Part shown: positions 1 through 64,000 of the stretch, piece after piece | Layout: the number at the start of each line of letters is the position of its first letter | Position numbering within the stretch: position 1 is the first letter of the stretch | Assembly: GCA_031278215.1 (NCBI GenBank) | Contig: JAITKV010000026.1 | Coordinates: forward strand, 1 to 64,000 | Direction of reading: 5' to 3' | Length of the DNA stretch: 64,000 nt | Origin: Spirochaetaceae bacterium | GTDB taxonomy: Bacteria > Spirochaetota > Spirochaetia > Treponematales > Breznakiellaceae | Translations under genes and position numbers: made by a program | The notes under the pieces: generated by a model | The model's database searches: none | Told to the model about the DNA's origin: nothing | Seen by the model: only the letters and a program-made list of their open reading frames with translations

Positions 1-2
1 GG

Positions 3-95
3 AAAGCCCTGTCTGCCAACGAGAAAATCAAACGGATAATCGAGAAATATGGACTCCGCGCCGTGAAAGGCATTATTTCACTTGTGATAAAATGA
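3..95 (+). CDS. 3' end of a CDS truncated by the window start (…KALSANEKIKRIIEKYGLRAVKGIISLVIK*)
   Basis: Open frame from base 3 to TGA at 93-95; too short to assign a family. Confidence 0.4.
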   Translation, partial: KALSANEKIKRIIEKYGLRAVKGIISLVIK

Positions 96-99
96 TATC

Positions 100-181
100 A
101 AAGAACAGAGAACAGAGAACAGAGAATAAAGGAAAGCGGATTTCTTACTTTGCTCTTTGTTATTTGTTAATTGTTCTTTGT
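100..181. repeat. Imperfect inverted repeat containing a 7-bp tandem repeat (GAACAGA x3)
   Basis: CAAAGAACAGAGAACAGAGAACAGAGAATAAAG is opposed by CTTTGCTCTTTGTTATTTGTTAATTGTTCTTTG. Confidence 0.6.
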
Positions 182-606
182 CTTAGCGGGGTATGACCCG
201 GGACGTAACAGGCTGGTTTTTATGCTCCCCTCCTGCGTCCAGGGCTTTATAGGGCCATAGGGCCCCGCTGCCTCGATTACAGGGCCGCCGGCGGCCGGGG
301 AAAGTCCCGCCGCCGGCGGGCTTATGTATAAGAAGCCCGAAGACACAACCGCAAAGCTCTATAAGGATATAGTGGTTGTCCGCTTTTGCATTGATCCGGC
401 CTGCCCGGATTATGTAGATTAAGCGCCTGCAATATCTTTATAATAGGGAGTAACGGTTTCCGAACTATAGAACTCGCTTAATTCTAAGCCGCCCCTTGTT
501 CCTGTAATATACCGGTATAAAACACCTATGGTAAATAAAAGATGCTTATGGAGTAAAAAAGTTGTTTTCCCTTCTGTTTCGTAAAAGACCCCTCTGCAAC
601 AGGCCG

Positions 607-1377
607 CTAGGCCGCCATGTTGTTTTTTGCAGAAGAAACCTTGTGAACCCGCACGTTCCGGTTCTGTAAAAAGTGTTCTTTTGCGGGGGGAATTCTGTCA
701 TCGGTAAATACGGCGGTAACCTGGCTGGGCGTAAGCAGCCGTTCCCTGCCCTGGTGGAAGAATTTGTCCGAATCGGTAAGGACATACACCTCCCGGGCCT
801 GCCGGGCAATGCTTCGGGCGGTTTGGGTGCGCAGATGATCCTGGCCGGTGAAGCCGAATTTTTCGGTAAAGCCGTCGATTCCCACAAAGAATTTATCGGA
901 TAAAAAAATATTTGCCCATTTACCGGTCATGGCCCCGACCATAACCTGGGAACTGGCCTGGTATTCCCCTCCCAAAAGGATCAGATCCGCATAGGGGGCG
1001 TTGCGGATATGATTAGCAATGAAGGCCGAATTGGTAATAATTTTAACCCTTTTATGATTGGCTAATTCCTCTGCCAGCAGGGTACAGCAGGAACCGGATT
1101 CGATAAGGATCGTTTCTCCGTCTTCCACCGTTTGCGCGGCGGTTTTGGCTATTTTGCGCTTAATTTCGTAGTTAATCGCCATACGCTTGCTTACATCTTC
1201 CGAGGGTCCTAAAATCGCATACCCGTGTTCCCGCTTAATAAAGCCAAGATTGTCCAAATAATCCAGGTCTTTTCGAATGGTTACCTGGGAAACCGCCAGT
1301 TCTTCCGCCAGGGTATTAACTTTAACCTGGTTGTTTTCGGCAAGGATAATTAGGATTCTTTCTTGTCTTTCGGTCAT
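607..1377 (-). CDS. DeoR-family transcriptional regulator
   Basis: N-terminal DeoR HTH (MTERQERILIILAENNQVKVNTLAEELAVSQVTIRKDLDYLDNLGFIKREHG) plus DeoR sensor domain; Shine-Dalgarno AAGGAG. Confidence 0.9.
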   Translation of the reverse strand: MTERQERILIILAENNQVKVNTLAEELAVSQVTIRKDLDYLDNLGFIKREHGYAILGPSEDVSKRMAINYEIKRKIAKTAAQTVEDGETILIESGSCCTLLAEELANHKRVKIITNSAFIANHIRNAPYADLILLGGEYQASSQVMVGAMTGKWANIFLSDKFFVGIDGFTEKFGFTGQDHLRTQTARSIARQAREVYVLTDSDKFFHQGRERLLTPSQVTAVFTDDRIPPAKEHFLQNRNVRVHKVSSAKNNMAA

Positions 1378-1488
1378 GGGGGCTCCTTATTTTTAATTTA
1401 TCTGTATATAACATACTAAAATAATCATAAAAGGCAAGGAAATTTTCTTGCCCCATGCGTATTTTTTGATGCGGAACATTCAAAATAC

Positions 1489-1517
1489 TTGTAAAATTTT
1501 TTATTCTGCGATAGAAT
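1489..1517 (+). promoter_or_regulatory. Putative sigma70 promoter TTGTAA-N17-TAGAAT, 6 nt before the ATG at 1524
   Basis: Hexamers and 17-nt spacing read directly. Confidence 0.5.
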
Positions 1518-1523
1518 AACGGT

Positions 1524-2306
1524 ATGATAAGAAAAAGTTTGTTTTTGGCGCTGTTTATAGGTTTGGGTTCCTTTCTTTTTGGACAGACCGGATCCGGTTT
1601 AAGCCTTGGCTTAGGTTTTCAGTACGGAACAGCCCGGATTTTTGATAAGGGCGACACGCTCCGGGAAATTTCCGAACCGGGGCTTCTGGTAAATTTTCGC
1701 TTTATACCCGGTTCACTGGGTCTTTTTGCCCGCCTGGGAATGCTTTTTCCTTCACAGGTTACCGAAGGCGGTTTGGAGCTTTCCCATGATGAATACGATT
1801 ATATTCTCTTTTTGAACGGCGCCGCGGGGCCCGCGTTTAGCGTTTCCTTGAATGATAGGTTTAGTTTTATCTTTGACCTGGGGCTTAGCATTAACGATCT
1901 GCTCTATGGGGGCTCTTATAAGTCGGATATTGACACCACCTGGAAAATCAAATTTAGCAATATGGGGCAGACATATATACAAAAGGGCGGGCGTGTATTT
2001 ACCGATGTAAAAATGAAAGAGATCTATAACGATATAGCCTTTGGCCTTATGGGCAACGCCGCGGTGCGTTTTAATTTTACCCGGAATGTGTATATGGAAC
2101 TGGGCGTGGCGGCAAGCTTTGACTTTTTACGCCTGCGATCCTATAAATTTGCGGCCGATTTTAGCGGCCAGGGCGCGGATTGGGCCGATGATTTTCCAAA
2201 CGGCAAAGTGGAGGATGACGAACTAATTCTGGAATCCGACAGCAATATTGGCGTCTTTAAACAGTTTACCGTTATTCCCAGCATAAGCGTGGGCTTTAGT
2301 TTTTAA
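1524..2306 (+). CDS. Secreted/outer-membrane beta-barrel-like hypothetical protein
   Basis: Signal peptide MIRKSLFLALFIGLGSFLFGQ, alternating beta-strand-like sequence, C-terminal aromatic (…SVGFSF). Confidence 0.7.
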   Translation: MIRKSLFLALFIGLGSFLFGQTGSGLSLGLGFQYGTARIFDKGDTLREISEPGLLVNFRFIPGSLGLFARLGMLFPSQVTEGGLELSHDEYDYILFLNGAAGPAFSVSLNDRFSFIFDLGLSINDLLYGGSYKSDIDTTWKIKFSNMGQTYIQKGGRVFTDVKMKEIYNDIAFGLMGNAAVRFNFTRNVYMELGVAASFDFLRLRSYKFAADFSGQGADWADDFPNGKVEDDELILESDSNIGVFKQFTVIPSISVGFSF

Positions 2307-2965
2307 CTGCGCCGCTTTACCAGCCTAAAAGACCAGTACAAAATATTAAGAAAACTCCCCATAAAAAGGGTTACTCCCCAGGTGGTTTGGTGTTCAAAGG
2401 GGTTTACAAAGCGGTCGCCAATGTCGGTAAGAACCTCGGAGGTTCTGGTAAACAGATCCCAGGTATTCCACCGCAGGTAACGTCCCATGTAGATGCCAAA
2501 GCTGCCCACGAAAAGCAGGACCGTGGAAAGGCCCGTAACCAGGGGCTGAGGCAGTTTTTGCTTGAGGATCCGTTCTATATCCCAGAGGCTTAAAAAACCA
2601 AAGAGCAGCCCCGTCCATGCATAAGAAAGGATCATCAAGGTATCGTACCAAACCGGCATATTTTTAATCACCCGAAGATGAAACAGATCGGTAATAATGT
2701 AAGGGGCGTTAGGAAAAAAGAGGAGCCAAAAGACAAGAAACACCAAAACCCCCAATATGGATTTTTGAATTCGGGGCCGGATAAAAGACAGGCTGGTTAG
2801 GGCCCAGGGAACAAAGGCCAAAAAGAGGTTCCAGTTAAGAAAGAAAAATCCCCAGGTTCCTGAATACAAACGGCGGAACAAAGAAACAAAAAAACAAAAC
2901 AACGAAAGCAGGATCATAAAGGCCGTTTCGTCAAGCCGGCCGGATTCTTTTAGCCACTTAATCAC
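2303..2965 (-). CDS. DUF1361-like integral membrane protein
   Basis: Multiple TM helices; motif NAPYIITDLFHLR typical of DUF1361; GTG start with AGGAAGG upstream. Confidence 0.7.
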   Translation of the reverse strand: MIKWLKESGRLDETAFMILLSLFCFFVSLFRRLYSGTWGFFFLNWNLFLAFVPWALTSLSFIRPRIQKSILGVLVFLVFWLLFFPNAPYIITDLFHLRVIKNMPVWYDTLMILSYAWTGLLFGFLSLWDIERILKQKLPQPLVTGLSTVLLFVGSFGIYMGRYLRWNTWDLFTRTSEVLTDIGDRFVNPFEHQTTWGVTLFMGSFLNILYWSFRLVKRRS

Positions 2966-2976
2966 AGTGTACCTTC

Positions 2977-3702
2977 CTAATGGTGTTTTTTCCGGCGCTG
3001 CCGGGATACTTCGTATAAAAGTATTCCCGCCGCCACCGATACATTAAGGGAGTCGATGCGGCCCTGGCAGGGTATGGCGGCTATGCCGTCGCAGTGTTCC
3101 CGCAGCAGCTTTGACAAGCCCGCTTCGCCCCCCATGACCAGGGCAATACGGCCGCGTAGATCTATCTCCGCGGCATTTTTGCCGGCCATGTGGGCGCCGT
3201 AAATCCAGAATCCCCCTTCCTTAAGAAGTTCCATGGCCCGGACCAGGTTTGTCTCTTCGGCATGCGGCACCCAGGCGCTGGCCCCGGAAGAAGTACGGGC
3301 GATTATGGGGGCATTTTTTGCATTCCGCCGGCGCCGGCTTACCACCAGGTCTACGCCAAATTGATCGCAGCAGCGCAGTATGGCGCCGTAATTGTGGGGA
3401 TCCGTAATTTCGTCCAGAACCAGAACCAGGACGTTCCGGCGCTCCCCCAAACCGGCTAAAAATTCCGTCAGGGTCGTGGCGGCGGTTTCCTGTTCCGGCA
3501 CTTCCAGTACAACGCCCCGGTGATCCGGCGCCAGCCGGTCCAGGCTGGCGGTTCCTACCCGGTCTACCCGGATCTTGCAGGCCAGGGCTAGTTCCACCAG
3601 TTCCCGGGCCCGGGGGCCGGGTTTAGACGCCAGCAAGGGTCCGCAGGGCGCCCCGGATCTGATCTTTTCTTCTATGGCGTGAAATCCCGATAAACAACCC
3701 AT
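2977..3702 (-). CDS. rlmB: TrmH/SpoU-family RNA 2'-O-methyltransferase (RlmB-like)
   Basis: LVLVLDEITDPHNYGAILRCCDQFGVD, ALVMGGEAGLS, SLNVSVAAGILLYE motifs. Confidence 0.88.
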   Translation of the reverse strand: MGCLSGFHAIEEKIRSGAPCGPLLASKPGPRARELVELALACKIRVDRVGTASLDRLAPDHRGVVLEVPEQETAATTLTEFLAGLGERRNVLVLVLDEITDPHNYGAILRCCDQFGVDLVVSRRRRNAKNAPIIARTSSGASAWVPHAEETNLVRAMELLKEGGFWIYGAHMAGKNAAEIDLRGRIALVMGGEAGLSKLLREHCDGIAAIPCQGRIDSLNVSVAAGILLYEVSRQRRKKHH

Positions 3703-3776
3703 GATATTCCACGGGAATTTTATAATATCTTCCGGTTCCTGTCCATGCGAATTGTCCGCGGTTTTGAAGATCCCGC

Positions 3777-4580
3777 CTATTGCCGCCAGGGAAATAAAAA
3801 GTCCCGCCAGCTTCGGCGGCCTGTTTTTTCCCGTTCTTCCGCCAAAAGTTCCTTCCAGGGCACGGGGTCCCTTCGGAGTTTCACACCGCGGAGTTTTACA
3901 CCGCGGGGTTTTCGGCCGCTGTTTTCCCCGGCCCGCGGGAAATTGGGAGCGTCGTATTTTAGAATTCTAAGTCTAAGGCCCTCGTCCAAGAAAAGCAGGG
4001 ACCATCCGGGACAGGGGATGATCAATACCGTAAAGATTAGATTTACCAGTAAAGAAAAGATACAAAACCCCGTATTATCAAAAAAAAGAATAAAACATTT
4101 TTTTAAGCATATAAGGGGGCGCTTTCCAAGCCGCCGGTATACCGCCGGGTAAAACTGCAGGGTTCCCAAAAAGAAAAGGCATATCCAGCAGCAAAAAAAG
4201 GCCGCGGCGGTTCCAAAGACCGTGCCAAAGCGCAGGTACACCGGTATGGTAAAACGGATAATGACAAAAATCACAAGGGCTAAAAAAAAGAGCGCCGTTC
4301 CGGGAACAAGGGAAGATGTAAGGTTTTTTACAAAATCCCCCAGGCTTAGGGTACGGTAATTGGACACCGGTTCTAGGGCCGCAGAGGCCGCGCAAAGGTA
4401 TACAAAAAGCCAGAATACCAGGAGGCAGAAAACCAGCAGCCCCGGAAGGGTTCCGCCAATAAGCGGCGGCAGAACAAAAACCAGGGAAAGGGAAACTAAA
4501 AATCCCAGGTTAAGCGCCATGATCCTAAAAAGGTTGTCCCACAGATCGTAAAAAAATTTTTGCAGTAAAAATCCGGTCAT
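3777..4580 (-). CDS. Integral membrane protein, YesL/DUF624-like
   Basis: Multiple TM helices, N-terminal FFYDLWDNLFRIMALNLGFL. Confidence 0.5.
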   Translation of the reverse strand: MTGFLLQKFFYDLWDNLFRIMALNLGFLVSLSLVFVLPPLIGGTLPGLLVFCLLVFWLFVYLCAASAALEPVSNYRTLSLGDFVKNLTSSLVPGTALFFLALVIFVIIRFTIPVYLRFGTVFGTAAAFFCCWICLFFLGTLQFYPAVYRRLGKRPLICLKKCFILFFDNTGFCIFSLLVNLIFTVLIIPCPGWSLLFLDEGLRLRILKYDAPNFPRAGENSGRKPRGVKLRGVKLRRDPVPWKELLAEEREKTGRRSWRDFLFPWRQ

Positions 4581-4586
4581 ATATGC

Positions 4587-5945
4587 CTACAGCAGTCCGC
4601 TCCGTTTAACTTTTAGATAGTACCGGATAAGGGTAGAATTAAGTTCCGAAGGAAGACATTCCAGGGTTAAAAGTCCCGAATGTTCCCATACCTTATAGAG
4701 TTTCCGCCGGGCCTCCAGGTAGGCAAATGCCGCCGCGGTTTCCAGGGCCTCTTCTTCGTTTGAAGGGATCCGCCGGGCAATGGATTCGGCCTCCGGCTCC
4801 CGAAGGCTTACCAGGAGCAGAAGGTGCCGGTCCCGGATGTGACGGATTATCCAGGAAAGGGATTCCCCGTCTTCTTCCCTAAAGTTGCTGATCATAATAA
4901 TAAAGGTCCGCCGCTTAAGCCGTTTTAGGGCGCCCTCCAGGGCAGAAAAAAGAGAAGAGGGGGCGGAGGCGCTCTTTACATCGTATAGGTTTTGCATCAA
5001 CGGCGAAAGGCTTCGTATGCCCTTGCGGGGGGGAAACCAGCGTTCTTCGGCGCCAAAGCAAGCCAGGGCTACCCCGTCGCCGTACTTTAACGCCGCCCAG
5101 GAAAGGACCAGGGCCGCTTCCAGGGCGCTGTCGAACTGGGTGCGGCGGATTATTTTTTCATCCCCCGACGCGCCCCCGCGGGGGAGAGCTTCTTCCTGAC
5201 GGTGCAGGCGGTACCCCGAATCCAGCAGTAACAGGATCTGTTGATCCTGTTCTTCCTGGTATTCCCGTACAATTACCTTGCGCCGCCTTCCGGTGGCCCG
5301 CCAGTCTATGGCTTTAATCGAGTCTCCCCTTTGATATTCCCGAAGGCTCATAAACTCCATGCCCTGACCCCGTTTTCGTATATTTTTTTGTCCCGTCTGT
5401 TCTAAAATGCTCCGCAAATCGCCGACATTCTTCGCCAGCGTTTTGAAATTCGGGAAGGTCCTGCCCCGGCTTATGCAGGGATGGTGCACCTTAAGCCGCC
5501 AACAACCCAGGGGGGACCGGAAAAGAAGCTGGACTTCGGGGAATTCCCAATTACCCCGTTCCAGGGGAAGGACCGTATAGGTAAAGAGGACCTCGCCGTT
5601 TTTTTCTGGCAGTTGCCGGAGCCTTACCGGAAAGGCGGAAACTTCCATGCTGTCGGGGTAGATGTCAAAAAGGCTTGCCCCAAAGGGCAGGAACGCGCCC
5701 CCGGAAGCCCTGCGCAGGGTAAGGGTAACCGCGGCTTTTTCTCCCAGGGCAAGGACGCTGGGTATAAACCGTTCGGCCCTAAGCCGGTTAGTTGCGAGGA
5801 GGAGAAAAAAATCAACGGTAACGAACGGCAGCATTCCCAGGCCGGCGGCGATCCACACAAAAAAGACGGTGTTGGAAAAAAAAGCCGCCATCCCCAAAAA
5901 AAGCCAAAGCAGGGCCGCTATAAAAAGAACCGGGCCGGGTTTCAT
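4587..5945 (-). CDS. DUF58 domain protein (vWA-like)
   Basis: Motif GMEFMSLREYQRGDSIKAIDWRATGRRRKVIVREYQEEQDQQILLLLDSG. Confidence 0.92.
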   Translation of the reverse strand: MKPGPVLFIAALLWLFLGMAAFFSNTVFFVWIAAGLGMLPFVTVDFFLLLATNRLRAERFIPSVLALGEKAAVTLTLRRASGGAFLPFGASLFDIYPDSMEVSAFPVRLRQLPEKNGEVLFTYTVLPLERGNWEFPEVQLLFRSPLGCWRLKVHHPCISRGRTFPNFKTLAKNVGDLRSILEQTGQKNIRKRGQGMEFMSLREYQRGDSIKAIDWRATGRRRKVIVREYQEEQDQQILLLLDSGYRLHRQEEALPRGGASGDEKIIRRTQFDSALEAALVLSWAALKYGDGVALACFGAEERWFPPRKGIRSLSPLMQNLYDVKSASAPSSLFSALEGALKRLKRRTFIIMISNFREEDGESLSWIIRHIRDRHLLLLVSLREPEAESIARRIPSNEEEALETAAAFAYLEARRKLYKVWEHSGLLTLECLPSELNSTLIRYYLKVKRSGLL

Positions 5946-6913
5946 GTGCGGGGCGCCTCGATGGTAGAAATAATTTGCTCTACTATGCGGTTTTCCGTAA
6001 GCCCTTCCAGTTCCCCTTCGGCAGAAAGGCTAAGACGGTGGGCAAGGACCGGCGCCGCCAGGGTTTTAACATCGTCGGGAATGATAAAATCCCGGCCCGC
6101 CAGCAGGGCCCTGGCCCTGGCGCAGCGTATCAGGGAAAGACTGCCCCGGGGGCCGGCGCCGCATTCCAGGGCGGGCTTTGACCGGGTGGCCCGGCAAATC
6201 CGCACCGCGTAATCGATTACCGTCCCGTCGCAGCGAAGGGACGAAACCATATCCTGCAGGGCTTCAAAATCGCCGGGGCTCATTACAGTTTTTACATCTT
6301 CCACCGAAAGCCGGGCGCCGCTTCCGCCGGCCAATACCCGGCTAACCATGTCTTTTTCTTCTTCTTCCGGGGGATAATTAATAAGGGCCTTGATTAAAAA
6401 GCGGTCCTTTTGGGCGTCCGGCAGGGGGTAGGTTCCTTCGTGTTCAAAAGGATTTTCTGTGGCCAGCACCATAAAGGGCCTGGGCAGTTCGTGACTTACC
6501 CCGTCCAGGCTTACCTGGAATTCCTGCATGGCTTCAAAAAGGCTGGCCTGGGTCTTGGCGGGGGCGCGGTTAATTTCGTCGGCAATAAGCAGATGGGTAA
6601 AGACGGGCCCCTTTTTGGCAATAAAAGTACCCCCGGCGGCATCGAGGATTACCGAGCCGGTAATGTCGCTGGGCATTAGATCCGGGGTAAACTGCACCCG
6701 CCGGGAATTTCCCCCTATGGCCTGCGCCGCGGCCCTAACCAGCAGGGTTTTGCCCAGGCCGGGGGCGCCCTCTACCAGTATATGTCCTCCGGCAAGCAGC
6801 GTAATAAGCAACTGGTTAACCAGTTCTTCCTGACCTATAAAAGCCTTGGCGATTTCTTTTTTTACCATTTCCAGCGTCTCGGCGGCGGATTCGATGGTGT
6901 ATTCTTTCTTCAT
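5942..6913 (-). CDS. MoxR-family AAA+ ATPase
   Basis: Walker A GAPGLGKT, TPDLMPSDITGS, Walker B LLIADEINRAPAKTQASLFEAMQE. Confidence 0.95.
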   Translation of the reverse strand: MKKEYTIESAAETLEMVKKEIAKAFIGQEELVNQLLITLLAGGHILVEGAPGLGKTLLVRAAAQAIGGNSRRVQFTPDLMPSDITGSVILDAAGGTFIAKKGPVFTHLLIADEINRAPAKTQASLFEAMQEFQVSLDGVSHELPRPFMVLATENPFEHEGTYPLPDAQKDRFLIKALINYPPEEEEKDMVSRVLAGGSGARLSVEDVKTVMSPGDFEALQDMVSSLRCDGTVIDYAVRICRATRSKPALECGAGPRGSLSLIRCARARALLAGRDFIIPDDVKTLAAPVLAHRLSLSAEGELEGLTENRIVEQIISTIEAPRT

Positions 6914-7095
6914 GGTCTCTCCGGGTCTCTTTGTATTTAGGTCTTTCCATTTTACCCATACCGGGAAAGTTTCGAAAACCCCGATGGGTTTTAGGCGCGA
7001 TGCGCAACAAACTGCTAGGGTATTTTACCTCCGGGGCCCAATGGAAGCAACTCGGCGGGTACGCCGGTTTATACACCATCGGCAACTCCCGGCAT

Positions 7096-8214
7096 TCATA
7101 GAATGTCCGGGAATAGTTCCCTGATAATTTCTTTTTGTTCCCGTAAAAAATCCCTGCCATGGCGCCGGTTTACGCGATTTTTCGAAATTCCTTCTTTTTC
7201 CGGTCCGGTAATGCTTTGGCCGGCCATGGAAGCGGCGGTATCAGGCTCGTTCCCCAAGATCCGCCGGTGCTGTTGCAGGGCCTGCCGGTAGATTTCCAGG
7301 TACCTGTCCACGGCCCGGTATTTTTTAAGGAACCGCCCCTCCGCAAGAAACCGTTCCCGCAGGGCTTTACCGGGCAGTTCCGGCACGGGCTTGCTGCGGC
7401 CAAAGAGGGGAATTACCATCCAAAAACCAATAAAAACCAGAAGCCCCGCGGCAATAAAAAGCGCCGCCGGATTGCCCCGGGTAAAAAGCCTTCCAAAAAA
7501 AGGATTATCCTGGAGTAAATTTTGGTATGGTTTTTGGATAAAAAGGACGCCTCCGGTTTTTCCGGGATTAAGAAGAAGGTCCCAGGCAAGATCGGCGTTA
7601 TCCTTAAGAAAGGAGGAATTAAGAAAGTAGGCGTTGCCGGTTACGGTTAGGCGTCCTTTTCCGATATACAGGCTGACCAGCCGTATGCCGCCGGAGCGCC
7701 ACAACACCGCGATGCGTTCTACCGGAGGGGGCTTTTCCGTAATGCGGTAGCCCCGGGCGGCGTCCAGTAGGAATGCGGCGTCCTCCGCATCCTGGTTTGA
7801 AAGGGTTTCGCCGTTAACAAGCCCCAGGGTTTCAAGATACCCCTCAAGTTCTTCTTCCGGGGTATCTTCCGGATAATCCTGGGAAATAACAAGGAAGCCG
7901 CCCTGGGCAATCCACCGGGTAAGACCCTCCCCCGCGCCGGACCAGTCGAAGCGGGAAGCCTGGATAAAAACCGTTTGTTCGGCGCCCTTAAGAATATCCT
8001 GAATATTTCCCTGTTCTTTTTTCCGGTACCCTATGCCGGTGGAATCCAGCCACCGCTCCAGGGCCAGCAGCGGATTTGTTTCCGCTTCTGCGGAAGGTTC
8101 CACCCACTGTGGGGCCGGACGCCATTCCAATTGGGTTACGTAGAAGATAATCGCCAGGGCCGTAATGGCCAGGATAAAGAGAAAAATAACGGCATAAAAA
8201 GACTTTTGATTCAC
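7096..8214 (-). CDS. DUF4350 domain protein
   Basis: N-terminal TM, RWIAQGGFLVIS… region, C-terminal TM; position in the MoxR-DUF58 cluster. Confidence 0.7.
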   Translation of the reverse strand: MNQKSFYAVIFLFILAITALAIIFYVTQLEWRPAPQWVEPSAEAETNPLLALERWLDSTGIGYRKKEQGNIQDILKGAEQTVFIQASRFDWSGAGEGLTRWIAQGGFLVISQDYPEDTPEEELEGYLETLGLVNGETLSNQDAEDAAFLLDAARGYRITEKPPPVERIAVLWRSGGIRLVSLYIGKGRLTVTGNAYFLNSSFLKDNADLAWDLLLNPGKTGGVLFIQKPYQNLLQDNPFFGRLFTRGNPAALFIAAGLLVFIGFWMVIPLFGRSKPVPELPGKALRERFLAEGRFLKKYRAVDRYLEIYRQALQQHRRILGNEPDTAASMAGQSITGPEKEGISKNRVNRRHGRDFLREQKEIIRELFPDIL

Positions 8215-9752
8215 CTCGTTCCCCCGTCTTGTTCAAGGGGATCATGGGCGCCGTACAAAACGCGGCAGTCTTTTACGGATGCTTCAAAGATTTCCTTTCC
8301 CGGATCCCTGCCGCCGTAGGCAAAAGAAGTCCAGCGGCGTATAAAGCTTTCCAGAATTCCGGCTTGAATGTCCGGTTTGCCCCGTGCCAGGGCCAGGGCT
8401 TCGTATTCGGTGGTTTCGTCCGAAAGGGGCAGGCCCCGGCGGATCAATACGGCCATGAAGGCCCTTAGGCAGCAGGCCCATCCTTCCCGAATCCGGCCCT
8501 CCCCATAGAGGCGTTCCGCCTGTTCCAAAAGACTTTGGGGGTCCTCTTGGGGTTTTTTTGTCCGGCCCTCTAGGGCCCCCTGCTGTTTTCCGGTTTGGAA
8601 AAACCGCTTGTGCCGAAGGACCGTATAGGCCGATATGCCAAGCGCCGCGGCCAGGATTATTATTACCGCCACCCTAAGCGCCTTGCCGGAAAAATCCCCC
8701 GGGGGGGACCACCTAAACAGACCCCTGGAATTGGGTTTAAACCATAACTGCCGGGTTTGCTTATAGTACCCAAAGTCCGGCGAAGCAAGCACCTGGTCTA
8801 ATGCCGCCGATTCGGGGGCGGCCGTTTTTTCCGGTAGTAAAAGTTCCGCGGAAATTTCCTGCCCCCCGGGGGCTTCGGCTTCCGCGGCCTGGGGAAATAC
8901 AAAGGCCGTTCCCAGAAACAAAAACAAGCCCAGAAGCAGCCCCCGGGGGGCCCCCGGAGAGGGGTTTCCGGCGCCGGCGTTAAACGTGTCGATCCCCGGC
9001 AGCCCCTTTTTTTGGGTAATTTCTTTAAACAAAAGTTCTATATCCCAGCCTTCGGTTTCTATTCGGCTGTTGATGTAAAGCCCAAAGCCCATGCAGACAT
9101 ACAAAGATCCGATTAGGGTATGGTTTATTATAGAAAGGATGCTAAAACTACCGGTATACAGATCTATCACCGATATGCCGCCGGGAAATATTTGGGGAAA
9201 GAAGATTTGACCCATACTAAAAACAAAGGCAAATTCCCCCAGGCCCAGTATAATCTCCAGCCCCAGGCAAATAAGGGTAAGGGGAAGACCAAAGTCCAGG
9301 CCGTTTCTGCTTAAAAGCTGTTTTCGCTGGTACAGCTGGCGGCCCGTAAATTCCTCCAGTACCGTAACGGGCATTCGGGCGGAGCGGAAGGGAGAAAAGC
9401 GGCGCCAGAGGAGGTCGCCCGCAAGTCCCCGCCACAGGGTCCTGCCCAGACCCGTAAAGAGTTGTTTTACAGAAGCCCGGGGATTAAAGAAGCGGACCGA
9501 CACAACTTGAAGAACAAACCGATCCAGGAAAGGAAAAATCCACCAGAGCAAAAAGCTTTTGAACGAACCTTCCCCGGGTTCCTGGAACGGCAGCAGCTTA
9601 AGGATTAAAGCGCACAAACCAAAGGGGATGCTAAAGAATAAGAGTATGGGTTTCCAGTTTAAGCGCCAGAGGAGTATGCCCATGTCGGCGGCCTCCCAGC
9701 CGCTGCGGCGGCGAAGGGACACCGGTACGCCGGTCATAATTTTTCCGGTCAT
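8211..9752 (-). CDS. Membrane protein with C-terminal DUF4129-like domain
   Basis: Multiple TM; C-terminal LLEQAERLYGEGRIREGWACCLRAFMAVLIRRGLPLSDETTEYE; cluster context. Confidence 0.65.
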   Translation of the reverse strand: MTGKIMTGVPVSLRRRSGWEAADMGILLWRLNWKPILLFFSIPFGLCALILKLLPFQEPGEGSFKSFLLWWIFPFLDRFVLQVVSVRFFNPRASVKQLFTGLGRTLWRGLAGDLLWRRFSPFRSARMPVTVLEEFTGRQLYQRKQLLSRNGLDFGLPLTLICLGLEIILGLGEFAFVFSMGQIFFPQIFPGGISVIDLYTGSFSILSIINHTLIGSLYVCMGFGLYINSRIETEGWDIELLFKEITQKKGLPGIDTFNAGAGNPSPGAPRGLLLGLFLFLGTAFVFPQAAEAEAPGGQEISAELLLPEKTAAPESAALDQVLASPDFGYYKQTRQLWFKPNSRGLFRWSPPGDFSGKALRVAVIIILAAALGISAYTVLRHKRFFQTGKQQGALEGRTKKPQEDPQSLLEQAERLYGEGRIREGWACCLRAFMAVLIRRGLPLSDETTEYEALALARGKPDIQAGILESFIRRWTSFAYGGRDPGKEIFEASVKDCRVLYGAHDPLEQDGGTR

Positions 9753-10705
9753 GTTTTTCTGCCCGAAAATACAAAATACAGGGTTAATAAAAAAATAATC
9801 CCCGCCCCCGTTCCGTACCGGAATATTTTGGGAATTTCATGCCGGGAAGACCAGAACGCTTCGATGGCCGCCGCTATTACCAGCATCAGGGCGCTTCCGG
9901 TGATGATCGGCAGGGCGGTTTTTCCCGCCTCCCGCAGGGATTCTCCCCGGCTTAATCCCCGGGTAATAAAAAGGCGGTACCCCAGGATAAAGCCTCCCTG
10001 GGCGGCAAAGATCAGCGCCGTAAGTTCAAAGCCCCCGTGGCCGATTATAAACGGAAAAAAAGTATCCTGGAATCCTGCATGAATTATATGGCCCGCGGCG
10101 GCCCCGATAAATATTCCGTTAAAGGCCAGTATAAAAAGACTGCCAATCCCCGCCAGGACCCCTCCTGCAAAGGATTGAAAGGCGATAGAAATGTTATTGT
10201 AAATATAATATCCGAACATGTCCGCGTCGGTGCTTACGTTTCTGGGGCTTAGGTAGTATTCCCCTTGGGGGTTATACATCTCTTCCAGGTTCATCACCGC
10301 TTGCGGGGGCAGCAGTTCGTAGACAAAACCGGGAAAGCGAAGGCAGCCCAGGGCGGTAAAAACCGCCAGCCCAAAAAAAATAAGGGAACAAGCCCCAAAA
10401 CTCCGCCAGTGGGCCCTCGCGGCCCGGGGAAAGGAGCGAAATATAAAATTTCCAAGGCCCTTCCAGGAAAAGGGCGCCCTTTCGTAGAGCAGCTGGTTCC
10501 CCTCTATGACAAGCCGGTTAAGCCTTTCAATCAGGGCCGGATCAAAACCATGGGAACGGGCGGTATTAAGATCCCCCGTAACCAGCCGGAACGCCCGGGG
10601 AAACCAGAAGGCCCTTTGCTTAAGCAGCTTTCCCCTGCGGCGGATAATCCGCTCCAGTTCTTTCCAGTCGTTTTCCCGCCGTTTGATAAAATTACCCTGG
10701 GTCAT
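9749..10705 (-). CDS. SpoIIM-family (stage II sporulation protein M-like) membrane protein
   Basis: Stage II M-like NNISIAFQSFAGGVLAGIGSLFILAFNGIFIGAAAGHI…HGGFELTALIFAAQGG; start chosen at MTQGNFIKRR, which overlaps the upstream stop (ATGA). Confidence 0.85.
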   Translation of the reverse strand: MTQGNFIKRRENDWKELERIIRRRGKLLKQRAFWFPRAFRLVTGDLNTARSHGFDPALIERLNRLVIEGNQLLYERAPFSWKGLGNFIFRSFPRAARAHWRSFGACSLIFFGLAVFTALGCLRFPGFVYELLPPQAVMNLEEMYNPQGEYYLSPRNVSTDADMFGYYIYNNISIAFQSFAGGVLAGIGSLFILAFNGIFIGAAAGHIIHAGFQDTFFPFIIGHGGFELTALIFAAQGGFILGYRLFITRGLSRGESLREAGKTALPIITGSALMLVIAAAIEAFWSSRHEIPKIFRYGTGAGIIFLLTLYFVFSGRKT

Positions 10706-11523
10706 GGGGTCTCCAGCGTCCTGGCTATGCCCAAAAGATACGCCGCCGGGCTTTCCCCGTTTTCCGGACCGGCGCCGGAATACCCTGCGGTCCCCGGCGC
10801 CGCCCAATTGTTTAAGGGGCCGGCGGAAGGGGCCTGGCCCTGTAAAAAAGACGCCAGGGGCCGGGCAATTTCTTCGGCCCGGCGGCGCTCCAGCAGCGGA
10901 TACCGCCGGGCAAACATCAAAATACCCTGTTTTTCCGCGTAACTTAACAGCCGCCGGGGAACAACGGGGGCAAATTTATTAAGCCCGGACATGGGGCCCC
11001 GCCGTTCCGGCGCCTGGGATTGCAGGGTATGGACAACCAGGGTGCCCCCCGCCCAGTCCCCCAGGCGGCGAAAACCAGGACTGGCGGCCATAAAAGTAAA
11101 GCCAATGATAAAAAGTCCCATAAAAGTGTCCACAAAGCGGAGCAGATTGCGGATAAGGGAAGAACCGGGATCGACCGGGAAACCGTCGCTGCGGACCACG
11201 CGGATCCCCATTATTTTTTTTCCCAGGCTTTGGCCCCGGAAAAAAAGCTCCCAAAAAACATGGAAAAACCAGTTTAGGACAAAGTAGAGAAGCTGTATAA
11301 ACCAGTTTCCCAGGACAAGAACACTACCGTTAAGCAGAAAAATGCCCAGCAGAATAAGGCCCAGAAAAATCTGATCGATCCCATAGGCCATGGCCCGGAT
11401 TAACAGTCCCGCGGGGTAGAGGACATATTCAATCCCTTCCGGAGTTTGTACCCGGAAAGCGGCGCCGTCTGCCCCGGTCCGGGGGGCCGGAAAACCGCCT
11501 TGGTTTGCAATTCTGGTTTTCAA
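10702..11523 (-). CDS. RDD-family membrane protein
   Basis: RDD-like AMAYGIDQIFLGLIL … GQSLGKKIMGIRVVRSDG. Confidence 0.85.
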   Translation of the reverse strand: MKTRIANQGGFPAPRTGADGAAFRVQTPEGIEYVLYPAGLLIRAMAYGIDQIFLGLILLGIFLLNGSVLVLGNWFIQLLYFVLNWFFHVFWELFFRGQSLGKKIMGIRVVRSDGFPVDPGSSLIRNLLRFVDTFMGLFIIGFTFMAASPGFRRLGDWAGGTLVVHTLQSQAPERRGPMSGLNKFAPVVPRRLLSYAEKQGILMFARRYPLLERRRAEEIARPLASFLQGQAPSAGPLNNWAAPGTAGYSGAGPENGESPAAYLLGIARTLETP

Positions 11524-11626
11524 GGTATTGTATTTTCAAATTTTTTTAAGGTTTTTACAAGCTTGGCGGGAAGATTCTTTCCGGGGGCCTCCCCGGAGGC
11601 CTCCGGGGAGGGTGGAATAAGGGGCG

Positions 11627-11965
11627 TTATGGTTCGTCTTCCTGCATTTTAACGAAGGTGGTAATGGTGTTTAAGATGTATTCCTGGTACTTTGGCTTAA
11701 GGCTGCTATAGAGGGCTATTAATTTGGTGTAGATCGTTTCTTTGTCTTCCGCAAATATTTCTCCGGTTCCGGTTCGCAGCCAGGTGTCGTTTACGTTAAA
11801 GGAATCGCAGATCAACTTGATGGTGCGATCGTTAACGATCCGTTTTTCGGTCTCTATACAGGCAAGCTGCCCCGCAGAGACGGTGATAATGCTGGAAAAT
11901 TCATTCTGGGTAAGCTTAAGGACTTTTCTTAGCTTCCTAACGCGCTGATTTACTGTGTCTTCCAT
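11627..11965 (-). CDS. XRE-family helix-turn-helix regulator
   Basis: MEDTVNQRVRKLRKVLKLTQNEFSSIITVSAGQLACIETEKRIVNDRTIKLICDSFNVN; start revised to MEDTV. Confidence 0.85.
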   Translation of the reverse strand: MEDTVNQRVRKLRKVLKLTQNEFSSIITVSAGQLACIETEKRIVNDRTIKLICDSFNVNDTWLRTGTGEIFAEDKETIYTKLIALYSSLKPKYQEYILNTITTFVKMQEDEP

Positions 11966-12094
11966 AAAGATAATAGTACTAAAAAAATACCCGGCAATCA
12001 AATAAATTTATAGGCGATTTACCGGAACCCCTTTAATTTTAAACCGGATCGCCTAAAAAGAGCTGCGGGGTTGTATCAAAATGACCCGCTTTTT

Positions 12095-12167
12095 AGCCAA
12101 AGTGGAGAATCGAACTCCAGACCTGTGCATTACGAGTGCGCCGCTCTGCCAACTGAGCTACTTTGGC
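12095..12167 (-). tRNA. tRNA-Thr (anticodon CGU)
   Basis: Minus-strand cloverleaf GCCAAAG…GCTC-AGTTGGCA-GAGC…CT-CGT-AA…TGGAG-TTCGATT-CTCCA…CTTTGGC; one apparent A-C mismatch in the anticodon stem. Confidence 0.9.
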
Positions 12168-12177
12168 GTATTTTTGG

Positions 12178-12206
12178 ACTATACAGAAAAAAAAAGCCAA
12201 ATTCAA
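12178..12206 (-). promoter_or_regulatory. Putative promoter for tRNA-Thr: TTGAAT-N17-TATAGT
   Basis: Minus-strand hexamers with 17-nt spacer, 10 nt upstream of the tRNA 5' end. Confidence 0.6.
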
Positions 12207-12226
12207 GGGAAAATTTGACTGATCCC

Positions 12227-12255
12227 TTGACACTTTTTATTTTGAGATATACGAT
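12227..12255 (+). promoter_or_regulatory. Putative cfpA promoter: TTGACA-N17-TACGAT
   Basis: Consensus -35 with 17-nt spacing, about 50 nt upstream of the cfpA ATG, which has Shine-Dalgarno AAGGAAGG. Confidence 0.6.
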
Positions 12256-12307
12256 TATACTCTGGATGTAAAACTATTCACAATTCTTAATACAAAGGAA
12301 GGAAAAT

Positions 12308-14350
12308 ATGGGAAGCATAGACCTGCCTAAAAGCCCTAATGTGTTTCATCCCGAGAAACCGAGCGCCGTTGGTTCAAGGAACTCCCTGGCCCAGGAATAC
12401 AGGGATCAGCAAGCCGAGGTGAACCAGCTTTTGGAGGAAGAAACCAATAAAGTTGTCCACCATATCATCTCAAAACTCCCCAAAGATACCCTTGAACGCA
12501 TCGATGTCATGGGCGGTCTAAAGGAAAAAATCTACAACTACTTTAATCAAAACTACCAGAACATGTTTAACCGTTACATAGTAACGAGTGAAGACGAGAT
12601 GATTAAAAAGGTCCGGAATTTCATTGATAAAGAGGAAACCAAAGTTCTGGCCCGGTATACGCCTAAAGAGGTTGCCAACCTTCTTGACGAAGTAGGGGGC
12701 GCGGACAAGTTCAATACCGGTGAAATCGAAAAATCCATGATTAATATGTACGGTCACCTGCAGGGTCATGTCCAGCGGGGCGTCAACGATCTGGAAAACT
12801 TAACCAACAGTATTTTACGGCAAAAGACCGATACCGGCGCTTTTATCCGGGGCGAAAATGCGTATTCGATTGTAAAATGCGCTTTTAAAGACAACCTGTT
12901 TAAGCCCAAGGCTGTAACGGACGTAAAACTTTCCGTCAACATCCTTGATTCAGAGCTTATCAGCCCGATTTTCCACTATCAGGTAACGGTGGAATACCTT
13001 ATCAAAGAGCTGCTTTCCAAGTACATCATCGAAATGATCGATAAGGACATAGAGCGGCTTAAAGACGAGCGGATCGATCAGGGCCTGGAAGAACTTACGG
13101 ACAGCGAGATTATCTTTACCAAAATGGGTAAGATTGAACGCTATACCGACGACAATATGGACGATCCTAAGTCCAAGCGCTATTCCTTGGTGGCCAAGAA
13201 CATCATGGACCGGCTTTCCGGTCTGCGGGCCGAAATAGATCCCGCCGAGTATGATCAGCTTAATATCCGGGAAAATCTTAAAAAGATTGTCGATATTGAA
13301 AATATCCGGACCCGGGGCTTTAATACCGCCGTTAATTCCATTACTTCAATTCTGGACACCTCCAAAATGGGGTACCAGTACATTGAAAACTTTAAAAACG
13401 CCCGGGAATTGGTGGTGCGGGAATATGAAGATACCGATGCGGCGCAGCTGCCCGACGAACGGTACCAGGTTAGAATGCGCTATTACGATTCTGCCCAGCT
13501 TATCGAAGAACGAAAGGCGTACGATGTGCAGATGAAGAGCTTTGAAAACGAAGTTCAACATCTTTGGGACGTACTTTTGGTAATCTATGAAAACGCCAAA
13601 CCCGCTTTTAAGGTTACCGACTTTAAAGACCTGGCCGATAAAAACAGAAAGAAAATTCGCAAGGAAATTAAGGCCAAGACCGGGGAGCCCCTGTACGAGG
13701 ATATTGCCAAGGTCTGGGACGAAATTACCTTTATTAAGACCGGCGAAACCGAGGTCGAAAGGATGAACAGGACCTATGTTTACGAAAAAAACAAGGTCCA
13801 TCAAAAGATTATCCTTATGCGGAACAAGATGAAGGCCATGTACGACTACCGGTACCCCGTTGAACGGCGGGTCATGGAAGACAGGCTTGGAGAACTGGAG
13901 CGGGAATTTAACAAGTTTGATTATATGATCAACCCCTACCACATTCAGCCCGGACTGCTTCTTGATGTTGACATTACCTCCCTTAAGCGGAAGAAAGTTA
14001 CCCTTAACGGAATGGCGAATGTGCTGAATGAATTCCTCCATGGCGTTTCCAAGGGCTTCCAGGATGCGGCTTTTGCATCCTTTAGCCGCCGCCGGTCCAC
14101 CATTCGGGAAGATATTGCCCAGTCCTTTGCCGATTCTGGAGCGGATGAGGCTTCTCAGGCGTCTGTTTCCCAGGCCCCTGCCCAAGCGTACCTGGACATG
14201 CTTAATAGCGATGAAAGCACCGCGTTGGTCCCCGGTAAGGCGGCAAAATCGGGCCGCGGCAGGCCGGCGGCTGCTAAGCCTAAGCGGAGCGGCGGCGGAA
14301 AGGGCCGTGCACGGTCCGGCGGCGGTCGCGGCCGCATACGGCAGATATAG
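12308..14350 (+). CDS. cfpA: Treponemal cytoplasmic filament protein A
   Basis: Full-length recognisable CfpA ([98 protein letters not shown]…), 680 aa; Gly/Arg-rich C-terminal tail. Confidence 0.92.
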
Positions 14351-14359
14351 TTCAAAGCC

Positions 14360-14386
14360 GTACCGGGCGTGCAAAATGCCCGGTAC
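14360..14386 (+). terminator. Stem-loop after cfpA (9-bp perfect stem)
   Basis: GTACCGGGC-GTGCAAAAT-GCCCGGTAC; no strong U-tract. Confidence 0.5.
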
Positions 14387-14421
14387 CCTTGTTTACAGAA
14401 ACCGTATAAGTATGGTGTATA

Positions 14422-14465
14422 AAACGGCCAGGCATGGAATCGGCGGATTCCCTGCCTGGCCGTTT
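14422..14465. terminator. Long near-perfect hairpin (13+6 bp stem), possible bidirectional terminator
   Basis: AAACGGCCAGGCA-T-GGAATC-GGCG-GATTCC-C-TGCCTGGCCGTTT. Confidence 0.6.
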
Positions 14466-14569
14466 CGCGTTATGCCCGGATATTCCGGAAACGCCCTGGG
14501 GTTTTGGGGGCTTTCGGAAGTCCGGGGTTTTAGGAAGTTTTGCCAAAAACCTACTGGTGCAACAGGCCC

Positions 14570-14804
14570 CTAGCGTATTTTAACGGTGTATCCTTTTTTT
14601 CGGGGTTTGGGCTGCGGGTTTTCCGTTCCGTACCCAAGGATCACGTGTCCTATCCCGGTGTACGCATCCGGATCCAGCCCCCATGCCGGTGGGGGCATAG
14701 GTTCCCGCTTCAAGAACGGCGTCCAGTTCTTCATCGGTAATCTGTTCCGCCTTGTAACTCCGAATGCTTCTTCGGGTTTTTAGATCCTCCAAAGTTGTTT
14801 TCAT
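14570..14804 (-). pseudogene. Nitroreductase pseudogene (internal deletion plus frameshift)
   Basis: N-terminal MKTTLEDLKTRRSIRSYKAEQITDEELDAVLEAGTYAPTGMGA is directly followed, in another frame, by the C-terminal LDPDAYTGIGHVILGYGTENPQPKPRKKGYTVKIR*. Confidence 0.8.
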
Positions 14805-14872
14805 GTGGGCCTCCTCAGCCAACCGGGTTGTTGAATAAGTCTAGGCCATGCTATTTTGGCCTGTATTGGGGT

Positions 14873-15163
14873 TTACCGTTTTTCTTTTACCTTTTCTTTT
14901 TCTTTGGTAATTTTCTGTTCAAGTTTATCCATCAGTTTATCTACCGCAGGATTAAGATCGAAGTCGTGCTCTTTTATATGAATCGAAACGCCCCAGCGAA
15001 AATTAACCGTGGCTTCGGCGGAAAAATCCTTATCCTTGGTAAGGGTAATTAGAAGATCCACAATCATATTTTCTGCATTGTGGATCCGGGCAATTTTTTT
15101 ATCCAGATAATCCTTAGAATCGTCCCGTAATGTAAAATGGACTGCTTTAATATCAATGTTCAT
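14873..15163 (-). CDS. hpf: Ribosome hibernation promoting factor / RaiA family
   Basis: MNIDIKAVHFTLRDDSKDYLDKKIARIHNAENMIVDLLITLTKDKDFSAEATVNFRWG; Shine-Dalgarno AGGAGG. Confidence 0.9.
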   Translation of the reverse strand: MNIDIKAVHFTLRDDSKDYLDKKIARIHNAENMIVDLLITLTKDKDFSAEATVNFRWGVSIHIKEHDFDLNPAVDKLMDKLEQKITKEKEKVKEKR

Positions 15164-15181
15164 AATGCCTCCTCCTATGGT

Positions 15182-16540
15182 TTAGCGGGTATATGATGAA
15201 CCCAGATCAAGTTCATTCCGGTACTTTGTTACGGTGCGCCTTGCCAGGGATATTTCCCTTTCGGCAAGAAGGCCCGTTAATTCCTGGTCCGACAGGTTCC
15301 GTTTTTCGGTGCAAATAATTTCTTTTAATATCTGTTTAACCCCCTCTTTGGAAAACCGGGACCCCTGGGAACCGCCGCCGGTAATAGAATTTGAAAAAAA
15401 ATAACGCAGTTCGTAAAGCCCCCATTCGGTTTGCATGTACTTGCTGTTGGCGGTTCGGGAAATGGTGGTTTCGTGGACCCCCAGTTCCCCCGCGATGTCC
15501 CTCAGGGTTAGAGGGGCCAGATACTTTGGCCCCCGGATAAAAAAGGAGCGCTGAAATTCAACAATCGCGCTGGCCACTCTTAGCAGCGTGTAGTTCCGCT
15601 GGTTAATGGACTGGATAAACCACCGGGCCTCTCTGATATTTTCCCGGACAAAATCCCTGGCGGCCTTGCCGGATTGTTTTTTATTGCCAGATAGTTTTAT
15701 AAAAAAAGGATTTATTCCCAGGATGGGTATTTCTTCTTTATTAAGAAAAATGGCAAATTCCCCGTTTTTTTGTTGAACCTCCACGTCGGGGATCGCATAC
15801 CGGGTTTCCCCGGAATTGAACTGCCTTCCGGGAAAAGGGGAAAGTTCTTCCTGTATGCGGCTATAACAAGACCGCAGCTGATCCCCGGTGCAGCCCAGAA
15901 TTTGCGAAATTTCCGAAAAATTCCCCCGTTCCAGGTCTTCCAGGTAATTTAGGGCCCGTTCCATAAACACCGGGACGTGGGGAAGCAGGCGGGCCTGGAC
16001 CCGCAAAGATTCTTTATAGTCGGCGGTGCAGGCGCCGGGGGGGTCCAGGGAACGGACCAGCTTTAGGGCGTCTTCGATTTTGGCGGGATTTTCGTTCTTA
16101 AGAAAGCTTTCGGGGGCTTCCTTGTGAAAACCGTCGTCGTCAAGGTTTTGGATAAGGAGTTCCCCGATGCGGCGTACTTCGCCGTCTGCCGTTTCCAGGG
16201 CCAATTGCCATAAAAGGTGTTCTTGCAGGGTTTCGGGCCGGGAAATAACCCCCTCCAGAAACTGGCGCTGCCGATCCTCGTCTGCGGACCCCCGGGGGAT
16301 AAAGCCCGAATCGGAAGAAGCCTCAAAGTAATCGTCCTCTTCCCGGGGAAAAGATGCCGCCGCGTCCAGCGAAAGCGTTTTTGGCTCTGCCAGTACCTCC
16401 AGGGCGGGGTTTTTTTCGAGCTCCTCATCAATCTTTTCCCGAAGATCCATAACGGATAGTTCCATAAGTTTTATGGATTGGAACAATTGGGGGCTCATTT
16501 TGAGTTTTTGTTCTTGAGTCAAAGCCTGACGCTGAAGCAT
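15182..16540 (-). CDS. rpoN: RNA polymerase sigma-54 factor
   Basis: N-terminal MLQRQALTQEQKLKMSPQLFQSIKLMELSVMDLREKIDEELEKNPALE; C-terminal LRDIAGELGVHETTISRTANSKYMQTEWGLYELRYFF; start placed at MLQRQ rather than the ORF-track start. Confidence 0.95.
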   Translation of the reverse strand: MLQRQALTQEQKLKMSPQLFQSIKLMELSVMDLREKIDEELEKNPALEVLAEPKTLSLDAAASFPREEDDYFEASSDSGFIPRGSADEDRQRQFLEGVISRPETLQEHLLWQLALETADGEVRRIGELLIQNLDDDGFHKEAPESFLKNENPAKIEDALKLVRSLDPPGACTADYKESLRVQARLLPHVPVFMERALNYLEDLERGNFSEISQILGCTGDQLRSCYSRIQEELSPFPGRQFNSGETRYAIPDVEVQQKNGEFAIFLNKEEIPILGINPFFIKLSGNKKQSGKAARDFVRENIREARWFIQSINQRNYTLLRVASAIVEFQRSFFIRGPKYLAPLTLRDIAGELGVHETTISRTANSKYMQTEWGLYELRYFFSNSITGGGSQGSRFSKEGVKQILKEIICTEKRNLSDQELTGLLAEREISLARRTVTKYRNELDLGSSYTR

Positions 16541-16547
16541 ACTTAAA

Positions 16548-16576
16548 ACTATCATTCCAGGGTGGTGTCTTGTCAA
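16548..16576 (-). promoter_or_regulatory. rpoN promoter TTGACA-N17-GATAGT, 7 nt before the ATG
   Basis: Minus strand: TTGACAagacaccaccctggaatGATAGTtttaagtATG. Confidence 0.65.
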
Positions 16577-16613
16577 GAATTCAAAACCGCAGGCCGATAA
16601 AGATAATATCCCT

Positions 16614-18692
16614 ATGATTTTAGACAAATCTACAGCTGCCGCGATGTCTTTTCCGGGTTTTTACATGGCCCTGGGGGCTTTTTTTGTCTTTACCCTTATT
16701 CCTTACCCGGCCTTTTCCAGGGGTTCCCGGGATCAGGGGCAAAGAAAGCTTTCTCCCCTGGAGGCCTACTATGCCGGCAGGGTAGAGGCGGCGGCTGAAG
16801 GTTTTGGGGGGGGCCGGAACAGGCTGGAGGACAGAACCCAGTTGGTGGTGATCCATTGGGAATTGGGAGAAATGATCAAGGCTGCGGAACTGCTGGAAGA
16901 TTTGCTTAAAACCGCCGGTTTAAAACCCCACGAGCGGGAAGAACTGCAGCTACAGCTGTTTTATACGTACTGCCTTTTAAACAACTATGCCCGGGCCGTT
17001 CCCCTGCGGAATGCGGCGGAAAGGGCGGTCCAGGGGGCCGACGACCGCAGCAAGGCGGAATTTTATTTTTACGCCGCCATGACCTACCATGAGACGGGAA
17101 ACCCCGAACGGGCCATAGAGCTTTACAAAAAAAGCCTGGATATTAATAAATGGCGGCCCATAGGCTGGTACAGGCTGGGGCTTCTGCTTAAGGACAAGGA
17201 CCCCCGGGAAGGGGAAAAATGCCTGCAAAGCTGCTGGGATCAGGATCCGTCATTTACCGAAGTACTTCTTCCGCTGGCCCGGCTTCTTATGGCCCGGCAG
17301 GAATGGCGAAGGGCCCGGGACTACCTTGTGGCGGCCAATGCACGGCTCCCCGGAAACCGGGAAATCAGCAGGGCCTTGGCGGAAGCCCGGGAACATGCCC
17401 CCGGCGCCGGCGCCGGGGACGGCCTCTCTCTTATCCGCCGGGAGATCAGGGCCAATCCCCCTAAGGTTAAGCCGGCGCCCCCCATGCCCCGGGAAGGAAT
17501 CATCCGTATAGGGTTGATTGAACGGCGGACCCTGGTTTCGGTTAAGGCCGGGGGCGGTTTTACGATAAACCTGGCGGGGAACCGCAGTTCCTTGTACACC
17601 GGGACCGCCAGGGAACAGTTCTGGGTGGAATGGACCAAGGGCGCCGGAAATGGAACCTTGACTGTCCGGGACAAGAATAACAAGACCCTGATCCGTACTT
17701 CCGTAGCCCTGGCGTATGAACTTCAGAGCGCCGAAGACACTTCCATTGTGGCGGGGGTGGTAAACGGCGCTCCGGGAACCAACAGAACCTACCGGGGCGC
17801 CTTGGAATTCCGGCCCACCCCAAACGGCATGACGGTGGTTAATATAGTTCCCATGGAAGAATACCTTTATGCGGTTATCCCTTCGGAAATGCCCCACAGC
17901 TGGCCTGCGGAGGCCCTAAAGGCCCAAACAATCGCGGCCCGGTCTTACAGTATTGCCAACCGGAATCAGTTTGCGGACCGGGGATTCGATCTTTTTGGAA
18001 CCCCCCATTCTATGGCCTACCACGGGGTAGGATCGGAAAATAAAAAAACCACCGACGCGGTGGATATTACCCGGGGAATGATCCTGATGGGGGGAAGGCA
18101 GCCCCTAAAGGCGTATTTTTCCGCAAACCACGGCGGTTACAGCGAAGACAGCATGACCATGTGGGGCTACGATGCGTATATGCAGGCGGTACCGGACAAG
18201 CTAATTCCCCTGCGGGCGGGCTTTCTTCCCCTGGACGATCTATACCGCTGGATTCGGGATACGCCCCGTTCCTATTCGATTGTTCCCCGGTATTCCTATG
18301 TTTCCGCCTACCGTTGGGAAAAATGGGTTACTCCCGCGGAAATACGGCGGCGGCTTTCTAAAGATCCGGGGGAAATCACCCAGATTATCAGCCGGGGCCG
18401 GGGTATATCGGGGCGGATTACCGCCCTGGAGGTTCGGGGTTCCAAGGAGCCGGTGATGGTTGAGGGGGATGCTATTTGGAACGCCATGGGAGGCCTGCGG
18501 TCGAGTCTTTTTACCATCCGGTATAAGCTTGCCCGGAACGGCCAGGTGGAGTACTTTGTCTTCCAGGGGGCCGGTTACGGCCACGGCATAGGACTGGATC
18601 AGCACGGCGCCGCGGGTATGGCCAGCGCGGGTTTTGCGGCGGAAGAAATACTTCGGCATTATTATCCCCGGGCGATTATGAGCCGGATGTAA
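16614..18692 (+). CDS. SpoIID/LytB-domain protein with N-terminal TPR-like repeats
   Basis: YLYAVIPSEMPHSWPAEALKAQTIAARSYSIAN, FSANHGGYSE, GAGYGHGIGLDQHGAAGMA. Confidence 0.9.
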   Translation: MILDKSTAAAMSFPGFYMALGAFFVFTLIPYPAFSRGSRDQGQRKLSPLEAYYAGRVEAAAEGFGGGRNRLEDRTQLVVIHWELGEMIKAAELLEDLLKTAGLKPHEREELQLQLFYTYCLLNNYARAVPLRNAAERAVQGADDRSKAEFYFYAAMTYHETGNPERAIELYKKSLDINKWRPIGWYRLGLLLKDKDPREGEKCLQSCWDQDPSFTEVLLPLARLLMARQEWRRARDYLVAANARLPGNREISRALAEAREHAPGAGAGDGLSLIRREIRANPPKVKPAPPMPREGIIRIGLIERRTLVSVKAGGGFTINLAGNRSSLYTGTAREQFWVEWTKGAGNGTLTVRDKNNKTLIRTSVALAYELQSAEDTSIVAGVVNGAPGTNRTYRGALEFRPTPNGMTVVNIVPMEEYLYAVIPSEMPHSWPAEALKAQTIAARSYSIANRNQFADRGFDLFGTPHSMAYHGVGSENKKTTDAVDITRGMILMGGRQPLKAYFSANHGGYSEDSMTMWGYDAYMQAVPDKLIPLRAGFLPLDDLYRWIRDTPRSYSIVPRYSYVSAYRWEKWVTPAEIRRRLSKDPGEITQIISRGRGISGRITALEVRGSKEPVMVEGDAIWNAMGGLRSSLFTIRYKLARNGQVEYFVFQGAGYGHGIGLDQHGAAGMASAGFAAEEILRHYYPRAIMSRM

Positions 18693-21557
18693 TTTTTCCC
18701 TTTCGGATAGGCCGCAGGTCTGCCTCGCTTACCTTGGCGGGATCCGTTACCCCCAGGGGCAGTTCCCAGCCTTCTTCTTTTTCCACTTCTTCTTCTATAA
18801 AGGGCTCTTCCCGAAACCCGTCCATGGCGGCGGCCTCTTCGTGTTCCAGACGGACCGAAACCAGTTTGGTAATTCCCGATTCTTCCATAGTTACCCCCAA
18901 GAGGGTTTGGGCGCCGGTAACGGTTTTTTTGTTGTGGGTAATTACAATAAATTGGCTTATGTTTCCAAATTCCCGCAAAAGGTGAACAAAGCGGGTTACG
19001 TTGTTTTCGTCCAGCGCCGCGTCAATTTCGTCCAAAAGACAAAAGGGCGAAGGCTTTACCATATATGTAGCAAAGAGCAGGGCTACGGCGGTCATGGATT
19101 TTTCGCCCCCCGAAAGGAGGGTAATGTTTTCCATTTTTTTCCCCGGCGGCTGGGCAAATATTTCAATTCCCGATTCCAATATATGGGCGGGGTCCGCCAG
19201 GCGCAGTTCCGCCCGGCCGCCTCCAAAAAGACGGCGGAACATATTGTGAAAATTCTTTTTAATCTTATTGTAGGTGGCAAGAAATAATTCCGAAGATTCG
19301 GTTCTGATTTCTGCGGTCATGGCTTCCAGATCCGACCGGGCCTTTCCCAGGTCTTCCAGTTGGCCGGAAAGGAATTCAAACCGCTCCTTGGTTTCGATAA
19401 ATTCTTCCGGCGCCATAAGGTTTACCGACCCCAGATCCCGAAGATTTCCCTTGGACCGGGAAAGTTTTTCCCGCAGTTCCGAGGGGTGAACGGTTATGGT
19501 AAATATCCGGTTTTCAAATTCCGAAAGATCCCGGGAATGGGTTTCCCGAAAGTTGTCTTGGATGTTTTTAATTTCCGTTTCGGTCTGAACCAGATCCAGA
19601 TGGATTTTTTCCAGCGATTCCTGAAGCCGGGCCAAATCGGCGCTGCGTTTTTTAAGGGTTTCCTGTTTTCCCGCGACGTCCCCATTTTTCGCCGTAATGT
19701 CCTTTTCCAGTTTTTGTAATTCTGCGTTATAGTCCAGGCCCTTTTTTTCTATGTCGCTAATTGCCGTTTCGTTTTCAAAAATCCTCTGCGCCAGTTCTTC
19801 CAGCCGCTTCCGGTCAAAGCCTACTTCTTCCTGGATCTGTTTTAAAAGCCCCTCTTGTCCCGCCAGTTCCCGGCGGAGCAGCCGGGCCTGTTCTTCCGCG
19901 GCCTTGGCCTGGGTGTCCATCCTAACCCGGTTAAGCCGCAGTTCTTCCAGGGTTGCCCGGTATTGGTTGATCTTGCCGGAAAGTTCCTCGTTATCCCGGC
20001 GCAGGGCGGCAATATGCTCCCGCCGTTCCAGGGTCTTTTCTGCGGCGGCCCGGATTTGCCCGTCCAGTTCCCGCTTTCGGGTAATAATTCCCTGGGGGGC
20101 CAAAAATTCATCAATGAAAGCGGGGATGGTTTTACGGTACTGTTCAAAGAGTTCTATGGCCTTTTTTGCCAGGCCCCGGACCTCCGCCGGATTTTGCGGC
20201 CCGGCATCCGCTTCAAACCGGTCCAGCAGTTCTTTAAGCCGGGTTAGGGTTTCTCTTAGGGCGGCCTCGGCGCCGTGCCGCTTCTGGGCGGAATAGCCTG
20301 CGTCCTTTAGGCCCGCGTCCAGGGCGCTTACAATGTCGTCGGTGATGGCTTCCAGATCCTTTTCCAGCCCGGTCTTTTGGGCGTCCAAATCCCGAATTTC
20401 CCCTTCCTTTTCCCGGACCAGCGCGTCGTTTTCTATAATCCGGGAAGAGGCCAGCCCGATGGTTTCTTCAAAGGAAGCGATGTTTGTTTCAATATCCGCC
20501 ACCTGCTTAAGAAGGGTTTTTATTTCCAGTTCCTGCCCCGCCGCGTCGCGGTTTAATTCTTCGATTTTGGCCGCCGCGGCCCGGCCCCGCTCTTCGTTCT
20601 GGCCTACCTTAAGCTTGTATTGGGCGCTCTGTTCGGAAAGAAGCCGGCCTTCCTTTTCCCGGGCGTTTTTTCCACCGCCAGGCCGTAAATATTTTTTTGG
20701 TATTCGACAAGCTTTTCTTCCAGAAAATTAACCGCATCCAGGTTTTCTTCCAGGGACCGGGAAATTTCGTCCATCTCCGTCTTAAGGGTATCCCGCCGGC
20801 TTTGGTATTTGTGCAGTTCTTCGTCCCGGCCGGTTTTTTCGTACCGGAACTGCTTAAGCCGTAGAAGCTGGATGTCCAGCTCCAACTGAAAAATTTCGTC
20901 CCGCAGGGTCCGGTACTTTAGGGTTTTTTCCGACTGGTGCTTAAGGGAATCGTAGGACCGTTTAACTTCCCCCAGGATGCTTTCGGCCTGCCGCATGTTT
21001 TCTTCGGTCTTTTCCAGCTTTCGTTCCGCTTCGGCGGTGCGAATTTTGTACCGGGTAATTCCCGCCGCTTCTTCAAACAGGTAACGCCGCTCTTCGGGCT
21101 TGTTGGAAAGGATCTGGTCGATTTTACCCTGCTCCATTACCGAGTAAGCGGCCTTGCCAACCCCGGTATCCCAGAAAAGTTCCCGTATTTCTTTAAGCCG
21201 CACCTGGCGGCCATTGATGGAATATTCGCTTTCCCCGGAACGGTAAAGACGCCGCCGGATTTCGACTTCCGGCTGGTCTAGGGGTAAAAGCCCGTTATCG
21301 TTGGCCAAGGTTAGGGTTACTTCCGCCACATTAAGGGCCTTGCGGTTTTCGGCGCCGTTAAAGATAACGTCTTCCATCTTTTCGGCCCGCAGGGTTTTGG
21401 CGGCCTGTTCCCCCAGTACCCATTTAACGGCGTCTACCACATTGGATTTACCGCAGCCGTTGGGACCTAAAAGGGCCGTAATGCCGTCGGCAAACTCAAT
21501 TTGGGTACGGTCCGCAAAGGACTTAAAGCCAAAGATATCAAGACGAGTAAGAAACAT
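18676..21557 (-). CDS. smc: Chromosome segregation ATPase SMC, split into two ORFs by a -1 frameshift at about 20666-20671
   Basis: ORF 20604-21557 has the SMC N-terminus (GPNGCGKSNVVDAVKWVLGEQAAKTLRAEKMEDVIFNG); ORF 18676-20502 has coiled coil, LSGGEKSMTAVALLFA and LLDEIDAALDENNVTRF. Confidence 0.92.
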
Positions 21558-21629
21558 GGATTGACCCAGGATAGCATAAAACAGGGGCCATGGAAAGGGT
21601 TCTGCTTGTTTGCCAGGGCGGGCCGGATT

Positions 21630-22724
21630 CTACTGGTACATAATCAGGTAGGGCCGGGGGTTTAGTTCGATAACTTCCGCAGGACTTAAAAGGGGGTCGT
21701 CATAGCCCGCGCCGGGTATATCGAAGTTATAAAAGAGTTTAAAACCCTTAATGGGCATGTTTTTTGCCTGGGCATTGTACGCGTAGGTATTGCGTTTAAG
21801 GGCAGGGCTTCCAAAGCCGTCGCTACAGTGAATTAGGATCACCTGTTTGTAGCCGGTGCGGACTTCGCTTCTGTTTTTGATCATCCGGTGGTCAAACTGG
21901 TGTATCACCAGCATCCGCTCTCCCCCTAGGCGGTACTTTTCCAGGTATGCGGACATTGCCGCCTGGACTTCGTTGATTTCCTGGGCGGTAATACTGCCTA
22001 TGATGCGCATGGGCTTGTCGGTATGCCATTCCGGATCCAGGGCAAGGTGTACATTGGGGTAATGGAGGTAGGGCAGCATCGTCTTAAGGGCGTCCAGGGG
22101 TTCGTAGCGGCCGATCTGGTGATCAATAAAGATCAGCATGTCGTGTTCCAGGGCAAAGCGTATGTACGTCTGAAGCACCGCATCGGAGATATAGCCGATT
22201 TCCCCTCTGGGCTGGGCGGTTCCGTAAATGATGTACAGGGCCTTGCGTATTCCCCGTTTGCCGTTGACGGCGTTATACTCCGCCGCCAGCGTGTTAAGGC
22301 GGGTATTAAGGTCCGCCATGTTGTAGCGGCCCAGGATCCCCATGTTTACGGAAAGCGGATGGCCGTAAAAGGCAATAATATCGGTATTAAGAAAAAGGGG
22401 CCGTTTAAGGCTTTGGGTCTGGGAATGGATTTCAAGTTCCGTAGCCGCCCAATAGGGCCGTCCTGCTTCCCGGAGTATCCATTCATTGTAATGGGCGGTA
22501 AAATAAATCAGCGGAAAGGGGTAAGAGCCTTCCGTGGCGGGAGGGTCTTTTGTCCCCCCCCCTGCGGCGCTGCCAAACAAAGAAAATTCCGCCGGGTTTA
22601 CGGCGCTGAGCAGAAAAAGAGAAATTCCGGCCCCCGTAACAAGCAGAAAAAATTTAAGATGGATTTTCCGAAAATTAAGGCTTTGAAAAAGCCGGCTTAC
22701 AATGGTTTTACAGAAACGGATCAT
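21630..22724 (-). CDS. Conserved hypothetical membrane-anchored/secreted protein
   Basis: N-terminal TM then soluble domain (LIFIDHQIGRY, VHLALDPEWHT); start at MIRFCKT chosen to limit overlap with the divergent gene. Confidence 0.6.
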   Translation of the reverse strand: MIRFCKTIVSRLFQSLNFRKIHLKFFLLVTGAGISLFLLSAVNPAEFSLFGSAAGGGTKDPPATEGSYPFPLIYFTAHYNEWILREAGRPYWAATELEIHSQTQSLKRPLFLNTDIIAFYGHPLSVNMGILGRYNMADLNTRLNTLAAEYNAVNGKRGIRKALYIIYGTAQPRGEIGYISDAVLQTYIRFALEHDMLIFIDHQIGRYEPLDALKTMLPYLHYPNVHLALDPEWHTDKPMRIIGSITAQEINEVQAAMSAYLEKYRLGGERMLVIHQFDHRMIKNRSEVRTGYKQVILIHCSDGFGSPALKRNTYAYNAQAKNMPIKGFKLFYNFDIPGAGYDDPLLSPAEVIELNPRPYLIMYQ

Positions 22725-22782
22725 TCTCCATTGACTATCGGCACAATAGCGGCGGACCATGATAATAGAGTATTATGGCGGT

Positions 22783-23625
22783 ATGAACCAGGATCAGGTA
22801 AAAGAGGCCCTTCTTGCACTTGCCCAAGCCCCCATGGAATTTTCCGTGATTTTTTCGGGAAAAAAAAGCAATAAGGTAAACGGGCTTTACAAGGCCGAGA
22901 CCAGAGAGATCCTTCTTCATAACCGTAACTTTTCCGGCGACCGCGGCGGGGTAAACCTGCTGTTATATACGGCGATCCATGAATATGCCCACCACCTCCA
23001 CGCCTGTTCCCGGGGCGGGACCCTTTCGTCCCGGGCCCATACGGCGGAATTTTGGGCGATTTTCCATGAACTTTTAGGACGGGCGGAAAAAAAGCGGATT
23101 TATCGCAATGTGTTTCTTGATTCCCCGGAACTGTCCAAACTAACCGTTCTTATCCGGGAAAAATTTCTGGAAAAGAACGGAACCCTGGTTAAGGAACTGG
23201 GAAAGTATCTTTTGCGGGCCTATGAACTTTGCGGAGAAATCGACGGCCGCTTTGAAGATTATGTAGACCGGATACTCCGCATTCCTAAATTGGCCGCCCA
23301 GACGGCCATGAAGATGTACCGGTACGATCTTGATCCCAGGGTAGGGGCCGATAATATGCGGTACCTTACGGGGATTAGAAATGAAGAGGATCGTTCCGGC
23401 GCCGAACAGGCCCTGCTGGGCGGTAAAAGCCCCGATTCGGTTAAAATCGCCCTGCGAAACCGGACTTCGGCGGTTCCCTGGACGGCCCCCCTTCCGGAAC
23501 AGGAAGACCGGCGGACACGGCTGGAAAAGGAAAGGCTTCGGCTGGAAAAAACCATAGCCTCTTTAAACCGGCGCCTTGGGGAAATAGAAGAGGAACTTGG
23601 CCATATCGAAGATAAGCCCGTTTAA
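22783..23625 (+). CDS. Hypothetical protein with HExxH metalloprotease-like motif
   Basis: LLYTAIHEYAHHLHACSRGG; start MNQDQVKEALLAL. Confidence 0.65.
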   Translation: MNQDQVKEALLALAQAPMEFSVIFSGKKSNKVNGLYKAETREILLHNRNFSGDRGGVNLLLYTAIHEYAHHLHACSRGGTLSSRAHTAEFWAIFHELLGRAEKKRIYRNVFLDSPELSKLTVLIREKFLEKNGTLVKELGKYLLRAYELCGEIDGRFEDYVDRILRIPKLAAQTAMKMYRYDLDPRVGADNMRYLTGIRNEEDRSGAEQALLGGKSPDSVKIALRNRTSAVPWTAPLPEQEDRRTRLEKERLRLEKTIASLNRRLGEIEEELGHIEDKPV

Positions 23626-23688
23626 GGGAAGCTTCTTCGGGATAAATTTTCTCTATTCAACGGGCCCTTCCCGCCGTATACTGGAGCA

Positions 23689-24597
23689 GTGAACCTTATC
23701 CTCTTTGAATCTGATGAACTGCGCGCCGCGGAAAATGGCGGGGAAGCCGCCGCGGAGAATGCCGGTGAAACCGCCGCGGAAAATGGCGGTGGAACCGCCG
23801 CGGAGACCCTTCGGTTTGACGGAACCCTTTCCCGGCGGGACCCGCGGGCGGAGCACTTGCTTAAGGTGCTGCGGAAAAAAGAGGGCCAGGGCTTTGACGC
23901 GGGTCTTATGGGGGGAAGCCTGGGAAGGGGGGCCATCAAAAAAATAAACCTTCGGGGGATCGAGTTTTCTCTTACGCTGGAGGCCGAACCGCCGCCCCGC
24001 ATTCCCCTGCGGCTTGGGGTGGGCTTTCCCCGGCCCATACAGCTTAGACGGCTGCTTAGGGATTGCGCTACCCTGGGGCTTCTGGCGGTGGATCTTATCT
24101 GCACCGAGTTGGGAGAAAAAAGCTACCGGGATACAAAGTTACTGGATGACGGCGGCGCCAGATCGGCCCTCCTTGAAGGGATCGCCCAGGCCCGGGACAC
24201 CCGGCTTCCGGCCGTGGCGGTGTACCCCGGCCTTGACGACTGGCTTTCCCGGCAGCCCTGGGAATCCGATCCGGCCGTAACCGGGCAGGCCGCGGCGCTG
24301 GATGCGGCGCTGGATGCGGCGCCGGATGCACCGGGGAACTTACGCCCGGCCGGACCGCTTTTGGCGGTCGCGGACAATCTACGGCCCCGGGGAAGTTTTG
24401 CCGGCCTTGGTCCGGTACAGACCGGAGCGGTGCTTGCGGTGGGTTCGGAGCGGGGCTGGTCAAGCCGGGAGCGGGAATCGCTGGAAAGGACGGGGTTTCT
24501 GCGGCTTTCCCTGGGGCCCCGGGCGCTTCGTACCGAAACGGCCTGTGTCGCGGCGGTAATTCTGCTAATGGAAAAAATGGGCGCGCTGGGGTGTTGA
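23689..24597 (+). CDS. rsmE: 16S rRNA m3U1498 methyltransferase RsmE-like, with low-complexity inserts
   Basis: RRDPRAEHLLKVLRKKEGQGFDAG, LDLICTELGEKS region, AVGSERGWSSRERESLERTGFLRLSLGPRALRTETA; GTG start. Confidence 0.88.
   Translation: MNLILFESDELRAAENGGEAAAENAGETAAENGGGTAAETLRFDGTLSRRDPRAEHLLKVLRKKEGQGFDAGLMGGSLGRGAIKKINLRGIEFSLTLEAEPPPRIPLRLGVGFPRPIQLRRLLRDCATLGLLAVDLICTELGEKSYRDTKLLDDGGARSALLEGIAQARDTRLPAVAVYPGLDDWLSRQPWESDPAVTGQAAALDAALDAAPDAPGNLRPAGPLLAVADNLRPRGSFAGLGPVQTGAVLAVGSERGWSSRERESLERTGFLRLSLGPRALRTETACVAAVILLMEKMGALGC
23728..23799 (+). repeat. 3 x 24-bp in-frame tandem repeat in rsmE (AENGGEAA/AENAGETA/AENGGGTA)
   Basis: GCGGAAAATGGCGGGGAAGCCGCC and two variants back to back. 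Confidence 0.85.
24292..24327 (+). repeat. 3 x 12-bp in-frame tandem repeat in rsmE (AALD x3, last copy AAPD)
   Basis: GCGGCGCTGGAT / GCGGCGCTGGAT / GCGGCGCCGGAT. Confidence 0.85.
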
Positions 24598-24616
24598 TTC
24601 GCAAGCGGGGGTCATA

Positions 24617-24641
24617 CCCAGGGGCTTGCCCCTGGGGTTTT
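24617..24641 (+). terminator. Rho-independent terminator after rsmE
   Basis: CCCAGGGG-CTTG-CCCCTGGG followed by GTTTT. Confidence 0.75.
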
Positions 24642-24680
24642 CATTAAAAGAAGCAAGAGGCCCCGGATTTCATGCGATAT

Positions 24681-26780
24681 TTACGTCGACGCCGATTTGT
24701 CCAGTTGGGTAATCATTTTCATTGACGTTTCAAGATCGTGGGTTTTGCTCATCATGTTATGATACCCTTCTTTTATTGCCTCGGCGTTTTCCCGCAGAAG
24801 GACCAGGGCGGCGGTGATTTCCCGGCTTCCAATGGATAATTCCCCCAGGCTGTTAATAAGTTCCGTCATGGTATTGGCAAAGCCGTTTATCTCTTCTGCC
24901 ATGGTGGTGATCAAGGTGTCGGTGGCGGAGGAACGGGAGGTGGTTTCCTTTATGCCGTTGATGATATCCGTTAGGGTATGCCCGATATGCCGGGAATTTT
25001 CCCGGGTTGTCTCGGAAAGGCGGCGGATTTCTCCGGCCACCACCGCAAAGCCCCGGCCCGCATCCCCGGCGTGGGCCGCTTCGATGGCCGCATTCATCGA
25101 CAAAAGATTTGTGTTGGCGGCAATGCCGCTGATTACCTTTATGGTGGAACCAACCCCCTCAACGCCCTTGGAAATGCTTCCCACCGCTTCGATGGTTTCG
25201 CGCATGGACTCCCGGCCCTTGTTGACATTGGTTACCAGGTCCTCGATGGAAGATTGGCGCTTTTGGGCCATCATGGCGGTATTGTTAATGGTGGCTACCA
25301 TTTGTTCAATGGCGGCGGAAGATTCCTCGATGGCCGACGCCTGCCGCATGATCTGATCGTTAAGGTTGCTGATAAGGCCGTTAATGCTTTTCATAAAATC
25401 AAGGGATTTTTCGATTTGGAAGCCAAGGTTGTGATTAAGCTGATCGATGGTTTCCCGGTCTTCTTCGATAAGGGAAAGACCGTAGTGATGACAGTTTTGG
25501 GGCTGGTTAAGGCCGTTGAAAACGGCAATGGCCATGCCGTAACAGCTTCCGTAGCCGCAGGTATTACAGTCGTAGATATCTTCCGGGCCGTACTTTCGCA
25601 GGCTTTTATACACTTCCTTTAGTTCTTCGTCGTCCGGATTTCTTAATCCGTAATTTTCCGAAAGATCCCGGTAGGAACGGCTGTAAAGACCCCGTTTCCA
25701 ATACCGTGAAAGCACCCGGGTTACCTTTTTTTGATTCTTGGCCGTGGATTTTGATCCGCCGTATTTTTTCTCTACTTCGGCCCGGCGCTTCCAGATGGGG
25801 GCTTCCAGCTTGTCCATGGGCGTTTTGCTGTTTAGGGTGCCGGTTCCGCCGTTGCAGCCCTTTTCGCAGTTAAGGCAGTCCACCAGCAGGGGTAATTCTC
25901 CGGCCATGCCGCTGCCGGAATGTATGGTTTTTGCAACATCCGCCAAATAGGAGTAGATTGTATGGACCCCTTCGATTTTGCGGGTTACCCTGCCTATGCC
26001 GGGGCTGTCCCGCTCCGCGGTAATAAGAAGGCCGCCGGGCATGGAAAAGGTTACTGCCCGTTCCGCCGGCGGGTTGTCGTAGTCTTCGCCCTTAAACAAG
26101 GCAAGGTCTACTTTCTGCTGTTCCAAGTATTCATATAGGGCCTTGAAGGTAATGTTAAAATCCCCATGACCCGTTTCGTCAAATTCCCGCCTTTTAGCAA
26201 TACAGGGGGAAAGGGCGGCAATTTTGTAGTCCCTGTACTTGGGATAGTAGTTTCGGATCATTTTCATGATATGCAGCATGGGGCTGTCTGCCGGGGCAAG
26301 ATAGGGGAGCAGTTCCGGATGGTAAATTTCGATATACGTAACAATGGCAGGACAGGGCTGGGCTATGCAAAACGCCGGCTGCCGTTCTTTTATATGCTTC
26401 ATATACGAAAAAACGGTAAGCTCCGCGCCAAAGCTTACGTCAAAAACCGCCTTTACTCCCCGGGATTTTAGGTAGCTGTTCAGGTTAAGGTACTGGCCGG
26501 GAAAGTTGGAAGCTACCGCCGGGGCAACGATGGCGATTATTTTTTCTCCCCTCTCCAGGGCCGCAAAGAAGGCTTCGGAATCGTCCATAATAAGCCGGGC
26601 GTTATGGGTACAGGCCCGGACGCAGCTTCCGCAGCCTATGCAAAGACTATGATTCACCAAGATTTTCTGGCCCGCCCCGTTGTTACAGTATTTTACCGGA
26701 CACGCGGCTATGCAGGCCTGACAATTAACGCACTTTTCTTCATCAACCCTAATAACCGCCGTTAACTCATTTGCCTTCAT
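24681..26780 (-). CDS. Sensory [FeFe]-hydrogenase-like protein fused to a methyl-accepting chemotaxis signalling domain
   Basis: Two 4Fe-4S clusters ([31 protein letters not shown]), H-cluster-like [14 protein letters not shown] / [14 protein letters not shown] / [16 protein letters not shown], Fe-S motif [26 protein letters not shown], and MCP hairpin [40 protein letters not shown]. Confidence 0.9.
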
Positions 26781-26967
26781 ACTTTGACACCCCCCTACAA
26801 AATGAGCGAAAACCACAAAATGAAGAACGGCCTTGCAGATGTTAATATTTTATCCTATTAAATTGATATGAGCAAGGGCTTTCTGCCGGTAATTTTTAGT
26901 TGCCGCAGGCGCGGACCGCTTGACCGCAAGGATATTTGGAGTATCGCGGAGTATATGAAAAATCCGG

Positions 26968-27003
26968 AAAAACCGGTATACTGGGAAAAACCGGTATACT
27001 GGG
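26968..27003 (+). repeat. Two perfect tandem copies of the 18-mer AAAAACCGGTATACTGGG upstream of a solute-binding protein gene
   Basis: Direct sequence identity; each copy holds an imperfect dyad and GGTATACT. Confidence 0.9.
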
Positions 27004-27048
27004 ATATAGAGAAAACTGCCGCCGGGGCTTTGTTGCCGGAGAGGAACT

Positions 27049-28389
27049 ATGAAAAAAACAGTGTTGTGTATGCTTGTTCTGCTGCTGACCGTGATGATCG
27101 CAGGGTCCCCGGGGGCCTGTAAAAGACAATCTTTGGGCCAAACGGAGCTATGGGTTCTTAACTACTATGACAAGACCACGGCCAGCGCCTCCGATGAAAT
27201 TACCCTAATGTGGGAAGCCTTTGAAAAGGCCAACCCGGATATAACGATTTTTCGGGAAGACGCTTTTAATAATCCCTTTCATGACAAGGTGGACGCCTAT
27301 GCTCTTGAGGGCCGGATTCCGGATGTAATATACGCGTGGCCCTCCGGAAGGTCCACGATCCTCCATACCCGGCGGCTTCTAAAAAATCTGGGCCCCCTGG
27401 TACAAAAAGATAATCTTAGTTCTCTGTACAGCGCCACGGCTCTGGATCCCTCGGCCCAAACATCCGGATACCTGGGGATCCTGCCCCGGGCTGTTACCGC
27501 CACCAATGCGTTTTATATAAATCTGGAAGTTCTGGACGACTGCGGCCTGGAACCGGCCAGGACGTATGAGGAGCTAAAGACCCAGGTTCCCGTTTTAAAG
27601 GCCCGGGGCTACGAGACGGTTCTTATGGCCAATGCGGATTTTTGGGTCATGCAGTCCTGTCTTTTTTCTTTAATCGCGGGAAGATTTTGCGGCAAAGACT
27701 GGGAACAAAAAATCCTTTCCGGCCAGGCGGCATTTACCGATTCCGATTTTGTGGCGGCCCTGGACTTTATCAAAACCCTTTATGATGACGGAGTGCTCTC
27801 AACGGCTACCTTGGCCACAGGGTACGGCGAGGTGGTAAAGCAGTTTGCCGCCAATACGGGAGCGTATCTTATTGACGGCGACTGGCGGGTGTCCGCCTTT
27901 GTAACGGATAAATCCACCGGCGAAGCCTTAATTTCCGTGGAAAAACAGCGGAATATTCTAATTTCCGTGTTTCCCGAAATTGAGGGGGTTAAATTTAACA
28001 GATCCAATTCGGTGGTGCTGGGAACGGGCTGGGGTATTAACGCCGGTATTCCCGCGGGTTCCGCCAAAGAAGCAGCCGCCTGGAGACTGGTAAAATGGCT
28101 TTCTGGCAAGGAGGTCCAGGAATGGCTGCTTGAGACAGGGGGAATCGCCATCCCCACCAGGACCGATATTGACGTAGGAAGCCTTAGGCTTGAACCTATG
28201 CAGGTGGCGGTGGGAAACCTTGGGAAAGAATACGATGTGTCCACGGTGGTTATTGACGGCGCCTTTAATGAGACCGTCTATACCCCCATTAACGAAGGCC
28301 TTTATGCCATTGGTGCGGGAACCAAAACACCCCGGCAGGCAGCTCAAGCGATCCAGGCCGCATTTGACGCATGGAACGCCCGGCAATAA
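27049..28389 (+). CDS. ABC transporter extracellular solute-binding lipoprotein (sugar type)
   Basis: Lipobox-like MIAGSPGACKRQ; SBP family 1 pattern (LWVLNYYDKTTASASDEITLMWEAFEKANPDITI…), GTGWGINAG. Confidence 0.88.
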   Translation: MKKTVLCMLVLLLTVMIAGSPGACKRQSLGQTELWVLNYYDKTTASASDEITLMWEAFEKANPDITIFREDAFNNPFHDKVDAYALEGRIPDVIYAWPSGRSTILHTRRLLKNLGPLVQKDNLSSLYSATALDPSAQTSGYLGILPRAVTATNAFYINLEVLDDCGLEPARTYEELKTQVPVLKARGYETVLMANADFWVMQSCLFSLIAGRFCGKDWEQKILSGQAAFTDSDFVAALDFIKTLYDDGVLSTATLATGYGEVVKQFAANTGAYLIDGDWRVSAFVTDKSTGEALISVEKQRNILISVFPEIEGVKFNRSNSVVLGTGWGINAGIPAGSAKEAAAWRLVKWLSGKEVQEWLLETGGIAIPTRTDIDVGSLRLEPMQVAVGNLGKEYDVSTVVIDGAFNETVYTPINEGLYAIGAGTKTPRQAAQAIQAAFDAWNARQ

Positions 28390-28459
28390 ATTGCCCCAGA
28401 CGGTACGGCGGGCGGTATACGCCTTTGGCATGGGGCATTGTATTTTTCTTGGGACTGCA

Positions 28460-28666
28460 GCAAAATGTTTTGCATTTTGCGGGTTTTAGCGGAAATTGTT
28501 CGGAAACTTCCGAAGTTTCCGAAAACTCTATTGAAAAAAAATTCATTTTGGTATAGATTATTCCTTGTAGGGAATTCCGATTGTAATTGTTTGTCAGGCA
28601 AAGTCCTTGCCTGCAAACCAAAATCTATTGTGTATAGAATTGTTTGGAAACTTCAAGTTTCTAAAC
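28460..28666. repeat. Cluster of short hairpins (repeat copy A region)
   Basis: Hairpins at 28460-28480, 28501-28521, 28560-28575, about 28590-28617 and 28642-28666; shares TTGTAATTGTTTGT…CAAACCAAAATCTATTGTGTATA with 37681-37749. Confidence 0.75.
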
Positions 28667-28698
28667 GGGCTCATGTTAAAAAATTAAAAGGAAGGGCC

Positions 28699-29256
28699 AT
28701 GAAAAAAATCATTTTCTTTGCTTGTACCTTTGCCGCCATTGCAGTATCCGCGGGGGCACAGGAAAATCCGGCGCTTAGGACCATTATTAACCACTATGCG
28801 GCGCGGAATTTTACTTCCGGGGCGGTTAGCAAGGCGGATCTGGACCTTGTTATTCAGGCGGGGATCCGGTCTCCCAGCGCGGCCAACCGGCAGCCCTGGC
28901 ATTTTACGGTGGTTCAAACCCCGGATCTGGCAAGGCGGATTGTCTCCAATATTACCGAGGGGAACGTGCTTATTGTTATTTCTGCGCCCGGTGACGGAAA
29001 AACCAACGGCGTCCAGATACTAGACTGCGCCCTGGCGGCTCAAAGCATTTACCTTGCCGCCCAGGCCCTGGGCCTTGGATCCCGGATCTATACCGGGCCC
29101 GTAGACGCCGTAAACAGTCAGCTTAAATCTGTCCTGGGTCTGCCCGCGGGCCATAGCGTGATTGTGATCGTCCGGATAGGCCGGGTTGCGCCGGTGGATA
29201 CCGCCAGCGCCGCCTCCGCCAGAAATTCGGCGGACGCCCTGGTTACCTATAAATAA
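28699..29256 (+). CDS. Nitroreductase-family protein with signal peptide
   Basis: Signal peptide MKKIIFFACTFAAIAVSAGAQ; nitroreductase-like AGIRSPSAANRQPWHFTVV…ALAAQSIYLAAQALGLGSRIYTG; Shine-Dalgarno GGAAGG. Confidence 0.8.
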   Translation: MKKIIFFACTFAAIAVSAGAQENPALRTIINHYAARNFTSGAVSKADLDLVIQAGIRSPSAANRQPWHFTVVQTPDLARRIVSNITEGNVLIVISAPGDGKTNGVQILDCALAAQSIYLAAQALGLGSRIYTGPVDAVNSQLKSVLGLPAGHSVIVIVRIGRVAPVDTASAASARNSADALVTYK

Positions 29257-29292
29257 ACGGTCTTTCCCCGTTGGTCCGGCGGGGAAGGTTCT

Positions 29293-30204
29293 ATGAAGAA
29301 ACCAATGATTGCCCTTGCCGTATTACTCTGCATATTTGCCGCCGGATCTATGGTCATGATCCATCTATTGTTTTCCAGGGTGTACTTTGGAAGGATCGGG
29401 ACCCGGGAAAATCTTCAGGAAAGCGAAGAATACGAGGCCGTACAATTTTTTTCGGGAAAGAACATGCTGCAGGGCTATGTGTACGGCGCCGGTAATACCA
29501 AGGGGCTTGTGGTTATATCCCATGGGATTGGCAGCAATGCGGGGAACTTTATCCGGGAATGCCGCTGGTTTAGCGCCCGGGGATACCGGGTGTTTATTTA
29601 TGACTGTACCGGAACCGGCGCCAGCGAAGGAACGGGAACCAGGGGCGCCGCCCAATCGGCCATAGATTTAGATGCGGCGCTGACATATATAAAGGGCGAC
29701 GAAAATCTAAAGGGCCTGCCTGTTCTGCTCTACGGCCACAGCTGGGGCGGCTATGCGGCGGCGGCAATCCTTGCCAAAGATCATCCCATTACGGCGTCGG
29801 TAAGTATCTCCGGCTACAATACTCCGGTAGAAGTTATCTATGAATTTGCACGAAAAATCATGGGGCCCTTTGCGCTCATGGAAGCGCCTTTTATGTGGCT
29901 GAATAATTTTTTTAACTTCGGAAAAGAAGCAAACGTTTCCGCCGTATCGGCCATTAACGGATCCGCGGCGGCGGTTCTTATTATCCATGGAACCGGGGAC
30001 GCCACAATCGCTTACGATGGAGCGTCGATTATTTCCCGCCGGAATAAAATTACAAATCCAAGGGCAGAGTATCTGATTCGCAGCATGGAAGGGCAAAACG
30101 GCCACACCAGCCTGTTTTTAGCCCCCTCCGCAGAAGAGGGCGCCGCGGAATTGGACGAAAGTTTTATGATCGCCGTTAATAGCTTCTACGAAAAAAGCCT
30201 TTAG
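29293..30204 (+). CDS. Alpha/beta hydrolase
   Basis: GIGSNAGNFIRECRWFSARGYRVFIYDCTGTGASEG, LLYGHSWGGYAA nucleophile elbow, GTGDATIAYDGA. Confidence 0.9.
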   Translation: MKKPMIALAVLLCIFAAGSMVMIHLLFSRVYFGRIGTRENLQESEEYEAVQFFSGKNMLQGYVYGAGNTKGLVVISHGIGSNAGNFIRECRWFSARGYRVFIYDCTGTGASEGTGTRGAAQSAIDLDAALTYIKGDENLKGLPVLLYGHSWGGYAAAAILAKDHPITASVSISGYNTPVEVIYEFARKIMGPFALMEAPFMWLNNFFNFGKEANVSAVSAINGSAAAVLIIHGTGDATIAYDGASIISRRNKITNPRAEYLIRSMEGQNGHTSLFLAPSAEEGAAELDESFMIAVNSFYEKSL

Positions 30205-30231
30205 ACAAAAACGCCCTGATATGGGGCCTTC

Positions 30232-30260
30232 TTCATCTTTCGCTCGTTTTGTCGTATACT
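30232..30260 (+). promoter_or_regulatory. Putative promoter TTCATC-N17-TATACT, 7 nt before the ATG at 30268
   Basis: Read directly; no Shine-Dalgarno between the -10 and the ATG. Confidence 0.5.
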
Positions 30261-30267
30261 AATAGTA

Positions 30268-30540
30268 ATGGCAGCTTTTTACGCCCGGGTATGCGGCCGG
30301 GTTCAAGGCGTCGGTTTTCGGTATTCTGCGATCCGGGAGGCCCGGCGCCTTAGATTAAACGGCTGGGTGCGGAACGCCTCCAACGGGGACGTGGAAGTAT
30401 GGGTAGAGGGCGCCAAAGAACAGCTTAAATCCTTCTTTGTCTGGCTGCACAGGGGCCCGGAGTTTTCCAGGGTTGATGCCGTAAAAAAAGAAGATAAAAG
30501 CCCCAGGGGATACAAGGGGTTTGACGTAGAATATTATTAA
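30268..30540 (+). CDS. acyP: Acylphosphatase
   Basis: FYARVCGRVQGVGFRYSAIREARRLRLNGWVRNASNGDVEVWVEG. Confidence 0.95.
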   Translation: MAAFYARVCGRVQGVGFRYSAIREARRLRLNGWVRNASNGDVEVWVEGAKEQLKSFFVWLHRGPEFSRVDAVKKEDKSPRGYKGFDVEYY

Positions 30541-30560
30541 CAGAATATTTAGGAAAAAAA

Positions 30561-31145
30561 ATGAAAAAAAAACTGCTGGCCGGTGTTTTAGCGTTTTTTG
30601 TTTCTACCTTGTCCTTTGGGCAGATTTTTCGCTGTACCGGGGAATTAAAAAACGGCGTTACCCCTGTTTCCCTGCATTTTGTAGAGTACCTCCAATTCCG
30701 GTATCTATTGCTTGTAGGAGAGGTTAGTATTTTTTTGGAAGAACCCCATATCGATCAGCTGCGGATGATACTGGAAAAATTTGAAACCTGGGAAGCCCTG
30801 GCCCGGGAGGGGCAAATTTCCCTTACCAAAACCATTGATTCAGTTAAATTCAGCGAATTTCATTACAACCATACCTTTTTTAAAGAACCCCTGACATTTT
30901 ATTTTATTTTTACCGGAGGTCCGGCGGATCCGGACCGGGCGGATCCCGCGGCGGCGGACGGTGTAAAAACAGTTCCCCGGGCAAAGTACAATCTGTATGT
31001 TGACACGACCCTGGATGCCGCCGCGCCATTCCGCTTAAGCCGGGAAACGGTGCGGGAAGTTCTACAAGCCCTGTCGCCCGAACATCTGGCCGAATCCAGG
31101 GCGGTCTATGAACAGCAAAGGGCGCTGGAAAACCTGTTTAATTGA
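30561..31145 (+). CDS. Secreted hypothetical protein
   Basis: Signal peptide MKKKLLAGVLAFFVSTLSFGQ; Shine-Dalgarno AGGAA. Confidence 0.6.
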   Translation: MKKKLLAGVLAFFVSTLSFGQIFRCTGELKNGVTPVSLHFVEYLQFRYLLLVGEVSIFLEEPHIDQLRMILEKFETWEALAREGQISLTKTIDSVKFSEFHYNHTFFKEPLTFYFIFTGGPADPDRADPAAADGVKTVPRAKYNLYVDTTLDAAAPFRLSRETVREVLQALSPEHLAESRAVYEQQRALENLFN

Positions 31146-31197
31146 TGCGGCGGAATTTGCCGGTCCGGCGTATTTTATACGGCGTATTTTATCGACC

Positions 31198-31227
31198 GCG
31201 GCGGGAAAAAATAAATCTTCCCGCCGC
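31198..31227. terminator. Bidirectional terminator between convergent genes
   Basis: GCGGCGGGAA-N10-TTCCCGCCGC, 10-bp perfect stem. Confidence 0.65.
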
Positions 31228-31267
31228 AAAGCTTCCCCCGCGTAGGCAGATTCTTGGGTATTAGACT

Positions 31268-32239
31268 TTACTGCGAATAAACATCCCGGCTTGTTTTGAT
31301 AAGGGTTTCCGGGTCCGAGTATTCCGCTTTCCAGCCCAGAAGTTCCCGGGCCAGGGCCGCCGAAGCGGTAAGTTTTGCCGGATCCCCGGGCCGGCGGCCC
31401 ACTACCCGGGACGGAATGGGTTTTCCGGTAATACGGCGGGCGGTTTCCAGCACCTCCATGACCGAAGTTCCGGTTTCGCTTCCCAGGTTTACCGTTAGGC
31501 TCTTTTCGTTTTTGCCGATATAATCCAGGGCCAGGGCATGGGCCAGGGCCAGGTCGTTGACGTGAATATAGTCCCGGATACAGGTACCGTCGGGGGTGTC
31601 GTAGTCGTCGCCGAAAATTTGAAGTTCTTTCCGCATACCGCAGGCGGTTTCCATAATTACCGGGATCAGATTCGCGGGGTTTTGTTCCAATCCTCTAATC
31701 CGGCCTTTTATGTCATAACCCGCAGCGTTAAAGTACCGAAGGCTTGCAAAGCGGATCCCCTTAAGTCTGTCGTACCAGGAAAGGAATTTTTCAATTTCCA
31801 GTTTGGTAAACCCATAGTAATTTTCCGGGTTTGTGGGATGTTGTTCGTCAATGGGCAGGTACGCCGGTTCCCCGTATACCGCGGCGCTGGAAGAAAAAAT
31901 AATATACCTTAGCCCTGTTTCTGCCGCCGCGTTAAGAAGGTTCATGGAGCCGATGATATTGTTAATCGAATATTTTTCCGGCTTGACCATCGATTCCCCC
32001 ACGGCTTTAAAGGCCGCCAGATACACAAGTCCGTCCATGCCCCCTTGGGAACGCATGGCCGCGACAAGCTGCTCGTACCGGAGTATGTCTCCGTGGATAA
32101 AAACGGCTTCGGGAAAAAGATTTTCCCGCAGTCCGCTGGAAAGGTTGTCAAAAACCGTTACCCTGTGGCCCCGGTCCAGAAATTCCCGGGTTACATGGCT
32201 TCCGATATAACCTGCGCCGCCTACGATAAAAATGTTCAT
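31268..32239 (-). CDS. galE: UDP-glucose 4-epimerase
   Basis: GGAGYIGSHVTREFLDRGHRVTVFDNLSSG, YGFTKLEIEKFL, RYFNAAGYD, TCIRDYIHVNDLALAH. Confidence 0.93.
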   Translation of the reverse strand: MNIFIVGGAGYIGSHVTREFLDRGHRVTVFDNLSSGLRENLFPEAVFIHGDILRYEQLVAAMRSQGGMDGLVYLAAFKAVGESMVKPEKYSINNIIGSMNLLNAAAETGLRYIIFSSSAAVYGEPAYLPIDEQHPTNPENYYGFTKLEIEKFLSWYDRLKGIRFASLRYFNAAGYDIKGRIRGLEQNPANLIPVIMETACGMRKELQIFGDDYDTPDGTCIRDYIHVNDLALAHALALDYIGKNEKSLTVNLGSETGTSVMEVLETARRITGKPIPSRVVGRRPGDPAKLTASAALARELLGWKAEYSDPETLIKTSRDVYSQ

Positions 32240-32283
32240 AAAAAAAGTGTAGCGGAATAAAAAAAAAAGAACTATAGACCATT

Positions 32284-34422
32284 TTAAATTTGTTTACCGG
32301 CGGCCCTTTCCTCTTCGGCGGATTGCAGTTCCAGCGTCGCGGCGGCCCTTTCCCATTCGGCGGATTTTGCCTCCATTTCCGCGGCGGTTTTTGCCAGGGC
32401 GGCCTTTAGGGTCCTTGTTTTTTCACCGTTGGAATACACTTCCTTTTTTGCCAGTTCCGCTTCCAGGGCCGCTTTTTCTGCCTCGAGTTTTTCCAACTGT
32501 AGAAGAATCTCTTCCTCCTGCCGCCGAAGCCGCCGCAGCAGGGTTTGCCGCTGCTTTTGAAGCTCCCGCTGTTCACCGGCATGTGCGTGCCGGTCCTGCT
32601 TGATAAGAATTACCGGCCGAAGGCCCCCGTCCGGGGCGGCAGGGGTTTTTCGGACGGCGGGGGCTTCCGGCGCGGCGGAGGCTTCCACGGGGGCCGGTTG
32701 ATTCCGGGGGGCGGGTTCTTTGGCGGGGACCTCCGGCGCCGAATCTACAAGGCCCGCGGCTTCCCGCTCCAGCCGTTCCAGGTAGTAAGCGTAGCCGCCG
32801 TAAAAAAGCCGGGCCCTGGATCGGCCCGCCCCCCGGGGAAGCGAAAGCCCCGGTTCGGGGGCCGGTTCGGACAATTCCAGGGTTTTGGTTGACAGGGCTT
32901 CCATAAAAGCCCGGTCATGGGAAACAAAAATCACCGTCCCGCTAAACTGAAGCAGGGCGTCCAGGAGCGCGTCTTTTGAGTGAAGGTCCAGGTGGTTGGT
33001 GGGTTCGTCCAGTATAAGAAGATTTAGGGGCCGTAAGAGCAGGCGGAGGAGGGCCAGGCGGCTTTTTTCTCCTCCCGAAAGGACCGGCAGGGGCTTGTAC
33101 ACATCGTCTCCCCGGAACAGAAAGGCCCCCAGCATATCCCGCAGTTTGGGGATAAGAGCCCGGGGGGCGGAATTTTCAAGAAAAGCCAGGATCGTTTCGT
33201 TGCCGGAAAGGGCTTCTGCCGCGTTTTGTGAAAAATAACCCGGCCTTACGCCGGCGCCGTATGTAACGGAACCTTCATGGGCGCCGTCTTCCCCGGCGAT
33301 GATCCGCAGCAGGGTGGTTTTTCCCGCTCCGTTTTTGCCCACCACCACAAGCCGTTCCTTTCGTTCCAGGGTCAGGTTAATGCCGGAAAGGACCTGCCGG
33401 GATCCGTAGCGCTTCCCCGCATTTTCCAGGCTAAGAACTATCCGGCCCGAATGGGGAGGCTGGGGAAAGGGAATAGAAATTTTTTTAAGGGATTCGGGAA
33501 TTTCGATGCGTTCCGTTTTTTCCAGTTTTTTAATCCGCTCCTGAACCATCGCGGCCTTAGAGGCTTTATACCGGAAACGTTGAATAAGGGCCTGGGATTT
33601 GGCGATTTCTTCCTGTTGGGCCCTGTAGCGTTTAAGAAGAATTTCCAGTTCCCCGTCCCGGGTTTTTTCATAGGCGCTGTAGTTGCCTGCGTAACGCTTT
33701 AGGACCCCCTGAAAAATTTCGTAAACTTCGGTAACGCAGACATCGAGGAAGTAGCGGTCGTGGGATACCAGAAGATAGCCGCCGGTAAAATGCTTAAGCC
33801 AGGTTTCAAGCCAGGTTCTGGCCTCTATATCAAGATAGTTTGTCGGCTCGTCCAGGAGCATGATGTTGGGATTCTGAAGAAGCGCCTTGGCCAGGGCTAT
33901 GCGCATCTGCCAGCCTCCGGAAAAAGCGCCGCATTCTCTGTCAAAATCGGTCCGGGAAAAGCCCAGGCCGGAAAGAACCTGTTCTATCCGTTCTTCTCTC
34001 CGGTAGTATCCGGAATTTTCCACCGCCTCGTTAAGCCGGTGATACTCTTCTAAAAGGATCTTGGTGGTCCTGTCGTTTTCGGTAGTCCGTTCCAGTTGTT
34101 TGCCCAACTGATCCCTGGCGGAAAGCAGCTCCGCCATATGTTGATACGCCCCCTCCACTTCTTCCCGCAGGGTGTGGCCGGCAAAAACCATGCCCGATTG
34201 GGGCAGGTAAGAAATGCGGCAGCCCTTTTCCACGGATCGGTCCCCCGAATCGGGGGGGCGTATTCCGGCGATGATCTGCATCAGGGTGGATTTGCCGGAG
34301 CCATTAACCCCCGCCAGGGCCGCCCTGGAAGGGGCGGCGCCGGAACTAAGGAGTATGCTTACCTTATCAAGAAGATTCCTGTCTCCAAAGGCCGCCGAAA
34401 TACGGCTGCACTGTACCCGCAT
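32284..34422 (-). CDS. ABC-F family ATPase with extended low-complexity/coiled-coil C-terminus
   Basis: Two ABC cassettes (GVNGSGKSTLMQIIAG; GKNGAGKTTLLRIIAG), FSGGWQMRIALAKALL, LSGGEKSRLALLRLLL. Confidence 0.92.
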   Translation of the reverse strand: MRVQCSRISAAFGDRNLLDKVSILLSSGAAPSRAALAGVNGSGKSTLMQIIAGIRPPDSGDRSVEKGCRISYLPQSGMVFAGHTLREEVEGAYQHMAELLSARDQLGKQLERTTENDRTTKILLEEYHRLNEAVENSGYYRREERIEQVLSGLGFSRTDFDRECGAFSGGWQMRIALAKALLQNPNIMLLDEPTNYLDIEARTWLETWLKHFTGGYLLVSHDRYFLDVCVTEVYEIFQGVLKRYAGNYSAYEKTRDGELEILLKRYRAQQEEIAKSQALIQRFRYKASKAAMVQERIKKLEKTERIEIPESLKKISIPFPQPPHSGRIVLSLENAGKRYGSRQVLSGINLTLERKERLVVVGKNGAGKTTLLRIIAGEDGAHEGSVTYGAGVRPGYFSQNAAEALSGNETILAFLENSAPRALIPKLRDMLGAFLFRGDDVYKPLPVLSGGEKSRLALLRLLLRPLNLLILDEPTNHLDLHSKDALLDALLQFSGTVIFVSHDRAFMEALSTKTLELSEPAPEPGLSLPRGAGRSRARLFYGGYAYYLERLEREAAGLVDSAPEVPAKEPAPRNQPAPVEASAAPEAPAVRKTPAAPDGGLRPVILIKQDRHAHAGEQRELQKQRQTLLRRLRRQEEEILLQLEKLEAEKAALEAELAKKEVYSNGEKTRTLKAALAKTAAEMEAKSAEWERAAATLELQSAEEERAAGKQI

Positions 34423-34448
34423 CTGTCTTTTCCGGTGAACCGGGGCCC

Positions 34449-35786
34449 TTACCCTTCGGTGCTAAAGTAGATCACAAAAGGTTCGGGGGCCCTGCGGTTT
34501 ACGGTACGATTGCTGCTTACATAATCCGGGGGTATGTATTCCATCCGCAGCCCCTGGTTGTCCAGGGTATACGCAAAAACCAGGACCCTGCCCCTGCCGC
34601 TTACCGAATTGGTTTGCAGCGCCAGGGCGCCGGTATAGCGTTCGGCCATTTCTCCCCCCAGCTCGTAGTCCAGATCCACGGTTCCGGTTCCCAGGACGGA
34701 ATTTGTAATTATTTCTTCCGGCAGGGTGTTGATTTCATTCCAGGTAAATTTACCGGCGCCGGAAAGTACCAGGGTTCCGTAGGTGGTACTGGTAAAACTT
34801 GGACCCCGGACAAAGAGGGCCTGGAATTTATTCTGCCGCCGTTCTTTTTCCTGGTTTACAATGTTCTCCACCGACAAGGGCAGGGTTACAAAGACGGCGT
34901 TTTGTGTTTTTCCCTGGTCGTCTTCCCATTGGATCTCCAGGGTCTCTTCGGAACGGAAGATAACGTTTAAAGAGGTACCCTCGAAATTCCAGGAATGGTC
35001 CCCGGTTTTTACGATCTTCCGGTAGGGAAAAATAGCGTCCTCCTGTTCCAAATAGATCCGGGCCTTTCCGTTGCCAAGCCCCGCGGTAAACGAATAATTT
35101 TTTGACAGGGCGTCAAGATCGATGTGCCGTGAATTGATCATGGTTCTGTAGGATTCGGGGTACCAGGTCCGGCTAAGAACCAGTTCCAGTTCCCGGTCGT
35201 TGCTGGTATCGGCGACGGCCTTTTCCCCGCCCAGGGATCCGGTGGTATGTTCAAACATGTTAAGGCGGTAAGAAAAGCAATAGCCGACGCTGCCGCTCTT
35301 GGTAAGGATCTTGTACCAGTCCCCTTCCAGGGGCGTTCCGGAATTGCTCATGGCCGCCACCCCATCCGCTTTTTCCAGGATCTTTATTATCTCCTGCTCT
35401 TTAAGGCGGTAAACCCGCCGGGCATTATTTTCCGGTTTGTCCCGGACGGGAAGGCCGTCCTGTATGGTCTCTGCATAGGTTTGGGCGTAGGTAAAGTTGG
35501 CGGCGTACCGTTCCGCCCCGCCCCGGGTTCTAAAGAATTCCAGGTGGGGCAGGGGAATCGCCATCTGCTGATTTTCTTCGGTACGGTACTCTTCCGGTAC
35601 GGCGGCTATCCAGGCCTGTTCGATATTTGACCGGATCCGGATGGGAAGCACCGTCCCCGAAGAAATTGCCGGCTCTTCGGTGTACCACAAAAGAACGCCC
35701 CAGCCTATGTTTTTTTTAGAACACGCGGCAAGCAAAAACAGGAGCAGAACCGCTGCAAAAAGGCTTCTATTTCGTTTTAGTCGCAT
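34449..35786 (-). CDS. SH3b-like domain lipoprotein, hypothetical
   Basis: Lipobox LFLLAACSKK; QDGLPVRDKPENNARRVYRLKEQEIIKILEKADG resembles SH3b; start revised to the internal ATG. Confidence 0.6.
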   Translation of the reverse strand: MRLKRNRSLFAAVLLLFLLAACSKKNIGWGVLLWYTEEPAISSGTVLPIRIRSNIEQAWIAAVPEEYRTEENQQMAIPLPHLEFFRTRGGAERYAANFTYAQTYAETIQDGLPVRDKPENNARRVYRLKEQEIIKILEKADGVAAMSNSGTPLEGDWYKILTKSGSVGYCFSYRLNMFEHTTGSLGGEKAVADTSNDRELELVLSRTWYPESYRTMINSRHIDLDALSKNYSFTAGLGNGKARIYLEQEDAIFPYRKIVKTGDHSWNFEGTSLNVIFRSEETLEIQWEDDQGKTQNAVFVTLPLSVENIVNQEKERRQNKFQALFVRGPSFTSTTYGTLVLSGAGKFTWNEINTLPEEIITNSVLGTGTVDLDYELGGEMAERYTGALALQTNSVSGRGRVLVFAYTLDNQGLRMEYIPPDYVSSNRTVNRRAPEPFVIYFSTEG

Positions 35787-35869
35787 GGGCAATTTTAACT
35801 TACCCCAAAAAAAATAGCTAGCGGGGAATGGCGGCCGGGCCCGGGGTTGCCGCCGGGCCGTTGGCGGGT

Positions 35870-36835
35870 CTAAAGCCGGGCGGCGGGCGCTTGGGGGCCG
35901 CCGTTTGTCAGTTTTAGCACGAGGAGTTCCATAAGGATCTTTTCCCAGCCCCCCCCCGAAGACCGAAGGAGGAATTCGTATTCTCCAATCAGGGCCAGGG
36001 CCCCCTCGGCCCGGGGCCAGCGCTTTGCCGCTTCCAGATAGTCGGAACGGACCTTGCCGGAAAAAAGGCCTATTTTTTTTAATTCAAAGTCGTTTACGGT
36101 TCCCCCGGCGGCCAGGGCAAGATAATCCCGAAGCCTGCGGAAGCACCAGGCAAGGCTGGCCATAATGGCCTGGGGGCTTTCCCGGGCCTCCAAAAGATTT
36201 TTAAGGATCCCCAAGGCCGATTCCGGTTTTTTCCGGGCCATGGCGGCAAAGAGGGTAAAGGCCGATTCTTCCCTGGTATGGGAAAGGCAGTTTTCCACCT
36301 CCGCGGCGCCAATGGGCTTGTCCTTCCCTAAAAAAAGAATAAGCCGCAGGCATTCCCGGCCCAACGCGTCGGTGTTGTTTTCTACCATTTCCAGCAGCAC
36401 CCGGACGCCCTCTTCGTCTATACGGCAGCCCTGGGCTTGGAAAAAAGAAGCAACCCATTCGGTCTTTTTATTTTCAAAGAGTTCCCAGAAGACCGTTTTG
36501 TTTTCCCGGGGAACCGCTTCTTCAATCCGCTTGTCAAGTCTGGTTTCATCGGAAATAAGAACCACCGTGGTATGTTCCTGGGGCTTTTTTAGATAGGCCG
36601 CAAGCATGTCCACATCGTCTTTTTTTTTAATCGCTTCTGCATTTTTTATAAAGAAAAGCCGGGCCTCCGAAAAAAGGGCGCCGTTTCTAAAGACCGAAAC
36701 CATAAACGGCAGGGGGGTTTCGCCGGCATAAAAACTTGTTTCTTCGGTTTCCGGGGGAAGCCGGGAACGGAGGGTTTTAATGGCCGCCAGTTTTTTCCCT
36801 AGCTCCGGGCCCAAGAAAAGAAACGAGGAATTCAT
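35870..36835 (-). CDS. holA: DNA polymerase III delta subunit-like
   Basis: HolA layout: FYAGETPLPFMVSVFRNGALFSEARLFFIKNAEAIKKKDDVDMLAAYLKKPQEHTTVVLISDE. Confidence 0.75.
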   Translation of the reverse strand: MNSSFLFLGPELGKKLAAIKTLRSRLPPETEETSFYAGETPLPFMVSVFRNGALFSEARLFFIKNAEAIKKKDDVDMLAAYLKKPQEHTTVVLISDETRLDKRIEEAVPRENKTVFWELFENKKTEWVASFFQAQGCRIDEEGVRVLLEMVENNTDALGRECLRLILFLGKDKPIGAAEVENCLSHTREESAFTLFAAMARKKPESALGILKNLLEARESPQAIMASLAWCFRRLRDYLALAAGGTVNDFELKKIGLFSGKVRSDYLEAAKRWPRAEGALALIGEYEFLLRSSGGGWEKILMELLVLKLTNGGPQAPAARL

Positions 36836-37443
36836 TGGCAGGCGCGGATCACATAGGCCAGTTTACCCAGGATCCGGACATCCTGGCTGTAGATGGGATT
36901 AAACTCGGGGTTTTCCGGCTGCAGCCGGATGCGGTTTGCCTCTTTAAAAAAGCGCTTTACGGTTACCGCCTCGTCCACCACCGCCACCACAATGTCTCCG
37001 TTTTTTGCGGTATTCTGCTTCTGGATTAGCGCCGTATCCTTGTCCAGAATTCCCGCGTCCCTCATGGAACTACCCCTAACCTTAAGGGCAAAGTACTGAA
37101 GGTTTTTTTTAAGGAACGATGAATGGACCGCAATGGTTCCGTCCCAATTTTCTTCCGCCAGGATGGGCCGGCCTGCGGCAACCACCCCCAGGATGGGAAT
37201 TTCCACAACCCCGGCGTATTCCTCCGGCCCGCTTTGTACCACTTCCATGGTCCTGGACCGTTTGTCCCCTATTTTAATCCAGCCCTTTCGTTTTAGGGCG
37301 GATACATGGTCATAGGCGGCTCTTACGGATACGGAAAGATACTCCGCCACTTCCCGTATGGTCGGCGGATATGAATGGGATTTAATGTACCCGGTAATAA
37401 AGGCAAATACTTCTTTTTGCCGTTGGGTAAGCTCTTTCATCAC
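36832..37443 (-). CDS. lexA: LexA repressor
   Basis: MKELTQRQKEVFAFITGYIKSHSYPPTIREVAEYLSVS; cleavage-site region GVVAAGRPILAEEN, GSSMRDAGI serine, DEAVTVKRF lysine. Confidence 0.93.
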   Translation of the reverse strand: MMKELTQRQKEVFAFITGYIKSHSYPPTIREVAEYLSVSVRAAYDHVSALKRKGWIKIGDKRSRTMEVVQSGPEEYAGVVEIPILGVVAAGRPILAEENWDGTIAVHSSFLKKNLQYFALKVRGSSMRDAGILDKDTALIQKQNTAKNGDIVVAVVDEAVTVKRFFKEANRIRLQPENPEFNPIYSQDVRILGKLAYVIRACQ

Positions 37444-37482
37444 TCCCTTCCTTATGATACTACTGGCGCTATGTCCCGATGA

Positions 37483-37698
37483 TACAATGATTTAGCAAAT
37501 TTTACAATAGACGGCAATTCTGCCCGGTGGGCGCATGCATATACCGATGATGGTTTTGAAGGATGGTGTTACCCCGGCTATTTAGTGTCTGTCCATAAAG
37601 CCGGTGCACAAACTACGCTTGCGACTTTATGGACAGACTCTATTTATTCCCTGACAATTCCAAATTGTCAGGGCGCTCCGTTTGTAATTGTTTGTTAG
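37483..37698 (+). other. Open frame without a start codon, possible gene remnant or repeat-encoded ORF
   Basis: YNDLANFTIDGNSARWAHAYTDDGFEGWCYPGYLVSVHKAGAQTTLATLWTDSIYSLTIPNCQGAPFVIVC*. Confidence 0.35.
37585..37639. mobile_element. 55-bp MITE-like palindromic element with 7-bp flanking direct repeat CTATTTA
   Basis: Perfect 14-bp inverted repeat GTCTGTCCATAAAG/CTTTATGGACAGAC (37587-37600, 37625-37638) flanked by CTATTTA at 37578-37584 and 37640-37646. Confidence 0.6.
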
Positions 37699-37750
37699 GC
37701 AAAGAATTAGCTAATTCCTTGCCCGACAAACCAAAATCTATTGTGTATAA
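37643..37750. repeat. Dispersed hairpin repeat, copy B
   Basis: CCCTGACAATT-CCA-AATTGTCAGGG hairpin, TTTGTAATTGTTTGTTAGGCAAAG, palindrome GAATTAGCTAATTC, CAAACCAAAATCTATTGTGTATA shared with 28580-28637. Confidence 0.75.
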
Positions 37751-37834
37751 GGGACCTTGAAAAATAACCTTCCGCCCCCGGGGCGGGGCATCTTGTAAGC
37801 GGCCGCGTCGCAACAATAACGCCAAAATTGAACC

Positions 37835-37917
37835 TACCGGCGAAGAGACTTGAACTCTTACATCCTCGCGGACAGTAGATTTTGAGTCTACCGTGTCTAC
37901 CATTCCACCACGCCGGC
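37835..37917 (-). tRNA. tRNA-Leu (anticodon CAA)
   Basis: Minus-strand class II cloverleaf GCCGGCG…GTAGA-CTCAAAA-TCTAC…long variable arm…AAGAG-TTCAAGT-CTCTT…CGCCGGT. Confidence 0.9.
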
Positions 37918-37989
37918 ATGGGTGTTTCGCCGTACAAACTAATTCACAAATATACTATAAATGGGGTACCCGCTTCAAGCTTCTATGGG

Positions 37990-38018
37990 TTGACAAAGAA
38001 AACCAGTTTATATATTTT
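37990..38018 (+). promoter_or_regulatory. Putative promoter TTGACA-N17-TATTTT for the RND efflux operon
   Basis: Consensus -35, 17-nt spacer. Confidence 0.55.
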
Positions 38019-38021
38019 ATA

Positions 38022-38041
38022 GTTACCGACCGGTCGGTAAC
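38022..38041. promoter_or_regulatory. Perfect 20-bp palindrome GTTACCGACCGGTCGGTAAC, TetR-type operator candidate
   Basis: Exact dyad symmetry covering the predicted transcription start of the efflux operon. Confidence 0.75.
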
Positions 38042-38140
38042 ATTTTGACGAAAATTCTGTAACCAATGCGGGATTTTCTTTATTTTTACATTGCATTGTA
38101 TTAAATTGTAAAATTTTATAGAATTTGAAAAAAGGAAATT

Positions 38141-39568
38141 ATGAAAAAGAAACTATGCGGCGTTTTTTACATGGCTTGTTTTCTGGCCGGCCCGGCTATT
38201 TTTGCCCAGCAAGAAATTTTGGGGCTCACAAGCAGTCAGGAGGCCGCCGGGGCGGAGGCGGATGATCCAAAATACCTGCGGATTGCCCCGGATAAAGCGG
38301 TGGAAATGGCCATAGCCCATAATTTAAGCCTTCAGCAGGTCCAGATAAATAACGAGGCCAAACGGCGGGCGGCTCAAACCCCCTGGAACGTGTTTATCCC
38401 CACGGTGGAAATCGGCGCCACCCTGGGGCGGCTGAATAAGGCCCCCCAGTCCCAGATATTGCCGCTTCCGCCGCCCTACGGACCCATCGAGATGGGCGGC
38501 GGGCCCCAGTGGCGGCTTTCCGCATCCTTCCAGGCTACGCTGAATCTTAATATCGGAACGTTTGTAGGAATGAAGCAGACGGTGGAAGAATATCAGGCGG
38601 GGCTTATTACGGTGGAAAAGGCAAAACTACAGCTAGAGCGGGATGTCCGCAAGGCTTGTTACAGCATGCTTTTGGCCAAAGAGCAGATTGCCCTTCTTAG
38701 GGAAAGCTACTCCAACGCGGACCGGCGGGTTACGATGGCCCAGGCCAATTACCGGGCGGGGCTAATCCCCGAGGTTTCCCTGCTCCAGGCCCAGGTTGCC
38801 CGGGAAAATATGCGGCCCCAAATAGACGAGGCGGAAAACAACTATAAAATGGCCATGGCATCCTTTGCCCTGTACCTGGGGCTTCCCTACGATACCCAGT
38901 TTGAAATTACCCAAATTTCCGAAACCGTGGAATTTATTACCCTGGAAGCGGCGGATTTAATTGCCCGGGCCGTGGCCAATAAGCCGGATATCGAAGAATT
39001 ACGGCGAAAGCTTTCCGCCCTAAGGGCCCAAAAAAAGGTTTTGTTTTTTAACCTCTATACCCCCACCCTTTCTTTGGGTTTTACCATGGACCCCACCTTT
39101 GGGGGAGAACCATGGAAGGACGGTTGGTTCAATTCTTCCCTGTGGAGCCAGCAGTCCGGTATGTTCAGGGTTACTCTGGGATGGCGGCTTAACGGCTTAC
39201 TCCCCCTTACCACCGAACATCAAAGCTATCAGGCCATAAACGATGCGGTAAAGGTCCTGGATGCGGGCATTGACCAGGCGATACAGGGAACGGAGGTGGA
39301 GGTGTACAACATTATTCTGCAATTAGAAAAAACCCGCACCACCGCAGAAGCTCAACGGCTTACTTTAGAATTAGCGGAACGGACCCTGCGGCTTTCGGAA
39401 ACGGCCTACCGGAACGGCCTTAAGGAATTTCTGGATGTACAAAACGACGAACTGGCCCTGCAGCAGGCCCGCCTGGGAACGCTTCAGCAGAGCTACAATT
39501 ACCGTATGGGTCTGCTCGATCTTGAATATGCCATTGGTCTTCCCTTTGGCGCCCTAAGCGAGGAATAA
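38141..39568 (+). CDS. TolC-family outer membrane efflux protein
   Basis: Signal peptide; OEP repeats (KAVEMAIAHNLSLQQVQINNEAKRRA; ETAYRNGLKEFLDVQNDELALQQARLG). Confidence 0.92.
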   Translation: MKKKLCGVFYMACFLAGPAIFAQQEILGLTSSQEAAGAEADDPKYLRIAPDKAVEMAIAHNLSLQQVQINNEAKRRAAQTPWNVFIPTVEIGATLGRLNKAPQSQILPLPPPYGPIEMGGGPQWRLSASFQATLNLNIGTFVGMKQTVEEYQAGLITVEKAKLQLERDVRKACYSMLLAKEQIALLRESYSNADRRVTMAQANYRAGLIPEVSLLQAQVARENMRPQIDEAENNYKMAMASFALYLGLPYDTQFEITQISETVEFITLEAADLIARAVANKPDIEELRRKLSALRAQKKVLFFNLYTPTLSLGFTMDPTFGGEPWKDGWFNSSLWSQQSGMFRVTLGWRLNGLLPLTTEHQSYQAINDAVKVLDAGIDQAIQGTEVEVYNIILQLEKTRTTAEAQRLTLELAERTLRLSETAYRNGLKEFLDVQNDELALQQARLGTLQQSYNYRMGLLDLEYAIGLPFGALSEE

Positions 39569-40609
39569 ATGAAAAATCAACGTTTCCGTGCCCTGGCGGC
39601 GGTCTTGTTTACCCTTGTGATGGCGGTAAATTCCTGTAAAAGGGCGCCGTCAACCGGACCGGGGGGAGACACGCCGGTATTTGCCGTTAATACCAGCCTC
39701 GCCGTAGAGGGCCAAATCTGGGATTATATAGCCCTGTCCGGGGATATTGTGGCCGGGTCTACCGTGGATGTGTATTCCGATGTGGCCGGTAGAATAACCC
39801 GGGTGTATGTAGATCCGGGCAGCCGGGTCCGCCGGGGGGCCCCCATTGCCGCGGTGGACCCCAGTAAACCGGGGATGAACTACATTCCCGGAGTTGCCGC
39901 CGCCCCCATTGATGGAACTGTGGTCGCCCTGCCCGCCCAGGTGGGGGCCACGGTAAACCAGCAGGTTGTCTTGGCCCGGATTTCCGGCAGCAGCGCCCTG
40001 GAAATAAAACTTTACATCGCGGAACGGTTTATATCCAAGGTAGCATTAAACCAGCCCTGCGAGATTACCCTGGACGCCTGGCCGGGAGAAATTTTTCGGG
40101 GTACGGTTACCGAAATAAGCCCCGTGGTGGATCCCGCTTCCCGGACCATGGAGGTAAAGGTAAATGTGGCCAACCAGGGGGATAAGCTAAAAGAGGGCAT
40201 GTTTGCCAAAGTACAGCTTATCATCGAGCAAAAGGAAAATATTGTCAAAATTCCGGATTCGGCGCTGATTCGGCGCTTTGGGGAAGATTATGTCTTTGTG
40301 GTAGAAGAACTTCCCCCCCCAGAAAAAGCGGCGGAAGCCCCGGCGGAAAAAAAGGGATTTTTTGCATCCCTTCTTTCCCGGTTCTTTAAAAAGGAACCGG
40401 AAGAATCCAAGGAACAAGAAGCCCCGGCAGCCCAGTATGTTGCCCGAAAGCGCATTGTCAGGCCCGGCATCCTTATCGACGGAATTTTAGAGATCGAGGA
40501 GGGGCTTAAGCCCAATGAGGTATTTATTCTTAAAGGTCAGGGCCTTCTTAACGACGGTTCCCGAATCAATATAGTTCAACAGGTAGCGCCCCTGAGTTCG
40601 GAACGCTAG
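39569..40609 (+). CDS. RND efflux periplasmic adaptor (membrane fusion protein)
   Basis: GDIVAGSTVDVYSDVAGRITRVYVDPGSRVRRGAPIAAVD; SPVVDPASRTMEVKVNVANQGDKLKEGMFAKVQL. Confidence 0.93.
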   Translation: MKNQRFRALAAVLFTLVMAVNSCKRAPSTGPGGDTPVFAVNTSLAVEGQIWDYIALSGDIVAGSTVDVYSDVAGRITRVYVDPGSRVRRGAPIAAVDPSKPGMNYIPGVAAAPIDGTVVALPAQVGATVNQQVVLARISGSSALEIKLYIAERFISKVALNQPCEITLDAWPGEIFRGTVTEISPVVDPASRTMEVKVNVANQGDKLKEGMFAKVQLIIEQKENIVKIPDSALIRRFGEDYVFVVEELPPPEKAAEAPAEKKGFFASLLSRFFKKEPEESKEQEAPAAQYVARKRIVRPGILIDGILEIEEGLKPNEVFILKGQGLLNDGSRINIVQQVAPLSSER

Positions 40610-40618
40610 GGGGAAGAT

Positions 40619-43600
40619 ATGAGTGTTGTTAAAACAGTTGTAAACAGACCTACCACGGCATTTATTATTTTTGCCCTGCTTATAGGGCTGGGGGGATTTG
40701 CGCTGATCAACCTTCACATTGATCTGTACCCCGAAATTAATCCTCCCTACCTTATGGTTATGACCCAGTACCCCGGCGCCGGGCCGGAAGAGGTGGAACG
40801 GACCATTACCCGCCCCCTGGAAGCGGCCCTGTCCAGCGTTTCGAGTTTAGAGAAGGTAACTTCCACCTCGTCCAAGGGTTCCAGCATGGTGATGATGGAA
40901 TTTACCTACGGCGTCGATTTGGCCGACGCGGCCAACTCGGTCCGGGATTCTTTAGAGCGGGTCCGGTCCTATATGCCCACCGGGGCGGATTCGCCGATGA
41001 TCTTTAAATTTGATCCTTCCATGATACCCATCATGGGCCTTATGGTCATGGGCAACCGGTCCCCGGAGGAACTGCGGGAGATCGCCGATAATACCATTAT
41101 TCCCCGGATCGAGCAGGCCCCGGGAGTGGCCACCGCCAACTTAATGGGGGGGCGGGAAAAAATTATCAAAATAGAAATACCCCAAAGCCGGCTGGAAGCC
41201 TACGGTTTAACGGTTACCCAGATTCAGCAGATGCTGGCGGTCAACAACAATCAAATCGCCGCGGGTACCATCACCGAAGAAGGAATGTCCTATATCCTTA
41301 CCACCATGGGCGAGTACAAGTCCCTGGAAGAAATACGCAATACGGTTATTTCTTACCAGGGGGGCGCTGTTACAAACGGCCGGATGCTGCCCAGGAGTAT
41401 TTATCTGCGGGACCTGGCCAATGTCTTTGAAGGCTACCGGGATCAGACCAGTGCGGTTTTGGTGAACGGGGTCCCTTCGGTAATGATGAGCGTCCAAAAG
41501 CAAAGCGGAAAAAATTCCGTCCAAACCGCCCGGGAACTTCGGCAGCGGCTGGTCCGAATTTCCCAGGAAATTCCTCAGGATTTAACGGTAACGGAACTTT
41601 TTAACACCACGGATCAGATTGAAAACTCGATCAGCCAGGTTACTTCTGCCGCCATCAGCGGAGCCGTCCTGGCGATTCTTATCCTCTTTGTATTTCTCCG
41701 GTCCATTAAACCGACGATTATTATTGGGCTTGCCATACCGGTCTCTCTTATCATCACCATAATGCTTATGTACTTTGCAGGACTTACCCTGAACCTGATG
41801 ACCCTGGCGGGCCTGGTTCTGGGGGTTGGAATGCTGGTGGATAACTCCATTGTTATCCTGGAGAATATTTATCATTACCGGGAAAAGGGGGCAAAATTAA
41901 AACCCGCGGCGGTTCTGGGCACCCAGGAGATGATCATTGCCATTACCGCCTCTACCTTAACCACCATCTGCGTCTTTGCGCCCCTGGTAATGTTTAAAGG
42001 CCTTTTGGAAATGGGGGGTGAACTGTTTTCGGGCCTGGCATTTACGGTGGTTATCTCCCTTTCCATGTCTCTTTTTGTGGCGCTGTTTCTTGTGCCGGTC
42101 CTTTCCAGCCATTATCTTCCCCTGGTTACCCGTAGACAAAAGCCCCTAACCGGGCCCCTGGTAAGGCTGGATCATAAATTTGAAGGGTTTTTTACCTGGC
42201 TGGACGAAAAATACCGGCGGGCGGTACGGAAGGTGCTTAGGCATAAACTTATCGTATGCCTTTCGTTGGGGGTCCTGTTTATCGCAAGCCTTCTTTTGGC
42301 TATTTTTGTGGTCGGCTATGAATTTATGCCCCAGGAAGAGGCGGATAATGTGTCAATCACCGCCACCCTGCCCATGGGTTCTTCCCTGGCCCAGACCGAA
42401 TCTACCTTGCAACAGCTTCAGGGCATTGTAGAAAGGGAAATTGAAAAAACCGCCTATGAAGAGATCGTCCTTAACGCCGGCGGCGGCGGTATGTTTTCCA
42501 GCGGAAGCCACAGCGGGTCCCTGCGGATAAATTTGGTGGAATACAAAAAACGGCCCCTTTCCGCCGAGGATGTCAAGGCCCGGCTTCGAGCCCACTTTAA
42601 CGAATTCCCCGGGGTATCTTTTTCTTTCGGCGGCGGATTCGGCGGCGGCATGGGGGGGAATCCCATTGACATAGTCCTTCGCACCGACGACCTGGTAAAG
42701 GGAAAGGCCCTGGCGGACCGGATATCCCTTTTAATTAAAGAGAAAATTCCGGAGGCCACCGAACCGGTGGTGGACCTGCGGGACGGGCTTCCCCAGATAG
42801 AGATAGAACTGGACCGGGAAAAACTGTATGCCCTGGGGCTTAATACCGTTACCGTGGGAAACGAAATTAAGGCCGCCGTAGACGGCATTACCGCCACCAA
42901 ATACAAGGACGCCGGTAACGATTACGATGTGGTCCTGATCCTGGCAGAAGCGGACCGCAGTACCCGGCCCGCGCTGGATCATATCTTTATCAACAGCCAG
43001 ATCGCCGGCCGGGTTCCTCTTTCCAGTTTTGCCTCGTATAAAGAGGGGACCGGGCCTCTTACAATCCGGCGGGAAAACCAAAGCCGGGTTATCCACATTA
43101 CCGCGGGGGCCGTTAAGGGAACAAAGCTTAACGAGCTTTCTGCCAAGGTCCGTAATCTTATCACCTCGGAGATCCCCGCGGAAGAAGACGTGGTAATTGA
43201 ATATGCCGGGGACAATGCAGATATGGCCAGGATGATGGCGAACTTTTTTCTAATCCTGATGGTGGCCCTTTTCCTGGTTTTTGGGGTTATGGCCAGCCTT
43301 TTTGAATCCTTTAAGGATCCCTTTATTATCATCTTTACCATACCCCTTTCCATGATCGGCATAGTGTTGATTTACCTTATTACCGGATCGGTCTTTAATA
43401 TACTTACCGCGGTGGGCCTTTTGGTGCTGCTGGGGGTCATCGTCAATAACGGTATAGTCCTGGTAGATTATACCAATCTGCTTCGTAAACGGGGGTATGC
43501 GCTCATTGACGCGTGTGTAGAAGCGGCGGGAAACCGGCTGCGGCCCATACTTATGTCCACCCTTACCACGGTTCTGGGTTTAATACCCATGGCCTTTTTT

Positions 43601-43885
43601 CCCGGCGAAGGGTCTGAACTGGTGGCGCCCATCGGCAAGACGGTCCTGGGGGGGCTTTCCTTCGGTACGCTGATGACCCTGTTTCTTATGCCGGCAATTT
43701 ACGCGCTCCTTAACAAGCGGGATGATGAGCGGAGGGCCAGAGCGGAAACCCGGCGAGAAGCCGTGGCCGCAGGCTTGGGCCGCAAGGCGGCGCTGGATAT
43801 GGCCAGGCAATTAGCCAAACAGCCGGATGCAAAAAAAGGGAACGGAAAAACCGGCCCCGGGGAGGAAGATCATGTTGCGGATTGA
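40619..43885 (+). CDS. RND-family inner membrane efflux transporter (AcrB/MMPL-like)
   Basis: VNRPTTAFIIFALLIGLGGFALINLHIDLYPEINPPYLMVMTQYPGAGPEEVERTITRPLEAAL; GLVLGVGMLVDNSIVILENIYHYREKG; 1088 aa. Confidence 0.96.
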   Translation: MSVVKTVVNRPTTAFIIFALLIGLGGFALINLHIDLYPEINPPYLMVMTQYPGAGPEEVERTITRPLEAALSSVSSLEKVTSTSSKGSSMVMMEFTYGVDLADAANSVRDSLERVRSYMPTGADSPMIFKFDPSMIPIMGLMVMGNRSPEELREIADNTIIPRIEQAPGVATANLMGGREKIIKIEIPQSRLEAYGLTVTQIQQMLAVNNNQIAAGTITEEGMSYILTTMGEYKSLEEIRNTVISYQGGAVTNGRMLPRSIYLRDLANVFEGYRDQTSAVLVNGVPSVMMSVQKQSGKNSVQTARELRQRLVRISQEIPQDLTVTELFNTTDQIENSISQVTSAAISGAVLAILILFVFLRSIKPTIIIGLAIPVSLIITIMLMYFAGLTLNLMTLAGLVLGVGMLVDNSIVILENIYHYREKGAKLKPAAVLGTQEMIIAITASTLTTICVFAPLVMFKGLLEMGGELFSGLAFTVVISLSMSLFVALFLVPVLSSHYLPLVTRRQKPLTGPLVRLDHKFEGFFTWLDEKYRRAVRKVLRHKLIVCLSLGVLFIASLLLAIFVVGYEFMPQEEADNVSITATLPMGSSLAQTESTLQQLQGIVEREIEKTAYEEIVLNAGGGGMFSSGSHSGSLRINLVEYKKRPLSAEDVKARLRAHFNEFPGVSFSFGGGFGGGMGGNPIDIVLRTDDLVKGKALADRISLLIKEKIPEATEPVVDLRDGLPQIEIELDREKLYALGLNTVTVGNEIKAAVDGITATKYKDAGNDYDVVLILAEADRSTRPALDHIFINSQIAGRVPLSSFASYKEGTGPLTIRRENQSRVIHITAGAVKGTKLNELSAKVRNLITSEIPAEEDVVIEYAGDNADMARMMANFFLILMVALFLVFGVMASLFESFKDPFIIIFTIPLSMIGIVLIYLITGSVFNILTAVGLLVLLGVIVNNGIVLVDYTNLLRKRGYALIDACVEAAGNRLRPILMSTLTTVLGLIPMAFFPGEGSELVAPIGKTVLGGLSFGTLMTLFLMPAIYALLNKRDDERRARAETRREAVAAGLGRKAALDMARQLAKQPDAKKGNGKTGPGEEDHVAD

Positions 43886-44150
43886 GATTGTCGCCAATCA
43901 TTCAGTGGAAGACAATATCCTGGAGGCGCTTAAAAATCATGGGGTGGGGAAATACTATACCCTGTATCCCAACGTAACCGGGGTCGGTTCCGCCGGCCCC
44001 CGCATGGGGGATGCAATCTGGCCCGAGGATAACTTTGCCCTGGTGGTGTGGTGCGAATCCGAAGAAGCCCTGGGCATTGCCAGAGCGGTGGCGGAGGTAA
44101 AAAAACAATTCCCCGAAGAGGGAATAAAAATTTTTGGGCTGCCGGAGTAA
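43872..44150 (+). CDS. PII-like/DUF3240-like transporter-associated protein
   Basis: MLRIEIVANHSVEDNILEALKNHGVGKYYTLYPNVTGVGSAGPRMGDAIWPEDNFALVVWC; overlaps the RND gene; start revised. Confidence 0.65.
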   Translation: MLRIEIVANHSVEDNILEALKNHGVGKYYTLYPNVTGVGSAGPRMGDAIWPEDNFALVVWCESEEALGIARAVAEVKKQFPEEGIKIFGLPE

Positions 44151-44222
44151 AGCGGTACGCAAACGCCGCATTAAGCTTGAATGACGGGGCTTTAACGGAT
44201 ATAGTTAAAACAGGAGAAACAC

Positions 44223-45581
44223 ATGGCCAACGATTTTACAATAGAAGAATTGGGAAAGTGTAATATTAAATCGCCCCTAACCCTGTCCAAGGTACAGGGT
44301 GATTTTATAGCCAACTATGTAACCGATGACGAGTATATCCGGATGGATGTAAGGGCCAAGCTCGGCAAACAGGAATCTCTGGAGCGAAAAATGGTTTTTG
44401 AGGCCGCCGGCCCCCGGGAAATGATCTACTTTAGCCCCCAGCATGTCCACGCGGGCATTGTTAGCTGCGGCGGCCTTTGTCCCGGCATTAACGACGTAAT
44501 CCGGGCCATAGTCCGCTGCCTCTGGTTCCGCTACGGAGTGCGCCGCATTACCGGTATCCGTTACGGCTACAAGGGGTTTCTGCCCGAATATCACTTTGGC
44601 GCCAAAGAACTTAACCCCGATGTGGTGGACGATATTCACAAAATCGGCGGCACCGTCCTGGGCAGCGCCCGGGGGGGCGGAAAAGAGGTGTCCAAAATCG
44701 TCGACGCCATGGAACAATTAAATCTTAACATGCTTTTTACCATAGGGGGCGACGGAACCCAGCGGGGGGCCCTGGACATAGCGGAAGAAGTGGGCCGCCG
44801 AAAGCTTAAAATTGCCAACATCGGTATTCCCAAAACGGTGGATAATGATTTTTCTTTTATCCAGCAGTCCTTTGGGTTTGACACCGCCGTGGCCAAGGCG
44901 GTAGAAGTGGTTACCGCGGCCCACATGGAAGCCCATTCCCAGATCAACGGCATAGGGCTGGTTAAACTTATGGGCCGGGAATCCGGGTTTATTGCCGCCC
45001 ATACCGCCCTGGCAAGCCATGAGGTTAATTTTGTGCTGATTCCGGAAATCCCCTTCGAGCTGGACGGGCCTAACGGTTTTCTTCACCATCTGGAAGAGCG
45101 GCTTGTTAAATCAAAGCATGCGGTAATTGTAATAGCCGAAGGGGCCCTGCAGGATCAGCTTATCAAGGAAGTAAAGACCGACGCGGGCGGCAATATTAAG
45201 ATGGCCGATGTGGGAACCTATATTCGGGACAAGATTATCGAATACTTTGACGATAAGGGGGACGAAATAAATTTAAAGTACATCGATCCCAGTTATCAGA
45301 TCCGTTCGGCCCAGGCTAATCCCAGCGATTCAATTTACTGTGAACGGCTGGGAAACGCGGCGGCCCACGCGGCCATGACGGGAAAAACAAAGTGCGTCAT
45401 AGGGCTGGTGAACAATGAGTTTGTCCATTTGCCCACGAAGGCGGTGGTTTCCCAGCGCAGCCATGTGGACCCCGAAGGCAACCTTTGGCGGGACACCCTG
45501 GACGCGACCCACCAGCCCATACTTATGGTAAACAATCCCATGGGGGCCTTTTTTAACGAAGGCGTTACAGAAACCCAGTGA
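44223..45581 (+). CDS. 6-phosphofructokinase family protein
   Basis: [75 protein letters not shown]. Confidence 0.93.
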
Positions 45582-45616
45582 TCAAAACCCGGCCGGCACG
45601 GGGGCGCAGATCCGCC

Positions 45617-46735
45617 TTAGCCCGCCGGCGCGACGCCCAGGCGGCGGGCGTTTTCTTCAAGCTCCGCCCAAACCTCCGGCGCCACAGGCACCCCAAGCCG
45701 TTCACACTCAGCTTCGGTTTCCCGGCTCTTAAGCCCCGCGTAGTACACCCGGTCCGCCCCTTCCGCCGCCGGCAGGGCGCTTAGGGCGGAAAGCAGGGCG
45801 GAAAGATCCCGCTTGAATTCCGCCGGGTCCCGGAAAAGGTCCAGCTTTAGGGCGAGGAAAAAATGGCATACCCGGGCGGAGGTGGTTTGCGAATCCCGGA
45901 CGGCGCTGCCGAAAATTCCCCCGGAGGTAAGGGCGCAGAGGATGTCCACCATCACGGCAAGGCCGTAGCCCTTGTAGCCGCCCAGGGCGGTTCCCTCCCC
46001 GCCCAGGGGAAGCAGGCCGCCGCCCCTTAGGTAGAGCATGTCTTCCAGGAGGCTCGCCGGATCCGTGGTAAGCTTTCCGTCTACCCCCACCGCCCAGCCC
46101 GGAGGTATTTTCCGGCCCTCCCGTTCCGCGATTTCTATTCTGCCCCGGGTAACGGTGGTAGTCGCCATATCAAGGCTAAAAAGCGCTCCGTTTTCGGCGG
46201 GGGCGGCGAAGGCGATGGGGTTGGTGCCAAAGAAGGCGGTCCGCGCATTGGTGGGCACCCCCAGGGCGGCGGTATTGGAAAAGGCCATGCCTATCATGTC
46301 CGCCCGGGCGGCCATTTCGGTGTAGTAGCCGGCTATGCCGAAATGGTTGGAATTCCGGATGCTGCAAAGCCCCACGCCGTGTTTCCGGGCGGCGTCTATA
46401 ACCCAATCCATCGCGGCCCTGCTTAGGGACATTCCCATGGCGCCGCCGGCGTCCAGGACCCGGGAGATTGGCGTTTCCCGGAGCACCTCGTGGCGGATCC
46501 CCCCCTTGATCAGCCCCGCCTCGATCCCCCGGATATAGCGGCTTAGGTGCGCTACGCCGTGGCTCGGAATGCCCCGGGCGTCGGCGGCGACGAGGATTTT
46601 TGCCGAATCTTCCGCTTCTACCGGGGGAATGCCCAGGGCGGCAAAAATGCGCGTGCAAAAATCTTCCAGTTTTTGGCGGGGAATCCGGAATTTTCCGCCG
46701 GGGGCGGGATCGGCGCTTTCTGTTCTGCGGGACAT
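45617..46735 (-). CDS. Ldh-family malate/L-lactate dehydrogenase (type 2 family)
   Basis: ADARGIPSHGVAHLSRYIRGIEAG, IRNSNHFGIAGYYTEMAARADMIGMAFSNTAALGVP, FGTNPIAFAAPA. Confidence 0.92.
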   Translation of the reverse strand: MSRRTESADPAPGGKFRIPRQKLEDFCTRIFAALGIPPVEAEDSAKILVAADARGIPSHGVAHLSRYIRGIEAGLIKGGIRHEVLRETPISRVLDAGGAMGMSLSRAAMDWVIDAARKHGVGLCSIRNSNHFGIAGYYTEMAARADMIGMAFSNTAALGVPTNARTAFFGTNPIAFAAPAENGALFSLDMATTTVTRGRIEIAEREGRKIPPGWAVGVDGKLTTDPASLLEDMLYLRGGGLLPLGGEGTALGGYKGYGLAVMVDILCALTSGGIFGSAVRDSQTTSARVCHFFLALKLDLFRDPAEFKRDLSALLSALSALPAAEGADRVYYAGLKSRETEAECERLGVPVAPEVWAELEENARRLGVAPAG

Positions 46736-46820
46736 GAAATCTCCTTATGGGTCCGGTTAATTGGGAGGCCGGGTCCACAACCCGGAATCGGGACTATGGT
46801 TTGCATGGCGGCGCCAGGCC

Positions 46821-48326
46821 TTAATTTTGCGGGGGCTGGGTTTCCCGCTTAAAGCCTTCGGAAAAGCGTTCTAAAATGCCGGATAATTGTTTTTTAGAGG
46901 TAATGTTAAAACTATCTAGTACCTTGGGTTCAAACTGGTCAAATACAACGTTACAATTTTCGTACTCGCACAGCATATTGGCCAGGTAAACGGTAAAAAC
47001 CAGAGCCTGGTTTTCCTGGTTGGCGGAAAGCGGATCGTGGTGGTATTGGATGGTATGGATCAAATGTTCGGGAAAATTCCACTTTTCCGCCACCATGGCG
47101 CCGATTTCTGCATGGTTCATCCCCGCGGCAAAGTCCTCGAAGGTGGACGCGGGAAGCCCCTTTTCGGCACAAAAGGTTTTAATCTTTTCCAGCAGATCCG
47201 GATGGACATTGGCAAAGATAATCTTGCCCATATCATGAAGGATCCCCCCCACATACGCATCGTCCAGTAAATTAGGATCCTTTTTAAAATTCTTTACCAG
47301 GTTGTAGGCGTAAAAGGCCGTTCTATACGAATGTTCCCAAAGGCTCCGTTTTGTAGAGGTTTCGTCCCCCAGGAGCTTCTGGGTTCCGTAGGAATAGAGC
47401 AGGTTTTTTAGACCCCTCATTCCCACCAGTTTAACCGCCTCGGAAATATTATTTACCCGCTTGGACAGCATGTACTGGGCGGAATTAACAACTTTAAGCA
47501 TATCCGCCGTCAGGGCCGGGTCCACGGAAATTTGCCGGGCAATATCGGCCATTTCCGACTTGGGGTCCTCGATCATCCGTTGAACCTGTATAATATTTTC
47601 AGGAAACTGCGGCAGGGAATTAACATTGTCCACAATGGTTTGGGCAAGGATAGAAAGTTTTTCCAGCCTGGTCTTTTCCAGGGGAATAATAATCCGGGCG
47701 ATGGTTTCGCTGTCGGTTCCTACAATGTCAAAACAATCTTCGTCCAGGTTCATTTTTTTAAGCATCAGCACCAGGATCACAAGGCCAAGCCCGGCCCCTT
47801 CGGAATCGTCCAGCACCTGGGAAAGGGCGTCTTCCAGGTTGTTGTATTGCCGGGACCGGGCCAGTTTGTCGTGAATACGGATCAGCTCGGTTTTGGTAAT
47901 GGCGATATTGTTCCTAACTTCGATATAAATAATGTTTTTCTTTATTTGAAAAATAAGTTTTACATAAAGGCCCTTGTCTTTTTGAAGCTGAAGGTAATGT
48001 CCGATATTATTAAGGGTGTCGTCTTTAAAGGCCGCCATGCCAAGTTTATAATCTTCGGGGTTGGAAATATCCAGACCCCGTTCGGTAAAATAAACTCGCT
48101 TGGTATTGGCTTTCTTGGCGTTTACCGCCAGCTCCTGTACGCAATATACTACGTAGTCTTTTAAGTTTTCCTGATCCACCTGCCGTAAGAAAATAGTCAA
48201 CACCTGCTCAACATACACCTCAATTTCGTGGGGAAGAGTAAAGGTGGTTATAGTTAATGGTATGCCGGATTTAACAGCTTTTTTTATTTTTACCTCATCG
48301 ACAACCAATTCCTGAGTTGTAGCCAT
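46821..48326 (-). CDS. HATPase-like N-terminal domain fused to HDOD domain
   Basis: N-box QELAVNAKKAN and G-box DSEGAGLGLVILVLMLKKM; HDOD LPQFPENIIQVQRMIEDPKSEMADIARQISVDPALTADMLKVVNSAQYML…GGILHDMGKI. Confidence 0.85.
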   Translation of the reverse strand: MATTQELVVDEVKIKKAVKSGIPLTITTFTLPHEIEVYVEQVLTIFLRQVDQENLKDYVVYCVQELAVNAKKANTKRVYFTERGLDISNPEDYKLGMAAFKDDTLNNIGHYLQLQKDKGLYVKLIFQIKKNIIYIEVRNNIAITKTELIRIHDKLARSRQYNNLEDALSQVLDDSEGAGLGLVILVLMLKKMNLDEDCFDIVGTDSETIARIIIPLEKTRLEKLSILAQTIVDNVNSLPQFPENIIQVQRMIEDPKSEMADIARQISVDPALTADMLKVVNSAQYMLSKRVNNISEAVKLVGMRGLKNLLYSYGTQKLLGDETSTKRSLWEHSYRTAFYAYNLVKNFKKDPNLLDDAYVGGILHDMGKIIFANVHPDLLEKIKTFCAEKGLPASTFEDFAAGMNHAEIGAMVAEKWNFPEHLIHTIQYHHDPLSANQENQALVFTVYLANMLCEYENCNVVFDQFEPKVLDSFNITSKKQLSGILERFSEGFKRETQPPQN

Positions 48327-48402
48327 GCATTTTTCCTTGTAAAATTTTCTTTACCTTGAACTATACACCCATTAGACACTTCACGCAAGAGACTTTGAAC
48401 AT

Positions 48403-48408
48403 TATAAT
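48403..48408 (+). promoter_or_regulatory. Putative -10 TATAAT, 8 nt before the ATG at 48417
   Basis: Consensus -10; weak -35 TTCACG with 17-nt spacer; no Shine-Dalgarno. Confidence 0.45.
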
Positions 48409-48416
48409 ATTAAATA

Positions 48417-49973
48417 ATGGAACTTAAGATCATTGTATTCCTGGCGGCTTTTTTCCTGTTTTTGCCTATCATCCGGCCCCTGGTAAGAGGGTTATGGGCC
48501 CTAAAGGGACTTACCGTCTGCCCCCTTCTGGCCGTGGTTATTTTGCTGGGAATCTTTCCCGCCTATGGGTTCCGTCCCGAATGTCTTCCCCTGCTTTGTT
48601 TTGCACTTTTTTTTACCGCGGCTAATTTTTCGGACCTGCTGGCCCTGTTTTCCGGCCTTCAAAGCGATTCCTACCGGGATAGGGGATTAATTTTTATCTT
48701 CGCTTCGGCCCTGGGCTTTATGCTTGCCCTGTGGTTAACCTTGTACTTTGCCCCGCCCATGGAATCCAGCTTTAATACCCGCGGGGTGGAGGTCTTAACT
48801 GTGCAAGATACGGAAGACAGGCCCTTATATGTCCGGATATACGGCCCTGTGGAGGATCCTGAATCCGGCCTTATCCCGGAATTTCCGGCCCCCCGGAACC
48901 GGCCCCTGCTTATCCTGCTGCCCCCGGCGGCAGGCTCCCTGTACGTAACCGATACGGTCTGCGGGGCCCTTAGGGACCGGGGCTTTACGGTCCTTACCTA
49001 TTCCAGGCCCGGTTTCGATTCTCCTGCGGTGGACGGGAACAACGAGGCGGTACGGCTTTCTATCCCCGGCTTATACCGGCTTATGAACGCCCTAAGCAGG
49101 GGCCTAAGCGATGTGGCCGCCAATGCCGACGGCAGGGATTTGGAGGAAGGCCGGCGGCGGGATATCCAATTCCTTATGAAAGAACTGGACCGGAACAAAA
49201 ATTTGCAGGTTAAACTATCCTCCGCCGGAGACGCCGTCTTTCTGGCCGGTTACGGCGCGGCGGGAGCGGCCCTTACCGTTTTGGCGGGGCAGAGCGATTT
49301 TATAGAAACATACGGGCAAATCCGGGGGATCATAGCCCTGGAAGGGCCCATTCTTACTTCGCTGGCCGGAGACCCCCCCCCGCCGCCGCCGCCGCCGCCC
49401 GCTAATCCGGCCGGCGCCTTTTTTCGGCACGGGGGGAATTTTATCCGGGGTTTTGTGCCCCGGAAGATTACCCGCATAGAAAACATACCCCAGCCAAAGC
49501 TTCCCATACTGTTTATCCTTTCGGGCAAGGTTATTCAAAACCGTTCCGGCCGCTACGAAACGATCCTTCGGACCCTGGGGGCCTCCAAGGATTTGGCGCT
49601 CCTGGCCGCGGCGCCCTGGGCGGGGCCCTTTGATTATTCCGGCAGTCCCGAGTATTACCCCATTTACAGTGTTCTTTTTCGGGGGATCGGCCATAGCGCC
49701 GGCAGTCTGCAGGCGGGGCCGGAATTAACCGCATCGCTGATAAGCAATTTTGCCGCCCTGCTTCTGGACCAGACCGGTGAATCCCCCGGGACCGGTGAAT
49801 CCCGCAGGACCGGTGAATCCCCCGGGACCGGAGAAATCCCCATCGGCGACGCGGTGGAAGAGGGCCGCGAGGGCCCGGGAAGTTTAAAAACCACCCCCCT
49901 CGACAAGAGCATCTACCTGGAAACAGGAGGGGTCTGGCATATTCCCGGCGGCCGGACTATACTTAAGCCATGA
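48417..49973 (+). CDS. Membrane-anchored alpha/beta-hydrolase-like protein, hypothetical
   Basis: N-terminal TM helices; RPLLILLPPAAGSLYVTDTVCGALRDRGFTVLTYSRPGF, VFLAGYGAAGAAL. Confidence 0.65.
   Translation: MELKIIVFLAAFFLFLPIIRPLVRGLWALKGLTVCPLLAVVILLGIFPAYGFRPECLPLLCFALFFTAANFSDLLALFSGLQSDSYRDRGLIFIFASALGFMLALWLTLYFAPPMESSFNTRGVEVLTVQDTEDRPLYVRIYGPVEDPESGLIPEFPAPRNRPLLILLPPAAGSLYVTDTVCGALRDRGFTVLTYSRPGFDSPAVDGNNEAVRLSIPGLYRLMNALSRGLSDVAANADGRDLEEGRRRDIQFLMKELDRNKNLQVKLSSAGDAVFLAGYGAAGAALTVLAGQSDFIETYGQIRGIIALEGPILTSLAGDPPPPPPPPPANPAGAFFRHGGNFIRGFVPRKITRIENIPQPKLPILFILSGKVIQNRSGRYETILRTLGASKDLALLAAAPWAGPFDYSGSPEYYPIYSVLFRGIGHSAGSLQAGPELTASLISNFAALLLDQTGESPGTGESRRTGESPGTGEIPIGDAVEEGREGPGSLKTTPLDKSIYLETGGVWHIPGGRTILKP
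49772..49843 (+). repeat. 4 x 18-bp in-frame tandem repeat (TGESPG-type)
   Basis: GACCGGTGAATCCCCCGG x4 with substitutions. Confidence 0.85.
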
Positions 49974-50746
49974 CCGGCGCTGTGAATACCCAGATTCTGG
50001 ATGCTTTTTTTAGATCGGTCCTTGACGGTATAGAAGGGTTCAGCGCCATTGATTCTTCAATGAACGGGATCCAGGTGGATAACGACGGATCCCCCATTGA
50101 AAAAATCGCCTTCGCGGTAGACGCTTGCCTGGAAAGTTTTAAGCGCTGTGCTGCCGCGGGGGCCGGAATGCTTTTTGTCCACCACGGTCTTTTTTGGGGA
50201 TCCCCCCTGGCCCTGACGGGTCCGCACCGCCGGCGGCTTAAGTATCTTCTGGACCATAACATCGCCCTCTATGCGGTTCATCTGCCCTTGGATCAGGATC
50301 CCCGGCTGGGAAACAATGCGGCCCTGGCGGCGCTTTTGGGCATGGAGGATCCAAAACCTTTTGGGGTGTACCACCAAAAAAAGATAGGTTATAAGGGGAG
50401 GCTTAAAAACCCCCTTACCCTAGACGATGCGGTTAAAGCTATAAGTTATTTGGACAGGCCCCCGTTGGGGGTGTATCCCTTCGGAAAACAATTAAATGAA
50501 ACCTGCGCTGTTATTTCCGGCGGGGCCTCTGATGAAGCCCTGCAGGCCATAGAAGAAGGGGTAGATTTATACGTTACCGGAGAAATAAAACACCCCGTGT
50601 ACCATCAGGCCCTGGAGGGACGCTTGAATATGATAGCCGGGGGCCATTATTCCACCGAAGTCTGGGGGCTCCGCCGGGTTATGGAAGAATGTTCGGTTCA
50701 GCTTGATATGGCGGTAGAATTTCTGGATATTCCCACAGGACTTTAA
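49970..50746 (+). CDS. Nif3-like dinuclear metal centre protein
   Basis: GIQVDNDGSPIEKIAFAVDACLESFKRCAAAGAGMLFVHHGLFWG; GGHYSTEVWGLR. Confidence 0.93.
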   Translation: MTGAVNTQILDAFFRSVLDGIEGFSAIDSSMNGIQVDNDGSPIEKIAFAVDACLESFKRCAAAGAGMLFVHHGLFWGSPLALTGPHRRRLKYLLDHNIALYAVHLPLDQDPRLGNNAALAALLGMEDPKPFGVYHQKKIGYKGRLKNPLTLDDAVKAISYLDRPPLGVYPFGKQLNETCAVISGGASDEALQAIEEGVDLYVTGEIKHPVYHQALEGRLNMIAGGHYSTEVWGLRRVMEECSVQLDMAVEFLDIPTGL

Positions 50747-50758
50747 CAGGAGAAACAG

Positions 50759-51274
50759 GTGAAAAAAAAAATATGGCCCTTTTGCTTAACCGTCTTTGCG
50801 GTGTTGGCGGACCAGATATCAAAGGCCTTTATTGTACGGTGGCCGGAAAATTCCCGGATCAAAGACGTCTTTGGCAACGAGTTCCTTGAGATTGTCCATG
50901 TACGGAACACCGCCATAGCCTTTAGCCTGGGGCACAACTTACCGGAAGCGGTAAAGCCGGTTTTATTTGTCCTGCTTCCCCTGGGGGTTCTGGGTTTTTT
51001 AGTCGTGTACTATTTTAAAACCACCGATTTTACCCTTCTTCAACGCTGGGCCGTGGCGGGTATTTTAGGGGGGGGGATTGGAAACCTGATCGATCGCATT
51101 TTCCGTTCCGCCGGGGTAGTGGACTTTATCAGCGTAAAAATGTACGGGATCCTGGGATTTTACCGGTGGCCCACCTTTAACCTGGCCGATTCCTTTGTGG
51201 TAGTTTTTGGGATCCTGCTGTTTATAACAGTCTTTAAACCCGAGGCGCGGAAAACGGGCCCGGGTGGAACTTAA
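50759..51274 (+). CDS. lspA: Lipoprotein signal peptidase II
   Basis: VLADQISKAFIV, EIVHVRNTAIAFSLG, GGGIGNLIDRIFRSAGVVDFISV, TFNLADSFVVVFGIL; GTG start. Confidence 0.95.
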   Translation: MKKKIWPFCLTVFAVLADQISKAFIVRWPENSRIKDVFGNEFLEIVHVRNTAIAFSLGHNLPEAVKPVLFVLLPLGVLGFLVVYYFKTTDFTLLQRWAVAGILGGGIGNLIDRIFRSAGVVDFISVKMYGILGFYRWPTFNLADSFVVVFGILLFITVFKPEARKTGPGGT

Positions 51275-51309
51275 GAAGTAAGGGCTAACCGCGGATGGAA
51301 GAAGAGTTT

Positions 51310-51373
51310 AACCACGGAGCAACACGGAGTTTTTGCTAGACAGCTTCTCTTCCTCCGTGCAACTCCGTGTGGT
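51310..51373. repeat. Imperfect inverted repeat of ACCACGGAG-type modules
   Basis: ACCACGGAGCAACACGGAG opposed by CTCCGTGCAACTCCGTGTGGT. Confidence 0.7.
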
Positions 51374-51403
51374 GTATCAAATATTAGGCCTATAGAGGGC
51401 GTC

Positions 51404-53560
51404 CTATTCCCCGTAGTCCGGCGGCGCTTCGGCGGCCAGTTTTCCTGCTTCCAGGCGGTCTGTCTGTACCCCGGTGGTCTTTTTGCCGGTTTTTATACCG
51501 CCGTCCCCGGCGCCGCCGTCCTTGCCCGCGCTGCCGCCCTTGCCCGCGCCGCCGGCGCCGCCGCCGCCGGCTTCGCCCGCGCCGCCGCCCGGCGCCGTCC
51601 CCGGTAACGCCGTTTTCGCCGGCGCGGTTTCTGTAGGCGGCATTTCTGCGGACGGTGATGTTTCCGCGGGCGGCCCCTGTGCGGACAGGGCCTGTGCCGC
51701 CAATGCCGCGGCGGACCCGGGCTGCGGCTGTTCCGGGGCGTTTCGGGGGCCGGATCGAAGAGCGCCGGGATCCTGCCCGGCAAGCCGGGCCGCGGCCCGG
51801 ACCGCCCGGGCCGCCGTTTGGCCGCAGCCGCATACCCGGGCAATGTCCGCCGGGTCCGCCGCGGCTATTCCCTCAATGCCCAGGTAATGCCGGATAAGGA
51901 CCGCTGCCCGTTTTGCCCCTATGCCTTCCACCGATTCCAGGGTTTCCATCCGCAGATCCTTTGACCGGAGAATCTGGTTAAGGGAGGTGGCAAAACGGTG
52001 GGTTTCGTCCCGCACCCGTTGAAGCACCTTAAGGGCTTCGGAATGCCGCGGAAGGCTTAGGGGTTTTCCGGTGTGGGGCAGCCAAATCTCTTCGTCCCGC
52101 TTGGCCAGGCCCACAAGATCGCAGTGTATTCCCAATTCATCCAGGACCCCCTTGGCGGCATTCACCTGGCCCAGGCCTCCGTCAACAAGGATTAGATCCG
52201 GTAATTCCCGGTTTTCCCGAAGCAGGCGGCGGTAGCGGCGGTTTACCGCTTCCCGCATCGCGGCAAAGTCATCCACCACCCCTATCACGCTGTGAAGTTT
52301 AAAACGGCGGTAGTTTTTTTTGTCCGGTACGCCGTTGGCAAAACTAATAAGCGAGGCCACGGGGTGTTTTCCGTCAAGCTGGGCTATGTCAAAACCCTCG
52401 ATCCGGCTGGGCCTGGTTTTTAGGCCCAGGGCATTTTTTAATTCATCCAGCACCGGCCCCGCCCCCCGTTCCTTAATCCGCCGCCGAAGATCCTCTTCGG
52501 CATTTTGCTTAACCATGGACATCACCGCCCGGTGGTGAATATCCGGGGGGACAAGAAGTTTCGGTTCCAGGCCGAACTGCTCACGAAACCATTTGGCGGG
52601 GAAGGCGGGATCAAGGGGAAGATATCCGTCCCGGGAAAAAATGTATATCGTCTCCGGCGGAAGCCGCCCGCCGTTGTAGTACCCGGTAATAAAGGTAACC
52701 AAAGATTCTTCCTCCTCCGAGGCGCTTCTGGTCCGGTATAATTCCCGGCCCGTAAGCTTTCCCCCCCTCATGGAAAAGATCGAAAAAGTGGTCAATACCC
52801 CCTCGGCGGCCCAGGCTATATAGTCCCGGCCCTGGGGATCAAAGTCTATCACCGTGCTGGTTTCTGTTAGGGCGTCGATGGCTTTGATCGCATTGCGAAT
52901 CTGGGCGGCCCGCTCAAAACGAAGGGCCCTGGCCTCTTCTTGCATCTCGCTTTTTAATTCGGCTGTCAGGGTTTGGGTGTTTCCGGACAAAAGCTTTCGT
53001 ACCCGGTCAACGTGGAGGCTGTACGCGGCTTCGGTTATTCTTTTGCAGCAGGGGGCAAAGCAGCGGCCGATGTGATAGTACATGCAGGGAAAATCCCGCT
53101 TCCGCAATGTCCGGCATTTACGCAGGGGAAACACCCGGTCAATAATATCCAGCATATCGTCCATGGCCCCCACATTGGGAAAGGGCCCATAGTAGGAAGA
53201 GCCGTCTTCGATCAGCTGCCGGGTCCTAAACAGCCGGGGATAGGGGCCCGATGTAAGCCGTATGACGGGGTAGGTTTTTCCGTCCTTAAGGTTAATATTG
53301 TACTTAGGGTTGTGCTGCTTGATAAGGGTGTTTTCCAGAAGCAGGGCTTCGTACTCATCCTTAACTATGATTGTTTCGATGGACGCCACATGGCGGAGCA
53401 GGGTTCCGGTTTTAATGTCCTTTTCGCCGGAGGAGTACGAAACCAGCCGGTTCCGCAGGACCCGCGCCTTGCCCACGTAAATAATGCGGCCTTCGCCGTT
53501 TTTCATAATGTACACCCCCGGCACCCGGGGCGCTTCTCTGGCAATCTTTTTAAGGTCCAT
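51404..53560 (-). CDS. uvrC: Excinuclease ABC subunit C with a low-complexity C-terminal extension
   Basis: GIY-YIG N-terminus (PGVYIMKNGEGRIIYVGKARVLRNRLVSYS), KYNINLKDGKTYPVIRLT, DLILVDGGLGQVNAAKGVL, HhH ESVEGIGAKRAAVLIRHYL. Confidence 0.95.
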   Translation of the reverse strand: MDLKKIAREAPRVPGVYIMKNGEGRIIYVGKARVLRNRLVSYSSGEKDIKTGTLLRHVASIETIIVKDEYEALLLENTLIKQHNPKYNINLKDGKTYPVIRLTSGPYPRLFRTRQLIEDGSSYYGPFPNVGAMDDMLDIIDRVFPLRKCRTLRKRDFPCMYYHIGRCFAPCCKRITEAAYSLHVDRVRKLLSGNTQTLTAELKSEMQEEARALRFERAAQIRNAIKAIDALTETSTVIDFDPQGRDYIAWAAEGVLTTFSIFSMRGGKLTGRELYRTRSASEEEESLVTFITGYYNGGRLPPETIYIFSRDGYLPLDPAFPAKWFREQFGLEPKLLVPPDIHHRAVMSMVKQNAEEDLRRRIKERGAGPVLDELKNALGLKTRPSRIEGFDIAQLDGKHPVASLISFANGVPDKKNYRRFKLHSVIGVVDDFAAMREAVNRRYRRLLRENRELPDLILVDGGLGQVNAAKGVLDELGIHCDLVGLAKRDEEIWLPHTGKPLSLPRHSEALKVLQRVRDETHRFATSLNQILRSKDLRMETLESVEGIGAKRAAVLIRHYLGIEGIAAADPADIARVCGCGQTAARAVRAAARLAGQDPGALRSGPRNAPEQPQPGSAAALAAQALSAQGPPAETSPSAEMPPTETAPAKTALPGTAPGGGAGEAGGGGAGGAGKGGSAGKDGGAGDGGIKTGKKTTGVQTDRLEAGKLAAEAPPDYGE

Positions 53561-53591
53561 CGCTTAAATTACCGATATTTATAGGTGAAAT

Positions 53592-55319
53592 ATGAACAAT
53601 TCGCGTAAAAGCGCTTTTATGGCGGTATTATTGTATAGTTTTTCCCTGATTTTATCCAGCCTAAGGCTGGGGGCCGTAGAAACGACCATGGTTCTTGGGG
53701 CCGCCGCGGGCTGGCAGGGGGTGGAAAAACGTGTTCAGGTGGAGGAGATGGAGGCCCTGCGGCCCTACCGGGTGCTGACCCTGTCTTCCGCGTGGACCGG
53801 CTCCCTTTCGCAGGGGGCCGGATCTGCGGACGCCCGGGACGAAGAAATTATGGCCCTCTACGCGGCGTGGCGGAATTTTCCCGCCCAGGAATCTGCCGTG
53901 GACCTGGCCCTGGATTTCGACGAAACCGACCCGGAACGCTTTGTGGACCGCCGGGGCCGTTACCAGGTACAGGTTTCTCCGGCGGTCCAAAGCGCAAACG
54001 GACGCTGGGCCCGGTACGGCCGGGGGGCGGCCCTTTTCTCGGGGGCCTGGGAAAATTCGGCCCCGGTAACAGTTAGGCCGGGAAATTCCGCGTTGTTTGC
54101 GCCGGGACGGAATGTCCGGGATTTTAGCCTGGAATTTTGGGCATATCCCAATGCCATGGGAAACGGAGAACAGCTCTTTTCCTGGACGGCGGTGGATACC
54201 CAGCGGATTTTTTGCGAAGCCCAGCGGAACAGGCTTAGGTGGACCTTCCAGGAACTGTTCAAACCCCCGGACGGCCGGGGAACGCGGTTTACCATCGTTC
54301 TGGAGGGCAGGACCCCTCTGGTCCCCAGAACCTGGAGCCATCACCTTATCCGCTACAACGCCGATTCAGGACTGCTCGAATACCTTATGAACGGCCAAAT
54401 CGAAAATGTGGTGTATACCACCGCAAACGGCAGGGAGGGAGGAGACGTGTATACCCCCCTGCTTAACCGGGACGGGGCCTTTGTATTGGGCAGCCGGTTT
54501 TCCGGGATCCTTGATGAATTCCGCATCTACAACAAGGTGGTCTCCAGTCCGGGAAGAACCGCGCTGGAAGCTGCCGGGCGGTTCAGCCTTGAACTGCCGG
54601 AGCTTGCAAAATTTCCCCGCAGCGGGGGCCGCATCGAAACCCGGGCCCTGGACCTGGGGGAGCGGAATTCCATGATCCTGCGGATAGAGGCTTCCGGGGG
54701 CCGCATCGGCCAGGTCCAGGGACCGCGGCGCATGGTGGTAAGGAACACCTATGCGGGCCGGGGCAATTTCCGGTTTTCCGATAATTCGATGCTGCAGTTT
54801 TTTATCCGGGCAGGGGAGGAACCGTACCAGCTTAGCCGGATTCCCTGGACCCCCGTTGTCCCCGGCGAGCCCGTGCCGGAAACGGTTCGGGGCCGCTATG
54901 TCCAGCTGGCTGCGGCTTTTTATCCCAGCGGAGATTGTGAAACCAGTCCCTACCTTGAGGAAATACGGATTGTCTACGATAAAAACGAGGCCCCCTATCC
55001 TCCTTCTCTGGTAACGATCCGGGCCCTGAACGGGGCGGTGGACCTTGCCTGGCGGCCCAGCCCCGACGAAGATACCCGGGGATATTTGATCTACTACGGA
55101 ACCACCAGCGGGGTATATTACGGCGAAGGGGCCCGGCTGGGATCTTCCCCGATTGATGCGGGGAACCGGACCTCTCTGCGTATCGAAGGATTGCAGAACG
55201 GAACCCTGTATTTTTTTGTCGTCGCCGCGTATGACGGAATTAGCCGGCGGCCCGATGAACTGCATCCCGGCAAATTTTCCAAAGAAGTTGCCGCCCGGCC
55301 TTTAAGGATGAACGAATGA
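53592..55319 (+). CDS. Secreted LamG/concanavalin A-like plus fibronectin type III protein
   Basis: DFSLEFWAYPNAMGNGEQLFSW…GRFSGILDEFRIYNK (LamG-like); PSLVTIRALNGAVDLAWRPSPDEDTRGYLIYYGTTSG…GLQNGTLYFFVVAAYDG (FN3). Confidence 0.75.
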   Translation: MNNSRKSAFMAVLLYSFSLILSSLRLGAVETTMVLGAAAGWQGVEKRVQVEEMEALRPYRVLTLSSAWTGSLSQGAGSADARDEEIMALYAAWRNFPAQESAVDLALDFDETDPERFVDRRGRYQVQVSPAVQSANGRWARYGRGAALFSGAWENSAPVTVRPGNSALFAPGRNVRDFSLEFWAYPNAMGNGEQLFSWTAVDTQRIFCEAQRNRLRWTFQELFKPPDGRGTRFTIVLEGRTPLVPRTWSHHLIRYNADSGLLEYLMNGQIENVVYTTANGREGGDVYTPLLNRDGAFVLGSRFSGILDEFRIYNKVVSSPGRTALEAAGRFSLELPELAKFPRSGGRIETRALDLGERNSMILRIEASGGRIGQVQGPRRMVVRNTYAGRGNFRFSDNSMLQFFIRAGEEPYQLSRIPWTPVVPGEPVPETVRGRYVQLAAAFYPSGDCETSPYLEEIRIVYDKNEAPYPPSLVTIRALNGAVDLAWRPSPDEDTRGYLIYYGTTSGVYYGEGARLGSSPIDAGNRTSLRIEGLQNGTLYFFVVAAYDGISRRPDELHPGKFSKEVAARPLRMNE

Positions 55320-58300
55320 ACCTTGACGCCAACGGTATTCTGGATCGCGCCAAGGGATCCGCCCGGGTGGGCGATCATGTGGAGGCAGAACGGCTTCTTA
55401 AACAGTACCTTGCCAAGGTACCCGAAGACCGGATCGCCCATCTTCTTTTAGGGACCACCCTGGCAAAGGAAGATAAACTTGTGGAAGCGGTGGATGAATT
55501 TACCACCCTCTTGGCAAGGAATCCTCAGGATGTGGAGGCCCTGAATAATTTGGCGGTTATCTACCGCCGGCAGGATAAGTTCCAGGACGCCCTAAACGTC
55601 CTTATGGAAGCCATCGATATTGATCCCACCAGGGCGGAATTCCATTATAATATCGGGAATATCCATAAACAACTGGGAAACCTAAAGGCCGCATCCATGG
55701 CCTATGCCAAGGTGGTGGAACTGAACCCCGGATATGTTCACGCCTACAATAATCTGGGAACGATTTACGAACAACTCCATGAATACGACAAGGCCTACAA
55801 CATGTTCCGCAAGGGCCTAAGTTTGGATCGAAACAACCCCACCCTTCATTTTAATTACGGCGTCGCCCTGGAAGCGAACAGCCGCTTTGACGACGCCTTG
55901 AATGAATACAAGGCCGCCCTACGAAGTAAACCCGGCTGGTTTCAGGCGATGAACAACATGGGGATTATCTTTTTTAAGCAGGGCCAGCACGGCAAGGCCA
56001 TGGACACATTTAGCAGGATCCTCCATGTGGACCCTCTAAACGCGGAGGCCCGGAACAATATGGGGGTGGTGCTGGCGGATCAGGGCAAGACCAAGGATGC
56101 GGTAGAGAATTACCGCCGGGCCATAGAAGTGGATCCTAAATATGTTAAGGCGGTGGTTAATCTTGAACGGGTCCTGGAAGATACGGGGGATTTTGCCGAT
56201 GCGGTAGTGGAACTGGAAAAACTTATCAAACTGGTTCCTAACAGCGCCGACATACGCTGCCGCCTGGCTTCGCTTTATCTTAAGATGGAACGGTATCCCG
56301 AAGCCCTGCAGCAGGCCAAGGCGGCCCTGGACTGGGAACCGGAAAATACCCAAGCCCTGCGGATCCAGGGGACCACCCAGCGCGTTATGGGCAACGATGC
56401 AGAGGCCAAAAAGACCTTTGAAAAGATCCTGGCGGTGGATCCGGGAAATTATGCATTCCAGCTGGATTTGGCGGACATTCATTTTAAGCACAAAGAATAC
56501 AAGGAAGCCGAAAAGCGACTTATGGCCTTTCTTGCCCGGCGTCCCAATGACCGGGATGCAAAGATGCTTTTAGGAAGGTTGTACGCCGCCATGGGAAACC
56601 GCACCCATGCTATTCAGGTTTTCGAAGAATTGGCAAAGACGGATCCCGGCGATACCGAAGCCCTGGCGGCGGTCGCGGAACTTCACAAAGATGCGGGAGA
56701 AGTGGAAAAGGCCCTGCGTACCGCGGACAAGCTGGTGAACCTTCAGGGCAAGCGGGCGACTCCCGGAGATCTTTCGGATCTGAACGAATCCCTGGCCTTT
56801 TATGAAAATGCCGTTAAGGCTTATTCTTCCGATTTAAATTCCATGTGGGACAAAAATCTTAAGGTGCTGCAGGATGCGGCGGCAGAAATGGGACACGCGG
56901 AAGAAGAGGAAGATATGTCCTTTTTAATGGGGACCACGGAAAAGGCCCCCCCGGTGGACGAAGAGACGGAAGCTCTTTTTATTGAAGATCCGGAAGAAGA
57001 AGCAGAGGACGAAGAAGAACTGTTTATGAACGAGGAACTGCCCTTGCTTGACGAAGAGCAGATTCCCGATCTTTCCCTGGACAATCTGGCGGAGCCGAAT
57101 TTTTTCCCGATGGAAAGCCCTTCTTCCCAGGGGCCCCAAAAACCCTATTATCCCGAGGAGGAGCCGGTGTTTTCGGATCCCTTGTCCGAGTACCCGCAGT
57201 ACCCGCCCCAAGGGCAGTACCCCCCCCAAGGGCAGCCGCCCCAGGAGCCGCAGGCGCCGCCCCAGGCGCAGCAGCCCCAGGAGCCGCAGGAGCCGCCCCA
57301 GGAGCCGCAGACGCCGCCCCAGCCGCCGCCGCAGTACCCGCCCCAAGGGCAGCCGCCGCAGGCGCCGCCGCCGCCCCAGGTGCCGCAGGAGCCGCCGCCG
57401 CCCCGGCAGGAGAATCCGCCCCAGCCCCCGCAACAACAGTATCCGCCGCCGCCGCAGTATCCGCCGCCCCCGCCCCGGTACCCCGAGGGGGATGGGCCCG
57501 AAGCGATGCCCATTGACGAAGAAGAAGGGGACCTAAGCCTGGAAGACGGAGGAGAAGAATACCCCCAGGAATGGCAGGACGATGATGATTCCCTTTCAGG
57601 GGCCCATGAAGGGGCGGCGGAAAAAATCCCGGCGGAGGACGCCGCGGAAGAGGATTCTTTTTTTGGCGGGGAAGAGGCGGAAGATGCTTTTCCGGACATG
57701 GAGATGGAAGAAGGGCCGGAAGAAGAGTCTTTGTTCTCCGAGCCGGAACTGTCCGGCGAAGAAGCCCTCGAGGAAGCGCCGGATACATCCCCGTCTGATT
57801 TTGAAGATGTCCTTCAGGAACTGCCGGAAGAAGAGTCTTTGTTCTCCGAGCCGGAACTGTCCGGCGAAGAAGCCCCCGAGGAAGCGCCGGATTCGGCGGC
57901 GGACTTTGAAGACGCCCCTCCGGAACCGTCCGCGGACCAGGATGCCCAAGAACCGGTGGAGGGCAAGGGGGTCAGCAAAGATTCCATCCTGGGACTGATG
58001 AATTACCTTAAAAATCTGGCCGGGACCCTGCCAGAGAAAAAGAAAGAAAGCTTTATGAACAGCGATGTCCGGTTTTCCATGGAATATGTGATCAATACCC
58101 TGGAGGGGAAAAAGGGCCTTTTAAAAGAAGCAAGAAAAATTACGGAAAAGGCTAATCCGTCCGGACCTTCCGCCGCTCCCTTTGGAAAAAAAACCGCGGG
58201 GGCTTCGACGGGGGAAGAAAAAATTGCCGGAACCTTTTCTTATTTGGAAAACCTGTCCGGTTCCGTACAGGATAAGAATATTTTTTCGTTTCTTAAACAA

Positions 58301-58366
58301 AAGGTTCAAAATATTATGGCGCGTATTAAAGCGGTAACGGATAAGAGGAAGAAAAATGCCAAATGA
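55316..58366 (+). CDS. TPR-repeat protein with Pro/Gln-rich and acidic low-complexity C-terminal half
   Basis: Many TPR units (e.g. AEFHYNIGNIHKQLGNLKAASMAYAKVVELNP); PPQEPQAPPQAQQPQEPQ… tract; duplicated EESLFSEPELSGEEA segment. Confidence 0.88.
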   Translation: MNLDANGILDRAKGSARVGDHVEAERLLKQYLAKVPEDRIAHLLLGTTLAKEDKLVEAVDEFTTLLARNPQDVEALNNLAVIYRRQDKFQDALNVLMEAIDIDPTRAEFHYNIGNIHKQLGNLKAASMAYAKVVELNPGYVHAYNNLGTIYEQLHEYDKAYNMFRKGLSLDRNNPTLHFNYGVALEANSRFDDALNEYKAALRSKPGWFQAMNNMGIIFFKQGQHGKAMDTFSRILHVDPLNAEARNNMGVVLADQGKTKDAVENYRRAIEVDPKYVKAVVNLERVLEDTGDFADAVVELEKLIKLVPNSADIRCRLASLYLKMERYPEALQQAKAALDWEPENTQALRIQGTTQRVMGNDAEAKKTFEKILAVDPGNYAFQLDLADIHFKHKEYKEAEKRLMAFLARRPNDRDAKMLLGRLYAAMGNRTHAIQVFEELAKTDPGDTEALAAVAELHKDAGEVEKALRTADKLVNLQGKRATPGDLSDLNESLAFYENAVKAYSSDLNSMWDKNLKVLQDAAAEMGHAEEEEDMSFLMGTTEKAPPVDEETEALFIEDPEEEAEDEEELFMNEELPLLDEEQIPDLSLDNLAEPNFFPMESPSSQGPQKPYYPEEEPVFSDPLSEYPQYPPQGQYPPQGQPPQEPQAPPQAQQPQEPQEPPQEPQTPPQPPPQYPPQGQPPQAPPPPQVPQEPPPPRQENPPQPPQQQYPPPPQYPPPPPRYPEGDGPEAMPIDEEEGDLSLEDGGEEYPQEWQDDDDSLSGAHEGAAEKIPAEDAAEEDSFFGGEEAEDAFPDMEMEEGPEEESLFSEPELSGEEALEEAPDTSPSDFEDVLQELPEEESLFSEPELSGEEAPEEAPDSAADFEDAPPEPSADQDAQEPVEGKGVSKDSILGLMNYLKNLAGTLPEKKKESFMNSDVRFSMEYVINTLEGKKGLLKEARKITEKANPSGPSAAPFGKKTAGASTGEEKIAGTFSYLENLSGSVQDKNIFSFLKQKVQNIMARIKAVTDKRKKNAK

Positions 58367-59216
58367 CATGCATCATAAGATTGAAGAATATATAAAAAGT
58401 ATGCCTAGTCTTCCTACTTCGATAGCAAAAGTTTTAGAGGTCTGTAACAATCCCCAAACCAGCCCTGCGGATTTAAACCATGTTATTTCGTTGGACCCGG
58501 TTTTGGTGGGCCGGGTGCTTAAGCTGATCAATTCCGCGTATTACGGCCTTGGACAGCAGATAACAAACCTGGTCCGGGCAATTATTATGCTGGGAATCAA
58601 TACGGTAAAGAATTTGGCCCTGTCTTCTGCGGTGTTGGGAAACCTTAGTTCCAACAAATCCTCCGTGGGACTTAACATGGAAGGGTTCTGGCGTCATTCC
58701 CTTTGCGTGGGGGTGGCCGCCAAGATTATCGCGAAAAAACGGGGCATAGACATCAAGCAGGCAGAAGAATACTTTACCGCGGGGCTGCTCCACGACATCG
58801 GGAAAATACCCCTTAATGCGGTATTGGCCAACGATTACATGCTTACCGTAAGCGCTTCCGACAGGGAAAAGGTTTCTCTGGTTAGGGCAGAAGACAGGGT
58901 TCTGGGGATCAACCACTGTACGGCGGGGGCCATGATTGTCAAGGCCTGGAAGCTGGAAGGAGCAGTGGGCGACGCGATTGTATATCACCACAACCATCTT
59001 GATTATGACGATTCTCACCAGGAACTGCTTTATACGATCATCCTGGCCAACCGGTTTGCCGCGGAAATGGAAATAGGCTTTTCCGGAGACCGGCGGCCGG
59101 AAAAACCGGGCCCCTCAATTTGGGAATTCCTGGGAGTCCAGCCCGCTGTTTTTGACGAGATAAGGGCTACGGTAAGCGGCGAAATAGAAAAGGCAGAGGT
59201 GTTCTTAAAACTGTAA
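58356..59216 (+). CDS. HDOD-domain protein
   Basis: MPSLPTSIAKVLEVCNNPQTSPADLNHVISLDPVLVGRVLKLINSAYYGLGQQITNLVRAIIMLGINTVKNLALSSAV; LLHDIGKIPL. Confidence 0.92.
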   Translation: MPNDMHHKIEEYIKSMPSLPTSIAKVLEVCNNPQTSPADLNHVISLDPVLVGRVLKLINSAYYGLGQQITNLVRAIIMLGINTVKNLALSSAVLGNLSSNKSSVGLNMEGFWRHSLCVGVAAKIIAKKRGIDIKQAEEYFTAGLLHDIGKIPLNAVLANDYMLTVSASDREKVSLVRAEDRVLGINHCTAGAMIVKAWKLEGAVGDAIVYHHNHLDYDDSHQELLYTIILANRFAAEMEIGFSGDRRPEKPGPSIWEFLGVQPAVFDEIRATVSGEIEKAEVFLKL

Positions 59217-59231
59217 AAACCCGGCCCGGTT

Positions 59232-60605
59232 TTACGGATTGGCGGGGCGCAGGGCTTCCACATGACGGTACCGGAAGATCATGTCTACAAAGGCCCGGTT
59301 TTGTACCGGGGGCCCGGCAAAATACCACAGATGACTAGCGCATCCCCCGGTGCAGCCGGAAGCCCCAAAGCCCGGCTTTCCCTTGATGCGCGATCGCAGG
59401 GGTTTTCCCCCCAGGGCGGCAAGTTCCGCGGAAAGGGCGCATTCCAGGTTCCGGTAGGACATAAAAGGCAGGGCCTGTATGGATCCGGCAAAGGGGGTAA
59501 GGTAATCCAAAGGCCAGTGTTTTTTCTTCCCCGTTTTTTGCAGGCGCCGGTTTACGAGGGCCCGCAGGTTTTTCTGCGCCGATCCGGCGTATACATACCA
59601 GCCCGGCTTAAAGCAAATTTTTCCCAGGCTTCCCGCCTCTGTTTCCGTTTCTGTGGGTAATTCCAGGATTATAAGATACGAGCCCCGGTCCGATTCGGCA
59701 AGCTTCCCGCGGCTTAGATCAACCGGTACCGAGGCCTTGGCCAGCACGGCGTCGCCCCGCCGGTCCAGGCGGAGCAGCGCCGCGTGGATCAGTACTTTTC
59801 CGGATCCCCGGCCTTTGCCGTTTTTCCGGGCCGCCCCCGGTGCCGCATGGTCCGCCGGGACGGGTTTTGCCCCGGGGGCGGGCGCCGCCGCCCTTCCCAG
59901 CCGGGAAAGGCCCGCCGCCAGTTCCGGATCCGTGTGAAGGTTGGGGATGAATACCCGGGGCCTGCCGTGGACTATGATAAAAAGTACATGGCAAACATAG
60001 CCCTGGCGGTTCAGGGCGGCAAGTTCTTCCAGATGCTTAAGGGCCCGCTTACTGGGGGCGTCGGGAAACATCGCGACCCCCTGTTCCACCAGGGAGCAGG
60101 CCTTAACTTCCACCAGATGACGCCTTCCCCGCTCCGCGGTGCAAAGAAAATCAAACCGCGAATTACCCAGGGTGTATTCAGGATAAACCTCCCTAAGGCC
60201 GGGGATAATCTCTTTTAAGACAAGGATCTGCGCGGCCCTGTTGGCCCGGGAAGAAAACAGGGGAACCACGGATTCCCCGGCGCCAAGGCCGGAAGGGTAG
60301 TACAATCCTACCGCGGTGTAGGCCGTCTTTGCCCTTTGGGGCTTGTTCTTTTCTTCGCGCTTTTCCAGGATTATCCTAATTCCGGGAATGTCCCGGCCCC
60401 GGAATCCAAAAAATTCGATAAGCCGCCCCGGATTGGGGCAGTGGCAGGGGATCTCTTCCCCGTCCCCGGCGATGATTAAAAACCGGTTTGGCCGTCTTAT
60501 AAAGACCGCTTCCCGGTGATTCGCAAAAAGACGGACTTTCACGGTTCCGCGGAATTCCTCCGGCCGGGCCGTATAATGTCCCACTGGGTAATAAGCATCG
60601 CGCAA
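59232..60605 (-). CDS. sfsA: SfsA-family protein fused to C-terminal DUF123 (GIY-YIG-like) domain
   Basis: SfsA: CHCPNPGRLIEFFGFRGRDIPG, FDFLCTAERGRRHLVEVKACSLVEQGVAMFPDAPSKRALKHLEEL; DUF123-like: GSYLIILELPTETETEAGSLGKICFKPGWYVYAGSAQKNLRALVNRRLQKTGKKKHWPLDYL. Confidence 0.85.
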   Translation of the reverse strand: MRDAYYPVGHYTARPEEFRGTVKVRLFANHREAVFIRRPNRFLIIAGDGEEIPCHCPNPGRLIEFFGFRGRDIPGIRIILEKREEKNKPQRAKTAYTAVGLYYPSGLGAGESVVPLFSSRANRAAQILVLKEIIPGLREVYPEYTLGNSRFDFLCTAERGRRHLVEVKACSLVEQGVAMFPDAPSKRALKHLEELAALNRQGYVCHVLFIIVHGRPRVFIPNLHTDPELAAGLSRLGRAAAPAPGAKPVPADHAAPGAARKNGKGRGSGKVLIHAALLRLDRRGDAVLAKASVPVDLSRGKLAESDRGSYLIILELPTETETEAGSLGKICFKPGWYVYAGSAQKNLRALVNRRLQKTGKKKHWPLDYLTPFAGSIQALPFMSYRNLECALSAELAALGGKPLRSRIKGKPGFGASGCTGGCASHLWYFAGPPVQNRAFVDMIFRYRHVEALRPANP

Positions 60606-61525
60606 AGCATTAAAAAGAATCCCAGCACCGTCAGGGGTTTAAAGGTTTCTTTAAGCAGGAGTATGCCCCCAAAGGCGGCAAAGCTTCCTTCCAGGCAAAG
60701 GATGATCGTGGCGTGGGCCGGAGGGGCGTCTCTTTGGGCCACCACCTGCAGGGTATAGGCGATTCCCACCGATGCAAGGCCGCCGTACAATATGGGAATG
60801 GCCGCTCCAAGTAAAATCTCCGGGATGCGGGGGTTGTTAAAAAATCCCGTTAGGGTTTCCCATTTTTGAATACTGTCCGGGGCTAAAGAAAAAGCCCAGC
60901 CCTTTACAAAGGGTTCAATGGTCAGGGCCGCCAGCCATGCGTAAATTCCACACCAGGCAAACTGGCCCGACGAAAGAATTAATGGGTCCATGCGCTGGAC
61001 CAGGTTATCAATAAGAAGGATGTGGCAGGCCCAGAAAACGGCGCTGATCACGGTCATAAGATCGCCGGGGTTAACGGTCCCCATGTCTTCGGGCATGAAG
61101 ATGAAGTATAGTCCCCCCAGAGCTACCACCATGCCTATCCAGGTGGGAAGCCGGGTCTTTTTTTTCAAAAGAATGCCGAACACCGGCGTTAGAACCACGT
61201 ACAGGCCTGTAATAAAACCGGCGTTTCCGGCGGTGGTAAACATAAGCCCCAGCTGTTGAAAGGCTACGGCAAAGAAAAGTACCGTCCCTGCGGCAAAGGT
61301 AAAGGCAAGCGGCCTGCCTGTTCCCGCGGCCGTTTGAAGTTTCCCCCGGGCCCTTCGAAAGAAAATCAGGGGAAGAAGCGAAAGGCTTCCAAGGATAAAG
61401 CGGATCCCGTTATACGTAAAGGGCCCCACATATTCCATCCCCGACGACTGGGCGACAAAGCCAAAACCCCAGATCCCCGCGGTTAGTAAAAGAAGCATAT
61501 CTGCCCTAAGGGCCCGTTTGTTCAT
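60539..61525 (-). CDS. DMT-superfamily (EamA) transporter
   Basis: About 10 TM helices; MLLLLTAGIWGFGFVAQSSGMEYVGPFTYNGIRFILGSLSLLP. Confidence 0.9.
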   Translation of the reverse strand: MNKRALRADMLLLLTAGIWGFGFVAQSSGMEYVGPFTYNGIRFILGSLSLLPLIFFRRARGKLQTAAGTGRPLAFTFAAGTVLFFAVAFQQLGLMFTTAGNAGFITGLYVVLTPVFGILLKKKTRLPTWIGMVVALGGLYFIFMPEDMGTVNPGDLMTVISAVFWACHILLIDNLVQRMDPLILSSGQFAWCGIYAWLAALTIEPFVKGWAFSLAPDSIQKWETLTGFFNNPRIPEILLGAAIPILYGGLASVGIAYTLQVVAQRDAPPAHATIILCLEGSFAAFGGILLLKETFKPLTVLGFFLMLCAMLITQWDIIRPGRRNSAEP

Positions 61526-61627
61526 TGATGTATGGTATCCGGAAAATCAAAGCGCTGTGAAGTACCCGTTTAGGGGGCTAAAAATTGCCGCGGGGTCTTC
61601 GGTGGATTTTTGCAGCCCCCTGCCGGT

Positions 61628-62986
61628 TCAGGGTTCCCGGTATTCAAGAATTACCGGCGCCCCCCGGACCTGTATGCTTCTGCCGGCGGCACAAACCGGG
61701 GAACCGTCGATTAGGTTGATGTAGTTTCCGTCCGGTACGGGAACAGAAAAAACTCCGCCCCGGCCGCCAAGGCAAAAAAGCCCAAGAAGAATTTGGCCCG
61801 GGAAGGCAGGACCCCCCCGGTGGATCCCCAGCAGGGTCTCTTCGTTCAAAGCCTGTACCGTATAGGCGGAGGATGCAAGCAGGGGGTTTCCCTTGATCCG
61901 GTACAGGGCCCGCATCCAGGGGGAAAGATCCCTTCCGGTGTTCCAGTTTACCGGATCCTTGTCAAAAAGACTGGGCCGGGAATCGGCGGCCGCTTCTTGT
62001 CCCGCGTATATAAGGGTAAGGCCCTTTTGAAAATAATTAAAGGCCGTCCAGTTGTACAGGGCCTGGTCGTTCCGGACGCCGCGGGCGGCCCTGTTTTTGT
62101 CGTGGTTTTCCAGGTTTCGCAGTTTTACATATTCGGCGGGATATATATATTCCTGGGAACCTATCGCCTGCGCGTAGGCGGCAAGACTTGCCGAACCCTT
62201 AAGGTAGTTTTCAAAGAGGGGGAAAATGTCGTAATCGTAACAGACGTCAAAGGCTTCGAACATTTCCGCATCCGCATGGCACACAAAGCCCCGGGCTCTG
62301 TTTTCCAGGATAAATGACGGCTCCACCGATTCGGCAATCCAGATGCAGCGCGGGTTTATCTTTGCCACCTCTTTACGGGCCCGGATCCAGAATTCCAGGG
62401 GTACCAGGGGCGCCACGTCGCAGCGAAAGCCGTCTGCAATTCCGGCCCAGGTTTTAAGGGTTTGAATCTGGTATTCCCAAAGTCCCGAACCGGGATCGCC
62501 GTAATCAAGGTCTATCACATCCCACCATTCCCCTATTTTGTTGCCGGGGCTTCCGTCCGGCCGGCGGTAAAACCATGAAGGATGTTCCCGGGCAAGAACA
62601 GAGTCCGGGGAAGTATGGTTGTATACAATGTCCATGATACAGCCGATTCCCCGGTCATGCATGGCCGTAACCAGGCGGCTAAAATCTTCCATGGTTCCCA
62701 ACTCCGGGTTAATCGCCCGGTAATCGGAAACAGCATAGGGGCTGCCCAGGGCGCCCTTGCGGTTTTTTTCCCCGACGGGGTGGACCGGCAGCAGTTGTAT
62801 CATATCAACCCCCAGATCCCGAATCCTGTCTAAATCTGCGATAAGCGCCGTAAAACTGCCCTCGGGGCTGTGGTTTCGTACATAAACCTGGTAGATTACC
62901 CTATTGCGCAGGGCGGTGTTTTTTTCTATGGTTTTACCCCTCCCGAAAACGCCGCTTTTGAAAGCGCCGTTTCTATTCCCGGACAT
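61628..62986 (-). CDS. Alpha-amylase family glycoside hydrolase (GH13-like)
   Basis: VIYQVYVRNHSPEGSFTALIADLDRIRDLGVDMIQLLPVHPVG, DIVYNHTSPDS, GFRCDVAPLVPLEFW, NLENHDKNRAA; start uncertain. Confidence 0.88.
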   Translation of the reverse strand: MSGNRNGAFKSGVFGRGKTIEKNTALRNRVIYQVYVRNHSPEGSFTALIADLDRIRDLGVDMIQLLPVHPVGEKNRKGALGSPYAVSDYRAINPELGTMEDFSRLVTAMHDRGIGCIMDIVYNHTSPDSVLAREHPSWFYRRPDGSPGNKIGEWWDVIDLDYGDPGSGLWEYQIQTLKTWAGIADGFRCDVAPLVPLEFWIRARKEVAKINPRCIWIAESVEPSFILENRARGFVCHADAEMFEAFDVCYDYDIFPLFENYLKGSASLAAYAQAIGSQEYIYPAEYVKLRNLENHDKNRAARGVRNDQALYNWTAFNYFQKGLTLIYAGQEAAADSRPSLFDKDPVNWNTGRDLSPWMRALYRIKGNPLLASSAYTVQALNEETLLGIHRGGPAFPGQILLGLFCLGGRGGVFSVPVPDGNYINLIDGSPVCAAGRSIQVRGAPVILEYREP

Positions 62987-63040
62987 TCTTTGGAAGCCCC
63001 GGCAACCCAACAAGGGCTTCCTATAAACCTGATGCAGATT

Positions 63041-63445
63041 CTATGCCGCGTCAAGATCCACCGGTTTTTGTTGTTTGCCGGGGCCGGGGGCTGTTTTTAT
63101 CCGCATAAACACAATGGCCTTGACCACTAAAAGAAGGGCCAGGAATATCCGCAGATGCAGGGAATGGCTAAAAATAAAGACCGGGGTAAGAAGGGCGCAG
63201 ACCATAAGAAAAATAGAAACTTTTTCTTTTTTTGTAAGCCCCACGGAACGGAACCGTTCGATCCGGGGGCCGAAAAAGCGGTGGGTCATGATCCACCGGT
63301 AAAGCCGGGGGGAACTTTTAAGAAAGCAAAAAGAGGCCGCCAATACGAAGGGAGTGGTGGGAAGCACCGGAATAACGACGCCGATAAGGCCCAGGGCAAG
63401 CAAAAGCATTCCCAGGACAATGAAGAGGACCCTTGAAACGTTCAT
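63041..63445 (-). CDS. DUF454/YbaN-family membrane protein
   Basis: LGLIGVVIPVLPTTPFVLAASFCFLKSSPRLYRWIMTHRFFGPRI; start revised to MNVSRV with Shine-Dalgarno AGGAGG. Confidence 0.85.
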   Translation of the reverse strand: MNVSRVLFIVLGMLLLALGLIGVVIPVLPTTPFVLAASFCFLKSSPRLYRWIMTHRFFGPRIERFRSVGLTKKEKVSIFLMVCALLTPVFIFSHSLHLRIFLALLLVVKAIVFMRIKTAPGPGKQQKPVDLDAA

Positions 63446-63570
63446 TCCGCCTCCTATATGTTCCAATTTCCATTTGTAGTGTATACTTCTCCTCTGGTTG
63501 TGTAAAGATCCGGGCAAATTGCACAGACTCCCAAAATATGATGTAATGGATAAAATACCAGGGTGTTTTT

Positions 63571-64000
63571 ATGACGGCGATTAAGAATCTTTTTCTCTGC
63601 ATGTTGTGGACGGTCTTTGCGGGGGCCGGTTTTGCCCAGGCTTCCGGGGAAGAATCCGTGTACCGCCTTGAAGATATAACCGTTACGGGGGACAGGGACG
63701 AAAGGCGGTCCACGGACAGCCCGGTGTTTACGGAGCTTATTACCGCGGAGGAAATCGAAAATTCCAGCGCCTCCACGGTTACGGATATTCTTGACGATTA
63801 CGGCCTTATGTATACCAGCAACGCCACGGGGGACTATATCCAACTACAGGGCATGGGGGAAGGCCGGGTGCTTTTTCTTATTAACGGCCGGCGGGTGGCG
63901 GGACGGATTGCCCAGCGGCTTAGGGGAGACACCCTGTCCCTGGCCAATGTCCAGCGGATAGAGATAATCCGGGGCCCCCAGTTGGCCATGTATGGTTCCG
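63571..64000 (+). CDS. TonB-dependent receptor, N-terminal part (truncated by window end; absent from the supplied ORF track)
   Basis: Own translation: MTAIKNLFLCMLWTVFAGAGFAQASGEESVYRLEDITVTGDRDERRSTDSPVFTELITAEEIENSSASTVTDILDDYGLMYTSNATGDYIQLQGMGEGRVLFLINGRRVAGRIAQRLRGDTLSLANVQRIEIIRGPQLAMYGS; plug-domain signature. Confidence 0.9.
   Translation, partial: MTAIKNLFLCMLWTVFAGAGFAQASGEESVYRLEDITVTGDRDERRSTDSPVFTELITAEEIENSSASTVTDILDDYGLMYTSNATGDYIQLQGMGEGRVLFLINGRRVAGRIAQRLRGDTLSLANVQRIEIIRGPQLAMYGS

Follow-up and report, generated by a model that had tools for sequence, protein, structure and literature searches.

A probable TA-duplicating MITE of spirochetes whose right end is a Shine-Dalgarno sequence in relatives and has lost it in one genome

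Results

Two copies of a short repeat in the window

The window, the whole stretch of 64 000 nucleotides that was analysed (G000:C52:1-64000), belongs to a genome of 2.1 Mb in 62 contigs, assembled to ~80% completeness and referred to here as G000. A full-length repeat element, copy B, lies between an ORF at 36832-37443, which we read as a LexA-like gene, and a tRNA gene, each encoded on the minus strand, and we saw no sign that this copy has a regulatory role. From border to border it reads TA-TTCCCTGACAATTCCAAATTGTCAGGG-CGCTCCGTTTGTAATT-GTTTGTTAGGCAAAGAATTAGCTAATTCCTTGCCCGACAAAC-CAAAATCTATTGTGTA-TA, and it scored 103.5 bits over positions 1-105 of a covariance model of the element. Its parts are listed in Table 1.

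Table 1. Positions of the element copies in the window and of the parts of copy B
Feature	Position	Strand	Remarks
Copy A, decayed 78-bp copy	28559..28636	+	59.5 bits, covariance model
Copy B, full-length element, TA to TA	37645..37749	+	105 bp; self 100%, other copies at best 92-94%
Left TA, target dinucleotide	37645..37646	+	Left TA in 38/39 full G000 copies; paralogous empty sites GAT-TA-AATGACGC
Hairpin 1 / left terminal repeat	37646..37677	+	TATTCCCTGACAATT CCA AATTGTCAGGG; both-side changes in 5/15 pairs across lineages
Conserved linker	37677..37689	+	Here TCCGTTTGTAATT; consensus TCCGATTRTAATT; potential tail-pairing partner in relatives
Hairpin 2, with inner palindrome GAATTAGCTAATTC	37690..37731	+	Both-side changes in 9/19 pairs
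Tail / right terminus	37732..37749	+	CAAAATCTATTGTGTATA; same position in relatives ..AAATCTATGGAGTATA, Shine-Dalgarno GGAG

A preliminary description had placed the repeat at 37643-37750, where it indeed lies, within slightly narrower natural borders. The 11-bp hairpin named there was recovered as CCCTGACAATT (37649-37659) with AATTGTCAGGG (37663-37673), as were the spacer TTTGTAATTGTTTGT at 37681-37695, the inner palindrome GAATTAGCTAATTC in the second stem and the tail CAAACCAAAATCTATTGTGTATA at 37727-37749. Copy A, which precedes a nitroreductase-like ORF by ~60 nt, lacks the inner palindrome and most of hairpin 1. The exact tail that the two copies were said to share occurs twice in the window and 0 times in 100 shuffles, but their second stems proved to be homologous and not unrelated sequences.

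A second palindromic repeat (GTGTCTGTCCATAAAGCC...GACTTTATGGACAGACTC) adjoins copy B at window positions 37577-37646, with TATTTA on either side; it is also found beside other element copies (e.g. at loci L008 and L016) and represents another MITE-like family. At 14405-14503 a weak covariance-model match (34 bits), with a tail-like AAGTATGGTGTATAA beside a perfect hairpin, is possibly a decayed or distant copy of the element. An integron attC-like reading of GTTAGGC/GCCCGAC was discarded on inspection, the order of R' and R'' being wrong.

Copies and forms in the window's genome

When the 20-nt tail ACCAAAATCTATTGTGTATA was searched in G000 with up to three mismatches, 66 matches were obtained and the reversed pattern gave none. 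BLAST recovered a family of ~40 copies, the best of them 93-94% identical over 107 bp, and alignment defined ~39 full copies: 18 are 105 bp long, 11, without the 11-bp inner palindrome, are 94 bp long, and a few have other lengths. About eight short copies of 33 bp (TATTCCCTGACAAACCAAAATCTATTGTGTATA), palindromic mini-copies (TATTCCCTGACAATTTAATTGTCAGGGAATA) and several truncated copies are also present. Element length thus ranges from 33 to 107 bp, and no internal ORF is fit to be a transposase. The 33-bp forms share an identical junction at several sites (L004, L019, L086, L087 and others); they are either mobile themselves or the products of repeated deletion between CCTGACAA direct repeats in hairpins 1 and 2.

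Distribution and sequence evolution

A covariance model built from 29 sequences gave matches to the element in 51 of 200 genomes, distributed over 23 of the 57 genera of the bacterial family; copy counts per genome are lower bounds, since at most 19 candidates were scored in each. Left-end matches numbered 32 in genome G135 and 22 in G018. Copies share 97-99% identity inside each of the genomes G135, G187 and G018, against only 25-30% for their flanks, and the three sets are recent, independent amplifications. Between lineages the stem sequences are wholly different (TTCTCTGACAATT.. in G135, TAGTCAATTAATT.. in G187) with pairing kept: both sides have changed in 14 of 34 pairs among the 29 sequences (shuffles, 6.7; 0/500), and the signal is lost on sliding. 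The linker UUCCGAUU and the tail end are unchanged across lineages. The preliminary description had foreseen a REP/MITE-like or structured-RNA family and had named a covariance model as its check; instead of two copies without covariation, the searches and alignments revealed a numerous family in which, over 23 genera, the stems covary and the connectors are conserved.

The exact 21-nt tail had no match in a collection of named genomes, in which a relaxed tail pattern hit four contigs, three of them from Treponema/Spirochaetaceae MAGs. We found no element match in phage and plasmid collections. Rfam 15 at gathering thresholds identified two tRNAs and nothing else in the window, and eight loci from relatives matched no Rfam 15 family at E values up to 1. 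Sample names, as we read them, indicate a termite-gut origin of the related contigs.

Insertion at TA and terminal inverted repeats

Both borders are TA in 34 of 38 young copies and in 35 of 39 full G000 copies, with a mild, symmetric preference for TTAA (T-TA-A) in the flanks. Many G000 copies sit within a different palindromic repeat, and filled paralogous sites read GATTA-TTCCC...TTGTGTA-TAAATGACGC. Two paralogous empty sites contain a single TA (GATTAAATGACGC / AAACGCTGATTAAATGACGC, the second one in reverse complement). Since the number of TAs rises from one to two on filling, the comparison fits a 2-bp duplication, and the two paralogous empty sites suggest that the element inserts at TA and duplicates it. 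At the filled orthologous sites L231 and L303 the left end departs from TA, and therefore the duplication can only be deduced indirectly there. The host repeat is a third palindromic repeat, AAACGCTGATTAAATGACGC..ATCAGCGTTT (L104 1501-1531, L105 1501-1532), which is filled at about ten loci and empty in two.

Imperfect terminal inverted repeats match at 16 of 20 positions in G187, 15 of 20 in G066 and 14 of 20 in G217 (p up to 0.0015), and at 17 of 27 in G135. In G000 they are eroded (9/20, p=0.27, for 20 nt and G000 alone).

A Shine-Dalgarno end and a bias towards start codons in relatives

Across most of the family, the relatives of G000 carry ...GGAG-TATA at the right end, i.e. a Shine-Dalgarno sequence with GGAG four bases from the border. 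The copies are enriched between a Shine-Dalgarno sequence and a start codon: a start codon in sense orientation follows within 0-7 nt in 32 of 113 relative copies, against a background of 5.4% at the intergenic TA sites of the same loci (p=4e-15). Counting ATG alone, 26 copies have it in sense and 2 in antisense. The GGAG tail is kept in 24 of the 32 near-start copies compared with 35 of 81 far ones (p=0.003), and the left flank carries a native Shine-Dalgarno in 21 of 32 and 15 of 61, respectively (p=0.0003). Between co-directional genes, 48 copies are in sense and 18 in antisense. The start-bias p-values assume independent copies, a few of which may be co-inherited, and gene starts rest on an ORF heuristic applied to draft MAGs.

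Individual loci show the same arrangement. An empty site in G203 (CTGGAGGAATAAAATG / CTGGAGGAATAAAATGGACGC) corresponds in the sister genome G211 to an element between GGAGGA and AAATG; another in G198 (AAGGAGAATATATTATG) has the element at its G210 counterpart; and on G198:C28 two tandem copies occupy the interval from Shine-Dalgarno to ATG. The adjoining genes include flgG, yidC, a dihydrouridine synthase gene, an argD-like gene and ABC-transporter genes, so that no functional theme emerges. Genes themselves are avoided, with 25 of 113 copies inside an ORF of at least 200 codons compared with 87-93 at 400 bp away. At L231, the one locus examined in this respect, a stop within the left end of the element terminates the frame of the upstream gene.

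At L334 and L340 (G198:C120 and G200:C209), where sister genomes have the element or an empty site, we found mini-ORFs (MKYSFMFDLIARQLPR, MKRRFMFDFTALPYGSAK) with their own start and stop, a new Shine-Dalgarno overlapping the stop, and a shared FMFD motif; they are a different small insertion in the interval from Shine-Dalgarno to start codon. At L278 (G217:C90) the ORF following the element fuses a MetK N-terminus with an SRP54 N domain, which looks like a chimeric contig.

Loss of the Shine-Dalgarno end in G000

In G000 the tail reads TTGTGTATA, in which the Shine-Dalgarno and two pairs of a potential linker-tail helix (P0, see Discussion) are gone. A start within 0-7 nt follows 2 of 67 copies, i.e. 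the background level, and between co-directional genes 9 copies are in sense and 13 in antisense.

Discussion

The element is probably best explained as a ~105-bp TA-duplicating MITE whose right end is a Shine-Dalgarno in relatives and whose G000 family has lost that end and is decaying. We file it as a MITE because of its copy number, TA borders, empty sites and terminal inverted repeats. It would be moved by cut-and-paste or similar transposition in trans, presumably by a DDE transposase. IS630-type DDE_3 domains were not found in the ~80% complete G000, and the DDE_3 loci from a 36-genome search of relatives had no ends matching the element.

Since the right end carries GGAG, a copy that lands downstream of a native Shine-Dalgarno but ahead of the start codon would supply the gene with a fresh ribosome-binding site at a suitable distance. 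We infer that this GGAG is a working site, and that such copies can be tolerated even before housekeeping genes; the insertions must be compatible with expression of the adjoining genes. With its left end closing the upstream reading frame and its right end opening the next, the element could sit at operon junctions without harm. The location bias itself may come either from target choice or from selection. In G000, the change of the end to TTGTGTATA would have abolished ribosome binding and left the copies strewn over intergenic DNA as an ordinary decaying MITE family.

Other readings of the repeat were weighed against the TA-duplicating MITE. That it is a set of non-mobile intergenic repeats kept by selection as structured RNA would account for the compensatory changes in both stems, but near-identical copies stand in unrelated flanks in three genera and the empty orthologous sites already speak against it, which makes it extremely improbable. 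A hairpin-ended element of the IS200-IS605/REP type, moved as a single strand by a Y1 transposase without target duplication, would suit the subterminal hairpins at both ends and the strand-asymmetric architecture, and the TA common to both borders could in principle be unduplicated. However, no Y1 transposase (Y1_Tnp, PF01797) was found in G000 (~80% complete), the check for a REP-associated transposase having been proposed at the outset, and the REP/RAYT branch of the original classification is therefore not supported, while its MITE branch agrees with the TA insertion and imperfect terminal inverted repeats. The flanks moreover show TA and a moderate symmetric TTAA and no strict one-sided 4-5 nt target, and in three lineages the terminal inverted repeats reach significance; we consider single-stranded transposition improbable. 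A mobile promoter, with the tail CTGACA-N17-TATAAA acting as an outward sigma-70-like promoter, matches the G000 tail in sequence and is the very segment that the 33-bp copies retain. It is nevertheless highly improbable, given that G000 copies have no orientation bias towards downstream genes, that in several relatives the start codon lies 0-7 nt past TATA, which is too close, and that the -35-like motif falls within a stem of lineage-variable sequence.

More weight is due to the idea of a mobile translational-control RNA, in which helix P0, formed by the linker UUCCGAUU and the tail AAUC..GGAG, hides the Shine-Dalgarno and makes downstream translation conditional, e.g. on coupling to the upstream gene, a ligand or a protein. 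P0 is pairable in 91% of cells in relatives, a value that drops on sliding; its G-U events exceed its A-C events, 30 to 10 when counted by genome and site (p=0.002), which is what RNA of this strand should show; covariation is seen at position 34-103 (A with T, T with A; p=0.0017, or 0.019 at the genome level); and the predicted folds of G135 and G187 include P0. On the other hand, most P0 columns are near-invariant, in energy calculations, permuting the linker did not significantly change predicted Shine-Dalgarno exposure near starts (0.40 vs 0.43, p=0.77), and the downstream genes have no common theme. The structured-RNA proposal is supported in part: hairpins 1 and 2 covary strongly but show no G-U excess over A-C, so that their pairing may serve DNA and not RNA. 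A helix concealing the Shine-Dalgarno is possible on the weak support of these data, and the conditional control built on it is a tentative, rather unlikely alternative. We are equally doubtful of its wider form, in which mobile leader elements replace native Shine-Dalgarno sequences with their own, partly hidden one and spread translational control or coupling family-wide, G000 being a relic stage.

The probable MITE has several counterparts among known repeats. ERIC and Correia MITEs of enterobacteria and neisseriae are likewise palindromic, 100-150 bp long, targeted to TA, co-transcribed with genes and known in internally deleted forms; unlike the present element, they are bounded by long, clear terminal repeats or consist of a single large hairpin. 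Their effects concern RNA stability or promoters, and we know of none with a built-in ribosome-binding site beside a start codon. The bcr1 repeat of the Bacillus cereus group is a mobile ~150-bp repeat with a similarly conserved RNA secondary structure, but differs in host phylum, sequence and target and is not known to have a Shine-Dalgarno end. A parallel in mode of life is RUP, a pneumococcal repeat of ~107 bp linked to IS630-Spn1 and, like our element, AT-rich, ~105 bp long, inserted at TA, intergenic, present in many copies and non-autonomous (PMC2229807, PMC3049150; the former also treats ERIC). RUP differs in sequence and from the two-hairpin architecture seen here, and its ends match IS630-Spn1, whereas we found no partner transposase for the element; a Shine-Dalgarno end or start-codon bias is not among the features in the sections of these papers that describe it (PMC2229807, PMC3049150). 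The pneumococcal BOX element (PMC3049150) resembles the present one in its modular hairpins and conserved joining parts, but varies in number by repetition of boxB modules, whereas the element has two fixed hairpins and an optional inner palindrome. Rickettsia palindromic elements (PMC10969869) are also small, palindromic, mobile and located at genes, and the 105-bp form shares with them one stop-free frame; they insert in frame inside genes, which our copies avoid. In its way of working the element resembles RUP, ERIC and other MITEs with TA targets. In the literature searched, no such element was described in treponemes, and a Shine-Dalgarno that is built into a MITE and placed in this way is, to our knowledge and from that search, new.

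The usual view of small transposons is that they are neutral or supply promoters and terminators. An element with a ribosome-binding site at its end, accumulating at just these sites of housekeeping genes, illustrates how mobile elements may survive in dense operons, and it makes the rewiring of translation, as opposed to transcription, by transposition testable. Members of the family occur in many genera of termite-gut spirochetes, provide natural pairs of filled and empty sites and include, in G000, a lineage without both the Shine-Dalgarno and the location bias. If the wider reading as mobile leader elements is true, transposition would spread ready-made translational control over many unrelated genes.
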